Source: Bacteroidaceae bacterium
GTDB lineage: Bacteria; Bacteroidota; Bacteroidia; Bacteroidales; Bacteroidaceae
Assembly: GCA_017642425.1 (NCBI GenBank)
Contig: JAGCPB010000060.1
Span: forward strand, 1 to 51,225
Length of the DNA stretch: 51,225 bases
Direction: 5' to 3'
Position 1 is the stretch's first letter. Each line of letters opens with the position of its first letter. The position numbers and the translations under genes are program-made. The notes beneath the pieces were generated by a model that was given only the letters and a program-made list of their open reading frames with translations, was not told where the DNA came from and made no database searches. Of this stretch, positions 1 to 51,225 are shown one piece after another.

Positions 1-26
1 AAGATAATGAAAAATATCAAAACTAC

Positions 27-71
27 AATGGCTATTCCTTTGATATTCAAAAGAATAGCCATTATTTTTTA
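27..71 (+). terminator. intrinsic terminator of a gene left of the window
   Basis: An 11-bp perfect stem (27-37 pairs with 53-63) with a 15-nt loop is followed by a T-rich run at 64-71. The orientation would end a plus-strand gene lying before position 1. No coding sequence is visible in 1-26. Confidence 0.7.
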
Positions 72-104
72 TATTCAGACCACAAAACTAAGATTTCTTT
101 GGTC

Positions 105-147
105 AAAAAAAAGAGGATGACTACTTTTTAGTCACCCTCTTCTTTTT
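105..147 (-). terminator. intrinsic terminator of the 161-5261 operon (possibly bidirectional)
   Basis: A 13-bp stem (111-123 with 129-141, one mismatch or wobble) has a 5-nt loop. It is flanked by A8 on the left and T6 on the right, so it can terminate in both directions. It lies 20 nt past the stop of the carboxyltransferase gene and is the natural end of that minus-strand operon. Confidence 0.8.
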
Positions 148-160
148 TGCTGATATAATG

Positions 161-1945
161 TTATTTTTCGATCCAGCCGATGACTTCACCCTTGGTCACA
201 AGTGAGCCGTGCTCCTTTTCGACAGCAACCAGATGGCAGTCATAAGGTGCGGTGGCGTTGTCGATGAAGCTGTTGCCGCTGGCCTGGATTCCAACCATCC
301 AGTCACCCTTCTTATACTGCTTGCCAAAGGGAGGATTGGTTGACTGATCCATGTAGTCAAGATCCCAGATTACGCGGCCGCTGACAGCTGCCTCGATGGG
401 CTCTGCATCGGGATGCAGGATGGCACGCTTGTCGGCTGCGGTGAAGTGCTTGACAGGTGCACCTGCTGCGCCGCCGTTCTGCTTCTTTTCCATGCGCTCC
501 AGCAGATCCTTGTTGAACTGGTCCTTGGCCTGACCGCTCTTGAACTCGCGATACTGCTTCTCATGCATTGCGAACTCAAAGAGCTCCTCATCATCCTGAC
601 CGCGGTCCCAACCGTTCTCCTGCATCTCCTTCTCAAAGCGCGGCAGCTCGTTGGGGTAGAGTACCTGAGGATCATCGGTATAGAACTCAAAGCCTTTCTC
701 CTTGGCAATCTCGATAATTTCGGGAGCCAATTCACCGGGCAGTTTACCTGACTTGCCCAGTACCATACCCCACATGGCGGGATCCATGCGTGTAAATGGC
801 TTCTCGTCCATTGACTTGGAGTAGAGGTTCATAAGAGCGGCGTTCTTTACGTACTGGCTGAACGGGGTAACCAGACAGGGGGTACCCAGCATGGGCCAAA
901 TGCGCTGTACCTCGTCGAACAGCTCAACAAGCAGCTCGTCCTCGGACAGTTCCTTCTCACCTTTTTTCTTGAGGTTGGCGTTGATGGCGGCGTGCATGCC
1001 CTTAAGGTCGGCCATGAGTGAACCCATCATACCGCCGGGCAGGCCGCAACCTACCAGCAGTGAACTCATGAGTGAGTTCTTGGGATCTATCCAGTAGCCC
1101 AGGAAATCATCCATGAAGCTCTGTGTGAGAGAGCGAGCCTCCATGTAAGCCTTCATGTTGATGTCCTTAACCAGGAATCCGGCATCCTTGAGCATAGCCT
1201 GGATGGTTATTACATCAGGATGAACCTTACCCCATGACAGCGGCTCCATGGCTACGTCCAGAACGTCACCGCCAGCCTTGGCAACCTCAAGCATTGAGGC
1301 TACTGCAAAACCGGGGCCGTTGTGGCCGTGATACTGTATGATGATGTCGGGATGCTTCTCCTTGATGGCGCGAACGATGGTGCCCAGCATGGCAGGACGG
1401 CCTATGCCGGCCATATCCTTGAGGCAGATCTCCTGTGCGCCGCCCTCTATGAGCTGCTCAGCCAGGTTGATGTAGTACTCGGCGTTGTGCACCTTGGAGT
1501 AGGTGATACACATGGTTGCCTGAGCGGTCATGCCGGCTGCCTTGGCCCACTTGATTGAGGGGATTATGTTACGCGGGTCATTCAGACCGCAGAATATACG
1601 GGTGATGTCAACGCCCTGGGCGTGCTTAACCTTATACATGAGCTGACGTACATCGGCCGGAACGGGGTTCATGCGCAATGCGTTCAGTCCGCGGTCAAGC
1701 ATGTGGGTCTTTATGCCCACCTCGTTGAAAGGTTTGGTGAATGTGCGGACGGCCAGATTGGGGTTCTCACCATACAACAGGTTAACCTGCTCCATGGCAC
1801 CTCCGTTGGTTTCTACACGGTCAAAGCATCCCATGTCAATGATTACGGGAGCAATCTTGGCCAGCTGGTCTTTACGGGGCACATATTTGCCCGATGACTG
1901 CCACATGTCACGATAGACAAGGCTGAACTGAATCTCTTTTTTCAT
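161..1945 (-). CDS. Pyruvate carboxylase subunit B / oxaloacetate decarboxylase alpha-type carboxyltransferase
   Basis: 594 aa, a cytoplasmic biotin-dependent carboxyltransferase. Visible features are the N-terminal RDMWQS substrate/metal motif (about 12-17), the KDMAG motif (176-180) whose lysine is carbamylated in the family, and metal-ligand histidines in YHGHNG (about 205-210), all in a TIM barrel. A conserved carboxylase domain follows. The last ~75 residues look like a biotinyl/lipoyl barrel, but where the family has AMKM the sequence reads QASGNSF, so there is no biotin lysine. It probably works with a separate biotin carrier, or the domain is vestigial. It is the last gene of the operon, 21 nt after the SDR gene. 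The direction of catalysis (pyruvate carboxylation or oxaloacetate decarboxylation) cannot be told from sequence. Confidence 0.8.
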   Translation of the reverse strand: MKKEIQFSLVYRDMWQSSGKYVPRKDQLAKIAPVIIDMGCFDRVETNGGAMEQVNLLYGENPNLAVRTFTKPFNEVGIKTHMLDRGLNALRMNPVPADVRQLMYKVKHAQGVDITRIFCGLNDPRNIIPSIKWAKAAGMTAQATMCITYSKVHNAEYYINLAEQLIEGGAQEICLKDMAGIGRPAMLGTIVRAIKEKHPDIIIQYHGHNGPGFAVASMLEVAKAGGDVLDVAMEPLSWGKVHPDVITIQAMLKDAGFLVKDINMKAYMEARSLTQSFMDDFLGYWIDPKNSLMSSLLVGCGLPGGMMGSLMADLKGMHAAINANLKKKGEKELSEDELLVELFDEVQRIWPMLGTPCLVTPFSQYVKNAALMNLYSKSMDEKPFTRMDPAMWGMVLGKSGKLPGELAPEIIEIAKEKGFEFYTDDPQVLYPNELPRFEKEMQENGWDRGQDDEELFEFAMHEKQYREFKSGQAKDQFNKDLLERMEKKQNGGAAGAPVKHFTAADKRAILHPDAEPIEAAVSGRVIWDLDYMDQSTNPPFGKQYKKGDWMVGIQASGNSFIDNATAPYDCHLVAVEKEHGSLVTKGEVIGWIEK

Positions 1946-1966
1946 GCTGTTATGTGTTTTTATATT

Positions 1967-2767
1967 TTACATTGGATTGATGGAACGGGCAATCTTGGCG
2001 CATAGTCCCGGGAAGAAACGCTTGATGTAAACCATCAGCAACTCCTTGCGTCCTACCAGAACTTCACGTTTCTTACGGTACACAGCCTTGACAATCTTGC
2101 GGGCGGCCTGCTCTGGGGTGCAACCTCCAGCCTGACCGGCATCCATCTTGGCGTGCTGCTTGCCGTCTTTCTCAAGGGCATAGAACGATATGCGTGTCTG
2201 GACGCGACCGGGGCATACTATAGTTACGCGTATGTTATCCTTGTAGTACTCTGCCTGGACGGTTTCAAAGAATCCGTACAGGGCGTGCTTGGAAGAACTG
2301 TATGCGCAACGCAGCGGGAATCCGAACCGTCCGTTGATGCTGGTGGTTACCATCAGCTGACCGCCGCCGTTCTCTATCATCTTGGGCAGGATTACCTTGG
2401 TCATGATAACTGGTGCGAACCAGTTTATGTCCATGACCTTGTTGATGACACGCATCTCGGTCTCACAGGTGGTTCCGCGCTGGCTTATGCCGGCGTTGTT
2501 GTAGAACACGTCTATGTGTCCGAAAACCTGCCATGCCTGCTCGGCCAGACCGGCAACCTCTTCTTTCTTAGACAGATCGAAGGGCAGGGGCTTGGCATCG
2601 GGTGCACCCAACTCCTTGCAGCGTGCGGCAACCTTCTCCAAAAGGTCGGCCTCAAGTGCTGTAAGAATGAGCTTTGCGCCCTCGCGTGCAAACTCATATG
2701 CGGTTGCCTCACCTATGCCCGATGACGAACCGGTTATCCAGACTACTTTATCCTTGAACTTGTTCAT
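1967..2767 (-). CDS. SDR-family oxidoreductase, candidate 3-dehydrocapnine (3-keto-sphingoid-like) reductase
   Basis: 266 aa classical short-chain dehydrogenase. It has the NAD(P)-binding TGSSSGIG (12-19), NNAG (90-93), a catalytic Ser in the TTSINGRFG strand and YSSSK (156-160). A basic, hydrophobic C-terminal stretch (VYIKRFFPGLCAKIARSI) could touch the membrane, as in DHRS7/KDSR-type reductases that act on lipid ketones. Its start overlaps the stop of the threonine-synthase-like gene by ATGA, indicating translational coupling. The family call is firm. The substrate is inferred from the neighbouring alpha-oxoamine synthase: the 3-keto product of such an enzyme is normally reduced by an SDR. 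Confidence 0.8.
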   Translation of the reverse strand: MNKFKDKVVWITGSSSGIGEATAYEFAREGAKLILTALEADLLEKVAARCKELGAPDAKPLPFDLSKKEEVAGLAEQAWQVFGHIDVFYNNAGISQRGTTCETEMRVINKVMDINWFAPVIMTKVILPKMIENGGGQLMVTTSINGRFGFPLRCAYSSSKHALYGFFETVQAEYYKDNIRVTIVCPGRVQTRISFYALEKDGKQHAKMDAGQAGGCTPEQAARKIVKAVYRKKREVLVGRKELLMVYIKRFFPGLCAKIARSINPM

Positions 2768-3987
2768 TTGCAGTTGTCTATAGCTTCTTTAAACCATAGA
2801 GCGCGGTTACAGCCCTCGCCGGTGTTGAGCAGAATCAGGTCACCGTTCTTGAGTTTGTTCTCTTCAAGCGCCTTGAAGAATCCTGCTATGCATACCACCG
2901 ATGCAGGTCCCAAGTAGATGCCCTGGTTGTCCTTGACCATACGGCCGAAACGCTCCAGACCCTCTTCCCTGACGCGCAGGAAACAACCACCGCTGTTCTT
3001 TACGATGGGGCCTACAAGCGGGTACATTCCGGGGGTACCGGCGGTAAGTATAGATATCTTTGTCTGCGGAACCACGGTGGGGAAGTGCTTGTTCCAGCCC
3101 TGAGGGAACTCGTTCTCAATTGCCCATTCCCACGCCTGGACCATCGGGTCGCAGGTGTCTTGCTGAACCAACAGCATGCGCGGCATCTTGTACTGCGGGT
3201 ATGCATCGGCAATCTCACGCATTCCCTTCTCGAATGCGATGGGGCTCGTGCCGCCTGCAACTGCCTGCATGTAGACATCGGGGATGCGGCCCAGTTGGCG
3301 CATGCACTCAAAGACCAGAGTCTTCTTGGCCTCTACGCGAATGGGGTCAATGTTACCTGCCGATATCATCACGTTCTGGTTCTTGTGGAAATCTGCAGCC
3401 TCAGCCTTGGCCTGACCGTAACCGCCCTCAGATACCTGAAGGTTCTGACCGGTGGCGCGGATAGCCTGCTGAGTCTCGGGGTACATATCGTGCGGAGCGA
3501 ATACGTCAAACTTGACGCCTGCCTTGGCCAGATAAGTGGCGTAAGCGGTGGCGGCATTGCCGGTCGATGCCAGGCAATACTCCTTTACTCCATGCTTCTT
3601 GAACAGCGTTGCTGCCAGTGATGCGGCTATGTCCTTGAATGTACCGCTGCCTCCGTTCAGGTCATTGCGGGCCACCACAACCTTGCAGTCAATGCCGTAG
3701 TTATCCTTGGCATAACGGCTCAGGAACTCCCACTCCTCAATTGGAACTGCACCCTCACCGCAGCTTACCTGTTCATCGGTTTCATCAAGAGGAAGGAATG
3801 GCAGATAGTGGTAGAGGTTATCGACCTTCTGACCGGGCTTGCAGAGCTCATCCAGAAGGTGATAATCAGTAGTGTAGGTCACCTCTGCGTGATTGCTTCC
3901 GCACTCACACAGCTGGTCCTGACTGAACCAGGCGGCAAAATCTCCTATAACCTTGCCGCACTTCTTGCAGACAAGCTGGTATTTCAT
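2764..3987 (-). CDS. Threonine-synthase-like fold-type II PLP enzyme, candidate cysteate synthase
   Basis: 407 aa. The N-terminal zinc ribbon has Cys pairs CKKC (7-10) and CEC (27-29). The PLP lysine is K118 in GGSGTFKD and the phosphate-binding loop is STGNAA (141-146). This is the archaeal/plant-like threonine synthase type, not the ~430-aa bacterial ThrC I expect as the housekeeping enzyme in this phylum. Cysteate synthase (phosphoserine plus sulfite giving cysteate), described in Methanosarcina and in sulfonolipid-making Bacteroidetes, belongs to this family. It sits between an alpha-oxoamine synthase and an SDR with ATGA overlaps on both sides, so cysteate supply for sulfonolipid is the best reading. 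A true threonine synthase is the main alternative. Confidence 0.6.
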   Translation of the reverse strand: MKYQLVCKKCGKVIGDFAAWFSQDQLCECGSNHAEVTYTTDYHLLDELCKPGQKVDNLYHYLPFLPLDETDEQVSCGEGAVPIEEWEFLSRYAKDNYGIDCKVVVARNDLNGGSGTFKDIAASLAATLFKKHGVKEYCLASTGNAATAYATYLAKAGVKFDVFAPHDMYPETQQAIRATGQNLQVSEGGYGQAKAEAADFHKNQNVMISAGNIDPIRVEAKKTLVFECMRQLGRIPDVYMQAVAGGTSPIAFEKGMREIADAYPQYKMPRMLLVQQDTCDPMVQAWEWAIENEFPQGWNKHFPTVVPQTKISILTAGTPGMYPLVGPIVKNSGGCFLRVREEGLERFGRMVKDNQGIYLGPASVVCIAGFFKALEENKLKNGDLILLNTGEGCNRALWFKEAIDNCK

Positions 3988-5261
3988 CCTCTCTTGATTT
4001 GAGCTCTCTTGAATACGTTCATATCCTGGATGGGGCCCTCGTAGTAACCGGCCTTGAGCTTCTTCTGGACATCCTTGAAGACCTCGATGGTACGCTTGAC
4101 ATGATCCAGAGTGTGTGATGCGGTCGGGATGATACGCAGCATGAGCTGGCCCTTGGGGATAACGGGATATGTAACGATTGAGCAGAAGATTCCGTAGTTC
4201 TCACGCAGGTCAACAACCACGTTGGTACCCTCGTTGATGCCACCCTCAAAGAATACGGGAGTTACAGGTGACTCGGTTACGCCGATGTTGAAGCCCTCGG
4301 CCTTGAGACCACCCTGCAGAGCGTTTACAATCTCCCACAGATGCTCGCGGTACTCGGGGTGAGCCTTGATCAGGTCAAGACGCTTCTGGTTACCGATAAC
4401 CAGCGGCAGCGGCAGTGACTTGGCGTAGATCTGTGAGCGCATGTTGCACTTGAGATGGTCAATTATCTCAGGCTCTGAGCTTACTACGCCGCCGATTGAT
4501 GCCATACTCTTGGCAAATGCATCAAAGATAACGTCAATCTGGTCGATTACGCCGTAATGCTCGGCAGTACCGCGACCGTGTGCACCCATTGTACCAAAGC
4601 CGTGTGCATCATCAATAAGTATGCGGAACGGATATTTCTTCTTGAACTCTACGATATCAGCAAGATGACCCAGGTCACCGGCCATGCCGAACACACCCTC
4701 GGTGATGACCAGAACGCCGCCGCCCTGCTCATCGGCCAGCTTGCAGGCGTGGTTCAACTGCTTCTCCAGGCTCTCCATGTTGTTGTGCTGGAAAGCAAAA
4801 CGCTTGGCAAGGCTCAGACGCATACCGTCAAGTATGCATGCATGTGACTCTGAATCGTAAACGATAACGTCCTTACGGCTGGTCAGAACGTCAATGATAG
4901 AAATCATGCCCTGATAGCCAAAGTTGAGGCACAGACCTGCCTTCTTGCCTACAAACTCTGAGAAGTCATTCTCAAACTTGATATGATAATCAGTATTACC
5001 TGACATCATGCGGGCACCCATAGGAGCACCAAGACCAAACTTGGCGGCAGCCTCGGCATCGGCCTTTCTTACCTCAGGATGGTTTGCCAGACCCAGGTAG
5101 TTGTTAAGGCTCCAGTTGAGCACGGGCTTGCCGTTGAACTCCATCTCGGGACCGATTTCACCTACCAGGCGGGGGAACATGAAGTAACCGTCGCCGATTC
5201 CCTGATACTGTCCGAGCGGGCCCGGAGTCTCTTTGATTCTCTCAAAAATGTCTTTAATCAT
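3984..5261 (-). CDS. Alpha-oxoamine synthase (serine palmitoyltransferase-like), candidate cysteate acyltransferase of sulfonolipid synthesis
   Basis: 425 aa fold-type I PLP enzyme. H140 (SESHACILDG) would stack on the cofactor, DDAHGFG (217-223) contacts PLP, and K251 in FAKSMASIGG forms the Schiff base, a signature close to serine palmitoyltransferase. It has an N-terminal extension of ~25 residues and a different active-site context from the ~395-aa Bacteroides serine palmitoyltransferase I remember. Such paralogues condense an amino acid with an acyl thioester. With cysteate as substrate the product is 3-dehydrocapnine. It is the first gene of a four-gene operon, with the two following genes joined by ATGA overlaps. 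Glycine C-acetyltransferase or serine palmitoyltransferase are alternatives. The fold and reaction class are secure and the substrate is inferred. Confidence 0.65.
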   Translation of the reverse strand: MIKDIFERIKETPGPLGQYQGIGDGYFMFPRLVGEIGPEMEFNGKPVLNWSLNNYLGLANHPEVRKADAEAAAKFGLGAPMGARMMSGNTDYHIKFENDFSEFVGKKAGLCLNFGYQGMISIIDVLTSRKDVIVYDSESHACILDGMRLSLAKRFAFQHNNMESLEKQLNHACKLADEQGGGVLVITEGVFGMAGDLGHLADIVEFKKKYPFRILIDDAHGFGTMGAHGRGTAEHYGVIDQIDVIFDAFAKSMASIGGVVSSEPEIIDHLKCNMRSQIYAKSLPLPLVIGNQKRLDLIKAHPEYREHLWEIVNALQGGLKAEGFNIGVTESPVTPVFFEGGINEGTNVVVDLRENYGIFCSIVTYPVIPKGQLMLRIIPTASHTLDHVKRTIEVFKDVQKKLKAGYYEGPIQDMNVFKRAQIKRG

Positions 5262-5307
5262 ACTGAAAATCTTTATTTTAATGTTTGTTATTCACTTGTT
5301 TGACGCG

Positions 5308-5340
5308 CAAAGAAAAACTAATACGCTTAAACTCCGCGAA
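5308..5340 (-). promoter_or_regulatory. possible promoter of the sulfonolipid-type operon
   Basis: On the minus strand TTTCTTTG at 5315-5308 matches TAnnTTTG at seven of eight positions (consensus A replaced by T), about 46 nt before the start codon at 5261. A TTTC about 21 nt upstream could be the -33 element. The match is weak. Confidence 0.3.
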
Positions 5341-5417
5341 ATTACGAAAAACTCCGCAGAGCTTATTATAAAATAAGTTATAATTCTGCAGTATTATAGT
5401 TTTGTGAGTTGCTTGTG

Positions 5418-5610
5418 CGGGATTAAGGGTTAATGAGAGACGACGTTTCGATGCTACTCCGGACCTTTACGGACCCTAAACGTCGAACTCCTCCTTTTGC
5501 CCACCTTCGGTGTGCAACGTTCGTCAGACATGCGCCGTTCTTAACGGGATCCTTCAAGGTCCTACGCTTAACGCATCTGCACTAACGCTCTCATTAACCC
5601 TTAGTCCCGC
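5418..5610 (-). repeat. structured palindromic element, copy A
   Basis: A 193-bp unit bounded by a 23-bp terminal inverted repeat (5418-5440 with 5588-5610, one mismatch). Inside lies a 154-nt core (5437-5590) that recurs inverted at 5709-5862. The best-conserved 117 nt (5437-5553) are about 86% identical to copy B. The hairpin at 5498-5516 (TGC-C-CACC, loop TTC, GGTG-T-GCA) changes compensatorily in copy B. CCGTT-CTT-AACGG (5535-5547) is a second, invariant hairpin, and on the minus strand CGACGTTT pairs with AAACGTCG. No plausible protein is encoded. It could be a structured RNA, a non-autonomous mobile element or a repeated terminator-like unit. I do not recognise the family. Confidence 0.75.
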
Positions 5611-5669
5611 TCCAGCAAACGGAAACCGAAGCTCAATTTGATAAATGAGCTAATGATGCTGAGTGAGCG

Positions 5670-5900
5670 GCAGGTTCAGACTGCAGGATTTGGAGTGTGA
5701 GCCGTAGGGAGCGTCAGTGGAGAGGCGTGAGGGAGGGGCCCACGGAGGATCCCGTTAAGAACGGCGCATGTTTGACGAACGTTAGGCCCCGAAGGGGACT
5801 ATAAGGAGGAGTTCGACGTTTAGGGTCCGTAGGGGTCCCGAGTAGACTCGTAACGTCGTCTCCCGTAGGCCACACTCCAAATCCTGCAGATTGAACCTGC
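5670..5900 (+). repeat. structured palindromic element, copy B
   Basis: A 231-bp unit bounded by a 30-bp terminal inverted repeat (5670-5699 with 5871-5900, two mismatches). The sequence of this repeat is unrelated to the terminal repeat of copy A. The 154-nt core is at 5709-5862, in opposite orientation to copy A. The hairpin at 5783-5801 (TAG-G-CCCC, loop GAA, GGGG-A-CTA) keeps the shape of the copy A hairpin with three exchanged base pairs. It ends 6 nt beyond the stop of the EamA gene, so it could also serve as that gene's 3' end structure. A short minus-strand reading frame through it is an artefact. Confidence 0.75.
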
Positions 5901-5906
5901 TCTTTC

Positions 5907-6806
5907 CTATTGCAGAGAACCAATAAGCAGGAAGAAGAGACCCAGCAGGACAAGGAGCAAGTCAATGACTTTGCTCTTGAGGTTTTTCTCGTGGAAGAGC
6001 AGGGCGCCGCAGAGGAAGCTGACGATGACGCTTGAGCGGCGGATCATGGAGACTATGGAGACCATGGAGGCGCTGGAGGCCAGGGAGACAAAATAGGCGT
6101 AGTCAGCAAGCGTCAGGAATACGGCGATGAAGATGATGGGCCATTTCCATTGGAAGGGGGTGGTGCGGCCACGGGTGGGCCACCACAGGGTGAACAGGAT
6201 GACTGTCATGAGGGCAAGCTGGTAGAAGTTGCTCCATGCCTGCACGAACATGTTGTTGAAGCGGCCCAGCAGGTACTTGTCAAACAGGGCGCTCACGGCC
6301 CCAAGGATGGTAGCCATGATGACGCAGAACACCCATTTGTTCTTGTAGAAAGTAATACCCTCTTTCTTACCGCTGACACTGAGAAGATAGAATGAAAGAA
6401 CGGCGATTGTAACTCCTATCCACTGGTAGAGATTGAGCCGCTCGCCAAACAGCAGCAATCCGCCCAGCAACACGATGATGGGACGCGTAGCGTTAATTGG
6501 ACCGAACAGGGTGATGGGCAGGTGTTTCATGCCAAAGTAGCCGAATATCCAGGAACCCAGCACGATGAACGCCTTTAGCATGAGCAGGCGGTGCAGCTCC
6601 CAGCCGGCTGTGGGTACATAGAAAATGCTGCCGTCCAGCAGTCCTGTCTTGGCCGACAGGAGCGTGAACGGCAGCATTAAGAGTGAGCAGAACAGGGTGT
6701 TGAACCAGAGAACCGGTATTACCGCGTTTTCCTTGAGTGATTGCTTCTTGGCTACGTCATACAGTCCCAGAAACAGGGCCGATACAAGCGCGAATGCCAA
6801 CCACAT
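5907..6806 (-). CDS. EamA/DMT-superfamily permease
   Basis: 299 aa inner-membrane protein with about ten hydrophobic segments in two EamA-like halves. Characteristic stretches are the FGPINATRPIIVLLGGLLLFGE loop-helix at the end of the first half and SSASMVSIVSMIRRSSVIVSF in the second. Drug/metabolite transporters of this type export amino acids, nucleotides or other small metabolites, and the substrate is not predictable here. It starts 21 nt after the DUF3078 gene, so the two are probably co-transcribed. Copy B of the palindromic element begins 6 nt past its stop. Confidence 0.85.
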   Translation of the reverse strand: MWLAFALVSALFLGLYDVAKKQSLKENAVIPVLWFNTLFCSLLMLPFTLLSAKTGLLDGSIFYVPTAGWELHRLLMLKAFIVLGSWIFGYFGMKHLPITLFGPINATRPIIVLLGGLLLFGERLNLYQWIGVTIAVLSFYLLSVSGKKEGITFYKNKWVFCVIMATILGAVSALFDKYLLGRFNNMFVQAWSNFYQLALMTVILFTLWWPTRGRTTPFQWKWPIIFIAVFLTLADYAYFVSLASSASMVSIVSMIRRSSVIVSFLCGALLFHEKNLKSKVIDLLLVLLGLFFLLIGSLQ

Positions 6807-6827
6807 GACTGCCTGCCTACTGGTTTA

Positions 6828-7688
6828 TCAGAACTTGTAGCTCAAACCTACACCAAGTATCTCCTTGAACTGGACGCGGGCACCATGGATGCCTCCGTCA
6901 GCATCATTGTACTTGATGTCATCATCATACTTGAGTGTTGACTGGAAGGTTATGGTGAGCAGACTTGTCACGTTAAGGCCAACCAGAACATCCCAGTTAA
7001 CATCAATGTTACCGAATGATTCGTTGTATGCGGTAAAGAGGTCAAGAGTGGACTTAAGTGTGAGTTTATCCTCAAGAAGGCTGTAGTTAAGTGTGCCCTT
7101 GAAGCTTGAACCGAGCTCAAAGCGTGTCTTCTTACCGGCATCAACACCGTAACGGGTTGAGAACAGGGTGTCATTGGTAAGAGTCATCTTGCCTGCTACC
7201 GGTGAGTAGTAAAGGCTGATGTGGTCATTGGGTTTGTAGTCAAGACCTACAGAAAGGTTCAGGTAACCCGGGGTAAGGAACTTTGAGATGACCTCTTTTG
7301 TGGAATCGTTGTACTGATATCCGTTACCCATCTGGGTCTTGAAATCAAAGAGGGCTGCACAGTACAGTTTCTCTGTGATCTGACGACCATACTTGGACGA
7401 CAGGTTCAGATTGTCTATGTTCTTGCGCCAATCGGTAGCATCGGTATAGTTCAGGCCATAGTTGGCGCTCAAACTGTTATCCCATGCGTTCTTACCCTCC
7501 TTGTAGTTGAGTGAACCATTGAAATATACGTTACCGGACATTGCGTTCTCACCGCCTTCACTCCAGTTGGTGAATGATGTCTGTGAGAAATTGATACCTG
7601 TCAGACCTTCATGTGTCCATGCAGACTCCTCTTGAGCAAAAAGGCTCATAGGCAGCAGAGCTGCGAGAAAGAATAGTGTTTTCTTCAT
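6828..7688 (-). CDS. DUF3078-type outer-membrane beta-barrel protein
   Basis: 286 aa. The start at 7688 is chosen because it gives a clean signal peptide (MKKTLFFLAALLPMSLFAQ), while an upstream in-frame ATG adds 21 unlikely residues. The mature part begins with the family hallmark NFSQTSFTNWSEGG, then alternates short amphipathic strands (NSLSANYGLNY, LNLSVGLDYKP) and ends in an aromatic C-terminus (GVGLSYKF), as expected of a BAM-inserted barrel. No function is established for the family. It lies between the cytosine permease and an EamA permease on the same strand. Confidence 0.8.
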   Translation of the reverse strand: MKKTLFFLAALLPMSLFAQEESAWTHEGLTGINFSQTSFTNWSEGGENAMSGNVYFNGSLNYKEGKNAWDNSLSANYGLNYTDATDWRKNIDNLNLSSKYGRQITEKLYCAALFDFKTQMGNGYQYNDSTKEVISKFLTPGYLNLSVGLDYKPNDHISLYYSPVAGKMTLTNDTLFSTRYGVDAGKKTRFELGSSFKGTLNYSLLEDKLTLKSTLDLFTAYNESFGNIDVNWDVLVGLNVTSLLTITFQSTLKYDDDIKYNDADGGIHGARVQFKEILGVGLSYKF

Positions 7689-7747
7689 ATTCTGTCTTTG
7701 TTTAGGATTATTTGCCGCGAAGATAAACAAAAATCCAGAATGTGATA

Positions 7748-9007
7748 TCACGCCTTCTTATTAAGAGCCCTTCCCACCAGGAAGCAGATGATTGCTACAA
7801 CCATGCCGTTGATTGAAGGAATACCCCACTTGAGCAGGTTGGCAACTACGGCACCCAGGATAACGCCGATAACTGCAGCCCAGTTGACGGTCTTGATCTC
7901 AACGTCATCGGACTCATAGTCATTACGGTTCATGAAGTAGCTGATAATGAGGATGGCGCCGATAGGAGGCAGGGTGCAGTTAAGAACGTTCAGCCAGCCG
8001 CAGAAGTTCCAGTAAAGCCATACGGCTGCTATTGTGCCGATGATACCGGCGATGAGCACCATGGTTTTCTTGGAGAATCCGAAGATGTTTGACAGACCCA
8101 GACCTGATGAATAGAGGGCGTTGTCATTTGTTGTCCAGATGTTCAGACCCAGAACGAATACTGCGATGTAGAACATGTTCAGGTTAAGCATAACCTCAAA
8201 GATATCGTTACCGCCAACGTAGATGCTTGAAACGGCACCGAAGAAGAACATCAGTGAGTTACCCAGGAAGAAAGCAACGACGGTGGTGATGCATCCAATC
8301 TTGGCGGTCTTGCTGAAACGGGCGAAGTTGGGAGTTGCGGTACCGCCTGATACGAAACTGCCGATAACCAGACCTGCACCGGCTATAACGGTAAGTGATC
8401 CGTCATTGACTCTTGCAAACTGCTCAACCAGAGTGGCATCGCCTCGACGTACAGCCATAATCATTGCTACGGTACCCAGGATACCTACCAGAGGAACGGC
8501 AATCCAGCTTACGATGGTAAGGCTCTTGATTCCAAAATATGCGCTGGCGGTCATCAGGACACCTGCAATTGCAACCAGGATGTAACCGAAGAACGGCATG
8601 TGGTCAGGAGTAACCTCCAGATGGAAAACCTCCTGGGCAACGGGAATGGCAAACATGGCCAGACCTACGCCGAACCAGCCGATCTGAGTGAAACTGATCA
8701 TTGCACTGGGCAGCCAGCTGCCTTTGCGGCCGAAACTGCGGTGTGCGAGCATGTCAAGTGTGAGACCGGTCTTGGCACCGATGAAACCGAGTGTGCCTGT
8801 GTAAGCGCCAAGGATGATACCACCCAGGATCAATGCGCCGATAAACTGTCCGAAGTTAAGGCCTGCAGCCAGACTCTGGCCAGCCCACATACTTGCCGAG
8901 AAGAAGGTGAATCCCAGCATTACCATAAACATACTGATGTTGCTCTTGCGACCGTCGGGGGTCACTCTGCTTGATGTAAAGTCTACATCGGGTTTCTTGT
9001 AAGCCAT
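7748..9007 (-). CDS. codB: NCS1-family cytosine permease
   Basis: 419 aa inner-membrane protein with about 12 hydrophobic segments. The sequence resembles CodB: a soluble N-terminus, then FFSASMWAGQSLAAGLNFGQ in TM1, AHRSFGRKGSWLPS after TM2, and the NIWTTNDNALYSSGLGLSN segment in the middle, which is typical of cytosine permeases. It would import cytosine (or a close nucleobase) with a cation. It follows the phosphoribosyltransferase gene by 25 nt in the same orientation. No cytosine deaminase is present in the window. The gene symbol is given by similarity. Confidence 0.8.
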   Translation of the reverse strand: MAYKKPDVDFTSSRVTPDGRKSNISMFMVMLGFTFFSASMWAGQSLAAGLNFGQFIGALILGGIILGAYTGTLGFIGAKTGLTLDMLAHRSFGRKGSWLPSAMISFTQIGWFGVGLAMFAIPVAQEVFHLEVTPDHMPFFGYILVAIAGVLMTASAYFGIKSLTIVSWIAVPLVGILGTVAMIMAVRRGDATLVEQFARVNDGSLTVIAGAGLVIGSFVSGGTATPNFARFSKTAKIGCITTVVAFFLGNSLMFFFGAVSSIYVGGNDIFEVMLNLNMFYIAVFVLGLNIWTTNDNALYSSGLGLSNIFGFSKKTMVLIAGIIGTIAAVWLYWNFCGWLNVLNCTLPPIGAILIISYFMNRNDYESDDVEIKTVNWAAVIGVILGAVVANLLKWGIPSINGMVVAIICFLVGRALNKKA

Positions 9008-9032
9008 ATCTTTAATAGTTTAGTGTGTAAAA

Positions 9033-10133
9033 TCATTTGGCGGACATATAGGGCTTAAGTGCCTTGCTGAACTCGCTCAGACGGCGGTCTGCAATCCGGC
9101 GGATTGAGAGGTCCTCGGACCTGCTGGCAAACTCCCTCTCAAAGATGTACAGCTCATTCATCAGTTTGCCGTCAAGTTTCTGATAGTGATTGAGCCTGAG
9201 CCAATCCTCAAAACTGACGGGAGTGGGGTAGCCAAGTTTCTCGTCCAGGAAATCCTTGAACGTAAAGTTGTCGGCCACCTCCTTTATGCCTTCCCAGTAT
9301 TCGGTAACCTCGTGATAGTGGTCGGGAATCTCGTATCGGCGGGCGCCTCCGTCGTAGATTATGCACTTTTCAAACAGTGCGTCGTCATCGGCCAGGACAT
9401 ACTTGCGGAACTCGGGTGAAATAACGCCGTCTTTCCAGAAGAAGTCAATTGCGGGCCAGCTGATGCCTGTCACGCCCTTGTCCTTGTAGGCTGAGAAGAT
9501 ACCCTCGTAGAATATGCAGGTAATGCCCTCAAACTCAGGCCAGTGGAAACGGAACTCGGGGGTGAGTTCCTCAAAGAGTTCTATGGCGCGGGTGCCTCCG
9601 ATGGTGAAGAATACCATGTGGCGGATGCTGCCGCCCAGGCGCTTGAACTCGGCTATGATGTAGCGGATGCAGCGGGCCAGAGTCTCACCCGATGCAATGA
9701 TGTCACCAATCATCAGGGTGATGTCCTGCGGGGCACGCAGTTTCGTGTATCGGATGTCAAGGCCGGTGATCTGGTTGTTGCGGATGACGCGCTCGCATGA
9801 AACAAAATCCATGTTGCTTACGCGGATGTCGTTGCGGTAGCAGCACTCCTCGAGCGGGTAGTTCAGACCGCCGCGCAGGATGGTCATGATATCCACGTTG
9901 GCGGGTACCATCTTCTGCTGCCTGCACCAGCCCAGCATATCGGATGTGGCGCCGCACATGGCAAGGTAGGAGTCGTAGCCGATCACCTCAGGGGAGGCGA
10001 GCAGATGACGAGTCCCTTCATTGCTGATAATAAAGTACTTGTTAAGGAATTTGCCACCCTCAAGGCGGTATATGTCTGTCCCTTTGTGGTGTCCTGCGGG
10101 CTGCAGGTAAGTATTCTCCAGATAAGGCTGCAT
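9033..10133 (-). CDS. phosphoribosyltransferase-domain protein with a long C-terminal extension
   Basis: 366 aa, cytoplasmic. It has a type-I PRTase core: ILRGGLNYP (85-93) resembles the ILRAGL loop of uracil phosphoribosyltransferase, and LMIGDIIASGETL (140-152) is the PRPP-binding motif. Ordinary UPRTs are ~210 aa. Here about 150 further residues (rich in Trp, Tyr and acidic residues, with a basic C-terminus) follow and match nothing I know. Because it directly precedes a cytosine permease, base salvage on PRPP is the likely role. The exact base is unknown. A TAACTTTG box lies at 10166-10159. Confidence 0.65.
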   Translation of the reverse strand: MQPYLENTYLQPAGHHKGTDIYRLEGGKFLNKYFIISNEGTRHLLASPEVIGYDSYLAMCGATSDMLGWCRQQKMVPANVDIMTILRGGLNYPLEECCYRNDIRVSNMDFVSCERVIRNNQITGLDIRYTKLRAPQDITLMIGDIIASGETLARCIRYIIAEFKRLGGSIRHMVFFTIGGTRAIELFEELTPEFRFHWPEFEGITCIFYEGIFSAYKDKGVTGISWPAIDFFWKDGVISPEFRKYVLADDDALFEKCIIYDGGARRYEIPDHYHEVTEYWEGIKEVADNFTFKDFLDEKLGYPTPVSFEDWLRLNHYQKLDGKLMNELYIFEREFASRSEDLSIRRIADRRLSEFSKALKPYMSAK

Positions 10134-10158
10134 AATGCTTTTGCTTTATTCTGGAATC

Positions 10159-10166
10159 CAAAGTTA
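10159..10166 (-). promoter_or_regulatory. -7 box upstream of the PRTase-codB genes
   Basis: TAACTTTG on the minus strand is an exact match to TAnnTTTG, 26 nt before the start codon at 10133. No good -33 box is visible. It would make the PRTase/permease pair independent of the thiamine operon upstream. Confidence 0.4.
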
Positions 10167-10209
10167 CTTATATGTAGCGGGTTGTATGTTTTCCGGACTA
10201 TGAAAGTTT

Positions 10210-10845
10210 TCAACAATTTTCAAGTATCTCCGTGCCTTTTATCCGCCACTTGAAATAACCGTAAACCGATGCCCCAAGATAGAAGCTGTAGAGCAGTATC
10301 GTGGTCAGATGCAGGCCTCGGCGGCAGTAAATGTAGATGGATATGGCGTTTACCAGGAACCAGACTCCCCAGACCTCTATTATCTTCTGGGCAAGTACCC
10401 ATGTGCCCACTATGTTGAGCATTGTGGTAAGTGCGTCCAACGTTGGTACGGGCGAATCGGTCAGGAAGTGCAGGATGCTGAAAATGGCAGCCCATATCAG
10501 GGCCGATATACCTAAAGTGGTCCAGAACTCAGTAGCACGGAAGTGCCGGTAGACGATATACTGCGATGCGCGTTTACGGTCACCATGGAGCCATTTTATA
10601 AAACCGTAAACGCACATGCAGATATTGAAACAGCTGAATCCCATATCGGCATAAATCTTGCTGTGAAAGTATACGCTGGCATAGATCATGGAGCACATGG
10701 CGCTGACAATCCACATCAGGGGTTTCTGATGGAACTCAAGCCACAGGTAGAGAAAGCTCAGTATGAGCCCGACTGTCTGGATTATTGCCCAGAAATCCAT
10801 GCCGGTAAACTGACCGGCTATATATGACCAGATATCGGATAACAT
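10210..10845 (-). CDS. pnuT: PnuC/PnuT-family vitamin transporter, probably thiamine
   Basis: 211 aa inner-membrane protein with about seven hydrophobic segments, PnuC-like: LYLWLEFHQKPLMWIVS early, then GFSCFNICMCVYGFIKWLHG and WVLAQKIIEVWGVWFLVNAISIYIY, which carry the aromatic/polar residues that line the substrate site in the family. PnuC proteins facilitate uptake of a vitamin that is then trapped by phosphorylation. This gene follows the riboswitch-controlled TonB receptor by 6 nt, so thiamine rather than nicotinamide riboside is the likely substrate, as for PnuT of Bacteroides. No thiamine pyrophosphokinase gene follows. Confidence 0.8.
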   Translation of the reverse strand: MLSDIWSYIAGQFTGMDFWAIIQTVGLILSFLYLWLEFHQKPLMWIVSAMCSMIYASVYFHSKIYADMGFSCFNICMCVYGFIKWLHGDRKRASQYIVYRHFRATEFWTTLGISALIWAAIFSILHFLTDSPVPTLDALTTMLNIVGTWVLAQKIIEVWGVWFLVNAISIYIYCRRGLHLTTILLYSFYLGASVYGYFKWRIKGTEILENC

Positions 10846-10851
10846 TGTCTT

Positions 10852-13344
10852 TTAGAATTTAAGTGTTATGTGTCCAAGTGCCGAGAAGGGGGCTGTGGGT
10901 ATGAAACCAATCTGGTAGTAGCGGTTGTCAGGGGTAAAGCCGTCTTTCTCATCAACTGCCGAGTATACCCAGCCGCTTGTGGCAACACGGGCGTTAAGTA
11001 CATTGTTAAGGTCAGCACCTATCACGATGCTCTTGAATGTTTTTTTCATGGGTATTGTGTATGAGAACGAGAGATCCGAGAGAGAGTAGGCGGGCAGTGA
11101 ACGGTCGTTGTTGCCGGTGTTGTCAAGATACTGGCGGCTTACATAACCGGTATGCCATGTTGCATTGAAATTACCGAAATACAGGTTTACGAATCCGTTC
11201 AGGATTACTGACGGAGAGAAAGCCAGAGGTGTCTTGCCCTTGTGGGGTATGGTGCGCAGCTTGTCGCCGTTGCCGTCAATGTGGTAATTCTGCTTGTACT
11301 GGTCCATGTTGGGGTCATCGGCCGCATACTTGTCACGCCAGTCCTCTATGACCTCGTCAAAGTCGTTCAGGCAGTTCTCGCTGATGGCGGTGTTGCCCTC
11401 CAGTGACAGCCACTTGAGAGGCTGTACGGCAGCGGTGAGCTCTATGCCTGTGCGGTATGAAGACTTGATGTTGGTGGTCAGGTTCTCGCCTATGTCGCTC
11501 TTCATTCCGGTCTGTACAAACTGGTCCTTATAGTCCATGTAGTAGAGGTTGAATCCGGCGTTCCAGATATTGTCCTGAAAACTGTATCCTGCCTCATAGT
11601 CAATCATGTGCTCTGGAGTGGGAGCAGGGTAGGTACCGTTGTCGGTAAAGTTGTTGCGCTCGGGCTCACGGCCTGCGGTGGCTATGAGAGCATGCAGTTT
11701 GTGTCCTCCATTGATCCAGGTGAGGCCTGCCTTGGCGTTCAGGAAGTTGTATTTTTTATCAATGTCAAGGTTGTGTTTTGATGTGGTGCCGTCGGCATTT
11801 ACATAATAACGGTCATTGTAACCGTCGGTCCTGTAACCTACGTGACGGTACTGGACATCGGCAAACGCATGGAGACTCCCCAGTATGTCATATCCGGCCT
11901 TGATGTATGCGCTCAGGTCATTCTTGGTGGCATCTGAGTCATAATAGGTGTCCAGGCTGTTTGCATAGACATACTCTCTCAGGGCATCATCCTTTATGTA
12001 AGGCAGGCGTCCGAAATGGTTGCCCTTGAACTGCTGGAACGATACGCCGCTGCGCAGGTCAAGACTGCCGGTCTTGTAAGCATTGTTCCAGATAACGCCA
12101 TAGGTGTGCTGCTCCAAACCTTTCTTGCGGACAAAATCGGTCTTCTTTACAGTGTCTGTCGCGTTGATCCAGGCAGGATCTCCATCGGCGTTCAGATTAT
12201 TTGAAAGGCCGTACTTGCTTACCTTGTTCTTGTATCGGAATTCCTCATAGTATCCGTAACCGTAGGTGTAGTGGGCTGTAAGAGATGTCGAGAAGGCATC
12301 ATTTACATTCCAGGCCAGTGACAGGATGTTGTGGTCCTGCCAGAAATTATCGGTAGTACGGTCCCAGTATGAGCCGTCTTTCATCTGGTAGCGGTGGGTG
12401 ACGTACTTGCCGTCAGCATCCTGGACAAAGCACCAGTTGTCATCATCGTAATCCAGATACTCATACAGGCTGTTGTACTGGCCCAGTCCGGCGTTGTACA
12501 TATCCTTGTACTCCTTGATGCCGGTATTGCCCAGGTACATGCCGTCCATGAGGCTTGAGTCGTCGTTTCCGGCTGTTGCACCATTCCAGGCCTGGCCGGT
12601 ATTCTCAAAGTTGCCTATGTTGCGGTAACGGATCATCAGGTTGTCGCCGGGAGTCCAGAGCAGACCTGCATAGTAGCTGCCGGCCTTGCCTTGGGTTCCG
12701 TGCATGAAACCGTCGGTCTGGGTCATGTGGAACGCACCGTCCATTATTATGCTGTTAAGGATGGTTCCGGTTGAGAACGAGCCGCCCAGACGCATTGTGT
12801 TGAATGATCCGTATGATGCTGTAAGTTCGGCACTCTTTTCAGGGTTGGGTAGTTTGCTTGTCAGTGCTACGGAACCGCCGAATGCGCCGTCACCTACGGT
12901 CGATGTTCCCAGGCCACGCTGTACCTGTGCACCGCCAAGCAGGGATGCGTAACTGTTCATGTTGGCCCAGAATACGCACTGGTCCTCGGGGGAGTTAAGG
13001 GCAACGCCGTCCAGTGTTACGTTGATGCGTGAATCGGCCGCACCGCGTATGCGCATGTATGTGGTGCCGATGCCGGTTCCGTTCTCGCTCCATGATATCA
13101 CACCGGGTGTGCGTGCAAAGAGGAACGGCAGTTCACGGCCTGTCTTGGCGTAGCTTTCTAGTTCCTGACGGCTGATGTTGGTAGTTGCAAACGGCTCGTT
13201 TTCATGGGCACGTACTCCGTTTATTACTACTTCGTTAAGCTGTTCAAGACGCAGTGAATCCGCGTCGGATACAAGGTTCTCAGCAGCGGCCTTTGCTGTA
13301 AGGCATGCCACCAGGGTTAAGGACAAAAAAAATACCTTCTTCAT
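10852..13344 (-). CDS. TonB-dependent outer-membrane receptor, probably for thiamine
   Basis: 830 aa with an N-terminal signal peptide (MKKVFFLSLTLVACLTAKAAA). The plug domain spans about residues 30-170 (LNEVVINGVRAHENEPFATTN, then RIRGAADSRINVTLDG and GAQVQRGLGTSTVGDGAFGG), and a ~22-strand barrel ends in ALGHITLKF. There is no SusC-type carboxypeptidase-like N-terminal domain, so this is a small-molecule receptor rather than a glycan transporter. The TPP riboswitch just upstream and PnuT just downstream assign it to thiamine (or TPP/precursor) import across the outer membrane, powered by TonB. Confidence 0.85.
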   Translation of the reverse strand: MKKVFFLSLTLVACLTAKAAAENLVSDADSLRLEQLNEVVINGVRAHENEPFATTNISRQELESYAKTGRELPFLFARTPGVISWSENGTGIGTTYMRIRGAADSRINVTLDGVALNSPEDQCVFWANMNSYASLLGGAQVQRGLGTSTVGDGAFGGSVALTSKLPNPEKSAELTASYGSFNTMRLGGSFSTGTILNSIIMDGAFHMTQTDGFMHGTQGKAGSYYAGLLWTPGDNLMIRYRNIGNFENTGQAWNGATAGNDDSSLMDGMYLGNTGIKEYKDMYNAGLGQYNSLYEYLDYDDDNWCFVQDADGKYVTHRYQMKDGSYWDRTTDNFWQDHNILSLAWNVNDAFSTSLTAHYTYGYGYYEEFRYKNKVSKYGLSNNLNADGDPAWINATDTVKKTDFVRKKGLEQHTYGVIWNNAYKTGSLDLRSGVSFQQFKGNHFGRLPYIKDDALREYVYANSLDTYYDSDATKNDLSAYIKAGYDILGSLHAFADVQYRHVGYRTDGYNDRYYVNADGTTSKHNLDIDKKYNFLNAKAGLTWINGGHKLHALIATAGREPERNNFTDNGTYPAPTPEHMIDYEAGYSFQDNIWNAGFNLYYMDYKDQFVQTGMKSDIGENLTTNIKSSYRTGIELTAAVQPLKWLSLEGNTAISENCLNDFDEVIEDWRDKYAADDPNMDQYKQNYHIDGNGDKLRTIPHKGKTPLAFSPSVILNGFVNLYFGNFNATWHTGYVSRQYLDNTGNNDRSLPAYSLSDLSFSYTIPMKKTFKSIVIGADLNNVLNARVATSGWVYSAVDEKDGFTPDNRYYQIGFIPTAPFSALGHITLKF

Positions 13345-13390
13345 ATAGATTTAAAGTTTAATCCAAATGAAAAGGGTACACCGTCATTTT

Positions 13391-13470
13391 GAAATCCAAT
13401 CCCTCCGCCGGCACTGTCCGGATCAGGTTCATAGGGTATAATCTCAGCCCTTTTGGGGCACCCCCTTTCA
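13391..13470 (-). ncRNA. TPP riboswitch (THI element)
   Basis: On the minus strand the leader carries the hallmark blocks in order: GGGGTGCC, GGGCTGAGAT, ACCC, GAACCTGATCCGG and GCCGGCGGAGGGA, with matching helices P1 to P5. It lies between the promoter at 13480-13511 and the start codon at 13344. Binding of thiamine pyrophosphate would repress the TonB receptor/PnuT operon. About 46 nt separate the aptamer from the start codon, and no strong terminator is visible there, so control is probably translational. Confidence 0.95.
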
Positions 13471-13479
13471 TTCACGGCG

Positions 13480-13511
13480 CAAAGGTAGAACAATAAATCG
13501 ACAATCTACAA
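13480..13511 (-). promoter_or_regulatory. promoter of the thiamine uptake operon
   Basis: On the minus strand TACCTTTG (13487-13480) is an exact TAnnTTTG -7 box, and TTGT (13511-13508) lies 20 nt upstream at the -33 position. Transcription would begin a few bases before the riboswitch. Confidence 0.6.
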
Positions 13512-13543
13512 TTGGCAATTGATTATTTCATCATCTATGCAGA

Positions 13544-13580
13544 CAAAAAAAGACAATGGTGACCAGTGCCACCATTGCCT
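13544..13580 (-). terminator. intrinsic terminator of the GH54 gene
   Basis: A 10-bp stem (13552-13561 with 13570-13579, one G-U on the RNA) has an 8-nt loop. On the minus strand a run of T (A7 at 13545-13551 on the plus strand) follows. It lies 32 nt past the stop at 13612. Confidence 0.8.
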
Positions 13581-13611
13581 TTCTTAATGTTACGGTATCC
13601 TATTGATATTT

Positions 13612-16600
13612 TTAGCGGATGTTGGGCGTGCCCGGAGTTGAAACAGATGCCGTGAATGCATCGCCGGCGCCGTGATCCTTGGTAAGGGGAGCACCCAGTG
13701 TGATACCGCTACCTGACAGATACTCTCCGATTGCCACATCGGCTTTCAGGCCGGTAGTAAGAGTAATCTTGTCCGGTTCAACAGGCTGCTGCTGTCCGCC
13801 GCGCCCGCCGAATCCTCCAAATCCACCGAATCCGCGCCGAGGTACAGCCTCGATAGAGGCGATAGTGTAGCTTTCATTGCCGATGGTAATGATCTGACCG
13901 GCCTGGAAGGCCTGTGATGAGGCTACAGCCACAGTCTTGTCACCCATCTTGGCATTGGCAGATATGGTGGTTGCACCGGCTGTTCCTATCGTGGCTATCC
14001 TGACCTTTTCAAGGCTGCTGCCTGAACCTATGTACATGGTTTGTCCTATGGAGAATCCCTGAACTGATGCTACCTTGATGTTGTTCTGACCGGCTTTTGC
14101 GGGAGCAGAGATGGTTCCGGCCTGAGTGGTGTGGAAATCAAGTTTGTTGTCATCAGTATCATATCCGTCAGGATAACGGCCTGTGCTCAGGTCCGGTCCT
14201 GCGGCGGTTGCTGCTGCGGGAGCGGCACCAAAGCGGCCGAATCCGCCTCTTCCGGACTGGGGAACAGATGCGTATGCACCTTCGGCACCTGCACCTGAAT
14301 CACCGTGATAGCCCTCACTCAGCCACGGGTCAACAACGCCTCCGTAGTTCAGTGCATCCACTATCAGACCCTTGCCGTTGCGCAATGTCATGTTGCCGCG
14401 TGATCCGTCCAGAACCGGGCCTCCAAACAGAAGGTCAGCCTCAGTGCTGCCGTGATAGCCGGCATTCTCAACCTGTACGTCAAGAACTACGCTGTTGATG
14501 GCATGTGCCTTGGAGAGTCCGCGGTCAAGCTCAATGGCGTAAACGAGCGGCAGAACAGGCTCGTTGCTGGAGTGGTCAAACCTGGTTGCAGGCTCAAAGG
14601 TGATACCCGTTCCATTAACGGCGAACGGCATATTGGCCGAGTGGTCAAACTTGAGCGGCTCCTCAAGCTCAAGGCCTGTGCCGGGGTTGTCATTTGGTCC
14701 TAAAGGACCGCCGTTGCTGCCGCGTGATGACTGTGTGCCTACGGACTTGACGGTAACCCATTCAATTCCGTGTCCCTCACTGTCTATGTCAAGACGTATC
14801 TTGTCACCGGCAGAAATATTCTGGGTGCTGGTAACCTTGATGTTGGTATCGCCCTTCTTGGCATCCACTGCCAGCCAGGCCTGTGTGCCGGGTTTGCCGA
14901 CCTTGGTTATGGTCACGACCTCATATTTCTCAAGTGAATTGGAGACTGCGGGATAGGTTGAGCCGTATCCGATAGCCATCTTCTGACCTTCCACAAATCC
15001 GTTGGTGCTGGTTACCGGAATGTTGGTTGAGCCTGCGGGGATGGTGATTACAGGACCTTCGGGTAACGGCTGCCATACAGTGGTGGGAGCACCGGCCGGG
15101 CCTGCACCGCGGAACATTCCCTGGGGCTGCTGCTGAGCCTGTGCCTGGGGCTGGATTACGGATACGACTTTGCGGTTCTCGGCTTCACTGCCTGTACCTA
15201 TCGTAACCATGTGCCCGGGTTCGATTCCGGTTACATTGCGCACGTATATCACATTGTCACCTCTGCGTGAATCAACTGCCAGACCAGAGTTGCTGATACC
15301 AAGAAGATAGAATCCCTTGGGAGCAAGTCTGGTGCCCGACGGAATGTTGATTGCCGAGAAGTAGGGCAGGTTGACTGCATGGTGGGTGAGTGTCCAGCCG
15401 GAAAGATTGACAGTCTTTTCACCTGCGTTATACAACTCTATGAATGAGTTGGTCTGGTTGCCGCTGCCGTCGGCTATGCGGAACTCGTTGATCTTGACAG
15501 GCTCCACGTTGCGGACCTTCTGTGAGGTGAGCCACTGGCTGCTGCCGTTGTCCCAGCGAGCCCAGGCGGTAAGGTCTCCGTTGAACAGTTTCTTGGCCGA
15601 TGTCACGGCAAACTGGACAGCCACGGTCTGGCCTGGTTCTACGGTATAGCCTATCTTGCGGGTCTTGCCTTTACCTCCTGAAACTACACTCTTCCAGCGG
15701 TTGGGGGTAATGAGGCGTATCTCAAGGTCATTAAGGGGACGTCCTGTGGTGTTGGTGAATGTAACTGTTACATTCTGTGTCGTCTGGGGTGCGAATGTCT
15801 GTAACAGGTTGGGCTTGTCAACCTTGTCCGATGCACTTACGGTAAGCATAGACACGTCGTATCCGGCGGCAACGATATTGGCCTGGAGAGCCTGGTTGGT
15901 TTCAATGGTGGGGAATGTGCCCGGTGCGGTCATTGCGGCCTCGTAGAATGTGCCGGATGAGCCGTTTGAGTTGTCTCCACCGTTACCAAGCAGGATGGCA
16001 CCCTGCTTGCGCATGGGATCATAACTGCTGCGCGGGTTCTGGATGCGTCCGCCGTCATACATTATCTGAAGGTCACCACCCTGGGCATTGCCTCCCATGG
16101 AGCGCCAGTGGTGTGGCTCACCGTCGGCTGTAGCTGTTACGAAACGCCAGCTTATGCTGGGCAGGTCAGCGCAATATTTGTCATTGGGATCAGGGTTGAC
16201 ACAACCTACCAGGTTGTTCTCCTGGTCAGTCATGATCCATGGGCCGGGAGCCTGTCCGTGATACCATGAGGGCTGGTTGCCGTAGTAGGTGGTCTCCATC
16301 GTGCCGTCACCGTCGTCGCGGCTGTCGGTCTCGGCGTTACCGTAGTCAAAGCAGCAGCCGGTGTTGTAATGCTGGCCGTTAATGACCCAATACTGACCCT
16401 CGGCCTGGTCGTCGACAGCAGTGCCATGGGCATCGTTCCAACGCAGTCCCATACCTGCAGTTATGAATATGCCGTAAACTTTATGGCCCATAAGGGTTAC
16501 GGGAGCCCAATCGGCCATGGGAACGTTGTTGAATCCACCCATAGCCTGGCCGCTGAAACCTCCGCGCGGGGCCTGCTGAAGGTGATTGCCCTTGCCTGAC

Positions 16601-16953
16601 TGGTCATAGAGTATGGTTATCCAGCAATAGGTGTCCTTGCAGAAACGGTCCTGTGCGTTTGCATCGGCATAACCGCCGGGATCACCGGCCGATGGCTGCA
16701 CAACGCCTATGTCAAGTGTCTTGCCGTCACTTTGGCGCATAACCTGATAAAGCGGGCCGTCATAGTTCTTATAGAGGGCGCGTGTGGATGAGTGAGCCGC
16801 CACGCAGGGGGCACCACCCTTGGCATAGACATCACAGGGGCCCTCGGGACGTTCGGGTATGCGGTTGTCACCTGCCGCTACGGCCATTGTGGCAATGAGA
16901 GCCGGTGCTATCGCCACACCGGCCAACAGAATGATGATACTGGTTTTCTTCAT
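13612..16953 (-). CDS. Secreted multidomain GH54 alpha-L-arabinofuranosidase
   Basis: 1113 aa. Signal peptide about 1-27. The catalytic domain, about 35-360, closely follows the fungal AbfB pattern: GPCDVYAKGGAPCVAAHS, IYDQSGKGNHLQQAP-like block, HYNTGCCFDYGNAETD (195-210) and GTMETTYYGN, whose E220 aligns with the expected nucleophile. Then comes a NEW3-like beta domain (about 385-455) and a lamin-tail-like domain (about 485-560, INEFRIADGS to GFYLLGISNSG). The C-terminal half holds about five copies of a ~30-residue beta motif with a GF..GQ..xIG core. The fungal-type arabinose-binding CBM42 is absent. It would release arabinose from arabinan or arabinoxylan outside the cell. No lipobox or recognised sorting signal is visible. 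It is a single-gene unit with its own promoter box and terminator. Confidence 0.85.
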   Translation of the reverse strand: MKKTSIIILLAGVAIAPALIATMAVAAGDNRIPERPEGPCDVYAKGGAPCVAAHSSTRALYKNYDGPLYQVMRQSDGKTLDIGVVQPSAGDPGGYADANAQDRFCKDTYCWITILYDQSGKGNHLQQAPRGGFSGQAMGGFNNVPMADWAPVTLMGHKVYGIFITAGMGLRWNDAHGTAVDDQAEGQYWVINGQHYNTGCCFDYGNAETDSRDDGDGTMETTYYGNQPSWYHGQAPGPWIMTDQENNLVGCVNPDPNDKYCADLPSISWRFVTATADGEPHHWRSMGGNAQGGDLQIMYDGGRIQNPRSSYDPMRKQGAILLGNGGDNSNGSSGTFYEAAMTAPGTFPTIETNQALQANIVAAGYDVSMLTVSASDKVDKPNLLQTFAPQTTQNVTVTFTNTTGRPLNDLEIRLITPNRWKSVVSGGKGKTRKIGYTVEPGQTVAVQFAVTSAKKLFNGDLTAWARWDNGSSQWLTSQKVRNVEPVKINEFRIADGSGNQTNSFIELYNAGEKTVNLSGWTLTHHAVNLPYFSAINIPSGTRLAPKGFYLLGISNSGLAVDSRRGDNVIYVRNVTGIEPGHMVTIGTGSEAENRKVVSVIQPQAQAQQQPQGMFRGAGPAGAPTTVWQPLPEGPVITIPAGSTNIPVTSTNGFVEGQKMAIGYGSTYPAVSNSLEKYEVVTITKVGKPGTQAWLAVDAKKGDTNIKVTSTQNISAGDKIRLDIDSEGHGIEWVTVKSVGTQSSRGSNGGPLGPNDNPGTGLELEEPLKFDHSANMPFAVNGTGITFEPATRFDHSSNEPVLPLVYAIELDRGLSKAHAINSVVLDVQVENAGYHGSTEADLLFGGPVLDGSRGNMTLRNGKGLIVDALNYGGVVDPWLSEGYHGDSGAGAEGAYASVPQSGRGGFGRFGAAPAAATAAGPDLSTGRYPDGYDTDDNKLDFHTTQAGTISAPAKAGQNNIKVASVQGFSIGQTMYIGSGSSLEKVRIATIGTAGATTISANAKMGDKTVAVASSQAFQAGQIITIGNESYTIASIEAVPRRGFGGFGGFGGRGGQQQPVEPDKITLTTGLKADVAIGEYLSGSGITLGAPLTKDHGAGDAFTASVSTPGTPNIR

Positions 16954-16985
16954 ATTAATGGTTATTTTCTGACTGTTTTCTTTTG

Positions 16986-16993
16986 CAAAAATA
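16986..16993 (-). promoter_or_regulatory. -7 box of the GH54 gene
   Basis: TATTTTTG on the minus strand is an exact TAnnTTTG match, 33 nt upstream of the start codon at 16953. No clear -33 element is visible. Confidence 0.45.
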
Positions 16994-17044
16994 AAAAATC
17001 TCGGTAAGGTGTCTCTTTCAGATTCCGTCCTTTTTTGTTAAAAA

Positions 17045-17076
17045 ATTGGCAAATCAGAAGAATCTGATTAAATTTG
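17045..17076 (+). promoter_or_regulatory. promoter of the cytidylate kinase-like gene
   Basis: TAAATTTG (17069-17076) is an exact -7 box, and TTGG (17046-17049) lies 19 nt upstream in the -33 position. The start codon at 17101 is 25 nt downstream, giving a short 5' UTR. Confidence 0.55.
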
Positions 17077-17100
17077 TAATTGTACAAAAATGTTTATGTC

Positions 17101-17748
17101 ATGGATTTGTCAAACAAGTATGTCATTACAATCAACCGTGAATTAGGTTCGGGCGGAAAGACCGTGGCTAAGTTACTGGCTCAGAAGCTGGGTGTACCTT
17201 ATTATGATAAGGCTCATTTAAAGACACTTGAAGAAAAAGAAGGTGTGGACGTAGAAGAAATAGAGCGTCTTAAGGCAAAAAAACGTACATGGTGGCCGGA
17301 TCTTAAAAAGATGGTTGAACTGGACGGTGGTTTTGCAGTCTCTATTTATGACAACCTGCCCAATTATCCTGTCAGGGAGAAAAATGATACGGATGAGAAG
17401 TTCAGGACCGAGCAGGAAATACTTAAAGGTATTGTCGATGCCGAGTCATGTGTGGTAGCCGGACGTTGCAGTTTTGTTACATTCAAGGACCATCCCAATC
17501 ACCTTCATATATGGATCCAGTCTCCTATGGAGTACCGTGTGGAGAGAGTCATGAAAAAGAAGGGAATAGCCTCTAAGGAAGAAGCCGAAAAATTCATAAA
17601 TGAGGTTGACAAGTTGTGTGATGACTATGCAAAACGTCATACCGGTGTGAGCCGTTATGACCCCCGCAACTATGACCTTGTCATTTCAATGAAGGACAGA
17701 ACAGAGGAAGAGGCTGTGGATCTCATCCTCAAGTACATCGGAGCATAG
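17101..17748 (+). CDS. Cytidylate kinase-like P-loop protein
   Basis: 215 aa. The ATG at 17101 is preferred over an in-frame TTG 21 nt upstream because it sits 25 nt after the -7 box and the conserved region starts right after it. The P-loop is INRELGSGGKT (11-21), with the glycine-rich GSGG form of cytidylate-kinase-like proteins. Downstream are AGRCSFV and a lid with RVERVMKKKGI, then HTGVSRYDPRNYDLVISM, matching the cytidylate kinase-like family common in anaerobes. It probably phosphorylates a nucleotide or small molecule. It is distinct from the housekeeping Cmk, and the substrate is unknown. Confidence 0.8.
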   Translation: MDLSNKYVITINRELGSGGKTVAKLLAQKLGVPYYDKAHLKTLEEKEGVDVEEIERLKAKKRTWWPDLKKMVELDGGFAVSIYDNLPNYPVREKNDTDEKFRTEQEILKGIVDAESCVVAGRCSFVTFKDHPNHLHIWIQSPMEYRVERVMKKKGIASKEEAEKFINEVDKLCDDYAKRHTGVSRYDPRNYDLVISMKDRTEEEAVDLILKYIGA

Positions 17749-17757
17749 TTCAAATGG

Positions 17758-17792
17758 AGGGGCACAAAAAGAACCGTCCCCTTTGTGCCCCT
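17758..17792. terminator. hairpin between convergent genes
   Basis: An 11-bp perfect stem (17758-17768 with 17782-17792) with a 13-nt loop lies between the kinase-like gene and the convergent GH43 gene, touching the stop codon of the latter at 17791. There is no long U tract on either strand, so termination is likely but not certain. Confidence 0.45.
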
Positions 17793-19290
17793 AGTAGGTG
17801 ATAACAGGTGGAATTGCAACGCGGGCGGGTTCGGTGCGTCCGGGCAGGCCGAATGCCGTGAACTCTATCACGCCCAGCTGAGAGCCTGGCCATTCTGTTA
17901 CAGTGAGTCGGATAAACCTGGCTTCTACGGGTTTGAACTCCTCAAATATGGTGTTACGTTGCTCAGTATTGGCGGTTTTGTCAAGAACTGTGGTATAGGT
18001 ATCACCATCAAGTGATACGTCAACCTTATACTTATAGACTGTTCCTGTACCGCCTCCGCCGCCGAATCCGCGACGGCCGCCTGCATTGAACATTATCCTT
18101 ACTGCATCCACATCAAACAGTTGTACCTCGTCAAAACGGGTGGCGGGAGAGAGCTCAATCGTTATGTAGGGCTCGGGGTCCGATGGGTCCGGCTCCCAGA
18201 CTGTGCCGCTGGAGTTATCCACGGCGTATGATGCATATCGGCCCGGTTGCTGTGACGAGAACTTGGAGAGCGCGTTCATTGCGTTCATCTTGTTTATGGT
18301 CACAGGGAGCGATTCTCTGGCATTCTTTACACCTGGCGCCGGCTGGGGGGTATCGGTAATCTGGACTGACCAGCGTCCCTTCTTGTCTACGTTTATGCGG
18401 TCCATTCCTATGCGGCGGCCGCCGGGCGGATTGGAGAGCACGATTGTGTAGAACTGCCACAGTCCGCCGTCAGGACCTTCAATTACGCTTCCGTGGGCTG
18501 TGCCTGTAACCAGGCCGTCAGTCTTGCGCAGTAACGGATTGTTATCGGCGTAAGTATAAGGGCCAAGAGGATTCTTGGCGGTGTAATAGCCTTCGGCATA
18601 GGTTTTCCATTGGGTACCCGATGCGGAATACTGCATATAATAGGTGCCTTTATACTTGAATAGCCAGGGGCCTTCTATCCAGGCCACTCCGGTGTATTCG
18701 TTCATTTCGCCGTAACGCTCCCACTCATGATTGGGATTGAAGCTGAACAGATGTGTGGGCTTGTCGGCAAAACGGTTCAGATGGTCGGGGTCAAGCGGCA
18801 CACCGAATATACCGCTTATTCCGCGTCCGGAGTAGAACAGATAGGGCTTGTCATCATCTATGAATATGTGCATATCGAACGGGTCGTTCCAGCCGCCCTC
18901 AACATCGGGAGTGTTCTCCCATTCACCCAGAACGGAGTAGGGGCCAAGCGGGTTGTCAGCTACATATAGCGGGCAGTCGTTTCCGGACATGTAGTATTTG
19001 CCGCGGTACTTGACCACATCGGGAGCCACGGGCACGCGCTGTACGGGTGTGAATTCCCAGTCCAGCATGTTGTCGCTGTGCCAGGCGCCGCCTCCGGTGC
19101 AGAACATGTAGTATCGGCCGTCATCGTCACGCATTACCGATACGTCGCCCGATGCGTTGCCTCCCGTACCTATCACCATAGGCAGCGGATTGCAGTACCT
19201 GCGGCCATCGGCCACACTATTGTTCACGCTCTGCTGTGCTCCTGTGCAGGATGCCAGCAGGATGGTCAGTAATATAAGGCTCTTTCTCAT
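17791..19290 (-). CDS. Secreted GH43-family glycosidase lipoprotein with C-terminal discoidin-like domain
   Basis: 499 aa. MRKSLILLTILLASC gives a lipobox (LASC), so this is likely an outer-membrane-anchored enzyme. The five-bladed propeller about 30-330 carries the expected acids: Asp in GDVSVMRDDDGRYYMF, Asp in NDPFDMHIFID, and Glu in WIEGPWLFKYKGTYYMQYS. Residues about 345-480 form an F5/8 type C (discoidin) domain that could bind sugar, with a glycine-rich loop (GGRRGFGGGGGTGT). The activity is most likely beta-xylosidase or alpha-arabinofuranosidase, but the subfamily cannot be assigned by eye. It starts 45 nt after the ABC-F gene, so read-through from it is possible. TATATTCG lies close to the start. 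Confidence 0.8.
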   Translation of the reverse strand: MRKSLILLTILLASCTGAQQSVNNSVADGRRYCNPLPMVIGTGGNASGDVSVMRDDDGRYYMFCTGGGAWHSDNMLDWEFTPVQRVPVAPDVVKYRGKYYMSGNDCPLYVADNPLGPYSVLGEWENTPDVEGGWNDPFDMHIFIDDDKPYLFYSGRGISGIFGVPLDPDHLNRFADKPTHLFSFNPNHEWERYGEMNEYTGVAWIEGPWLFKYKGTYYMQYSASGTQWKTYAEGYYTAKNPLGPYTYADNNPLLRKTDGLVTGTAHGSVIEGPDGGLWQFYTIVLSNPPGGRRIGMDRINVDKKGRWSVQITDTPQPAPGVKNARESLPVTINKMNAMNALSKFSSQQPGRYASYAVDNSSGTVWEPDPSDPEPYITIELSPATRFDEVQLFDVDAVRIMFNAGGRRGFGGGGGTGTVYKYKVDVSLDGDTYTTVLDKTANTEQRNTIFEEFKPVEARFIRLTVTEWPGSQLGVIEFTAFGLPGRTEPARVAIPPVITY

Positions 19291-19335
19291 ACCGCGAATA
19301 TAATAAATTACGCAATAGAGACTGTACTTAATGAT

Positions 19336-21117
19336 TTATTTTTCGCTGAGTTCGAGCCAACGCATGGTTATGGCGTCGGTGAGCTCTATGATTTGGCCTA
19401 TCCGGGCGGATTTCTGCTGGAGCTGGTCGTAGGGCAGGGTGCCGCTGTTCAGTTCCTGTTCCAGCTGGGCTTTCTCCTCTTCAAGCTGCTGGAGCTCCTG
19501 CTCAATCTGCTCCATCTCGCGTTTCTCCTTGAAGGTGAGTTTTGCGGTTGTGGAACTTTGGCGTTGGCGTTGGCTTTGGCCTCCATCCGGCTGGAGCTTT
19601 GCTTTTGCGGCGGCTGCGGCTTTCTCCTCATCCTCCTTGAGCACCTTGTACTCCATGTAGTCGCTGTACGATGAGGGGAAGTTTGTGACCTTGCCGTCGC
19701 CCTCAAACACCAGCAGATGCTCGGCAATCTTGTCCATGAAGTACCGGTCATGCGAAACCACAATCACGCATCCCTTGAACTGTGCGATGTACTCCTCGAG
19801 CACCTGCAGGGTCATGATGTCCAGGTCGTTGGTGGGCTCGTCCAGAATCAGGAAATTGGGGCTCTGCATCAGGATGGTGCACAGATACAACCTGCGGCGC
19901 TCGCCTCCGCTCAGCTTGCTCACGTAACTGTACTGCGTCTTGGGCGTAAAGAGGAATTTCTGCAGGAACTGGCCGGCCGACATGCGGCGCCCGTCGTCCA
20001 GGACTATATGGTCGGCAATGGCGGTCACCACGTCAATCACCTTGGCATCCTCGGGGAATTTGAGCCCATCCTGTGAGTAGTATCCTATTTTTAATGTCGT
20101 TCCGCGGCCGATGACACCGCTGTCGGGCTGCTCAATGCCCAAAAGCAGCTTTAGGAATGTGGATTTGCCCACGCCGTTTTCACCTATTATGCCCAGTTTC
20201 TCGTAGCGGGTAAAGATGTAACTGAAATCCTTGAGTATTATCTTGTCATCGAACGCCTTGCTAAGGTGCTCAATGTCAAATATCTTTTTACCGATGTAAG
20301 ATGCCTTGACGTCCAGGGCCACGCTCTGCTCGTCGCGCCGATGCTGCAGGCGCTCCTCAAGCTGATGGAACGACTCCTTGCGATAGCGGGCCTTGCCTCC
20401 ACGGGCGCAGGGCATGCGGCGCATCCAGTCCAGCTCGCGGCGGTAGAGGTTCAGGTCACTCTCGCGCTGCGATGACTCGGCATCCAGGCGCTCCTGTCGC
20501 TTTTCCAGATAGTAGCTGTAATTGCCCTGATAGGAGTAGGCGCGGAAGTCATCTATCTCTATGATGCGGTTGCACACGCGGTCCAGCAGGTATCGGTCAT
20601 GGGTGACCATGAACAGGGTCAGGCGGCTGGCTGTGAGATAATCCTCCAGCCATTCCGTGACATCCACGTCAAGATGGTTGGTGGGCTCGTCCAGTATCAG
20701 GAAATCGGGCTCCTGCATCAGCGCCTGTGCCAATGCCACACGTTTGGCCTGGCCTCCGGAGAGCTGGTCTATGGGTTTGTCAAAATCTGGTACGCCCAGT
20801 TTGGTGAGCAGTTGGCGGGCTCGCAGCAGTTTGTCCTCATCGGACTCCGGGCAGCATGCGGTCAGCACGTTGGCGCCCTTGGGGAATACCGGGGTCTGCA
20901 CCAGATAGGCAGTGCGGATGTCACGGCGGAATGTGATGGTGCCGCTGCGGTAATCGGCCTTACCGGCAATCACGTCCAGCAGGGTGCTTTTGCCCTGGCC
21001 GTTGCGTGCTATCAGGCCCACCTTCTCACCCTGATTGATATTGAGCGAGAGGCCGTCAAAGATAACGCGATCGCCAAATGACTTGCACAGTCCGTCTATC
21101 TGCAGAAAACTCTCCAT
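19336..21117 (-). CDS. uup: ABC-F family ATPase, Uup-like
   Basis: 593 aa. The ATG at 21117 is chosen because the conserved MESFLQIDGL begins there. Two ABC cassettes lie in one chain without membrane segments: Walker A GLIARNGQGKST and GIIGENGVGKST, signatures LSGGQAKR and LSGGERRR, Walker B FLILDEPTNHLD and FLILDEPTNDLD. The inter-domain linker is long, and the C-terminal ~90 residues form a charged coiled coil (EQELQQLEEEKAQLEQEL) preceded by a Gln/Ala-rich spacer, the arrangement of Uup. ABC-F proteins act on ribosomes, and Uup is linked to translation and branched-DNA stability. No feature points to antibiotic resistance specifically. Confidence 0.85.
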   Translation of the reverse strand: MESFLQIDGLCKSFGDRVIFDGLSLNINQGEKVGLIARNGQGKSTLLDVIAGKADYRSGTITFRRDIRTAYLVQTPVFPKGANVLTACCPESDEDKLLRARQLLTKLGVPDFDKPIDQLSGGQAKRVALAQALMQEPDFLILDEPTNHLDVDVTEWLEDYLTASRLTLFMVTHDRYLLDRVCNRIIEIDDFRAYSYQGNYSYYLEKRQERLDAESSQRESDLNLYRRELDWMRRMPCARGGKARYRKESFHQLEERLQHRRDEQSVALDVKASYIGKKIFDIEHLSKAFDDKIILKDFSYIFTRYEKLGIIGENGVGKSTFLKLLLGIEQPDSGVIGRGTTLKIGYYSQDGLKFPEDAKVIDVVTAIADHIVLDDGRRMSAGQFLQKFLFTPKTQYSYVSKLSGGERRRLYLCTILMQSPNFLILDEPTNDLDIMTLQVLEEYIAQFKGCVIVVSHDRYFMDKIAEHLLVFEGDGKVTNFPSSYSDYMEYKVLKEDEEKAAAAAKAKLQPDGGQSQRQRQSSTTAKLTFKEKREMEQIEQELQQLEEEKAQLEQELNSGTLPYDQLQQKSARIGQIIELTDAITMRWLELSEK

Positions 21118-21126
21118 ATCGGTCAG

Positions 21127-21153
21127 CAAAGATAACTAAAAAGAGTATATTTG
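21127..21153. promoter_or_regulatory. closely spaced divergent -7 boxes (uup / CE2 esterase)
   Basis: TATCTTTG on the minus strand (21134-21127) faces uup, and TATATTTG on the plus strand (21146-21153) faces the esterase. Both are exact TAnnTTTG boxes, only 11 nt apart and back to back, so RNA polymerase bound for one gene would cover the other. Confidence 0.5.
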
Positions 21154-21182
21154 CGTACTGAACTTACTAACCAGCATTCATT

Positions 21183-22301
21183 ATGAAAATATCCGGTATT
21201 ACCTTCATTCTCGCCCTTTTGGTCTCTGTGCCTGCATCGGCCGTGCAGAGTACTTCGGCATCGGACAGCCGCATCACATACGTGGGCCGTACCTTGGCCG
21301 CTGACGGCGATGTGAGTTTTGACTGGAGTTCCACATACGCCAAGATATCGTTCCAGGGCGATTATCTGGCTGTGCGTGCATCGGACACGGGTAAGGATTA
21401 TTTTAACGTGTGGATTGACCGCGAGATGAGCGCTGAGGCTGATAAGGTGCTGTGTATCAACAGTTCCGATACTCTGCTCACCATTGTAAGCAGTGCCGAT
21501 TTCAGCAAGAAAGGCAAGAAGCAGGCCAGCCATACGGTGATAATCCAGAAACGCACCGAGGCCGATCAGGGCCGTACCACTTTCCATGAGTTCATGACCG
21601 ATAAGGGGTTGCTGCAGGCGGCGCCGGTCAAGGAACGTCTGATAGAGTTTTTGGGCGATTCATACACCTGCGGATACGGCATTGAGAACAGTGTGGCGCG
21701 CAACCGATACACTCCCGAGACCCAAAACACTTCCAAGACATACTGTGCTCTGCTGGCCCGGTATTTCGATGCCGATTTCGTTACGGTGTCGCATTCGGGC
21801 AAAGGCATTACGCGTAATTACGATGACAGCGACCGTCAGTCGCGCTGGTATATGCCCGACCGATACGGCTGTACGTTTGACAATGCACGTCAGCCCAAAT
21901 GGGAGCCGGGAGACGTTAAGCCCGATATTACCATGATCTATCTGGGACAGAACGACTTTTCGACAGAGCGCCAACCCATGCGTGATCCGTTTAAGCGCAA
22001 CTACAAGCGTCTTATCAAGGCCATCAAGGATTATTACGGTGAGGATCACCCCATACTGTGCGTTTCGACCAAGGTTGACAAACTGCTGTTTGACTTTGTG
22101 CGCGAGTGCGTTGAGGAGTGCGGTTACCGTAACGTCTATTACGACGGATTGTTCCAGGCCGTGCATCTGGACAATGACCAGGAACTTGGTGCTGACTGGC
22201 ATCCCAACTGGAAGGCTCACATAAAGCTGGCCTACGCCCTGATACCTTATTTCTCTACTATAACCGGCTGGGATATGCAGCCTACTAAACCTATTGAATA
22301 A
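21183..22301 (+). CDS. Secreted CE2-type SGNH acetyl(xylan) esterase
   Basis: 372 aa with a signal peptide (1-20, ending ASA). The N-terminal ~120 residues form a jelly-roll domain (TYVGRTL, FDWSSTYAKISFQGD, YFNVWID) as in CE2 esterases. The SGNH hydrolase domain follows: catalytic Ser160 in FLGDSYTCGYG, GQND block (IYLGQNDFS), and His340 in ADWHPNWKAH, with Asp two residues before His. CE2 enzymes remove acetyl groups from xylan or glucomannan oligosaccharides, fitting the arabinofuranosidase and GH43 genes nearby. The next gene begins 1 nt after its stop, so the two are co-transcribed. Confidence 0.85.
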   Translation: MKISGITFILALLVSVPASAVQSTSASDSRITYVGRTLAADGDVSFDWSSTYAKISFQGDYLAVRASDTGKDYFNVWIDREMSAEADKVLCINSSDTLLTIVSSADFSKKGKKQASHTVIIQKRTEADQGRTTFHEFMTDKGLLQAAPVKERLIEFLGDSYTCGYGIENSVARNRYTPETQNTSKTYCALLARYFDADFVTVSHSGKGITRNYDDSDRQSRWYMPDRYGCTFDNARQPKWEPGDVKPDITMIYLGQNDFSTERQPMRDPFKRNYKRLIKAIKDYYGEDHPILCVSTKVDKLLFDFVRECVEECGYRNVYYDGLFQAVHLDNDQELGADWHPNWKAHIKLAYALIPYFSTITGWDMQPTKPIE

Positions 22302-22302
22302 T

Positions 22303-23142
22303 ATGAAAAAGAATATTCTCGCAGCAATTCTGCTTTGCTTTGTTCCCGGGCTGATGTCGGCTCAGGGTAGTGATGTCAACAGCCGTGACCTTCGCGGCAA
22401 AGTGGTTTATGAGGATGAAGAGGTGGTGTTCCGCCAGCTGGACGAGCACACCTGGATAGGTAACGGGCATCGGACTTATAACGAGTCCCTCTATCTTGTT
22501 GAGGGCAATGACCGTGCGGTGCTGATAGATGCCGGGACCCGCGTTCCGGGGCTTGACAAGATTGTAGCAGGTATTACATCCAAGCCCGTAACAATGATAT
22601 TGACCCACGGACACGGTGACCACGTGGGCGGGGTAGGACCGTTCCCTGAAGTATGGATTGGTCCTGCCGATGAGCAGATGCTACGTAACAGCCAGCGCCG
22701 GTACCAGGGGCAGATCAAGCACCTGACCGATGGCGAGACTATCGATCTGGGCGGACGAAAGCTGGAGGTGATGTTCACTCCCGGTCACACATCGGGCAGC
22801 GTGACATTCTTTGACAAGGCAAACCATTACGGTTTCAGCGGCGATGCTTTCGGATCTACCAACCTGCTGGTGTTCACGTATTTATCGAACGTGAAGGCAT
22901 CGGCCGCAAAGGTTGAGAAATACATGAAGGACAACGATATACGTTTCCTGTATCCCGGACACTACAGCGGCGACAACCTGGAGAGTCCCAAGCGTGTTAC
23001 CGATATCAAGAACCTGTGCGATGACCTGCTCACGGGCAAGCGCCAGGGCGTAAAGAGCGACGGTAACAACGGCGGCAACGACATGATGGCCGAGGGCGAC
23101 GGATTCCGACTTACCTACAGCAGCCAGAACGGACTGAAGTGA
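22303..23142 (+). CDS. Secreted metallo-beta-lactamase-fold hydrolase
   Basis: 279 aa. The ATG at 22303 gives a signal peptide (MKKNILAAILLCFVPGLMSAQ). The metal-binding motif HGHGDHVGG, then TPGHTSGSVTFF, SGDAFG and YPGHYSGD are all present, so a dinuclear-zinc hydrolase is expected in the periplasm. Family members include lactonases, glyoxalase II-like enzymes and beta-lactamases. Nothing here singles out one, and the neighbouring esterase suggests hydrolysis of a carbohydrate-derived ester or lactone. The stop codon is part of the left arm of the hairpin at 23140-23214. Confidence 0.8.
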   Translation: MKKNILAAILLCFVPGLMSAQGSDVNSRDLRGKVVYEDEEVVFRQLDEHTWIGNGHRTYNESLYLVEGNDRAVLIDAGTRVPGLDKIVAGITSKPVTMILTHGHGDHVGGVGPFPEVWIGPADEQMLRNSQRRYQGQIKHLTDGETIDLGGRKLEVMFTPGHTSGSVTFFDKANHYGFSGDAFGSTNLLVFTYLSNVKASAAKVEKYMKDNDIRFLYPGHYSGDNLESPKRVTDIKNLCDDLLTGKRQGVKSDGNNGGNDMMAEGDGFRLTYSSQNGLK

Positions 23143-23214
23143 CGCAAAGGGCGCTCGGCCCGAAGGGACGCTTTCACAAAGCGAAGCGACTGAAAGAAAT
23201 GCCCCTTTGCGTCA
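23140..23214 (+). repeat. 75-nt hairpin element after the MBL gene
   Basis: A 12-bp perfect inverted repeat (23140-23151 with 23203-23214, TGACGCAAAGGG and complement) encloses about 50 nt with a smaller CGCTTT-CAC-AAAGCG hairpin and a near-repeat of the GCGAAGCG type. There is no U tract. It may serve as a 3' end structure or be a dispersed palindromic unit. Confidence 0.5.
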
Positions 23215-23236
23215 ATTGTTAAAATTCGCTAAACGC

Positions 23237-23267
23237 TTGGCGGGTTGAAAATCAGTGTTTACATTTG
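23237..23267 (+). promoter_or_regulatory. promoter of the SPFH operon
   Basis: TACATTTG (23260-23267) is an exact -7 box, and TTGG (23237-23240) lies 19 nt upstream as the -33 element. The start codon is at 23306. Confidence 0.55.
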
Positions 23268-23305
23268 CGATATCAATATGATATCAAACTAACATCAAAA
23301 CAATA

Positions 23306-24244
23306 ATGATTATGGAAACAAAGGAATTTGAATTCAAAGGAACTAAGGTAAGCGGTTTTATAGGACTGCTTTTGCTTCTTGCTTGTATTGCCGGTATTGC
23401 TCTTACAAACATTTATCTACTCTCTTATTCAGGAATCATCACTCCTGTTCTGTTTTTGGCAATTATTCTTATCTCATGCGGACTTGTCCAGCTGGAGCCC
23501 AACGTGGCCCGCGCAATGGTGTTCTTTGGTAAATATAAAGGTACTCTGCGTGAGAACGGTTTCTGGTGGATTGTTAATCCGTTCTACACCAAGAAGAAGA
23601 TATCCCTGCGCGCCCGAAACCTGAATGCCGAGGCCATTAAGGTTAACGACAAGAGCGGTAACCCCATCATGATAGGTCTGGTAATGGTATGGAAGATCAA
23701 GGACGTTTACAAGGCTCTGTTTGAGATTGATTCACAGACCATCGGTCAGACTGCCGGCGGTGTAACGACTCTTAATTCTACAATGAGGGCGTTTGAGAAC
23801 TTCGTATCGGTCCAGTCCGATGCAGCCCTGCGTCAGGTTGCCGGCCGATACAACTACGATGAGAACAGCAACCCGGCCGATGACGTAACCCTGCGCTCAG
23901 GTGCCGATGAGATCAACGAGGCCCTGAAGCAGACCCTGAACGACCGTCTGGCAATAGCCGGAATTGAGGCTGTCGAGGCCCGTATCAACTACCTGGCATA
24001 CGCCCCTGAGATTGCAGCCGTAATGTTGCGCCGCCAGCAGGCCGATGCCATCATCGCCGCCCGCGAGAAGATAGTGGAGGGTGCAGTATCGATGGTAAAG
24101 ATGGCTCTTGACAACCTTAAGAAAGACGGCGTTGTAGATCTGGACGAGGAGCGCAAGGCCGCAATGGTAAGCAACCTGCTGGTAGTACTGTGCGGCGATG
24201 AGCCCGCAGCTCCTGTGGTAAACGCCGGTACTCTTTATAACTAA
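23306..24244 (+). CDS. SPFH (stomatin/prohibitin)-domain membrane protein
   Basis: 312 aa (a second ATG at 23312 is possible). Two hydrophobic segments at about 15-60 are followed by an SPFH domain ([54 protein letters not shown]). An alpha-helical, alanine-rich C-terminal part ([25 protein letters not shown]) is typical of oligomerising band-7 proteins. It is a predicted inner-membrane scaffold. The next gene, 12 nt on, encodes a small ribbon-helix-helix protein, and a PH-like membrane protein follows, so these three form one operon. Confidence 0.85.
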
Positions 24245-24256
24245 AAAGACTTTCAG

Positions 24257-24421
24257 ATGGCTAAAGACGCTGATTCAAAAAGCTTTCTGCTGAGAGTGGA
24301 CTCTGCTACGATGACGGCCCTTGAAGAGTGGGCCGCCAGCGAGTTCCGCAGCGTGAACGGCCAGCTGCAATGGATCATTGCCGATGCCCTGCGTCGCGCC
24401 GGCCGCAAACCTAAACAGTGA
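24257..24421 (+). CDS. Small Arc-type ribbon-helix-helix protein
   Basis: 54 aa, found by translating the gap between the SPFH and PH-like genes. The pattern SFLLRVDSATMTALEEWA then SVNGQLQWIIADALRRAGR is a ribbon (alternating hydrophobic strand) plus two helices, as in Arc/MetJ/CopG proteins. A lysine/arginine-rich tail (RKPKQ) follows. Such dimers usually bind DNA, but in this SPFH context the target is unknown. Its stop overlaps the possible GTG start of the next gene and lies 2 nt before its ATG, indicating coupling. Confidence 0.75.
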   Translation: MAKDADSKSFLLRVDSATMTALEEWAASEFRSVNGQLQWIIADALRRAGRKPKQ

Positions 24422-24423
24422 TT

Positions 24424-24978
24424 ATGGGACAGATTAGAGTTTTACACGAGCACTATGAATCAAAAACATGGGCTAGTCTGATATATGCCTTTTTGATTCT
24501 GATCATGGCGATAATTAAATTGTTTTTCGATAAAGATCAGTCTATTATTGATATTCTGATTACCGTGGTGCTGGTTGTACCATTCCTGGCAGCATTTGTC
24601 ATGGACCTGTATTGGAGAAACAAACCGGTCATGATTGTGTATAACGACCGTCTTGAGATAAGAAAACCTCTCAGTTTCAGAAGGGTAGAGTTCATGTATT
24701 CCGATATCAGGAACGTTGATATGGTTTCAGGACAGTTGCTTATATGGTCCGATGAGGTATCGGCCCCGTCACGTTATAATCTTGGCGTGAATGGAGACCG
24801 GGCTCAGGAGACATTTAATATGATCCGGACCAGTTATGACAAATACAATCAGGAGCGTGGCGTCAGTCCCATTCCCTTGGACAGACTGTCCACCAAGAGA
24901 AATATCGGAACAAAACTGGCAATGATCATGGTGTTCACTATAGCTATCATGATTGTGGTGTACAAGATCATTGACTGA
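24424..24978 (+). CDS. Small membrane protein with PH-like domain
   Basis: 184 aa from the ATG at 24424 (a GTG at 24418 would add two residues and overlap the RHH gene). Two hydrophobic segments lie near the N-terminus (about 15-35 and 43-62), then a soluble region with YNDRLEIRKPLSFRRVEFMYSD, reminiscent of bacterial PH (YdbT/DUF304-like) domains, and a C-terminal transmembrane helix (about 158-180). No function is recognised. It is the last gene of the SPFH operon and faces the convergent nitroreductase gene 25 nt away. Confidence 0.6.
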   Translation: MGQIRVLHEHYESKTWASLIYAFLILIMAIIKLFFDKDQSIIDILITVVLVVPFLAAFVMDLYWRNKPVMIVYNDRLEIRKPLSFRRVEFMYSDIRNVDMVSGQLLIWSDEVSAPSRYNLGVNGDRAQETFNMIRTSYDKYNQERGVSPIPLDRLSTKRNIGTKLAMIMVFTIAIMIVVYKIID

Positions 24979-25003
24979 TCAGCCCGTTCCCCCTTTGGCG
25001 GGA

Positions 25004-25528
25004 TTAGAGGTAGCGGACGGTCTCTGACAGGGGCTTGCGCTTGGGGTGACGGTCCGATGCCACACCGTCGGGGGCAGCATATCCGATGGGCATGAGCGCA
25101 ACGGGCTTGATATTGGGTGGCAGTTTGAACAGCTGGCGGGTGGCCTTGAAGTCAAAGCTGCATACCCAGCAGGAGCCGATGCCCAGTTCCCATGCCTGAA
25201 GCATCATATGGGTGAGTACGATTGTGGCATCCATCTCGCCGGCGGAATGTCCTTCCTCCTCATGCTTACGGTTTTTCCAGCAGATATCCTCGTCATAACA
25301 CACCAGCAGCGCCTGCGGAGCATGGAACATGTACGGCGTCACGCTTGCCATCTTTGCCACTGCCTCGGGGCTCTGCAGTACATAAATCACCTGAGGCTGG
25401 AAGTTCACGGCAGTAGGTGCCACGCGGCCTGCCTCCAGTATCTTTTCAAGTTTTTCGGGCTCCACCTTGCGGTCCGAGAATGAGCGCACCGAGTAGCGCG
25501 CCTTGCATAATTCAAGAAAGTCTGTCAT
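25004..25528 (-). CDS. Nitroreductase-family FMN protein
   Basis: 174 aa from the ATG at 25528, where the conserved part begins (MTDFLELCKARYSVRSF). The signature RYSVRSFSDRKV with EKILEAGRVAPTAVNFQPQ binds FMN phosphate and ribityl, and GIGSCWVCSFD and LMPIGYAA follow later. It is about 40 residues shorter than the classical NfsA/B types, typical of the small oxygen-insensitive nitroreductase-like group. It probably reduces quinones or nitro compounds with NAD(P)H. It starts 4 nt after the stop of the GH43 gene and shares its transcript. Confidence 0.85.
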   Translation of the reverse strand: MTDFLELCKARYSVRSFSDRKVEPEKLEKILEAGRVAPTAVNFQPQVIYVLQSPEAVAKMASVTPYMFHAPQALLVCYDEDICWKNRKHEEEGHSAGEMDATIVLTHMMLQAWELGIGSCWVCSFDFKATRQLFKLPPNIKPVALMPIGYAAPDGVASDRHPKRKPLSETVRYL

Positions 25529-25532
25529 ATTA

Positions 25533-27095
25533 TTATCTGTTTTTGATCGGATATTCAAAGTCATCAAACATGGCCATACCGCTATCGGCATGGGTGTTGT
25601 AGCAGAACAGGCCTACGCGGGTGCCTTTCCAGAACCCGCTTCGCTGGCTGAACTCCGTGCCTACCGGCTTCAGTGAACTGCGGTCCGCTCCGGCCATGAA
25701 GCGGAACTTGTTGGTCTGGGCATCGTATTCAAGGGCCAGACAGATGGTGCTGCCCACCTCAAAGTCATCAATATAGGTGGTGCGGTAGCCGCCGTCCTGA
25801 TACAGGCAGAGCTTGCCGTCACGCTCTGTCACTCCGATGGCGTAGAATGACTGACCCATCGATGTCAGGCCTGCGCGGGCATCGGCCAGCTGGCTTACAC
25901 CGACCGTTACAGAAATCAGGCTCTTCCAGCCCATAATCTTCTGGGTGATGATGTTGTGCGCCATCATAAGGCTGGTGGAGCGCTGTGCCCTGATTGTGAG
26001 GCGGCCCGGATTCTCGGTAAGGCTCCAGTATTCATTGTGCGGGTTATGGCAGAATTGCCACTGCGGGCTCAAGGTGCTGCTTTCAAAGTTATCCGATGTC
26101 TGGGGCAGGTGAGGACCTTTGGATTTCTTTACCTTGGGTACGGTCCATGAGGTTACGGGATTGCCTACGCCGTTGCCGTCCAGGTCCACTCCCATAAGCG
26201 GCCAGCCGTCCTCCCAGCGCACGGGCTGCAGATGCACCACGCGGCCCATGGGGTTGGTCTCCTGGAAATGGTAGAACCACCATTCGCCCTCGGGGGTATC
26301 AACCAGCGCGCCCTGGTGCGGGCCGTTGATATTAGTGGGGCCTTGCTCCAGCACCACCTTGCGCTCATACGGGCCGTACAGGTCCTTGGAGCGGAGCACT
26401 GTCTGCCAGCCCTGGCCTACACCGCCTTCTGGTATGATAAGATAGTACCAGCCGTCCTTACGCAGGAACTTTGTGCCCTCGGCTACCGGTCCGGTATAGA
26501 TGGTGTCGCCGTCATCAAGCAGTTGCTTTCCGTCGGCACTCATGCGGTGCAGAATGATGGGCCCGGCTCCGTGGGCGCTTCGGCCCAGATAGGCGTTGCC
26601 CTTGTCATCCCAGACAGGACAGGGATCCTCCCACTTGGGTACATCCTTTACGTGGCAGAGCGGCTCCCAGGGGCCTTCGGGCTTCTTGGCGCTGGTCATG
26701 AACAGACCCTCATCGGGGGTGCAGAAATAGACCCAGAACCGGCCGCCGTGATAGCGGATGGAGGGAGCCCATGAGCCGCCGGAATAATGGCGGTTATCAT
26801 CCCATCCCGGCAGGTCAAAACGGCTGTAGAGCTGTGTCAGGACTGTCCAGTTTACCAGGTCATCGGACTCAAGTATCTGCATTCCCAGGAAATGGAAATC
26901 GGACGCCACCATGTAATATTTCTTACCTACGCGGATTACGTCAGGGTCGGAATAATCGGCGTTCAGGACAGGGTTGATGTAGGTGCCGTTGCCCTGGTCG
27001 CCCCACAGGTACTGAACAGGGTTTTGTGCTGTAGCGGAAACTGCCACTAGTGCTGATATGGCCAGAAAGGCCTTCCTTATAATTGATTGGACCAT
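25533..27095 (-). CDS. Secreted GH43 beta-xylosidase/arabinofuranosidase with C-terminal beta-sandwich
   Basis: 520 aa. The ATG at 27095 gives a signal peptide (MVQSIIRKAFLAISALVAVSATAQ). Longer in-frame starts add unlikely sequence. The propeller carries catalytic Asp in NADYSDPDVIRVGKKYYM, Asp in KWEDPCPVWDDKGNAYLG and Glu in VAEGTKFLRKDGWYYL. About residues 335-515 form the C-terminal concanavalin-like domain of the larger GH43 enzymes (DNFESSTLSPQWQF to YNTHADSGMAMFDDFEY). Probable role: trimming xylose or arabinose side chains. It has its own -7 box and a nitroreductase gene directly behind it. Confidence 0.85.
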   Translation of the reverse strand: MVQSIIRKAFLAISALVAVSATAQNPVQYLWGDQGNGTYINPVLNADYSDPDVIRVGKKYYMVASDFHFLGMQILESDDLVNWTVLTQLYSRFDLPGWDDNRHYSGGSWAPSIRYHGGRFWVYFCTPDEGLFMTSAKKPEGPWEPLCHVKDVPKWEDPCPVWDDKGNAYLGRSAHGAGPIILHRMSADGKQLLDDGDTIYTGPVAEGTKFLRKDGWYYLIIPEGGVGQGWQTVLRSKDLYGPYERKVVLEQGPTNINGPHQGALVDTPEGEWWFYHFQETNPMGRVVHLQPVRWEDGWPLMGVDLDGNGVGNPVTSWTVPKVKKSKGPHLPQTSDNFESSTLSPQWQFCHNPHNEYWSLTENPGRLTIRAQRSTSLMMAHNIITQKIMGWKSLISVTVGVSQLADARAGLTSMGQSFYAIGVTERDGKLCLYQDGGYRTTYIDDFEVGSTICLALEYDAQTNKFRFMAGADRSSLKPVGTEFSQRSGFWKGTRVGLFCYNTHADSGMAMFDDFEYPIKNR

Positions 27096-27118
27096 ATGAT
27101 TGAACTTTCGGTGTATGG

Positions 27119-27145
27119 CAAAAATAATAAAAAGCATTAACTTCG
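27119..27145. promoter_or_regulatory. divergent promoters (GH43 / thioesterase)
   Basis: TATTTTTG on the minus strand (27126-27119), an exact -7 box, points to the GH43 gene. TAACTTCG on the plus strand (27138-27145), seven of eight positions, lies just 8 nt before the thioesterase ATG at 27153. Confidence 0.45.
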
Positions 27146-27152
27146 CGCTGTT

Positions 27153-27554
27153 ATGAAAGAGTATCTTTTTACAACCAGTCTTGAGACCCGTGACTACGAA
27201 TGTGACCTTCAGGGCGTAGTCAACAATGCCAATTATCAGCACTATCTGGAGTATACCCGCCATAAATGGCTCCAGAGCCGCGGCCAGTCATTCCAGCAGT
27301 GGCATGAGAAGGGCATCGATGCAATGGTGGCTGAGATCAACATCAAATACAAGAGCCCGCTGCACGGTCAGGAGGAGTTCCTGTCATGCCTCAACCTGCA
27401 CCGTGAGGGTGCCCGTTTCATTTTTGAGCAGGACATATACCGCAAGGCCGATATGAAACTCTGCATCCAAGCCACGGTTACCGTTGTCAGCGTGGTGAAC
27501 GGCCGCCTGAGCAAGGGCGACGAGATAGCGTTCCTTCTTGAAGATGTTCAGTAA
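27153..27554 (+). CDS. Hotdog-fold (4HBT) acyl-CoA thioesterase, YbgC-like
   Basis: 133 aa. It has the 4-hydroxybenzoyl-CoA thioesterase pattern: ETRDYECDLQGVVNNANYQHYLEYTRHKWL, with the catalytic Asp in CDLQGVVNNANY, then IKYKSPLHGQEEF. Such enzymes hydrolyse short or medium acyl-CoA in the cytoplasm. Its 3' end overlaps the following HAD gene by 11 nt, so the two are translated from one mRNA. Confidence 0.85.
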   Translation: MKEYLFTTSLETRDYECDLQGVVNNANYQHYLEYTRHKWLQSRGQSFQQWHEKGIDAMVAEINIKYKSPLHGQEEFLSCLNLHREGARFIFEQDIYRKADMKLCIQATVTVVSVVNGRLSKGDEIAFLLEDVQ

Positions 27555-28236
27555 GGCAGATATAACCACCGTCCTGATGGATGTCGATGACACGCTCCTG
27601 GATTTCAAGGAGTGTGCCAGGGAGAATGTGCGCGGTTGCTGCCGCAAGAACGGTGTCCCATACTCCGACCATCTGTTTGAGTTCTTTCTGAGCCGCAACA
27701 TCATTCTCTGGAAACGCATAGAGGACGGACTGCTTACCGTAGATGAACTTCACCGCACCCGTTGGGCCGGCATATTCCATGACCTGGGCATTGAGGCCGA
27801 CGGCCCCGCGTTTGAGCTGGATTTTATTGCAGGACTGCGCGATACATCGGTCCCGGTGGCCGGAGCGCATCAGGTGATGAAGTATCTCCACGACCGGTAC
27901 AAGGTCTATGTGGTGAGCAACGCATCGAACCTGCAGCAGTCCACGCGTCTGGGCAAGGCGGGGCTGATGCAGTACGTGGACGGCATTTTCGGCTCACTGG
28001 ACATAGGCTTCAATAAACCTTCAAAAGAATACTTTGACTACTGTTTCAGCATGCTTAATGGCACGAGTCCTTTCCAGACCGTAATCATAGGCGATTCCCT
28101 TAATGCAGACATAAGCGGCGGCATAGCCTATGGTCTCCACACTATCTGGTTCAACATAAGGAATGTGGAGCCATCTGACTCCACATTCCCTGATTATACC
28201 ATTCACTCTCTATCAGAGATTCCCTCAATTCTCTGA
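27544..28236 (+). CDS. yjjG: YjjG-family noncanonical pyrimidine nucleotidase (HAD)
   Basis: 230 aa. The ATG at 27544 is used (an in-frame TTG lies 6 nt earlier). HAD motif I is LMDVDDTLLDF, motif II VVSNAS, motif III GFNKPSKEYFDYC, and motif IV IIGDSLNADISGG. The helical cap between motifs I and II is of YjjG type. YjjG enzymes dephosphorylate noncanonical pyrimidine and other nucleoside monophosphates, a clean-up role. The gene overlaps the thioesterase gene upstream and abuts the convergent phytase gene with no base between the stop codons. Confidence 0.85.
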   Translation: MFSKADITTVLMDVDDTLLDFKECARENVRGCCRKNGVPYSDHLFEFFLSRNIILWKRIEDGLLTVDELHRTRWAGIFHDLGIEADGPAFELDFIAGLRDTSVPVAGAHQVMKYLHDRYKVYVVSNASNLQQSTRLGKAGLMQYVDGIFGSLDIGFNKPSKEYFDYCFSMLNGTSPFQTVIIGDSLNADISGGIAYGLHTIWFNIRNVEPSDSTFPDYTIHSLSEIPSIL

Positions 28237-29490
28237 CTATTCAGCGATGAGGGCGCTGTAGTAATTATAGAAATCAGTCCACTTGTAGTAGGGATAGTTG
28301 TCGGTGTCAAGCGGCAACTGCACCTCGAAACCGTTCTGCAGGCACTTGACCAGAATCTCTGGGTTCTTCTTGCTCTTGTAGAATATGAACTGCAGGTTTG
28401 CAGCCTTGCCTATCTGCCAGCTCTGGAAATAGTACTTAAGCTGGTTGGGATCGGTTACACCGCCTTTGGGCATGTTGATGCCCATCAGGATGGTGAGAGG
28501 TCCAAGGTTTGTGTCGTGTCCGAAACGCAGGGATGCAATGTCATCACAATCACCTTCTATAACCAGTTTTGCCTGGTCCAGTATGTCCTGAACGATTGGT
28601 TTCATGACGTTTATGTCCCTGTACCAGTTGCGGTATGAACTCAGGTTGGAACTTTCCCAGTTGGCAGTCAGTTCATCGGGTGAGAACAATCCTACCAGAA
28701 GCTCCTCATGGCCGATGCTTGGAAGTGATGTGTAAAGGTTCTTCAGGTTGCTGTAGATACGGCGTGAACTGCGGGAAAGCCCTTCGGTGCTGGTGAACAG
28801 GCGTGCCACAATCTCATCGTTCGATGCCACTTGCTGTGTCTCGGGCGTGAATCCGCTCATATCCATCTCAAGTCTGGCACGGGGAGCACTGACACGATAG
28901 GGATTGTCATCGGCATCGGGTTTTACACCGTGCAGGGTGGCTCTTGACGCCTGTTCATAGATGTCAATCTTAGGATTGCACTGTACCATTGCCTGGCAGA
29001 ATGCGGCCATGCTGATGATGCATCGGCCTGTAGTGGATGATATGGCTCTGATTGTGCCGCCCTTTTTGAATACCTCGGGGAAACTCTCATACATCTTGCG
29101 TGCTATGCCCTGATGCTGGTCCCATCCCACGCGGGTAAGTTCTCCCATACCGGCCATGAATTCCGGATACAGGGCTTTGTACTGGCGGTAGAATTTCTCA
29201 CCTTCAGCGTTGAGCAGGTGCTTGTCGTGGGCCTCGGTAAAAATGGTGTCCAGCTCCAGATAGAGTGAATTGTTCCAATAATAGCGTGAACCGTGACGTG
29301 CGTAATGGCTGATATAGAACGGCTTGTAACCCTTGGGGGCCTTAGTGAGTGCCGGCGCATCGAAAGTGTAGGGGTAATCGGTTCCGTATGATTTCTGGGG
29401 GTTAGCCTTTACCTCGTCCAGTACATTCATACGCTGGGCGTATGTCACGGCACTGATGAACAGTGCAATAAGCAGAAATATCCTTTTCAT
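28237..29490 (-). CDS. Secreted histidine phosphatase, MINPP-like phytase
   Basis: 417 aa. The ATG at 29490 gives the signal peptide MKRIFLLIALFISAVTYAQ, while longer starts run into poor sequence. Catalytic RHGSRYYWN follows about 55 residues later, and the second-half HD motif is RFGHDTNL. Between them lies the large alpha domain with SSTTGRCIISMAAFCQ. Gut Bacteroidales MINPP enzymes break down inositol hexakisphosphate in the periplasm or vesicles, and that is the most likely role here. A TATCTTTG box (29528-29521) lies 31 nt upstream. It is convergent with yjjG, without a terminator between. Confidence 0.85.
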   Translation of the reverse strand: MKRIFLLIALFISAVTYAQRMNVLDEVKANPQKSYGTDYPYTFDAPALTKAPKGYKPFYISHYARHGSRYYWNNSLYLELDTIFTEAHDKHLLNAEGEKFYRQYKALYPEFMAGMGELTRVGWDQHQGIARKMYESFPEVFKKGGTIRAISSTTGRCIISMAAFCQAMVQCNPKIDIYEQASRATLHGVKPDADDNPYRVSAPRARLEMDMSGFTPETQQVASNDEIVARLFTSTEGLSRSSRRIYSNLKNLYTSLPSIGHEELLVGLFSPDELTANWESSNLSSYRNWYRDINVMKPIVQDILDQAKLVIEGDCDDIASLRFGHDTNLGPLTILMGINMPKGGVTDPNQLKYYFQSWQIGKAANLQFIFYKSKKNPEILVKCLQNGFEVQLPLDTDNYPYYKWTDFYNYYSALIAE

Positions 29491-29520
29491 ATTATGATAA
29501 GTTTTGGTTAGCATCTTTGG

Positions 29521-29558
29521 CAAAGATAATACAAAACCGCATAAAAGCACTATCTTCG
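29521..29558. promoter_or_regulatory. divergent promoters (phytase / aldose epimerase-like)
   Basis: TATCTTTG on the minus strand (29528-29521), an exact -7 box, faces the phytase. TATCTTCG on the plus strand (29551-29558), seven of eight, lies 19 nt before the epimerase start at 29578. Confidence 0.4.
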
Positions 29559-29577
29559 CATGGTAATTACATAACCC

Positions 29578-30465
29578 ATGATAATAGAAAATGACCGCAT
29601 AAGCGCCGTGATAGACCTTCACGGAGCAGAACTGACCAGCCTTAAGAAGCAGGGCAGTAATGAGGAGCTTATATGGAGTGCCGACAAGGAATACTGGGGT
29701 CGTCACGCGCCGATGCTTTTCCCGATAGTGGGTAAGGTCTGGAACGGAGAGTACAAGGTAGGGGACAAGACATACAACCTGCCGCAGCACGGTTTTGCCC
29801 GTGACCGCGATTTCAAGGTACTGTGTCATGATAAGGAGAGCATAGTGCTCTGCCTTGAGTCCGATGAGGAATCCCTCAAGGTCTATCCGTATCCTTTTCG
29901 CATTGAGGCTACGTATCGCCTGGAGGAGAACACTCTTGTAGTGGAGTGGCGCATAAAGAATCCCGGTTCAGAACCCATGTATTTCCAGATTGGGGCGCAT
30001 CCCGGTTTTAACTACCGTGATTTCCGGAAGGATGATTTAATACATGGTTATTTCCGCCTTACATCAGGTGAGGAACCTGTGAGTCAGCTGATTGTAGGTC
30101 AGCTCACGCCCGATGGTTATCGTAGTGACAGCGCCGGTATGATGGAACTGGATGGTGACGCAATGCTTCCCGTCACTCCCGGACTATTTGCAAACGATGC
30201 TTTGGTGCTTGAGGAGCATCAGATAGACCAGGTAATATTATATGATAAGGAGTGCAATCCCTATATTGCAGTAGAAACGCAGGATGCTCCGGTATGGGGC
30301 CTCTGGTCACCGCCCGCCAAGAACGCCCCCTTTGTCTGCATAGAACCCTGGATGGGACGCTGCGACTATCAGGGCTACAACGGCAATATCTCGGGGCGGG
30401 ATTATATAAACAAGCTTGAGGCCGGTAAATCTTCAAGCTTCTCCTTCAGGATCTCAGCTTACTGA
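29578..30465 (+). CDS. Aldose 1-epimerase family protein (LacX-like)
   Basis: 295 aa, cytoplasmic. It has the galactose-mutarotase beta-sandwich with the LacX-type pattern: AVIDLHGAELTSLKKQGSNEELIWSAD near the start, FPIVGKVWNG and LPQHGFARDRDF (the QHGFAR histidine is conserved), and GAHPGFNYR. It ends with CIEPWMGRCDYQGY. Members interconvert anomers of hexoses or hexose phosphates. Its last 12 nt overlap the 3' end of the convergent GNAT-like gene. Confidence 0.85.
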   Translation: MIIENDRISAVIDLHGAELTSLKKQGSNEELIWSADKEYWGRHAPMLFPIVGKVWNGEYKVGDKTYNLPQHGFARDRDFKVLCHDKESIVLCLESDEESLKVYPYPFRIEATYRLEENTLVVEWRIKNPGSEPMYFQIGAHPGFNYRDFRKDDLIHGYFRLTSGEEPVSQLIVGQLTPDGYRSDSAGMMELDGDAMLPVTPGLFANDALVLEEHQIDQVILYDKECNPYIAVETQDAPVWGLWSPPAKNAPFVCIEPWMGRCDYQGYNGNISGRDYINKLEAGKSSSFSFRISAY

Positions 30466-31575
30466 GAAAGACCAGCACCTTCTACGGCGGTGCGTAAAGT
30501 GCTCAAAGTGCTTCCAGATGTTCTGCACGTTGGCATTGTCCTCAAGCATGGGGCCGGTCTGGCAGTCTATGCCGCCGTGTGACTGTATGGCCTTTATGCC
30601 TTCGCGCAGAATGATGCACTCCACACCTTTCTTCTGGTCTTCGGGACGCACCCCAATCATATAAAAGTCTATGTGACGGTGGTCATTAAGGTCACTCAGA
30701 ACCTTAAGTGCTGAGAAAAGCCCCAATTTACCATGACTGGCACGGATTCCACGGCTGATAGAAGGAGCAATGAATCCGAATCCCACCAGATCACCCTGCT
30801 GGTTCTGCACCATAAGCGAATATTCCGGACGGCCTACAAGCGCTATCAGGTGCTCCATATTCTCAATCTGCTTGTCAGACAATGGAACAACTCCATGCAG
30901 CTTGGCAAACGCTATGTTGATTATCTCCATAGCCTTGCGGATATACGGGCGTACCTCCTTCATGTTACGGAACTTCTTGATCGAGTAGCCGTAACGCTTC
31001 TCGGATATATCGGCAATCTGGTCCATCTTGGGCGGAACCTGATCCGGAACTATGACCTTGGTCTCGGTCCAGTCCCATTTCTTGGTAAGGCCCAGACGTT
31101 TCATGTGCTCAATATAGTAGGGGTAGTTGTAGAGCGTGATATACATGTCCAACTGGTCAAACCCGTCCACCAGCATACCCTGTTTGTCAAGGTTGGAGAA
31201 TCCCAGTGGTCCAACCAATTCAGTCATGCCAAGCTCACGGGCCCAGGTAACGACTGTGTCAAACAGAGCTTTTGATACCTCAAAGTCATCGATGAAATCA
31301 AAGCGCGTAAAACGCAGTTGCTTTACGTTATCCTTTTCATTGGCTGCGCTGTTAAGAATGGCGCCGATGCGGCCTACAATCTTTCCGTCACGCAAAGCCA
31401 GCCAGAGGCGGCTGTCGGCATAGCTGTATGCTCCGTTCTTGGCAGGATTGAATGTATCCATCTCATCGCCGATAAGCACCGGCACGTACATGTCACAATC
31501 CCTGTACAGGTCAATTGGGAACTTGAACAGTCTTTTTTTGTCCTTGTCTGTAAGGACCTCCTTAATTTGAACCAT
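30454..31575 (-). CDS. GNAT-like acetyltransferase-type protein
   Basis: 373 aa from the ATG at 31575. Residues about 45-115 (SRLWLALRDGKIVGRIGAILN) and about 255-345 (SLMVQNQQGDLVGFGFIAP, HIDFYMIGVRPEDQKKGVECIILREGIKA) look like two GNAT-type halves. The Q/RxxGxG/A acetyl-CoA motif is degenerate (RPEDQKKGVECI). It follows the TPR/barrel protein by 6 nt as the last gene of the envelope operon and is the only product there without a signal peptide. Its C-terminus (HRRRRCWSFSVS) is unusually basic and is encoded in the overlap with the epimerase gene. No substrate can be named. Confidence 0.55.
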   Translation of the reverse strand: MVQIKEVLTDKDKKRLFKFPIDLYRDCDMYVPVLIGDEMDTFNPAKNGAYSYADSRLWLALRDGKIVGRIGAILNSAANEKDNVKQLRFTRFDFIDDFEVSKALFDTVVTWARELGMTELVGPLGFSNLDKQGMLVDGFDQLDMYITLYNYPYYIEHMKRLGLTKKWDWTETKVIVPDQVPPKMDQIADISEKRYGYSIKKFRNMKEVRPYIRKAMEIINIAFAKLHGVVPLSDKQIENMEHLIALVGRPEYSLMVQNQQGDLVGFGFIAPSISRGIRASHGKLGLFSALKVLSDLNDHRHIDFYMIGVRPEDQKKGVECIILREGIKAIQSHGGIDCQTGPMLEDNANVQNIWKHFEHFTHRRRRCWSFSVS

Positions 31576-31581
31576 TGTCAA

Positions 31582-32994
31582 TTACCAGCAGAAACCTACT
31601 CCCAGAAGATTTCTGGGTCTTACCAAATCATCAGATACCGGCTGGTCTATATTCAGTATATAGCGATACTGATATCTATAGCTTAAAACAAGACGCCAGA
31701 CACGTACTGCAAGTCCTACTTCGGGTGCTACAGCATGTATCAGATGGTATTTCTCTATATACTCATTGTCATTGTCAGAACTGTTCGGATTATAGTCAGG
31801 ATTGTTGAATTTGGTATAATAACCTCCTGCAGCATAGCTGAATGGTGTCATAAGCATCCATACCTTGGGTACGAACTGGTTCTTGTTGCGTGTGTATATA
31901 CGGAGTGTCCATCCAAGGCTTAACATTCCCTGGTAAGTTGGCTTCTCAGGCAGTGCATCTTCTGAAGTAACAGGTTCAAGATTTCCTGATGCCAGGTCAA
32001 ACATGCCTTTTTGAAGTCCTAATGAAAAATATGCACCGGACTTGTCGGGCTTGAGTCCTGCAAACATGATGCCTATATTGCAGTCAGGTTCATAGATGTA
32101 TGACATGGAACGTGTATGGTTGTCCTGCTTATAACGCTTGAGTTGTATGAAAGCCAGATTGGTGCCGGCCAATGATGATTGAGGATTGTTCTGGGCAATG
32201 GCGTGCTCGTAGAGGTCACGGGCCTCATCATAGCGCTTGGAGTCAAAATAAGCCTGCGCTACCTCGATGTCATGTCTGCTGACCCGGGTAAAGTTTTCAT
32301 TGGCGTTGTAATATAGGTCACGTATGAGACTGCATGACGGATTCTCGGTCATCATCTTGAGATACAGCGCACGGGCATTGAAGTAATCCTCCTTGTCCAT
32401 ATAGGATGTTGCCAAGTTTGTCCATTCCTTAAGGGAATCACACAGTTGAATGTATTTGTCCAGATGGTTTTCTGTTTCAGCAAACTCAGGGCATTGCTTT
32501 GCTATATTGAACTTGTCAATGGCTGCGTCATAAAGACCGTCTGTCATATAATTCAGACCTTCTTCGGTAGATGTATAATAAAGACTGCGCAGTTTGGAGT
32601 AGGGGTCCGATACCATGAATTCAAACTTCTCCTTGTCATTAAGGTTCAGCGGGATGTAATGCTTCTTGAAACCTTCGGCAACAACAGTCAGTTGGCGTCC
32701 TTTGAATGAAGTTCCCTCCTCACGGGTCTTGAATATTATGCTGTAAACCTTCTCCGGCCCCTCGGTTGTTATGCTCAGATCCAGTTTGGCATCTACGTTT
32801 GATGAGAGAACCAGGTCAAACGGCTCCTGGCAACGCAATATTACCTGAGCCTCGTGGCGGTCACCGCATGGATAAACAGACAGCTCAGGAGTTATGTTGG
32901 TGATGATCAGGGTCTTAAGCTGATCTTGGGCGTTAACGCCGGCAAATACCGTGATAAGTGAAAACGCCAGAATGGTCTTTATGTGTCTAATCAT
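31582..32994 (-). CDS. Exported TPR protein with C-terminal beta-barrel
   Basis: 470 aa with a signal peptide (1-22, ending VNA). An N-terminal beta domain of ~120 residues (ITPELSVYPCGDRHEAQVILRCQEPFDLVLSS) is followed by TPR-like helices (about 135-290; GLYDAAIDKFNIAKQCP, EDYFNARALYLKMMTENP, KRYDEARDLYEHAIAQNNP). Then come about eight amphipathic strands ending in LLGVGFCW, as in outer-membrane barrels. The order suggests an outer-membrane protein exposing a TPR platform to the periplasm. It belongs to the six-gene operon at 30454-38926. I know no named family. Confidence 0.6.
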   Translation of the reverse strand: MIRHIKTILAFSLITVFAGVNAQDQLKTLIITNITPELSVYPCGDRHEAQVILRCQEPFDLVLSSNVDAKLDLSITTEGPEKVYSIIFKTREEGTSFKGRQLTVVAEGFKKHYIPLNLNDKEKFEFMVSDPYSKLRSLYYTSTEEGLNYMTDGLYDAAIDKFNIAKQCPEFAETENHLDKYIQLCDSLKEWTNLATSYMDKEDYFNARALYLKMMTENPSCSLIRDLYYNANENFTRVSRHDIEVAQAYFDSKRYDEARDLYEHAIAQNNPQSSLAGTNLAFIQLKRYKQDNHTRSMSYIYEPDCNIGIMFAGLKPDKSGAYFSLGLQKGMFDLASGNLEPVTSEDALPEKPTYQGMLSLGWTLRIYTRNKNQFVPKVWMLMTPFSYAAGGYYTKFNNPDYNPNSSDNDNEYIEKYHLIHAVAPEVGLAVRVWRLVLSYRYQYRYILNIDQPVSDDLVRPRNLLGVGFCW

Positions 32995-33012
32995 AATTTG
33001 TTGTCTTGAAAA

Positions 33013-34008
33013 TCAAATGCTGAACATGTCCAGTGAGAATACTTCGTCACGTGGCAGCGGCTTGCCGTTATATTTGTCGGGCTGCCAGGTGCGTACCTGG
33101 ATACTGGGGTTCATCTCATCCTCAAAGTTTATCATCAGGAACAGGTAGCCTACATCAGAATAGTTTGATGAGTTCCAGTGCTGCTTGAGAGTGACACCGA
33201 AAATGTCATCGCGCTTGGGGTGGCGCATGACTTCAATCTCATCAAACACCAGGTTGATGTAACTGTTGTTCTTGAAGCATTTCTTGAGGTTTGTGATATA
33301 CTCCTCCTTGGTGGATTTCTGATACTGTATCTGCTCGTTGTTCAGGGACTGTGAAGTCAGGTCCTGTTTCTTTTTATCTATCTTGACCACCTTTCCGGTA
33401 ATGATGAGGGCGTTGTCACTGAATACATTGTTGATGTAATCGATATCCTTGCGGTTATAGGCAGTGCGGAAATTCTCAACAAAGTCAATGATGGCCTGAC
33501 GGCGGTGGAAATCCTTTACGCTTATCTGGGCGTTGATGACATCCAGGTAGCGGTGCTCCTCCAGGGCTACCATAATATTGTCTATCTGCCCCTGAGAGTT
33601 GAAACAGAGAACAAGTTCCTGCTCACAGTTGTCATCATCGGCGGCAAGCATGGTAACAGGGATGTTCCGGACCTGTACGACACCATTCTGCATTGAGATG
33701 GCTTTCTCTGTCACTTGTGATACGGGACACATCATGGCGCTTGATGACCACATGTCGTCCAGACATTTGCGTCCGTCCTTGGTGAACATGAGCTCGTCCT
33801 CTTTTTCCAGTTTGACTTTTGACTTACCCGATATGACTGTTGAATTGAGGGCTGAAAGAAGCATGGATGCGCTCTTTTCAATCCCGGACTTAAGGGTGGC
33901 ATCTGAGATGCCGTCTTCGATGCTAAAACGGACAACGTCCAGTTGGGCGTGGGCTGTTACTGTATACAATGCCAGTGTAGCCGTGATCAGTAAATGCTGT
34001 ATCTTCAT
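33013..34008 (-). CDS. Exported NTF2/SnoaL-like protein of unknown function
   Basis: 331 aa with a signal peptide (MKIQHLLITATLALYTVTAHAQ). The first ~150 residues are of unknown fold. From about 165, IIDFVENFRTAYNRKDIDYINNVFSDNALIITGKVV followed by strands (EEYITNLKKCF, INLVFDEIEVMRHPKRDDIFGVTLKQHW) reads as an NTF2-like cone fold, a common ligand or protein docking module. No catalytic residues can be assigned. It lies 9 nt after one envelope gene and 18 nt before the next, in the operon at 30454-38926. Confidence 0.55.
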   Translation of the reverse strand: MKIQHLLITATLALYTVTAHAQLDVVRFSIEDGISDATLKSGIEKSASMLLSALNSTVISGKSKVKLEKEDELMFTKDGRKCLDDMWSSSAMMCPVSQVTEKAISMQNGVVQVRNIPVTMLAADDDNCEQELVLCFNSQGQIDNIMVALEEHRYLDVINAQISVKDFHRRQAIIDFVENFRTAYNRKDIDYINNVFSDNALIITGKVVKIDKKKQDLTSQSLNNEQIQYQKSTKEEYITNLKKCFKNNSYINLVFDEIEVMRHPKRDDIFGVTLKQHWNSSNYSDVGYLFLMINFEDEMNPSIQVRTWQPDKYNGKPLPRDEVFSLDMFSI

Positions 34009-34017
34009 AATAGTGCG

Positions 34018-35148
34018 CTATTTTTCCTGAAAGAGGTTCTTTATGTTGTGTTGCGGAATGAATGTGGAGAGATCTGCCTTGAGCACTCTCTCGCCTGTCT
34101 GCTCAAGCTGACCCGGAGTAAACCGTACAGACAGCATGTGCAGATAGTTATATACAGGGTGGAACATGACAAGCAGGCACTGACAGTGTTCTCCGTCATG
34201 TCCAACCGAACCGGTATAAAAACGGAATCCCTGTTTCTGGACATAACCCAGGAAACCGGACATTGAGGTCCTGAATGTCTTGATGTCACGGTTGTAGGTG
34301 TGAGGGGTAACGTCCAGATAGATTCCTACAACCTTTTGTGCGTCAACAGCTCCCATCATCATGTTACGCATGCTCTCTTCGGGATATGCGGAACTGAAAA
34401 CAATCCGCTTGTCATTGCCAAAGAATATGTCGTTCCTGAGAGAATCAATCATGTAACACTCTCCGCCTGTAGTCAGAAGTCCGTTATTTGTCTTGGTGAA
34501 CTCTGCAGATTCGGGAAGAGTCTGCTTGTATCCGCTCCTGTTGGTGAGGAGATCCTTTATCAGGAACTCTTCATGCTCCTTCTTGTCATAGGGGAAAAGA
34601 AGGTCGCGGTTGGCGGGAATGTAAATGTGCAGACTGTTATCGGCTGCATCACGCATGAACATGTCAATCTCGTTACCGCCGGTGGTCAGAGTAAGCGAGT
34701 TGATGGAGTTGATCACATCGAGTGCCTGAGTGAGTTGCCTGAAACTGCCCGAGCCCAAAGGATAACCGCCCAATACCAGGCGTACGCCGTATTCCTTGAG
34801 CAGACTGGCTTGTGATGAAGTGGTTTTGCGCAGCAAAAGTTCCACCCACAGGCGTTCCACAAAACTGATGATGACGGGGTCATAAGCGTCGCGTACGCCC
34901 TGCGAGAACAGTCTTGCCCCCAATTGGACGGTCACACCGTCCCAGGCTTCAGTGTAGAACAATATAGTGTTGCTCAGTTCGGTGCATTGGAACTGACCTG
35001 CCTGCGGAATATTGCTTATGGGCATACTCTCCAGCATCCTGGTTATGCGCTCAGGTGTCTTTATTTCAATCCCGTCCTGCGCCTTCACCATCGGGGCAAA
35101 TGCCATGAGAGCCAATATGAAAAATATTTTCCTTATCATACCTGTCAT
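34018..35148 (-). CDS. Exported protein of unknown function
   Basis: 376 aa. The ATG at 35148 overlaps the stop of the preceding gene (ATGA). An alternative ATG at 35139 gives the neat signal peptide MIRKIFFILALMAFAPMVKAQ, and either yields the same mature protein. I do not recognise a domain. Visible features are a basic/hydrophobic middle (ERLWVELLLRKTTSSQASLLKEYGVRLVLGGYPLGSGSFRQL), a region with ANRDLLFPYDKKEHEEF, and a C-terminal strand-rich part with GHDGEHCQCLL. It is the third gene in the envelope operon. Confidence 0.5.
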   Translation of the reverse strand: MTGMIRKIFFILALMAFAPMVKAQDGIEIKTPERITRMLESMPISNIPQAGQFQCTELSNTILFYTEAWDGVTVQLGARLFSQGVRDAYDPVIISFVERLWVELLLRKTTSSQASLLKEYGVRLVLGGYPLGSGSFRQLTQALDVINSINSLTLTTGGNEIDMFMRDAADNSLHIYIPANRDLLFPYDKKEHEEFLIKDLLTNRSGYKQTLPESAEFTKTNNGLLTTGGECYMIDSLRNDIFFGNDKRIVFSSAYPEESMRNMMMGAVDAQKVVGIYLDVTPHTYNRDIKTFRTSMSGFLGYVQKQGFRFYTGSVGHDGEHCQCLLVMFHPVYNYLHMLSVRFTPGQLEQTGERVLKADLSTFIPQHNIKNLFQEK

Positions 35149-37439
35149 ACGCTTGGGAATCCGTAAAGAGTGAGAACGTCACGCCATATGTTGTTCTTGA
35201 GGTAGAAATAGCTGCGTCTTACCTGCTGCGCCATCTCCACATCGCGATCCACACCGATGCCCCAGAAGAATGCCACGCTCAACTCATCAACGGCTTCGAT
35301 TGATCCGGCATCGATGGCCTGGAACAGGGAATGGATATACTGGTTATAATCAGACTGTACGCTCAGTCCGCTTTTGTATGCCAGTGCAATCTGCCAGTAG
35401 GCGTCGGCATAACCCTTTTCGGCCGATTTCCTGAAGCACTCCATTGACTGATCCAGATCACGGGTCTTGATTACACCCTCCTTGTAGGCGCGCCCCAGAC
35501 AATAGAGTGAGTAAGCGTCGCCTTGAGAGGCTCCCTTTTCATATTCGGCAGCCACCTCTTCCGGGTCAGAGTTGCCACTGGCCAGAATGTCACCGTTCAA
35601 ACCATACACATAGGGATTATAAGCCATAAGCATGGTACTCATCTGATGGTCGGACAGTTCGCGGAACTTCTTGCGCTGAATACGCATGGGATAATGCTTC
35701 TCGTCTATGGATAAGTTGTAATAGACAGGTATCAGCCATGCGCTGGCTCTCAGACATCCTGTCTCGGACAGCTTCTGCATCTGGACGACAGATTTGGACA
35801 GACGGTCCGTTTCATTGGCTTTCTTTCCCATTCCCACTCCGTAGTAACTCATGTATGCCAGCGGGAAAAGTTTGGTGGGATCAGTCTCAGCCTCAGTCTC
35901 AAGTCTTGTATACATGGCGCGGTACAGGGCGTTCTCCTGAACATTGCTGCTGTAAGTGTAGGGCTTGTAATTATCTGAAACCTTGAAAAGGTGGAAATTG
36001 CGCTCTTCGACTACTATGTCACGGCTGCCGTCGGCGGTTGTGTGCCGTTCACTGACTATGTAACTGCATGCCAAAACGTTTTCGGTAACGCTCTTGAGTG
36101 AGAAGTTGATTGTTGTCTGGAACTTCTCGTTTGACATCTTGCGGCCTGCGTAGTTGAGCAGGGTACTGCCTATACGGCTGGCTATGGCTCCGAACGGAAT
36201 CACCATTGACAGACCGTCCATGATATCACGTCCTATGGATGCAACATTCGGCTTGTCCTTTTTCTTGAGGGCAAAGGTAAAGTCAAAACTCTCTTCCGAA
36301 TAATCTCCTCTGGATGCGTTACCCCTAAGTTCACTTGCGTCAAAGTCTGCTCCGTCACTGGACCATATGCTCTTTACGGCATTCCAGGAGGTTTTGAACA
36401 TGCTGTTCTTCTTATCAAGGAACAGTCCCGATTCATCATTCAGCATCGCGGTCAGGGTATTTCCCATCTGGTCAATGTCCAGGATAATGAATTCGCGTCC
36501 TGTCTCCGGGCTTACATATGATGAGGCCCATTTGCCTATGAGGTCGTTCTTGCTGGAGAAACTGCGCTTTGGAGTGACCTTGGCGTTGTATGTGGCGTCA
36601 CGTTTCAGGTGGAGACCGTCAACTACGTCGGGATGCGGACTGAAAAGGTATGGAGTGTCACAATCAGGTTTGACTGCGGTGGCAACGGCTTTTTCCACAA
36701 TGCTTTCAGCCTCCTTCTGTATTTCCTGGGTTATTTCCGGCTCAGGTTCGGGCTCGGGTTCAGGTTGGGGCTCAGCCACATTGGCCATGGCCGTTTGGCC
36801 GGCGTTACTGAAGTCAACTGCCGATATATCAAACAGGGATACTTCCTGCCCGCCTTCGGGCTCGGGTGCAGCATCCTGATCGTTCTCAGTTGCATCTTCC
36901 GGTTCCGGATCGGGTTCCGGCTCCGGTTCTTTGGTGTTTGCCGATGCTATCAGGGCCGACAGATCAAACAGTGATGTGGCGCTGGTAGTAAAGGCCGGTG
37001 ATGTTTCAGGCTCCGGTTCCGGCTGGTTTGAGGCCGATGCCGTTGTCTGGGCAATAAGTTCCTTGAACTGCTCCTCTTCCTGCTGCTCAAAACTTTTGGC
37101 ACCAAGTTTCTGTTCCAGTTCTTTCATTCTGGGGGCTATTTCGGCCACCTTCTTGTCATCCATCTCGAGACTGGCATATGTGCGGTACATGACAAGGGCC
37201 AGTTCATTCTCGCTGCCGTCATCGTATATCTGGGCCATACGCAGGTAGGTGTCCGGCAGCTTGGGGTACATGGATGTGATTTCCTCGCAGATTGCTATAG
37301 CCTCAGCATCTTTGCCGCTGCTATGCAACTGGGTAATCTGATAGTATCTGCGCAACAGCTGGCCGCGTGTCATCTGGGCGTTTACACCGTCTGTAACAAT
37401 AAACAGGGCCAGTGCCAGTATAAACAGTATTCGCTTCAT
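35145..37439 (-). CDS. Exported TPR/Sel1-repeat protein with acidic Pro-Glu linkers
   Basis: 764 aa. Signal peptide 1-21. TPR-like helices lie at about 25-115 (GKDAEAIAICEEITSMYP, ENELALVMYRTYASLE). A low-complexity linker about 140-240 is rich in PEPEPE runs and holds two copies of a SLFD(L/I)SA motif. The central domain, about 265-500, is unknown (YVSPETGREFIILDIDQMGNTL; hydrophobic DGLSMVIPFGAIA). C-terminal Sel1 repeats span about 515-740 (GDAYSLYCLGRAYKEGV, GYADAYWQIALAYKSGL, SIEAVDELSVAFFWGIGVD). It appears to be a periplasmic scaffold. It starts 8 nt after the LPP20-like gene and overlaps the next gene by ATGA. Confidence 0.6.
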   Translation of the reverse strand: MKRILFILALALFIVTDGVNAQMTRGQLLRRYYQITQLHSSGKDAEAIAICEEITSMYPKLPDTYLRMAQIYDDGSENELALVMYRTYASLEMDDKKVAEIAPRMKELEQKLGAKSFEQQEEEQFKELIAQTTASASNQPEPEPETSPAFTTSATSLFDLSALIASANTKEPEPEPDPEPEDATENDQDAAPEPEGGQEVSLFDISAVDFSNAGQTAMANVAEPQPEPEPEPEPEITQEIQKEAESIVEKAVATAVKPDCDTPYLFSPHPDVVDGLHLKRDATYNAKVTPKRSFSSKNDLIGKWASSYVSPETGREFIILDIDQMGNTLTAMLNDESGLFLDKKNSMFKTSWNAVKSIWSSDGADFDASELRGNASRGDYSEESFDFTFALKKKDKPNVASIGRDIMDGLSMVIPFGAIASRIGSTLLNYAGRKMSNEKFQTTINFSLKSVTENVLACSYIVSERHTTADGSRDIVVEERNFHLFKVSDNYKPYTYSSNVQENALYRAMYTRLETEAETDPTKLFPLAYMSYYGVGMGKKANETDRLSKSVVQMQKLSETGCLRASAWLIPVYYNLSIDEKHYPMRIQRKKFRELSDHQMSTMLMAYNPYVYGLNGDILASGNSDPEEVAAEYEKGASQGDAYSLYCLGRAYKEGVIKTRDLDQSMECFRKSAEKGYADAYWQIALAYKSGLSVQSDYNQYIHSLFQAIDAGSIEAVDELSVAFFWGIGVDRDVEMAQQVRRSYFYLKNNIWRDVLTLYGFPSV

Positions 37440-37447
37440 GAGTCCGT

Positions 37448-38926
37448 TTATTTGAGTGCTGACCAGACAAGGGAGCGCTTGTCATACTTGAAAGAGCTGA
37501 ACTTGTCGGGGAACTCCCGTGTAAGCTGACGGGACATCTCCTTGGCCGATGAGTGGAGAACCTGATCCTTGGTCCTGCTTGTGGGGGCAAGATATTGGAA
37601 CTGGTCAATTCCGTATCTGAAAAGCTCATTGTTACTGGCGGATTCCTTGACGGAGACGCTGAGTGCACCCAGGTATTTGTTGATAGGCCATTTGGCCTTG
37701 GGGTCGGCTTCCTGGTCAAGTCTGATTGCCGGTGCGGCTTCAAGAATCAGGTCCGCTTTATTTCTGTCAGTTACGATTACAAGATCCTTACGGGCTGCAA
37801 TCAGCTCATTGACGGCTTTGTCTGTGGCGGAATCGGCGGGATTCACGCTAAGATAGATGTAATTGGTGGGATCAAACAGCTTTACGTTGGTCTGGGCGGT
37901 TCCAAGATTATCGGCTCCTGATGTGAGTTGCTTGAATGCGTATGTCTCGGGGAGTCCGTACAAGCCATCTTTATCCAGTGAGAAGGATATGGTCTGTATG
38001 GGCTCATCGGTTGCCTTGACAATGGAGAATGTAGCCTGGCCGTTGTCATCGGTAATGAAAGTTCCGTCTGTAATTCCCTCATAGTCTATTACAACACCCA
38101 CTTTCTTTACGGGGTTGCCTTTCTGGTCTACCTTGATGCGGAATGTGGCAGGGACGGATTCACCGGCCACGGCGGGTATCTCGCTTACGGAACAACTCAG
38201 GTTGATGTCGTCATAAACGTGTATGTAGCTGTTGTAAATGCTTGTAAACAGGTCCACGTTCTCAAAATCGTACTTGATGTTGTGCTGGGAGTAAATGAGA
38301 GGGTGAACAAGATTCAGTGCTTCAGAGTAAGTCTTGGCTGCAGTAAACAGCATTCCGTCCTGCTGATAGGACATTCCGAGTTTCCACATTGTCTCTGCCT
38401 GGTTGCAGATGCTGTCCTCCAGTTCTGTTATGCGGGTTTTGTAATCAGCCTCGCTTATGCTGTAGTAGCACCAGTACTCCTCGTCATCCTCCCAATCACC
38501 CTGGAATTTCAGGAGCGGGGTGTCAAAGACCTTCTCAATGAATATATCGTCGAAAGAGGCGTTGTAGGCGCCTTTCAGAATAAGGTTGCCTAACAGTGAG
38601 TTTGCATCAACGGCAAGGTGAAGTGATGCCAGGATTTTCTTTTCTGCCTCCCGTCTTCCGCTCTCCTTGTATTTGTCATTGAAGAACAGCTGTGAAACGA
38701 TGATGGACGATGTCTGCGCCAAGGCGGCGTTTTCAGTAGCTTCACCGTCGGGATTCATGGAGCGTTTTGAAACGCTGGCTATGCCTACATACGTATTCTT
38801 TACGGTTGGCGCCTTGGTTATCCATGCCGGTTTCTTTGCGTTATTCTGTGAATAGACTTGCTGTGGAACTGATGACAGCATGACCAGAGCGGCGGCTGAC
38901 AGGATTATTGCGTTAATTGTTTTCAT
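37448..38926 (-). CDS. Exported LPP20-like protein with Ig-like domain
   Basis: 492 aa. The ATG at 38926 is chosen because it starts the signal peptide (MKTINAIILSAAALVMLSSV to VYS). There is no lipobox Cys. About 30-135 resembles the LPP20 domain (AWITKAPTVKNTYVGIASVSK, AALAQTSSIIVSQL). Then come a helical part (QAETMWKLGMSYQQDGMLFTAAKTYSEAL) and an Ig-like beta domain about 250-340 (VAGESVPATFRIKVDQKGNPVKKVGVVIDYEG). A C-terminal domain follows (YLSVNPADSATDKAVNELIAARKDLVIVTDRNKADLILEA) that recalls the nucleotide-free alpha/beta of CsgG/TolB-N-like envelope proteins. It is the first gene of the operon, with a TATTTTTG box 28 nt upstream. Confidence 0.55.
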   Translation of the reverse strand: MKTINAIILSAAALVMLSSVPQQVYSQNNAKKPAWITKAPTVKNTYVGIASVSKRSMNPDGEATENAALAQTSSIIVSQLFFNDKYKESGRREAEKKILASLHLAVDANSLLGNLILKGAYNASFDDIFIEKVFDTPLLKFQGDWEDDEEYWCYYSISEADYKTRITELEDSICNQAETMWKLGMSYQQDGMLFTAAKTYSEALNLVHPLIYSQHNIKYDFENVDLFTSIYNSYIHVYDDINLSCSVSEIPAVAGESVPATFRIKVDQKGNPVKKVGVVIDYEGITDGTFITDDNGQATFSIVKATDEPIQTISFSLDKDGLYGLPETYAFKQLTSGADNLGTAQTNVKLFDPTNYIYLSVNPADSATDKAVNELIAARKDLVIVTDRNKADLILEAAPAIRLDQEADPKAKWPINKYLGALSVSVKESASNNELFRYGIDQFQYLAPTSRTKDQVLHSSAKEMSRQLTREFPDKFSSFKYDKRSLVWSALK

Positions 38927-38954
38927 CAATTTTTTTGTTTTTATGTTTGTGACG

Positions 38955-38962
38955 CAAAAATA
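38955..38962 (-). promoter_or_regulatory. -7 box of the six-gene envelope operon
   Basis: TATTTTTG on the minus strand is an exact TAnnTTTG match 28 nt upstream of the start at 38926. It lies downstream of the terminator at 39009-39048, so the operon is insulated from the barrel gene. No good -33 box is seen. Confidence 0.45.
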
Positions 38963-39008
38963 ATCAAAAAATGTTAAACTGGATAATAATGTACGCACAT
39001 TATATGCG

Positions 39009-39048
39009 CAAAAAAACAGCACCCTGCCTCAACGGACAGGGTGCTGTT
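39009..39048 (-). terminator. intrinsic terminator of the barrel gene
   Basis: A 12-bp perfect stem (39015-39026 with 39037-39048) has a 10-nt loop. On the minus strand seven T follow (the A run up to 39016 on the plus strand). It ends the gene 39073-39942 and separates it from the envelope operon. Confidence 0.85.
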
Positions 39049-39072
39049 GCGATTTTATTTTACAACTATGGT

Positions 39073-39942
39073 CTAGAACGAGGTTGATATCCCTATCATG
39101 AACGGATATGTCTGTACGGGTTCGTCATTCATAAACAGTGAGTTGAAGGAGTAACGGGCAATGATTCCGAAATCATTTATTCCCACACGTGCCACGGCAT
39201 TCACGCCAAGCGGATTCACGTTGATTCCCCTTATAATTTTCTCACCTTTCTTTTTTCCGTAATAGTCAACCTTTGATACATCGGCAAAACGGTATTCAAG
39301 TTCAGGACCCACAGCTATGAACGGTCCGCGTCTTGAAGCGGAACTGATTTCAATACAGAGCGGAACCCTTACACTCCAGTAACGGAGATAGCCTTGCTTG
39401 ACATCATTCCCGTCTATCTGGGCATTGGTCAGGCCGATTGATTTATCGTCTTTATAACCTAAATACCGGTTGCTGTCTATCCAGTAACGTGAGCGGGTCA
39501 GATAGAACGCCGTGTTGATGCCCAGGTTCTTTGTCATATGATATCCCCACTGTCCAAGGGCAACGCCAAACTCAAAACCCTTTCCCGGTTTCTGAGGGAA
39601 ATCCTGTGTCAGAGTGGGTGGCTGGTCTGTGCAGAGAAGGTTGATTCCAACATAAAGATCGGGGGTGTGCCCGGGTCCGTAATACCGATAACTTTTACTT
39701 ACATTTTTCTTGTCTTTGCCGCTTTCTGCCTTTTTTTCGGTCTTGGTGCCGTCCTCTTCAACCACCTCATAGTATTCAGCTCCTATCAGACCATCGTAGA
39801 AATTGTGGGCAAACCGGCGGGCCCATCCCTCCTTGCGGCCAACCTGACCATACTCGTCATACTCGTAATGTCTCTCGTTTTGTGCAAACGCGGGCAGTGT
39901 AACCAGTGCTACAAGTGCCGCAATCAGATACTTTTTTGCCAT
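39073..39942 (-). CDS. Outer-membrane beta-barrel protein (porin-like family)
   Basis: 289 aa with a signal peptide (MAKKYLIAALVALVTLPAFAQ). A charged Lys/Glu-rich periplasmic stretch at about 55-85 (EEDGTKTEKKAESGKDKK) is followed by about ten amphipathic strands (DLYVGINLLC, FEFGVALGQWGYHMTKNLGINTAFYLTRSRYW, GVNAVARVGINDFGIIARYSF). The C-terminus PFMIGISTSF has a terminal Phe as a BAM signal. The barrel looks 8- to 10-stranded. The function is unknown. It is bounded by terminators on both sides, although no exact -7 box is seen in the 68 nt before its start. Confidence 0.65.
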   Translation of the reverse strand: MAKKYLIAALVALVTLPAFAQNERHYEYDEYGQVGRKEGWARRFAHNFYDGLIGAEYYEVVEEDGTKTEKKAESGKDKKNVSKSYRYYGPGHTPDLYVGINLLCTDQPPTLTQDFPQKPGKGFEFGVALGQWGYHMTKNLGINTAFYLTRSRYWIDSNRYLGYKDDKSIGLTNAQIDGNDVKQGYLRYWSVRVPLCIEISSASRRGPFIAVGPELEYRFADVSKVDYYGKKKGEKIIRGINVNPLGVNAVARVGINDFGIIARYSFNSLFMNDEPVQTYPFMIGISTSF

Positions 39943-39969
39943 TTTCAGTAATTCTTTTGCCTAATAGAC

Positions 39970-40002
39970 GCAAAAGGTCCGGATTTGTTGGTCCGGACCT
40001 TG
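39970..40002 (-). terminator. intrinsic terminator of the aro operon
   Basis: A 10-bp perfect stem (39974-39983 with 39992-40001, AAGGTCCGGA and complement) is followed on the minus strand by TTTTGCG. It lies 9 nt past the aroQ stop at 40011. Confidence 0.7.
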
Positions 40003-40010
40003 AATTTTTT

Positions 40011-40442
40011 TCATTTTTTTTCTGAAAAGAACTCCAGAGCCTCTCTGTAGCCGTCAAATCCATGTCCTTTTATGACCTTTTGGGCATAGAGTGAAACGTA
40101 TGAATGCCGGCGGAACTCCTCACGGGAGTCAATGTCGCTCAGATGAACCTCGACTGTGGGGATTGCCACAGCTTTAAGGGCGTCCAGTATGGCTACGCTG
40201 GTGTGTGTGTATGCTGCAGGATTTATGACTATGCCGTCAAAAACGCCGTACGCCTGCTGGATCTTATCCACAATTGCACCCTCATGGTTTGACTGGAAAC
40301 ACTCCACCTGAAAGCCCAGGTCAAGTCCGTTCTCAAGCACAAAAGCCTCAAGTGCCTTGTAATCACGGTTTCCGTAGATGGCAGGTTCGCGCAGACCAAG
40401 CAGGTTCAGGTTGGGACCGTTTATGACAAGAATCTTTTTCAT
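40011..40442 (-). CDS. aroQ: 3-dehydroquinate dehydratase, type II
   Basis: 143 aa, the usual length of the dodecameric type II enzyme. It has NGPNLNLLGLREPAIYG (8-24), with the catalytic Tyr at the end and Arg of the lid, then SNHEGAIVDKI, NPAAYTHTSVAILDAL (catalytic His) and VEVHLSDIDSREEFR. It dehydrates 3-dehydroquinate to 3-dehydroshikimate, the third shikimate-pathway step. It is the last gene of the aromatic operon, 9 nt after pheA, with a terminator just behind. No shikimate dehydrogenase, shikimate kinase or chorismate synthase is in the window. Confidence 0.95.
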   Translation of the reverse strand: MKKILVINGPNLNLLGLREPAIYGNRDYKALEAFVLENGLDLGFQVECFQSNHEGAIVDKIQQAYGVFDGIVINPAAYTHTSVAILDALKAVAIPTVEVHLSDIDSREEFRRHSYVSLYAQKVIKGHGFDGYREALEFFSEKK

Positions 40443-40451
40443 GCCGCTAAG

Positions 40452-41594
40452 TTAGATTATTTCCTGATAAGTGCCAAAGTATTTGAACTGCTCTCCGCAG
40501 TGGTCCAGCTCGCTTATAAGTGACGCGAACTTCTTGTCATAGATGGATAGCTCTATGTCAAAGTAGAACATGAACTCAAAGTCACGACCGGGAATTGGGC
40601 GGCTCTCCAGTTTAACCAGATTGGCTCCCGTGGCGTTGAATTTGCTGAGCACGCTGAACAGTGTACCGGGCTTGTGGCTTACCACCATCATTATGCTTGT
40701 GCGGTTGGCGCCAGGATAGATGCGGGCATCCTTGGCTATGCAGATAAAACGGGTATGGTTGCTGTCAAAGTTCTGGATGTCCTTGGCCAGTACCTCCATA
40801 TTATATAGGTCCGCACAGCTCTTTGATGATATTGATGCCGATGTGCGGGTGGTATCCTTTGATACTTTCTGTGCGGCCATTGCGGTATTGTCAAACGGTA
40901 TGATCTCAACGTTCTTCATGGCGCTCAGGAAGTGCGAGCACTGATCGATGGCCTGCGGGTGCGAATAGATGGTCTTTATGTCCTGGAACCTGGCGCCCTT
41001 GGCAGCCAGAAGCTGATGGTCAACCCTTACGCGGGTACTGCGTACTATATGGACATTGTACCTTATCAGAAGGTCGTATATCTCATTCACTGATCCTGCG
41101 GTAGAGTTCTCAATGGGCAGGATACCGTATTCGCACAGGCCGTCGGTAACCATGCGGATAACACCCTCAAAGGTGTTGTTGAACATTATCTCGGGAACCT
41201 CAAACAGTTTTTCGGCTGCAATCTGTGAGTATGCTCCCTCACGCCCCTGGCAGGCTACGACCGCACGTTTGGGGAACGGTGCCGGATCGGCGTTGATAAG
41301 GCTTGAAATGGCCTTGTAAAGCGGGGAGTCTTTCTCCTTATACATGGCCTCATAAGCCTTGCTTACGTCAAACATGGAACGGTAGAGAACCCGTCCAAAG
41401 TCTTCCAGGTCCTCGGGCAACTGTTTTGATATGCGTGCCAGCACCTCACGTTCGCGTGATCCGCTGCTAACGGGTACGTCATGGCTGCGTTTGTATTCGC
41501 CTATTTCGTTCACAACGTTCATGCGCTCGGCAAAAAGGCGGCAAATCTCATCGTCAATGTTGTCAATCTGTTTTCTGTAATCCGTAAGGTCCAT
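40452..41594 (-). CDS. pheA: Bifunctional chorismate mutase / prephenate dehydratase
   Basis: 380 aa. The ATG at 41594 is chosen because the chorismate mutase domain (AroQ type, about 1-90: DYRKQIDNIDDEICRLFAERMNVVNEIGEYKR) begins at once and the previous stop is 7 nt away. Prephenate dehydratase is at about 105-285: ACQGREGAYSQIAAEKLF, LPIENSTAGSVNEIYDLL, and the catalytic Thr-Arg-Phe in NHTRFICIAKD. An ACT domain follows (about 300-375; KPGTLFSVLSKF, LVKLESRPIPG), the Phe-binding regulatory site. It makes phenylpyruvate from chorismate and should be inhibited by phenylalanine. Confidence 0.93.
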   Translation of the reverse strand: MDLTDYRKQIDNIDDEICRLFAERMNVVNEIGEYKRSHDVPVSSGSREREVLARISKQLPEDLEDFGRVLYRSMFDVSKAYEAMYKEKDSPLYKAISSLINADPAPFPKRAVVACQGREGAYSQIAAEKLFEVPEIMFNNTFEGVIRMVTDGLCEYGILPIENSTAGSVNEIYDLLIRYNVHIVRSTRVRVDHQLLAAKGARFQDIKTIYSHPQAIDQCSHFLSAMKNVEIIPFDNTAMAAQKVSKDTTRTSASISSKSCADLYNMEVLAKDIQNFDSNHTRFICIAKDARIYPGANRTSIMMVVSHKPGTLFSVLSKFNATGANLVKLESRPIPGRDFEFMFYFDIELSIYDKKFASLISELDHCGEQFKYFGTYQEII

Positions 41595-41601
41595 AGGTAT
41601 A

Positions 41602-42867
41602 TTATTGTTGGTTAGATACTGTTCCGCCAAGCGCATTGAAATCGTCAAAGAATGCTGGATATGATTTTGCGGTGCACTCAGCATCGCTTATTGTTATCTG
41701 TACATCTTTGGTTGATGCCAGGATTGCGGCTGACATAGCCATGCGGTGGTCGCCAGACGGGTCGTATGTGCAACCTCGTGCCGGGCCTCCCGTTACGGTA
41801 AGGGTATTGTCCGATGCAAAAGCATATATTCCGGCCGTACCCAGAAGTTGCAGAATAGACTGCACCCGGTCACTCTCCTTAATGCGCAGACGGCGTATGT
41901 TATCAAATATCGTGGTTCCCTGGGCCGATGACGCTGCCACAGCAAGTATGGGCACAAGGTCAGGGATATCGGCACAGTCAATACGGGCTGCGGTGAGGTT
42001 TGACGGGCGGGCTGTGATGGTACCGCCGGCTGTTGAGATATCGGCTCCCATACTGCGCAGCACATTTATTATGCGGCGGTCGCCCTGGGCTGAGCATTCG
42101 TAATCCAGGCCGGTACAGGTTACTGGTTTGCTGCCTGCCACGCCTGCAGTAATCCAGAATGCGGCGGCAGACCAGTCGCCCTCAACGGCTATCTGAGTGC
42201 CGGGGGCGGTGAACTCCTGGCCGCTGGGAATGATATATCCGTCAGTGACAGTCTGTATCTCTATTCCAAACTGTTTCAATGCGTTCAGGGTAAGTGCAAT
42301 GTATGATGCGCTTTCCTGCTTGCCTGTTACTACGATCTTGCTTTGAATGCCGGTCAAGGGGAGAGCCATTAACAGGCCTGAAATAAATTGTGATGATACT
42401 CCTCCGTCTATCGTGTAGAGTCCGGCGGGCAGTTTACCTTCACATTTGAGCGGCATTTTGCCATTGGGAGTCATCTTTACGCCGTGTGCGGTCATCTCCT
42501 CATAAAGAGGTGAGAGCGGGCGCTCGGGCAGACGTCCCTGGCCTGTGAATGTGGCGTCGGCACCCAGTGCGGCGGCTACAGGGAGCAGAAATCTCAGGGT
42601 GGATCCGCTCTCTCCGCAGTCAAGGACGGCGCCTTTGATGACTTTTGTAATGGGGTTTACCGTGAACCTTCCGTCAGCATATCTGATATCTGCGCCAAGT
42701 GCGTTCAGGCAGGCGGCCGTAGCCTCCATGTCGCGGTTCACGCTCTGGCAGACAATGGTGCATGGACTGTCGGAAAGTGCGGCGCAAATGAGCATGCGGT
42801 GGGCTACCGATTTTGAAGGCGGCACCTGCACGTTTCCTGATACTGCTCCTGATACTTTAAAAATCAT
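41602..42867 (-). CDS. aroA: 3-phosphoshikimate 1-carboxyvinyltransferase (EPSP synthase)
   Basis: 421 aa. It has the two-domain inside-out barrel pattern: VPPSKSVAHRMLICAALSD near residue 17, GESGSTLRFLLPVAAALG (the PEP/shikimate-3-phosphate site), GVSSQFISGLLMALP, RIKESDRVQSI and GDHRMAMSAAIL. It adds enolpyruvate from PEP to shikimate 3-phosphate. Its start overlaps the aroB stop by ATGA (42864-42867), and pheA follows 7 nt after its stop. Confidence 0.95.
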   Translation of the reverse strand: MIFKVSGAVSGNVQVPPSKSVAHRMLICAALSDSPCTIVCQSVNRDMEATAACLNALGADIRYADGRFTVNPITKVIKGAVLDCGESGSTLRFLLPVAAALGADATFTGQGRLPERPLSPLYEEMTAHGVKMTPNGKMPLKCEGKLPAGLYTIDGGVSSQFISGLLMALPLTGIQSKIVVTGKQESASYIALTLNALKQFGIEIQTVTDGYIIPSGQEFTAPGTQIAVEGDWSAAAFWITAGVAGSKPVTCTGLDYECSAQGDRRIINVLRSMGADISTAGGTITARPSNLTAARIDCADIPDLVPILAVAASSAQGTTIFDNIRRLRIKESDRVQSILQLLGTAGIYAFASDNTLTVTGGPARGCTYDPSGDHRMAMSAAILASTKDVQITISDAECTAKSYPAFFDDFNALGGTVSNQQ

Positions 42868-43919
42868 AATCCGGCCTTTTTCATCAGTTCAAGTACCTGC
42901 AGGGCAGGCATTTTCTCAGGAGTGCTTGCTCCAATCTCCTTTGGCAGCACAAGTGTGATGTCAGCTCCGCTGCGCTTCTTGTCCGACAGGATCACGCTGT
43001 AGAGTTCATCGGCAGAGTATGGACAACCGGTCTCGAAACCGTAGTCCTTTATGACCTTTGTTATAACGTCGGTATAGTCTGTGAAACCGTACACTCGGGC
43101 AACCTTTGCGGCTATGATCATTCCGCGTGCAACGGCGCTTCCGTGGGTTATGGAAAAACCGCTCAGCTTCTCGATGGCATGACCGAATGTGTGGCCAAAG
43201 TTCAGAAGGCCGCGCATGCCCTTGTCAAATTCGTCCTGCTCCACAACGTCACGCTTTATCTCTATGCAGCGGGCAATCACCTCCTTAATGTCAAAACTGC
43301 CGGGCTTTGCAACTGCCTGGAACAGTTTGCTGTCCAAAATGATACCGTATTTTATAACTTCGGCAAAGCCGTCACGCATTACAGAGGGATCAAGTGTATT
43401 CAAAGTCTCAGTGTCCAGAAAGACAAGAGCGGGCTGATGGAATGCTCCTACCAGATTCTTTCCGGCGCTGATATCCACTGCGGTCTTTCCGCCTACCGAT
43501 GAATCAACGGCTGCCAGCAGGGTGGTGGGCACCTGTATATATGGAATGCCGCGCAGGTAAATTGCGGCAGCGAATCCGGCCATATCGCCCACAACGCCAC
43601 CGCCCAAAGCCAGCACCATGTCAGTGCGGGTAACCTGTGCCTTTACCATGCTGTCTATAAAGGCGGTCACGTTATCCAGGGTCTTGCTCTGTTCACCGTT
43701 GGCTATCACGTGGGTTACAATCCTGAAACCGGCAGACTGGAGCGAATCAGTTACAGTCTTGCCGTAGAGCGGGAATACCTTGTCGTCGCTCAGGATGGCT
43801 ACTGTACAGGGCTTGAAACGCTCTGCTGCAGCCTTGCCTAAACCGCTCAGACCACCCTTGCTTATAAGGATGTCATAAGTGCCTGAGGCATGGACGGTGA
43901 TTTTGGCTGTTGATTCCAT
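42864..43919 (-). CDS. aroB: 3-dehydroquinate synthase
   Basis: 351 aa. NAD-binding GGGVVGDMAGFAAAIYLRGI, VPTTLLAAVDSSVGGKTAVD and the metal-ligand region LLNFGHTFGHAIEKL, with Glu and His ligands, are all intact. It converts DAHP to 3-dehydroquinate, the second shikimate-pathway step. It starts 3 nt after the tyrA stop and overlaps aroA by ATGA, in the middle of the six-gene aromatic operon. Confidence 0.95.
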   Translation of the reverse strand: MESTAKITVHASGTYDILISKGGLSGLGKAAAERFKPCTVAILSDDKVFPLYGKTVTDSLQSAGFRIVTHVIANGEQSKTLDNVTAFIDSMVKAQVTRTDMVLALGGGVVGDMAGFAAAIYLRGIPYIQVPTTLLAAVDSSVGGKTAVDISAGKNLVGAFHQPALVFLDTETLNTLDPSVMRDGFAEVIKYGIILDSKLFQAVAKPGSFDIKEVIARCIEIKRDVVEQDEFDKGMRGLLNFGHTFGHAIEKLSGFSITHGSAVARGMIIAAKVARVYGFTDYTDVITKVIKDYGFETGCPYSADELYSVILSDKKRSGADITLVLPKEIGASTPEKMPALQVLELMKKAGL

Positions 43920-43922
43920 ATA

Positions 43923-44756
43923 TCAGTTCTTTTCTGAAAGTTCCTTTGCAATGCGTCCGTCACGCAGCAGCGCGCACAATGCCCGGGCATCATCGGCCTC
44001 CATGGCATCGGCGTACTGCGTGAGGTTGTCTATCAGGGTATGTATTTCGCGCAGAAGGTTGTCCTTGTTCTCAAGGAACAACTCTGTCCACATGTTCTCG
44101 TTGAGCCAGGCTACGCGGGTCAGGTCGCGGAAACTGCCTGCGCTGTAGCCTTTGTGCTGCTGGGCCGACGGGCTCTTGACATAGGCGTTTGACACCACAT
44201 GGGCCAACTGTGACGTGAATGCTATCATGCTGTCATGCTGGTCAGGGGTGGTGAATACCACGCGCTTCAACTGCATGGGTTCCAGCAGTCTCTTTATGTG
44301 ATCAAGAAGTTCAATGTCATCATGTGTGGGCGGAACGATTATCATGGATGCGTTCTGGAACATGGTGGCACGTGAATTCTTGTAGCCCGACAGATGTGTC
44401 CCTGCCATGGGATGCCCGCCTGCGTATGTGAATCCGTACCTGGCGGCAACCTTCATTCCGCACTCCACCACTTTGCGCTTGGTTCCGCAGTCATCAATTA
44501 CAACTGTTTGGGGTGCTATCTCGGGACCGTGTTGTTCCAGCCATCGGCAGGCGGCATCGGGAGTGACGGCAATATGTATAAGGTCACACTGCTTTATGTT
44601 TCTGCTGTCAAGTACGGCAGAGAGTGTGCCTTCCAGCTCGGCAAAGCGGCTTACGGATTCATTAAGGTCAAAACCATAGACAGTCCAGCCGGCAGCCGCG
44701 TATGCCTTGGCAAGCGATCCGCCTATCAGTCCCAATCCTACAACTGCTACAATCAT
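43923..44756 (-). CDS. tyrA: Prephenate (or arogenate) dehydrogenase
   Basis: 277 aa. Rossmann motif VGLGLIGGSLAKAYAAAG (6-23), then DDCGTKRKVVE, GGHPMAGTHLSGYKN (catalytic His) and an all-helical dimerisation domain. There is no ACT or chorismate mutase fusion, so it is a stand-alone TyrA. It oxidatively decarboxylates prephenate towards tyrosine. It lies 42 nt after the DAHP synthase gene and 3 nt before aroB. Confidence 0.92.
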   Translation of the reverse strand: MIVAVVGLGLIGGSLAKAYAAAGWTVYGFDLNESVSRFAELEGTLSAVLDSRNIKQCDLIHIAVTPDAACRWLEQHGPEIAPQTVVIDDCGTKRKVVECGMKVAARYGFTYAGGHPMAGTHLSGYKNSRATMFQNASMIIVPPTHDDIELLDHIKRLLEPMQLKRVVFTTPDQHDSMIAFTSQLAHVVSNAYVKSPSAQQHKGYSAGSFRDLTRVAWLNENMWTELFLENKDNLLREIHTLIDNLTQYADAMEADDARALCALLRDGRIAKELSEKN

Positions 44757-44798
44757 CTTTGTTTCTTTGAGTTACAAAAATACTCAATTTTCAATTAA

Positions 44799-45809
44799 TC
44801 AAATGATTTCCTTAAGTGCTGTCACCTTCCGTGCAACCTGGTCAAACTGTGCGGGGGTGAGTGACTGTGCTCCGTCACAGAGGGCGTGCTCTGGGTCATT
44901 ATGGACCTCTATTATAAGGCCGTCAGCTCCGGCGGCAACGGCTGCAAGACTCATGGACGGAACCAGACGTGACTTTCCTGTGGCGTGGCTGGGATCCACT
45001 ATGATGGGCAGATGCGACAGCTCCTTTACGACAGGAATGGCCGAAAGGTCAAGCACGTTGCGGGTGTAGTTGTCATAACTGCGAATGCCTCGCTCGCACA
45101 GCACTATGTTCTCATTGCCGCCGGCCATGATGTACTCGGCACTCATGAGCCACTCCTTTATGGTACTGGAAAGGCCGCGTTTGAGCAGGATAGGCTTCTT
45201 GGTGCGGCCCAGAGTCTTGAGCAGTTCAAAGTTCTGCATGTTGCGTGCACCAACCTGAATCATATCCACGTCGGCAAACATGTCCAGGTGTTTTTCACTC
45301 ATGATTTCGGTCACGATAGGCAGACCTGTAGCCTGACGTGCCTTACGCAGCAGTTCCAGACCGTCTGCTCCCATTCCCTGAAAGTCATACGGGCTTGTAC
45401 GGGGCTTGAAAGCGCCGCCGCGCAGCAGTGTGGCACCCGATGCCTTCACGGCCTTGGCAATTCCGGTTATCTGCTCCTCGGACTCTACCGAGCAGGGACC
45501 TGCTATTATGGCAAAGTTGCCCCCGCCAATCCTGACCTTGTTCTCACCCTCGCCAATCTCTACGATTGTGTCGGCGGGATGGAAACGGCGGTTGGCGCAC
45601 TTGAACGGCTCGCTTATGCGTGTAACGCTCTCAATAATGTCCAGTCCGCTAAGCAGATCGGGGTCAATCCGGCTGGTATCACCTATAAGACCTATTACTG
45701 TCTGGAACTGGCCTTCGGATATGTGTACGTCCACTCCCTGGCCCTTGATCCAGTTGATGAGGTTTTTCTTTTGAGTCTCTGAGACTCCTGCTTTAAGTAC
45801 TGCTATCAT
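44799..45809 (-). CDS. aroF: DAHP synthase (3-deoxy-7-phosphoheptulonate synthase), type I-beta with N-terminal regulatory domain
   Basis: 336 aa. The N-terminal ~70 residues form the ferredoxin-like (ACT-type) regulatory domain of Thermotoga-style enzymes (QKKNLINWIKGQGVDVHISEGQFQTVIGLIGD). The barrel carries IIAGPCSVES, RGGAFKPRTSPYDFQG, QVGARNMQNFELL, LLKRG and VDPSHATGKS with metal and PEP ligands. It condenses PEP and erythrose 4-phosphate, the committed step, and is probably feedback-inhibited by Tyr or Phe through the N-domain. It is the first structural gene behind the aromatic leader peptide and terminator at 45839-45978. The symbol follows common usage for the first DAHP synthase and is not a claim of E. 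coli isozyme identity. Confidence 0.93.
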   Translation of the reverse strand: MIAVLKAGVSETQKKNLINWIKGQGVDVHISEGQFQTVIGLIGDTSRIDPDLLSGLDIIESVTRISEPFKCANRRFHPADTIVEIGEGENKVRIGGGNFAIIAGPCSVESEEQITGIAKAVKASGATLLRGGAFKPRTSPYDFQGMGADGLELLRKARQATGLPIVTEIMSEKHLDMFADVDMIQVGARNMQNFELLKTLGRTKKPILLKRGLSSTIKEWLMSAEYIMAGGNENIVLCERGIRSYDNYTRNVLDLSAIPVVKELSHLPIIVDPSHATGKSRLVPSMSLAAVAAGADGLIIEVHNDPEHALCDGAQSLTPAQFDQVARKVTALKEII

Positions 45810-45838
45810 AGTTGTTTTTCCTTGTTTTCTTTATTGTA

Positions 45839-45868
45839 ACAAAAAAGCCCGGATTATCGGTCCGGGCT
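45839..45868 (-). terminator. attenuator terminator upstream of the aro operon
   Basis: An 8-bp stem (45846-45853 with 45861-45868, AGCCCGGA and complement) with a 7-nt loop is followed on the minus strand by TTTTTT and GTTAC. It lies between the leader peptide and the DAHP synthase start (30 nt away), so it must be bypassed for operon expression. Confidence 0.85.
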
Positions 45869-45949
45869 CTCTGTCATCTATTGTTGGTACGCATACAACA
45901 AATTACCCGGCATATTGTCTGGTAAACCAAAAGTAATAGAAGTATGCGT
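45846..45949 (-). promoter_or_regulatory. mutually exclusive RNA pairings of the aro attenuator
   Basis: On the minus strand ACGCATAC (45949-45942), inside the leader peptide just before the aromatic codons, complements GTATGCGT (45896-45889). TTGTTG (45901-45896) and CAACAA (45886-45881) form a small hairpin. GCCGGGT at the leader stop (45911-45905) complements the 5' arm of the terminator (GCCCGG, 45867-45862). A ribosome at the stop would mask GCCGGGT and let the terminator form. One stalled at the Tyr/Phe/Trp codons would leave it free to antiterminate. The pairing roles are inferred. Confidence 0.6.
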
Positions 45950-45962
45950 TAACAGTTCTCAT
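45903..45962 (-). CDS. aromatic-rich leader peptide of the aro operon
   Basis: 19 codons plus TAA, minus strand: MRTVNAYFYYFWFTRQYAG. Eight of 19 residues are aromatic (four Tyr, three Phe, one Trp), and positions 7-13 (YFYYFWF) are seven aromatics in a row. It lies directly in front of an intrinsic terminator and the DAHP synthase gene. This is the pattern of a ribosome-mediated attenuation peptide that senses charged tRNA-Tyr, tRNA-Phe and tRNA-Trp. Its ATG lies only 8 nt from the end of the -7 box, so the mRNA has almost no 5' UTR. Confidence 0.9.
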   Translation of the reverse strand: MRTVNAYFYYFWFTRQYAG

Positions 45963-45970
45963 ATCGTCCG

Positions 45971-46005
45971 CAAAGGTATGCAACATTTTTACATGTTGTC
46001 TCAAA
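45971..46005 (-). promoter_or_regulatory. promoter of the aro operon
   Basis: On the minus strand TACCTTTG (45978-45971) is an exact -7 box, and TTTG (46005-46002) lies 23 nt upstream as a -33 element. The leader ATG is at 45962. Confidence 0.6.
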
Positions 46006-46033
46006 CACCGCCCATTTTAACAAAAAAATGAAT

Positions 46034-46041
46034 TATATTTG
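46034..46041 (+). promoter_or_regulatory. -7 box of the propeller lipoprotein gene
   Basis: TATATTTG is an exact TAnnTTTG match, 29 nt before the start at 46071. A TTTT/TTTA about 15 nt upstream is a poor -33 candidate. It is divergent from the aro promoter. Confidence 0.45.
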
Positions 46042-46070
46042 TGAATCAGTAAACAACCGGAATTTGAATT

Positions 46071-47234
46071 ATGAAACCTTTTCCTTTGTTAGCTTTAACC
46101 TCGCTGCTTATATGTTCCTGCAGTAACAGGCATCGCGTTGCCGTTGATGTTATCGAGACCGATTTCCTGAATAAATCAGAAGTTACGGTTCATGGCGTTC
46201 CGGTTGAGGCGTCACTTCCTTTGGGAGCATCAGGGATAGCCGTATGTGATACGTTCATAATAGTCACATCCGGTGGAAACCAGGCGCGGTTACACGTCTA
46301 TTCCACTCATTGGCAGCCGCTTGGCTCATTCTGCAATATAGGGCGGGCCAGGAATGAGTTCCTCTATTCAGTAGGTTTGACATACGGTCAATTCTTTAAG
46401 ACTGATGACGGCAGTATCCTGGTACCTCTGGTTGACGGCAGATCAGGTGGAATCAAAGTGCTGGACCTGACGGAATCCTTAAAACGCCAGAGTACCGTAT
46501 TAGTACAGCAAAGGGATGATTATTACGCTTACAGATTCATTAAACTCAATTTGGATGGCGCTGAAGTAGGTTTTGCAGCCCCCAGAGAGTTCCAGTTCCT
46601 GAATAATGACATCTACAATACATTTGAGTACAATGCCGCGCTCACTGTTCATCCGGATTTTTATGAGGAACCCTATTACAGTATCAGCCGTGATACAACA
46701 GAGATAAAGAGGATCAAGTTCCTTACAAGCATTGATTTGGAAGATATTGACTATTATGAAGGATCGATATTGAAACATCCTGACCGTAACCTGATAATCC
46801 AGCCGTTTTCCACTATGGATTACATACTGTTCATCGATATAGATAAGGACAATACTTTTGCCGTGCATCAGGCCGGATCGCTCTCTTTTGATGACAGACT
46901 ACCCACTTATGAGATGACTGAAGGAGTGACTGAAGACGGTCTGCAATATATAGAGGATAATATGATTCAGCACTTTGGGCATGCCGCGTCTGCTGATTCA
47001 TTCTTTATGGTGCTCTATTTTGCCGGCGATTACAGCATAAATACGCCTGACCCGGAAAACCCGTTGGCAGAACTGCTTTTCTTTGATTGGGACGGCAAGT
47101 TCCTTAAATCAGTAAAACTTGATGCCCCCGTGTGGGATATTGCATACGATAAGAGCCGCCAGATCCTCTATGGGATGGACGGGTTCAATGAAGAAATATA
47201 CTCTTTTGACCTTACGGCGGTTTTGCCGGATTGA
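46071..47234 (+). CDS. BF3164-type 6-bladed beta-propeller lipoprotein
   Basis: 387 aa. The signal peptide ends in LLICSC, a lipobox-like LxxC site, so it is probably a lipoprotein. The remainder reads as a six-bladed propeller: repeated WD-like strands such as ASGIAVCDTFIIVTSGGNQARLHVYSTHWQPLGSF, LDLTESLKRQSTVLVQQRDDYYAYRF and AELLFFDWDGKFLKSVKLDAPVWDIAYDKSRQILYGMDGFNEEIYSFDL, the last closing the ring. These TolB-like lipoproteins are expanded in Bacteroides and their ligands are unknown. It stands alone, with its own promoter box and ettA 43 nt downstream under a separate promoter. Confidence 0.7.
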   Translation: MKPFPLLALTSLLICSCSNRHRVAVDVIETDFLNKSEVTVHGVPVEASLPLGASGIAVCDTFIIVTSGGNQARLHVYSTHWQPLGSFCNIGRARNEFLYSVGLTYGQFFKTDDGSILVPLVDGRSGGIKVLDLTESLKRQSTVLVQQRDDYYAYRFIKLNLDGAEVGFAAPREFQFLNNDIYNTFEYNAALTVHPDFYEEPYYSISRDTTEIKRIKFLTSIDLEDIDYYEGSILKHPDRNLIIQPFSTMDYILFIDIDKDNTFAVHQAGSLSFDDRLPTYEMTEGVTEDGLQYIEDNMIQHFGHAASADSFFMVLYFAGDYSINTPDPENPLAELLFFDWDGKFLKSVKLDAPVWDIAYDKSRQILYGMDGFNEEIYSFDLTAVLPD

Positions 47235-47253
47235 AGCCTTTTGATTATCTTCG
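47222..47253 (+). promoter_or_regulatory. promoter of ettA
   Basis: TTTG (47222-47225), N20, TATCTTCG (47246-47253, seven of eight of the -7 consensus), 24 nt before the ettA start at 47278. The -33 box lies inside the end of the preceding gene. Confidence 0.5.
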
Positions 47254-47277
47254 TAACCGGATTATTATTAAAGATAA

Positions 47278-48972
47278 ATGGCACAGACAACAGCAGACGA
47301 CAAGAAGATCATCTTCTCCATGGTGGGGGTGAGCAAGCAGTTCCAGAACAACAAACAGGTTCTCAAGGATATCTACCTTTCTTTCTTTTACGGAGCCAAA
47401 ATAGGTATCATAGGCCTTAACGGTTCGGGTAAATCAACACTGCTCAAGATAATTGCAGGTATAGAAAAGAGCTATCAGGGACAGGTGGTGTTCAGCCCCG
47501 GATACAGTGTGGGCTATCTGCCTCAGGAGCCGCAGCTGGACCCCGACAAGACCGTAAAGGAGGTGGTCATGGAGGGCGTGCAGCAGATTTATGATACGCT
47601 CAAGGAGTACGATGAGGTGAACCACAAGTTTGAGCTGCCTGAGTATTATGAGGACCAGGATAAGATGGATGCCCTTATGGCACGCCAGGCTGAACTGCAG
47701 GATATGATTGACGCTACCGATGCCTGGAACATAGACAACCGTCTGGAGCAGGCGATGGACGCCCTGCGCTGTCCGCCCGAAGACCAGAAGACAGGTGTTC
47801 TGTCCGGTGGTGAGCGCCGCCGTGTGGCTCTGTGCCGTCTGCTCCTGCAACAGCCCGATATACTGCTGCTTGACGAGCCTACCAACCATCTGGATGCCGA
47901 GAGCATACAGTGGCTGGAGCAGCATCTTAACCAATATGCAGGTACTGTGATTGCAGTAACCCACGACAGATATTTCCTGGACAATGTGGCCGGCTGGATT
48001 CTGGAGCTGGACCGCGGCGAGGGTATTCCATGGAAGGGCAACTACTCAAGCTGGCTGGAGCAGAAGTCACAGCGTCTGGCCCTGGAGGAAAAACAGGCAT
48101 CCAAGCGCCGCAAGACCCTGGAGCGTGAGCTGGAGTGGGTACGCATGGCTCCCAAGGCCCGTCAGGCCAAGGGTAAGGCCCGTCTTAACTCTTATGACAA
48201 ACTGATGAATGAGGACGTAAAGGCCAAGGAGGAGAAACTGGAGATATTCATACCCAACGGACCGCGTCTGGGTAACAAGGTCATTGAGGCTCATGGAGTT
48301 GCCAAGGCATTCGGCGACAAGCTTCTCTTTGATGACCTTAACTTCTCGCTTCCGCCAAACGGCATCGTGGGCGTAATCGGTCCCAACGGAGCAGGTAAAA
48401 CCACTCTGTTCCGTCTTATAATGGGCTTGGAAAAGGTTGACAAGGGTAAGTTTGAGATAGGTGAGACGGTAAAAATTGCTTACGTTGACCAGCAACACAA
48501 GGATATCGACCCAGATAAGAGTGTCTATCAGGTGGTAAGCGGCGGCAACGAGCTGATACGCATGGGTGGCCGTGACATCAATGCACGCGCATATCTTGGC
48601 CGTTTTAACTTTACCGGTGCCGATCAGGAGAAAAAATGCGGCGTTCTGTCCGGCGGTGAGCGCAACCGCCTGCAGCTGGCTATGGCACTTAAGGAGGAGG
48701 GTAACGTGCTGCTGCTGGATGAGCCTACCAACGATATCGATGTAAACACCCTGCGAGCCCTTGAGGAAGGTCTGGATGATTTTGCCGGTTGCGCCGTGGT
48801 TGTAAGCCATGACCGCTGGTTCCTGGACCGCATCTGCACCCACATCCTGTCGTTTGAGGGTGACTCAAAGGTTGTCTTCTATGAGGGCTCGTACTCGGAG
48901 TATGAGGATTACAAGATCAAACAGTTGGGTTATCAGGAACCCAAGCGCATACATTACCGCAAGTTGCAGTAA
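47278..48972 (+). CDS. ettA: Energy-dependent translational throttle protein EttA (ABC-F)
   Basis: 564 aa with two ABC cassettes: Walker A GLNGSGKSTLLKI and GPNGAGKTTLFRL, signatures LSGGERRR and LSGGERNR, Walker B LLLDEPTNHLD and LLLDEPTNDID. The P-site tRNA interaction motif linker (EEKQASKRRKTLERELEWVRMAPKARQAKGKARLNSYDKL) and the arm in the first domain (YDTLKEYDEVNHKFELPEYYED) match EttA. It binds the ribosomal E site and gates the first peptide bond according to ATP/ADP ratio. The C-terminus YQEPKRIHYRKL is also EttA-like. It lacks the Uup-type coiled coil seen in the other ABC-F of this window. Confidence 0.93.
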   Translation: MAQTTADDKKIIFSMVGVSKQFQNNKQVLKDIYLSFFYGAKIGIIGLNGSGKSTLLKIIAGIEKSYQGQVVFSPGYSVGYLPQEPQLDPDKTVKEVVMEGVQQIYDTLKEYDEVNHKFELPEYYEDQDKMDALMARQAELQDMIDATDAWNIDNRLEQAMDALRCPPEDQKTGVLSGGERRRVALCRLLLQQPDILLLDEPTNHLDAESIQWLEQHLNQYAGTVIAVTHDRYFLDNVAGWILELDRGEGIPWKGNYSSWLEQKSQRLALEEKQASKRRKTLERELEWVRMAPKARQAKGKARLNSYDKLMNEDVKAKEEKLEIFIPNGPRLGNKVIEAHGVAKAFGDKLLFDDLNFSLPPNGIVGVIGPNGAGKTTLFRLIMGLEKVDKGKFEIGETVKIAYVDQQHKDIDPDKSVYQVVSGGNELIRMGGRDINARAYLGRFNFTGADQEKKCGVLSGGERNRLQLAMALKEEGNVLLLDEPTNDIDVNTLRALEEGLDDFAGCAVVVSHDRWFLDRICTHILSFEGDSKVVFYEGSYSEYEDYKIKQLGYQEPKRIHYRKLQ

Positions 48973-48990
48973 ACTCTTTTGACACATTAG

Positions 48991-49032
48991 GGAGCACTGA
49001 AACAAAAACAGGAGATTTTGTTTCAGTGCTCC
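48991..49032 (+). terminator. strong hairpin after ettA
   Basis: A 17-bp perfect stem (48991-49007 with 49016-49032) with an 8-nt loop starts 18 nt after the ettA stop. The bases after it read ATCTTTGGG, so there is no proper U tract. It is probably a 3' end or termination structure. Confidence 0.6.
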
Positions 49033-49055
49033 ATCTTTGGGACATGTCTCGACGG

Positions 49056-49083
49056 CTTGTCATTTTTAAAGATGTTATTTTTG
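49056..49083 (+). promoter_or_regulatory. promoter of the FG-GAP protein gene
   Basis: TATTTTTG (49076-49083) is an exact -7 box. CTTG at 49056-49059 lies 16 nt upstream, short for a -33 element. The start codon at 49099 follows 15 nt later. Confidence 0.45.
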
Positions 49084-49098
49084 AACATTAAGTAAAAA

Positions 49099-51225
49099 AT
49101 GCAAACCGTTATGTGTAAGTCCCCATCAACAGAAACAGGCCGCTGCAAGGCCTCTCTCTCTTACAGTTTAGTTTGGGTTATCCTGTCTGCACTCTCATTG
49201 CTTTCGTTGTCGGCAAATGCCCAGACGGCAATGACAGGGATAAGCATCTCACCTGCCAGTCAGACAGTGGTTGCCGATGACGAAGCAGAAGCTTGTTTTG
49301 AAATCAGTATTATTCCTCAGGGTGCTGACGGATCGGATGTCAGCAGTGCTCAGGTAACTTTGAGCAATCCTGATGTGGCCAGTATAGAAGGCCGAAAAAT
49401 AGAGCGGACAATAGTTTCAAACTTGCAGTCCGGGCAGCCTTACTATATGAAGTTGAGGCCGTTGAAAGATGGTGAAACCGATATTGAGGTAACGGTTACA
49501 ATGAATGATGAGACCGGCTTTTCGGCCACTGCCAAACTTATTGTGGAACCAAAGCCGGTCAAACACGTCACAGGAATAAAGTTTGATACAAATTGGATGG
49601 ACGTCACAAATACCTGGGACTGGTGGGAACTGAAAGGCACGGTAACGCCTTTTGAACCAGATAACTGCAAGATACATATATCCATGAGCAACCCTATTAT
49701 CGAGTTGGATAATACTGAAATAAATGTATACACCGAGTGGCATGACGGTGAAGATCGCAGCAGGTTCAACGTATTCTGGACTGAAAAAAACCAAGGCCGT
49801 CCTGAATTCCTTTCATACGGAATTACAAAAGTCACCGCCACTACCGATGACGGAGGCTTTACTGCTGAGTGCATAATAAACCGTCCGGCAAACGCACAAA
49901 TTGACGGCTTCCATCAGGTTTATTTCCGTGACATTTACGGAAATGAGTTAGCACATGAGACCATTAAGGACGGTGATGCTGCTATTGCACCCCTTTCCCG
50001 TTTGCCGGAAGTGAATGGCCGTGAGTTTTTGGGATGGTCGGATGATTTCAGTCATGTAACTTCCGATATGGAAATATATGCCATGTATTCAGCCAATGCA
50101 GAGATGATAGACAAACCTCTTGTACATTTTCCTGATGCCACGATGTTCTATGACTATGACGGATACGGCTTTAAGGGTGCCGTTGATGCAGACGGTTGCA
50201 CATTGATAGGTGATTTTTCAAAGAACTTCTCTAAAGCAGGTGAAATAGATGGCCTGAATATCTGGAGTGACGTTGGAGGCATGTATTTCATAGATGATAT
50301 CAATGCTGACGGCAAGCCGGATTATTTCATAAGGGTTGACGGAAATATGGGATCCAGGTCATATACGACCCTTGTGAGTGAAGGTAATAAATACAGTTGG
50401 CAGGAGGGTGTATATATTGTTCCCGGAATGGATCTGAACTCTGACGGGCGTATAGACCACCTGCGTTATGGCAATGGCTGGTATGTATGCTATGCGCAGC
50501 CGGACGGCTCTTTCCGTGAGGAATTCATGCAGATCATGTCAGCTTCCGAATACGAGAGCAGTTTTGATCCTGACGCTTGGGCTTCGACGGCAATCAGGAC
50601 ACAATCCGGACTTGTGGCAAACTATGGCTATGTAAGCGGTCTGTCAGCTGTATGTCTGGCGAGGGCTCCCATGCGTTCAACCTCAAGGACAGGTGAAACC
50701 CAGCCTGCACCTATGCGCTACGATGAGGTTCCTGCTCCTACCCACTGCATAGACCTGAACGCAGACGGCAGGATGGACCTTATCGATGAGAATCAGGGAA
50801 TAGTCTATTTCAATATGGGTAACGCCAAATGGGTGGTTCAGTCTGTTGGCGGTTCCGTGCTCAGTGCAGACCTTAACGGTGACGGCTTTATGGATTATGT
50901 ATTACCTGGTGAGGAACTTGTCACAATGATCTATAAGAATGGAGGAGAGTTCTCAACACAGACTCTTTATGAGAATATTCAGGTTGACAAGGATATGTAT
51001 TGCTATGACTTTGACAATGACGGTGATGTTGATATACTTGTCACTTTCTCCGCTCCGTACAATGCCACCGGATTTGCCTACACCATGTTCTTTGTCAATG
51101 ACGGCAGCGGCAATTTCACTCAGCTGGATGAGCAGGATTACGGAGATAATCTGCTTGTGTTCAAGGCCTGTCAGGATGCCGATGGAGACGGCATTATGGA
51201 CCTGGTGGCCTTGCGCGGTACATTC
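49099..51225 (+). CDS. Large secreted Ig-like / FG-GAP (VCBS-type) repeat protein, 3' end outside the window
   Basis: The frame is open from 49099 to the last base (709 codons, no stop), so the protein is truncated by the window. An alternative ATG lies at 49111. The signal peptide, hydrophobic VWVILSALSLLSLSANAQ, ends near residue 42. An Ig/BIG2-like domain follows (GISISPASQTVVADDEAEACFEI). Residues about 275-330 look like a Listeria-Bacteroides repeat (VYFRDIYGNELAHETIKDG, FLGWSDDFSHVTSDMEIYAMYS). After that come at least six calcium-binding FG-GAP/EF-hand-like loops: DINADGKPDYF, DLNSDGRIDH, DLNADGRMDL, DLNGDGFMDY, DFDNDGDVDI, DADGDGIMDL. It is likely a cell-surface or secreted adhesin-like protein. 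Confidence 0.8.
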   Translation, partial: MQTVMCKSPSTETGRCKASLSYSLVWVILSALSLLSLSANAQTAMTGISISPASQTVVADDEAEACFEISIIPQGADGSDVSSAQVTLSNPDVASIEGRKIERTIVSNLQSGQPYYMKLRPLKDGETDIEVTVTMNDETGFSATAKLIVEPKPVKHVTGIKFDTNWMDVTNTWDWWELKGTVTPFEPDNCKIHISMSNPIIELDNTEINVYTEWHDGEDRSRFNVFWTEKNQGRPEFLSYGITKVTATTDDGGFTAECIINRPANAQIDGFHQVYFRDIYGNELAHETIKDGDAAIAPLSRLPEVNGREFLGWSDDFSHVTSDMEIYAMYSANAEMIDKPLVHFPDATMFYDYDGYGFKGAVDADGCTLIGDFSKNFSKAGEIDGLNIWSDVGGMYFIDDINADGKPDYFIRVDGNMGSRSYTTLVSEGNKYSWQEGVYIVPGMDLNSDGRIDHLRYGNGWYVCYAQPDGSFREEFMQIMSASEYESSFDPDAWASTAIRTQSGLVANYGYVSGLSAVCLARAPMRSTSRTGETQPAPMRYDEVPAPTHCIDLNADGRMDLIDENQGIVYFNMGNAKWVVQSVGGSVLSADLNGDGFMDYVLPGEELVTMIYKNGGEFSTQTLYENIQVDKDMYCYDFDNDGDVDILVTFSAPYNATGFAYTMFFVNDGSGNFTQLDEQDYGDNLLVFKACQDADGDGIMDLVALRGTF

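Follow-up and report, generated by a model that had tools for sequence, protein, structure and literature searches.

The locus studied here raises the question of whether a bacterium of the Bacteroidaceae adjusts the synthesis of its aromatic amino acids through a ribosome translating a short leader peptide and, if so, where such an element came from. The window, meaning the whole 51,225-nt stretch of contig JAGCPB010000060.1 that was analysed, contains a 19-codon open reading frame, MRTVNAYFYYFWFTRQYAG* (45962..45903), with seven consecutive Tyr/Phe/Trp codons, as the initial annotation had reported; codons 7–13 (45924..45944) read Tyr Phe Tyr Tyr Phe Trp Phe and form the predicted stall region. 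A Bacteroidetes-type promoter box lies on its 5' side and an intrinsic terminator on its 3' side, a DAHP synthase gene begins 93 nt downstream, and every element of the leader region (45839-46005) is on the minus strand, which that annotation had left unstated. Its broader claim, of a leader peptide, alternative RNA structures and a terminator ahead of an operon for the common pathway and both branches, is borne out by what is present in the sequence. We put at roughly 85% the probability that the element is a ribosome-mediated transcription attenuator of the trp/phe type. It was most likely acquired together with its operon from Clostridia.

The operon consists of six genes, all on the minus strand and all confirmed by NCBIfam or Pfam, that cover the common pathway and the Tyr and Phe branches and are probably read as a single transcript: a type I DAHP synthase with a ferredoxin-like N-terminal domain (44799..45809; NF006421, TIGR01361, PF00793, PF18152), tyrA, encoding prephenate dehydrogenase (43923..44756; PF02153, PF20463), aroB, encoding 3-dehydroquinate synthase (42864..43919; TIGR01357), aroA, encoding EPSP synthase (41602..42867; TIGR01356), a chorismate mutase-prephenate dehydratase fusion, pheA (40452..41684; PF01817 and PF00800), and aroQ, encoding type II 3-dehydroquinase (40011..40442; TIGR01088, PF01220). 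At curated score, neither a T-box nor any other Rfam family was found at the leader, the sole match in the window being a TPP riboswitch (13383-13475, minus strand) upstream of a gene (10852-13344) that by eye resembles one for a TonB-dependent receptor.

The promoter proposed in the initial annotation can be identified as a -7 box, TACCTTTG (45978..45971, minus strand), that fits TAnnTTTG, the Bacteroidetes consensus given in the available text of PMC7366714; a sigma-70-type promoter had zero matches in a scan of the window. A possible -33 element, TTTG (46005..46002, minus strand), lies 23 nt upstream of the -7 box and is without conservation in the leader alignment. The distance from TAnnTTTG to the leader ATG is exactly 8 nt in 20 of 22 loci and 9 nt in one, and the box is displaced in the remaining one, L018, where an inverted repeat (1323-1469 and just upstream) lies between the displaced TAnnTTTG-like box and the ATG, unlike the 21 other loci in this analysis. 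Because the ATG is only 8 nt past the box, the transcript is expected to start within a few nucleotides of the ATG, leaving a 5' UTR of only a few nucleotides; in Bacteroides thetaiotaomicron, 5' UTRs of less than 10 nt make up ~3.7% of the total, according to the portion of PMC7366714 available. No Shine-Dalgarno-like word before the leader was seen by eye in the genus alignment.

Protein searches for homologues of the DAHP synthase covered 61 related genomes and then 301 genomes of the family. Of the 37 genus genomes, 22 have a close match; three other genera gave matches at E<=1e-60, so that this DAHP synthase occurs in 4 of the 30 genera of the family. The other 15 genus genomes lack a close match, and some of them may be aromatic auxotrophs or incomplete. 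The relatives bear out the expectation that the peptide would be conserved: of the 25 loci from the genus and from genus g54, 24 retain the leader (22 genus loci, a second copy, L050, in genome G022, and L031 from g54), with DAHP synthase identities of 80–99%. The single leaderless locus is L051, a second operon copy (G003:C117; 178 nt available upstream). Unrelated sequence containing an inverted repeat, probably an insertion element, stands there in place of the leader and the 5' half of the terminator, whose 3' half remains. Across the leaders, the short reading frame has codons for the end products of the pathway, and 6–7 codons in 8 are aromatic. Tyr and Phe swap positions (YFYYFWF, YYFYFWF, YFFYFYF) while the aromatic run is kept, and in most leaders the aromatic positions vary only among Tyr, Phe and Trp; the runs of L020 and L031 each include one residue of another kind. 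A single Trp codon is present in 19/24 leaders and none in 5/24 (L018, L020, L021, L022, L031), and a separate leader with the run WWW precedes trpB. The claim that one peptide senses Tyr, Phe and Trp together is thus not upheld, and, judged by its codons, the leader is mainly a Tyr/Phe sensor.

An aromatic run of six codons is not unusual by itself, with 12 matches in the window's whole genome against 14 in a reversed control, and what exceeds chance is its conservation at those loci. Four of the seven other places in this genome that matched the six-codon pattern were inspected for further aromatic leaders, and none was leader-like. The gene is also present at 3 loci of genus g46 and 15 of genus g45, with a convincing leader in 0 of 18 within 500 nt upstream, and additional g45 loci gave no convincing leader either, the best reading frame having 5 aromatic residues in 8 (L062). 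By eye, TAnnTTTG-like boxes stand near the gene in the seven upstream regions of this leaderless type that were printed, and an Rfam scan at the DAHP synthase of ten loci from leaderless genera returned nothing but one tRNA. A second, native DAHP synthase-chorismate mutase gene is retained, and has no leader, in the three genomes inspected (with a family scan on one of the three).

The terminator, AGCCCGGA-N7-TCCGGGCT followed by a T-run (45868..45841, minus strand), was missed by a simple terminator scanner and found by a separate hairpin search; a GC-rich hairpin with a T-run is present in all 23 leaders of the genus alignment. It competes for sequence with an antiterminator on the same strand, whose 5' arm, CCGGGT (45905..45910), overlaps the leader stop codon and is extended by a second 5' helix strand, TTTGTTGT (45895..45902), with ATGACAGA (45870..45877) on the 3' side; GCCCGG (45862..45867) is common to the antiterminator 3' arm and the terminator 5' arm. 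In the window, CCGGGU and UUUGUUGU pair with AUGACAGA and GCCCGG, and in most members the second helix is UUUGUUGU:AUAACAGA, so that the pairing of GCCGGGT with the terminator 5' arm described in the initial annotation is confirmed and the antiterminator is longer than was noted. A 1:2 hairpin is formed by segment 1, ACGCATAC (codons 5-7, 45942..45949, minus strand), and segment 2b, GTATGCGT (45889..45896, minus strand), with an inner part in which TTACC (45921..45925, minus strand) pairs with GGTAA (45903-45907). This second leader pairing had also been pointed out, and it holds in part: all 8 pairs form in the window and each of six core pairs, GCAUAC:GUAUGC, is kept in 21–24 of 24 homologues, but the second pair is broken in 16/24.

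For these structures, which had been drawn from the same sequences on which they were then tested, the terminator helix was 98.4% paired over 24 sequences, the antiterminator 94.3% (against at most 54.5% when slid), the terminator and 1:2 helices together 94.2% (against at most 40.3% when slid), and the nearly invariant inner part of the 1:2 hairpin 99.2% of cells. All 14 antiterminator pairs are present in 19 of 24 rows and 7–11 of them in the other five, some of which are misaligned. The covariation of terminator and antiterminator that the initial annotation had suggested looking for is seen, modestly, for one of the two: the antiterminator has both-sided changes at 3 pairs, a number reached by 13/500 shuffles, although shifting the same helix by -3 gives 3 as well, with a covariation score above that of the unshifted helix (0.109 vs 0.091), whereas the conserved terminator and 1:2 helices have no excess (144/500 shuffles as high). 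Covariation inside the genus is thin. In the divergent L018, whose row is misregistered in the computed alignment, CUGCAUAC/GUAUGCAG was seen by eye to replace ACGCAUAC/GUAUGCGU.

Geometry, folding and motif counts were obtained on 22 loci, L031 (no terminator found by the script) and L050 being left out. The last aromatic codon stands 15–17 nt before CCGGG in 22/22, and a stall anywhere on the run leaves the antiterminator arm free, on the assumption that ribosome cover extends 13 nt from the A site. Under the same cover, a ribosome at the stop codon lies over that arm, and the absence of any antiterminator in that position is by construction. In transcripts ending before the terminator 3' arm, a stalled ribosome gives an antiterminator probability of 0.99–1.0 in 21/22 loci, and the same partial transcripts without a ribosome give 0.76–1.0 in 21/22; the exception is L020, for which folding does not predict the antiterminator. 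Once the transcript is full length, equilibrium folding favours the terminator even when a ribosome is stalled (0.82–1.0 in 22/22), and the choice between antiterminator and terminator must therefore be kinetic. Since the antiterminator is favoured in the absence of a ribosome, the proposition that no translation gives termination, through a protective 1:2 hairpin like that of trp, is unsupported. The pairs of the 1:2 hairpin are conserved, yet it is predicted to be too weak at equilibrium to block the antiterminator without a ribosome, and its role in attenuation is putative.

These features suggest the following course of events. The transcript would start right beside the leader ATG. As long as Tyr-tRNA and Phe-tRNA are charged, the ribosome would reach the stop codon and lie over CCGGGU and UUUGUUGU, blocking the antiterminator, and the GC-rich terminator would end the transcript at ~122–130 nt. 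If Tyr or Phe (or, in one subclade, Trp) were short, the ribosome would stall at codons 7–13, at least 15 nt before CCGGG, and CCGGGU:GCCCGG together with UUUGUUGU:AUGACAGA could form before the terminator 3' arm was made, allowing the six-gene operon to be transcribed.

Relatives of the operon extend well beyond the family. We scanned named genomes and examined the best 80 loci among the matches listed, a sample in which the family's other genera are absent: two from Bacteroidales MAGs (L064, L065), one from a Treponema MAG, and 77 others, whose titles name Clostridia or other Bacillota in 76 cases. An aromatic leader is present in 69/80, with a terminator in 67 of those; the non-Bacteroidales loci among these 80 account for 67/78, with a terminator in 65 of the 67. 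The gene order DAHPS-tyrA-aroB-aroA-pheA is found in most of the 80, where the contig reaches. Ten further non-Bacteroidales loci among them have no leader by our criterion, and L107 offers only 57 nt of upstream sequence. At least 6 aromatic residues in 8 occur in 63 of 77 upstream regions of the non-Bacteroidales relatives; among 2868 background windows, mostly coding sequence, 8 reach this level. Of 67 chosen starts, 60 have a Shine-Dalgarno-like word in front of them compared with 11.3% of random positions, a figure that is inflated by a choice of starts favouring such words. Cognate antiterminator pairings were stronger than reassigned ones (-11.64 vs -10.66 kcal/mol), with 1 of 2000 permutations as low, or 5 of 2000 when the Bacteroidales were removed; the cognate partner had a median rank of 22 of 67, and taken singly 13 of 67 pairings (65 non-Bacteroidales and 2 Bacteroidales) beat their shuffles at p<0.05. 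TGCTGC occurs in segment 2 of 34 of 67 leaders among the best 80 loci. The Treponema-labelled MAG (L071) has a clostridial-type DAHP synthase preceded by an aromatic leader with a TTG start, possibly another cross-phylum case or a mis-binned contig. Rfam gave no match at 10 clostridial loci.

Leader peptides also stand before other aromatic genes in Bacteroidales. Among 198 genomes of the order searched, 80 had a match to stand-alone pheA (prephenate dehydratase), and an aromatic leader precedes the gene in 27 of the best 30 loci examined (L185-L214), 25 of them with a terminator; the background of this survey at the level of 6 aromatic residues in 8 was 1/300 windows. Twenty weak hits of the covariance model (L165-L184) comprise 15 aromatic leaders before prephenate dehydratase, one Trp leader before trpB and one leader before another gene, while three candidates (L167, L170, L178) were rejected as plain terminators. 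In the last of these leaders (L169:620-798), a pheA-type aromatic leader is followed by a different gene (361 aa) in place of pheA. The stand-alone pheA has no close match in the 37 genus genomes. The window's own genome has a Trp leader, MHLSFWWWLDSGLKQS (WWW), with a hairpin and T-run before trpB (L255; G000:C59, trpB at 35967-37142, minus strand), and such leaders precede trpB in all 16 genus loci examined of 19 listed (L242-L257; 15 WWW, one WRW), the partial loci L258-L260 being left out of the count. A two-Trp filter retained 13 of 29 trpB loci across the order, and 12 of these then have a T-run. No Rfam match was found at 12 pheA and trpB loci. A search for a His leader in the window's genome gave 42 pattern matches and no short His reading frame in 5 of 6 fetched loci scanned. 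To judge from this distribution, leader peptides are probably a common means of controlling aromatic amino acid synthesis in Bacteroidales. The earlier remark that attenuation is little described in Bacteroidetes agrees with the literature searched, but not with how often such leaders are found at pheA and trpB.

With other Bacteroidales genes as the root, the DAHP synthase tree nests the family among clostridial genes beside the leader-bearing L067 and L089; the careful tree has no star at its key forks (94/96, 99/72), and clostridial monophyly is not rejected by the AU test (p 0.307), so that the direction of transfer rests on the distribution and on the shape of the trees. In an unrooted four-gene tree (39 rows, quick method), the family and L067 come together at an SH-aLRT of 100, with the family and Clostridia parted by one branch at 73. 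The aromatic leaders found in most non-Bacteroidales loci of the best 80, mostly with the same gene order, lead us to conclude that operon and attenuator probably crossed phyla together, after which the element would have been refitted with a Bacteroidetes promoter. The leader might instead derive from the pheA attenuator native to the host family and not have arrived with a clostridial operon, a serious alternative that we nevertheless think unlikely. It would account for the better fit of pheA leaders to the covariance model (37.2–45.5 bits for 15 of them, against at most 30.6 bits for clostridial leaders, of which 5/78 loci were listed at E<=1) and for the NAY and GCATA/TATGC segments that the two have in common by eye. 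The finer motifs argue against it: Phe-Thr follows the run in 22/22 genus leaders, 12/65 clostridial and 1/40 pheA leaders; TAATTTGT is present in 18/22, 4/65 and 0/40, respectively; and the word AAGTRAR, found in 15/65 clostridial and 16/40 pheA leaders, occurs in 0/22 genus leaders. Phe-Thr and TAATTTGT would tie the genus leaders to the clostridial rather than to the pheA ones, and the clostridial neighbours in the tree, L067 and L089, carry leaders themselves. The pairing of the run with segment 2 gave a weak signal against synonymous-codon controls, exceeding them at p<0.05 in 0/22 genus and 8/65 clostridial leaders and, in two sets of pheA leaders, in 3/25 and 1/15; it exceeded shuffled segment 2 in 0/22, 29/65, 6/25 and 8/15, respectively.

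Independent origins, with aromatic pathways favouring such a design, would be compatible with motifs that differ among groups and with two genera that have the gene and no leader, and the leaders are too short for a tree of their own. We regard such convergence as rather improbable, considering that operon order and leader position are shared by most relatives among the best 80 loci and that the four-gene tree joins the family with the leader-bearing L067. Starting from joint transfer, it is conceivable, as a tentative picture held at somewhat less than even odds, that a single family of Tyr/Phe attenuators, lacking an Rfam model, serves DAHP synthase operons in Clostridia and pheA in Bacteroidales, and that a clostridial operon with its attenuator crossed into one Bacteroidaceae genus, where it was rebuilt without Shine-Dalgarno words, nearly leaderless and with read-through as its untranslated default.

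Whatever its origin, the hairpin could be a constitutive terminator, or one answering another signal, beside an aromatic reading frame that is incidental. The terminator is indeed the preferred equilibrium end state at every locus analysed, ribosome or not, and six-codon aromatic runs are about as frequent in the genome as in the reversed control. We nonetheless find this most improbable, in view of the retention of the frame through Tyr/Phe-exchanging changes at all but one of the 25 loci, the fixed spacing of run, stop codon and antiterminator, the comparable arrangement before DAHP synthase outside Bacteroidales and before pheA within the order, and the lack of any Rfam riboswitch or T-box at the loci scanned. 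Translational or Rho-dependent control, in which stalling would alter access to the DAHP synthase start or Rho loading, has precedents such as E. coli tna (as cited in the text available from PMC1262725) and is the least credible reading, given the GC-rich hairpin and T-run in all 23 aligned leaders and the one segment common to two competing helices.

The locus, read as a ribosome-mediated attenuator, offers a testable example of an operon and attenuator that co-occur in two phyla and are uncoupled in two related genera. Naville and Gautheret, in the text of PMC2965389 available, did not decide between transfer of leader peptides from phylum to phylum and their repeated emergence; the atypical ermC leader aside, they were aware of no case demonstrated outside Proteobacteria and Actinobacteria prior to the one they described. 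Leader-peptide control in Bacteroidales may represent a layer of regulation without an Rfam match at the loci scanned, and could supply natural Tyr/Phe and Trp sensors for Bacteroides genetics.

The E. coli pheA and trp operons are governed by leader-peptide attenuators, in which regulatory codons lie in a short leader, antiterminator and terminator are mutually exclusive, and the position of the ribosome decides between them. The element described here is predicted to resemble them in each of these respects, and differs in its mixed Tyr/Phe(/Trp) run, in an operon that unites the common pathway with the Tyr and Phe branches, and in its Bacteroidetes promoter box, which stands so near the leader that a 5' UTR has hardly any space. 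A full-text literature search, with subscription papers mostly outside its scope, found no description of a DAHP synthase leader peptide in Bacteroidetes. Closest by phylum is Flavobacterium psychrophilum, for which leader-peptide candidates upstream of amino acid operons and a conserved, structured 5' element at pheA have been proposed (PMC9723704); the comparison is by description, the available text containing neither the peptide sequence nor an element at DAHP synthase. Aromatic-codon reading frames before DAHP synthase or shikimate genes are described, as far as the available texts go, in Acholeplasma, where uORFC-13-1 upstream of aroF also has a terminator (PMC8632094) and the host is the point of difference, and as two Phe/Tyr uORF candidates whose source genome is unstated, Clostridium novyi being among the five genomes covered (PMC6429828). 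Some of the clostridial leaders may already be catalogued in the latter, compared by description and not by alignment. The clostridial DAHP synthase leaders (L066-L143, for example that of Sporobacter termitidis, L092) mostly resemble those of the genus in operon order, position, aromatic run and terminator, and differ in their Shine-Dalgarno-like words and in other pairing sequences, often with TGCTGC in segment 2. Set beside these systems, it is a sound conclusion on sequence grounds that the element is a conserved attenuator of classical type, and that it would be new in its host, its operon, its nearly leaderless start and its probable transfer between phyla.
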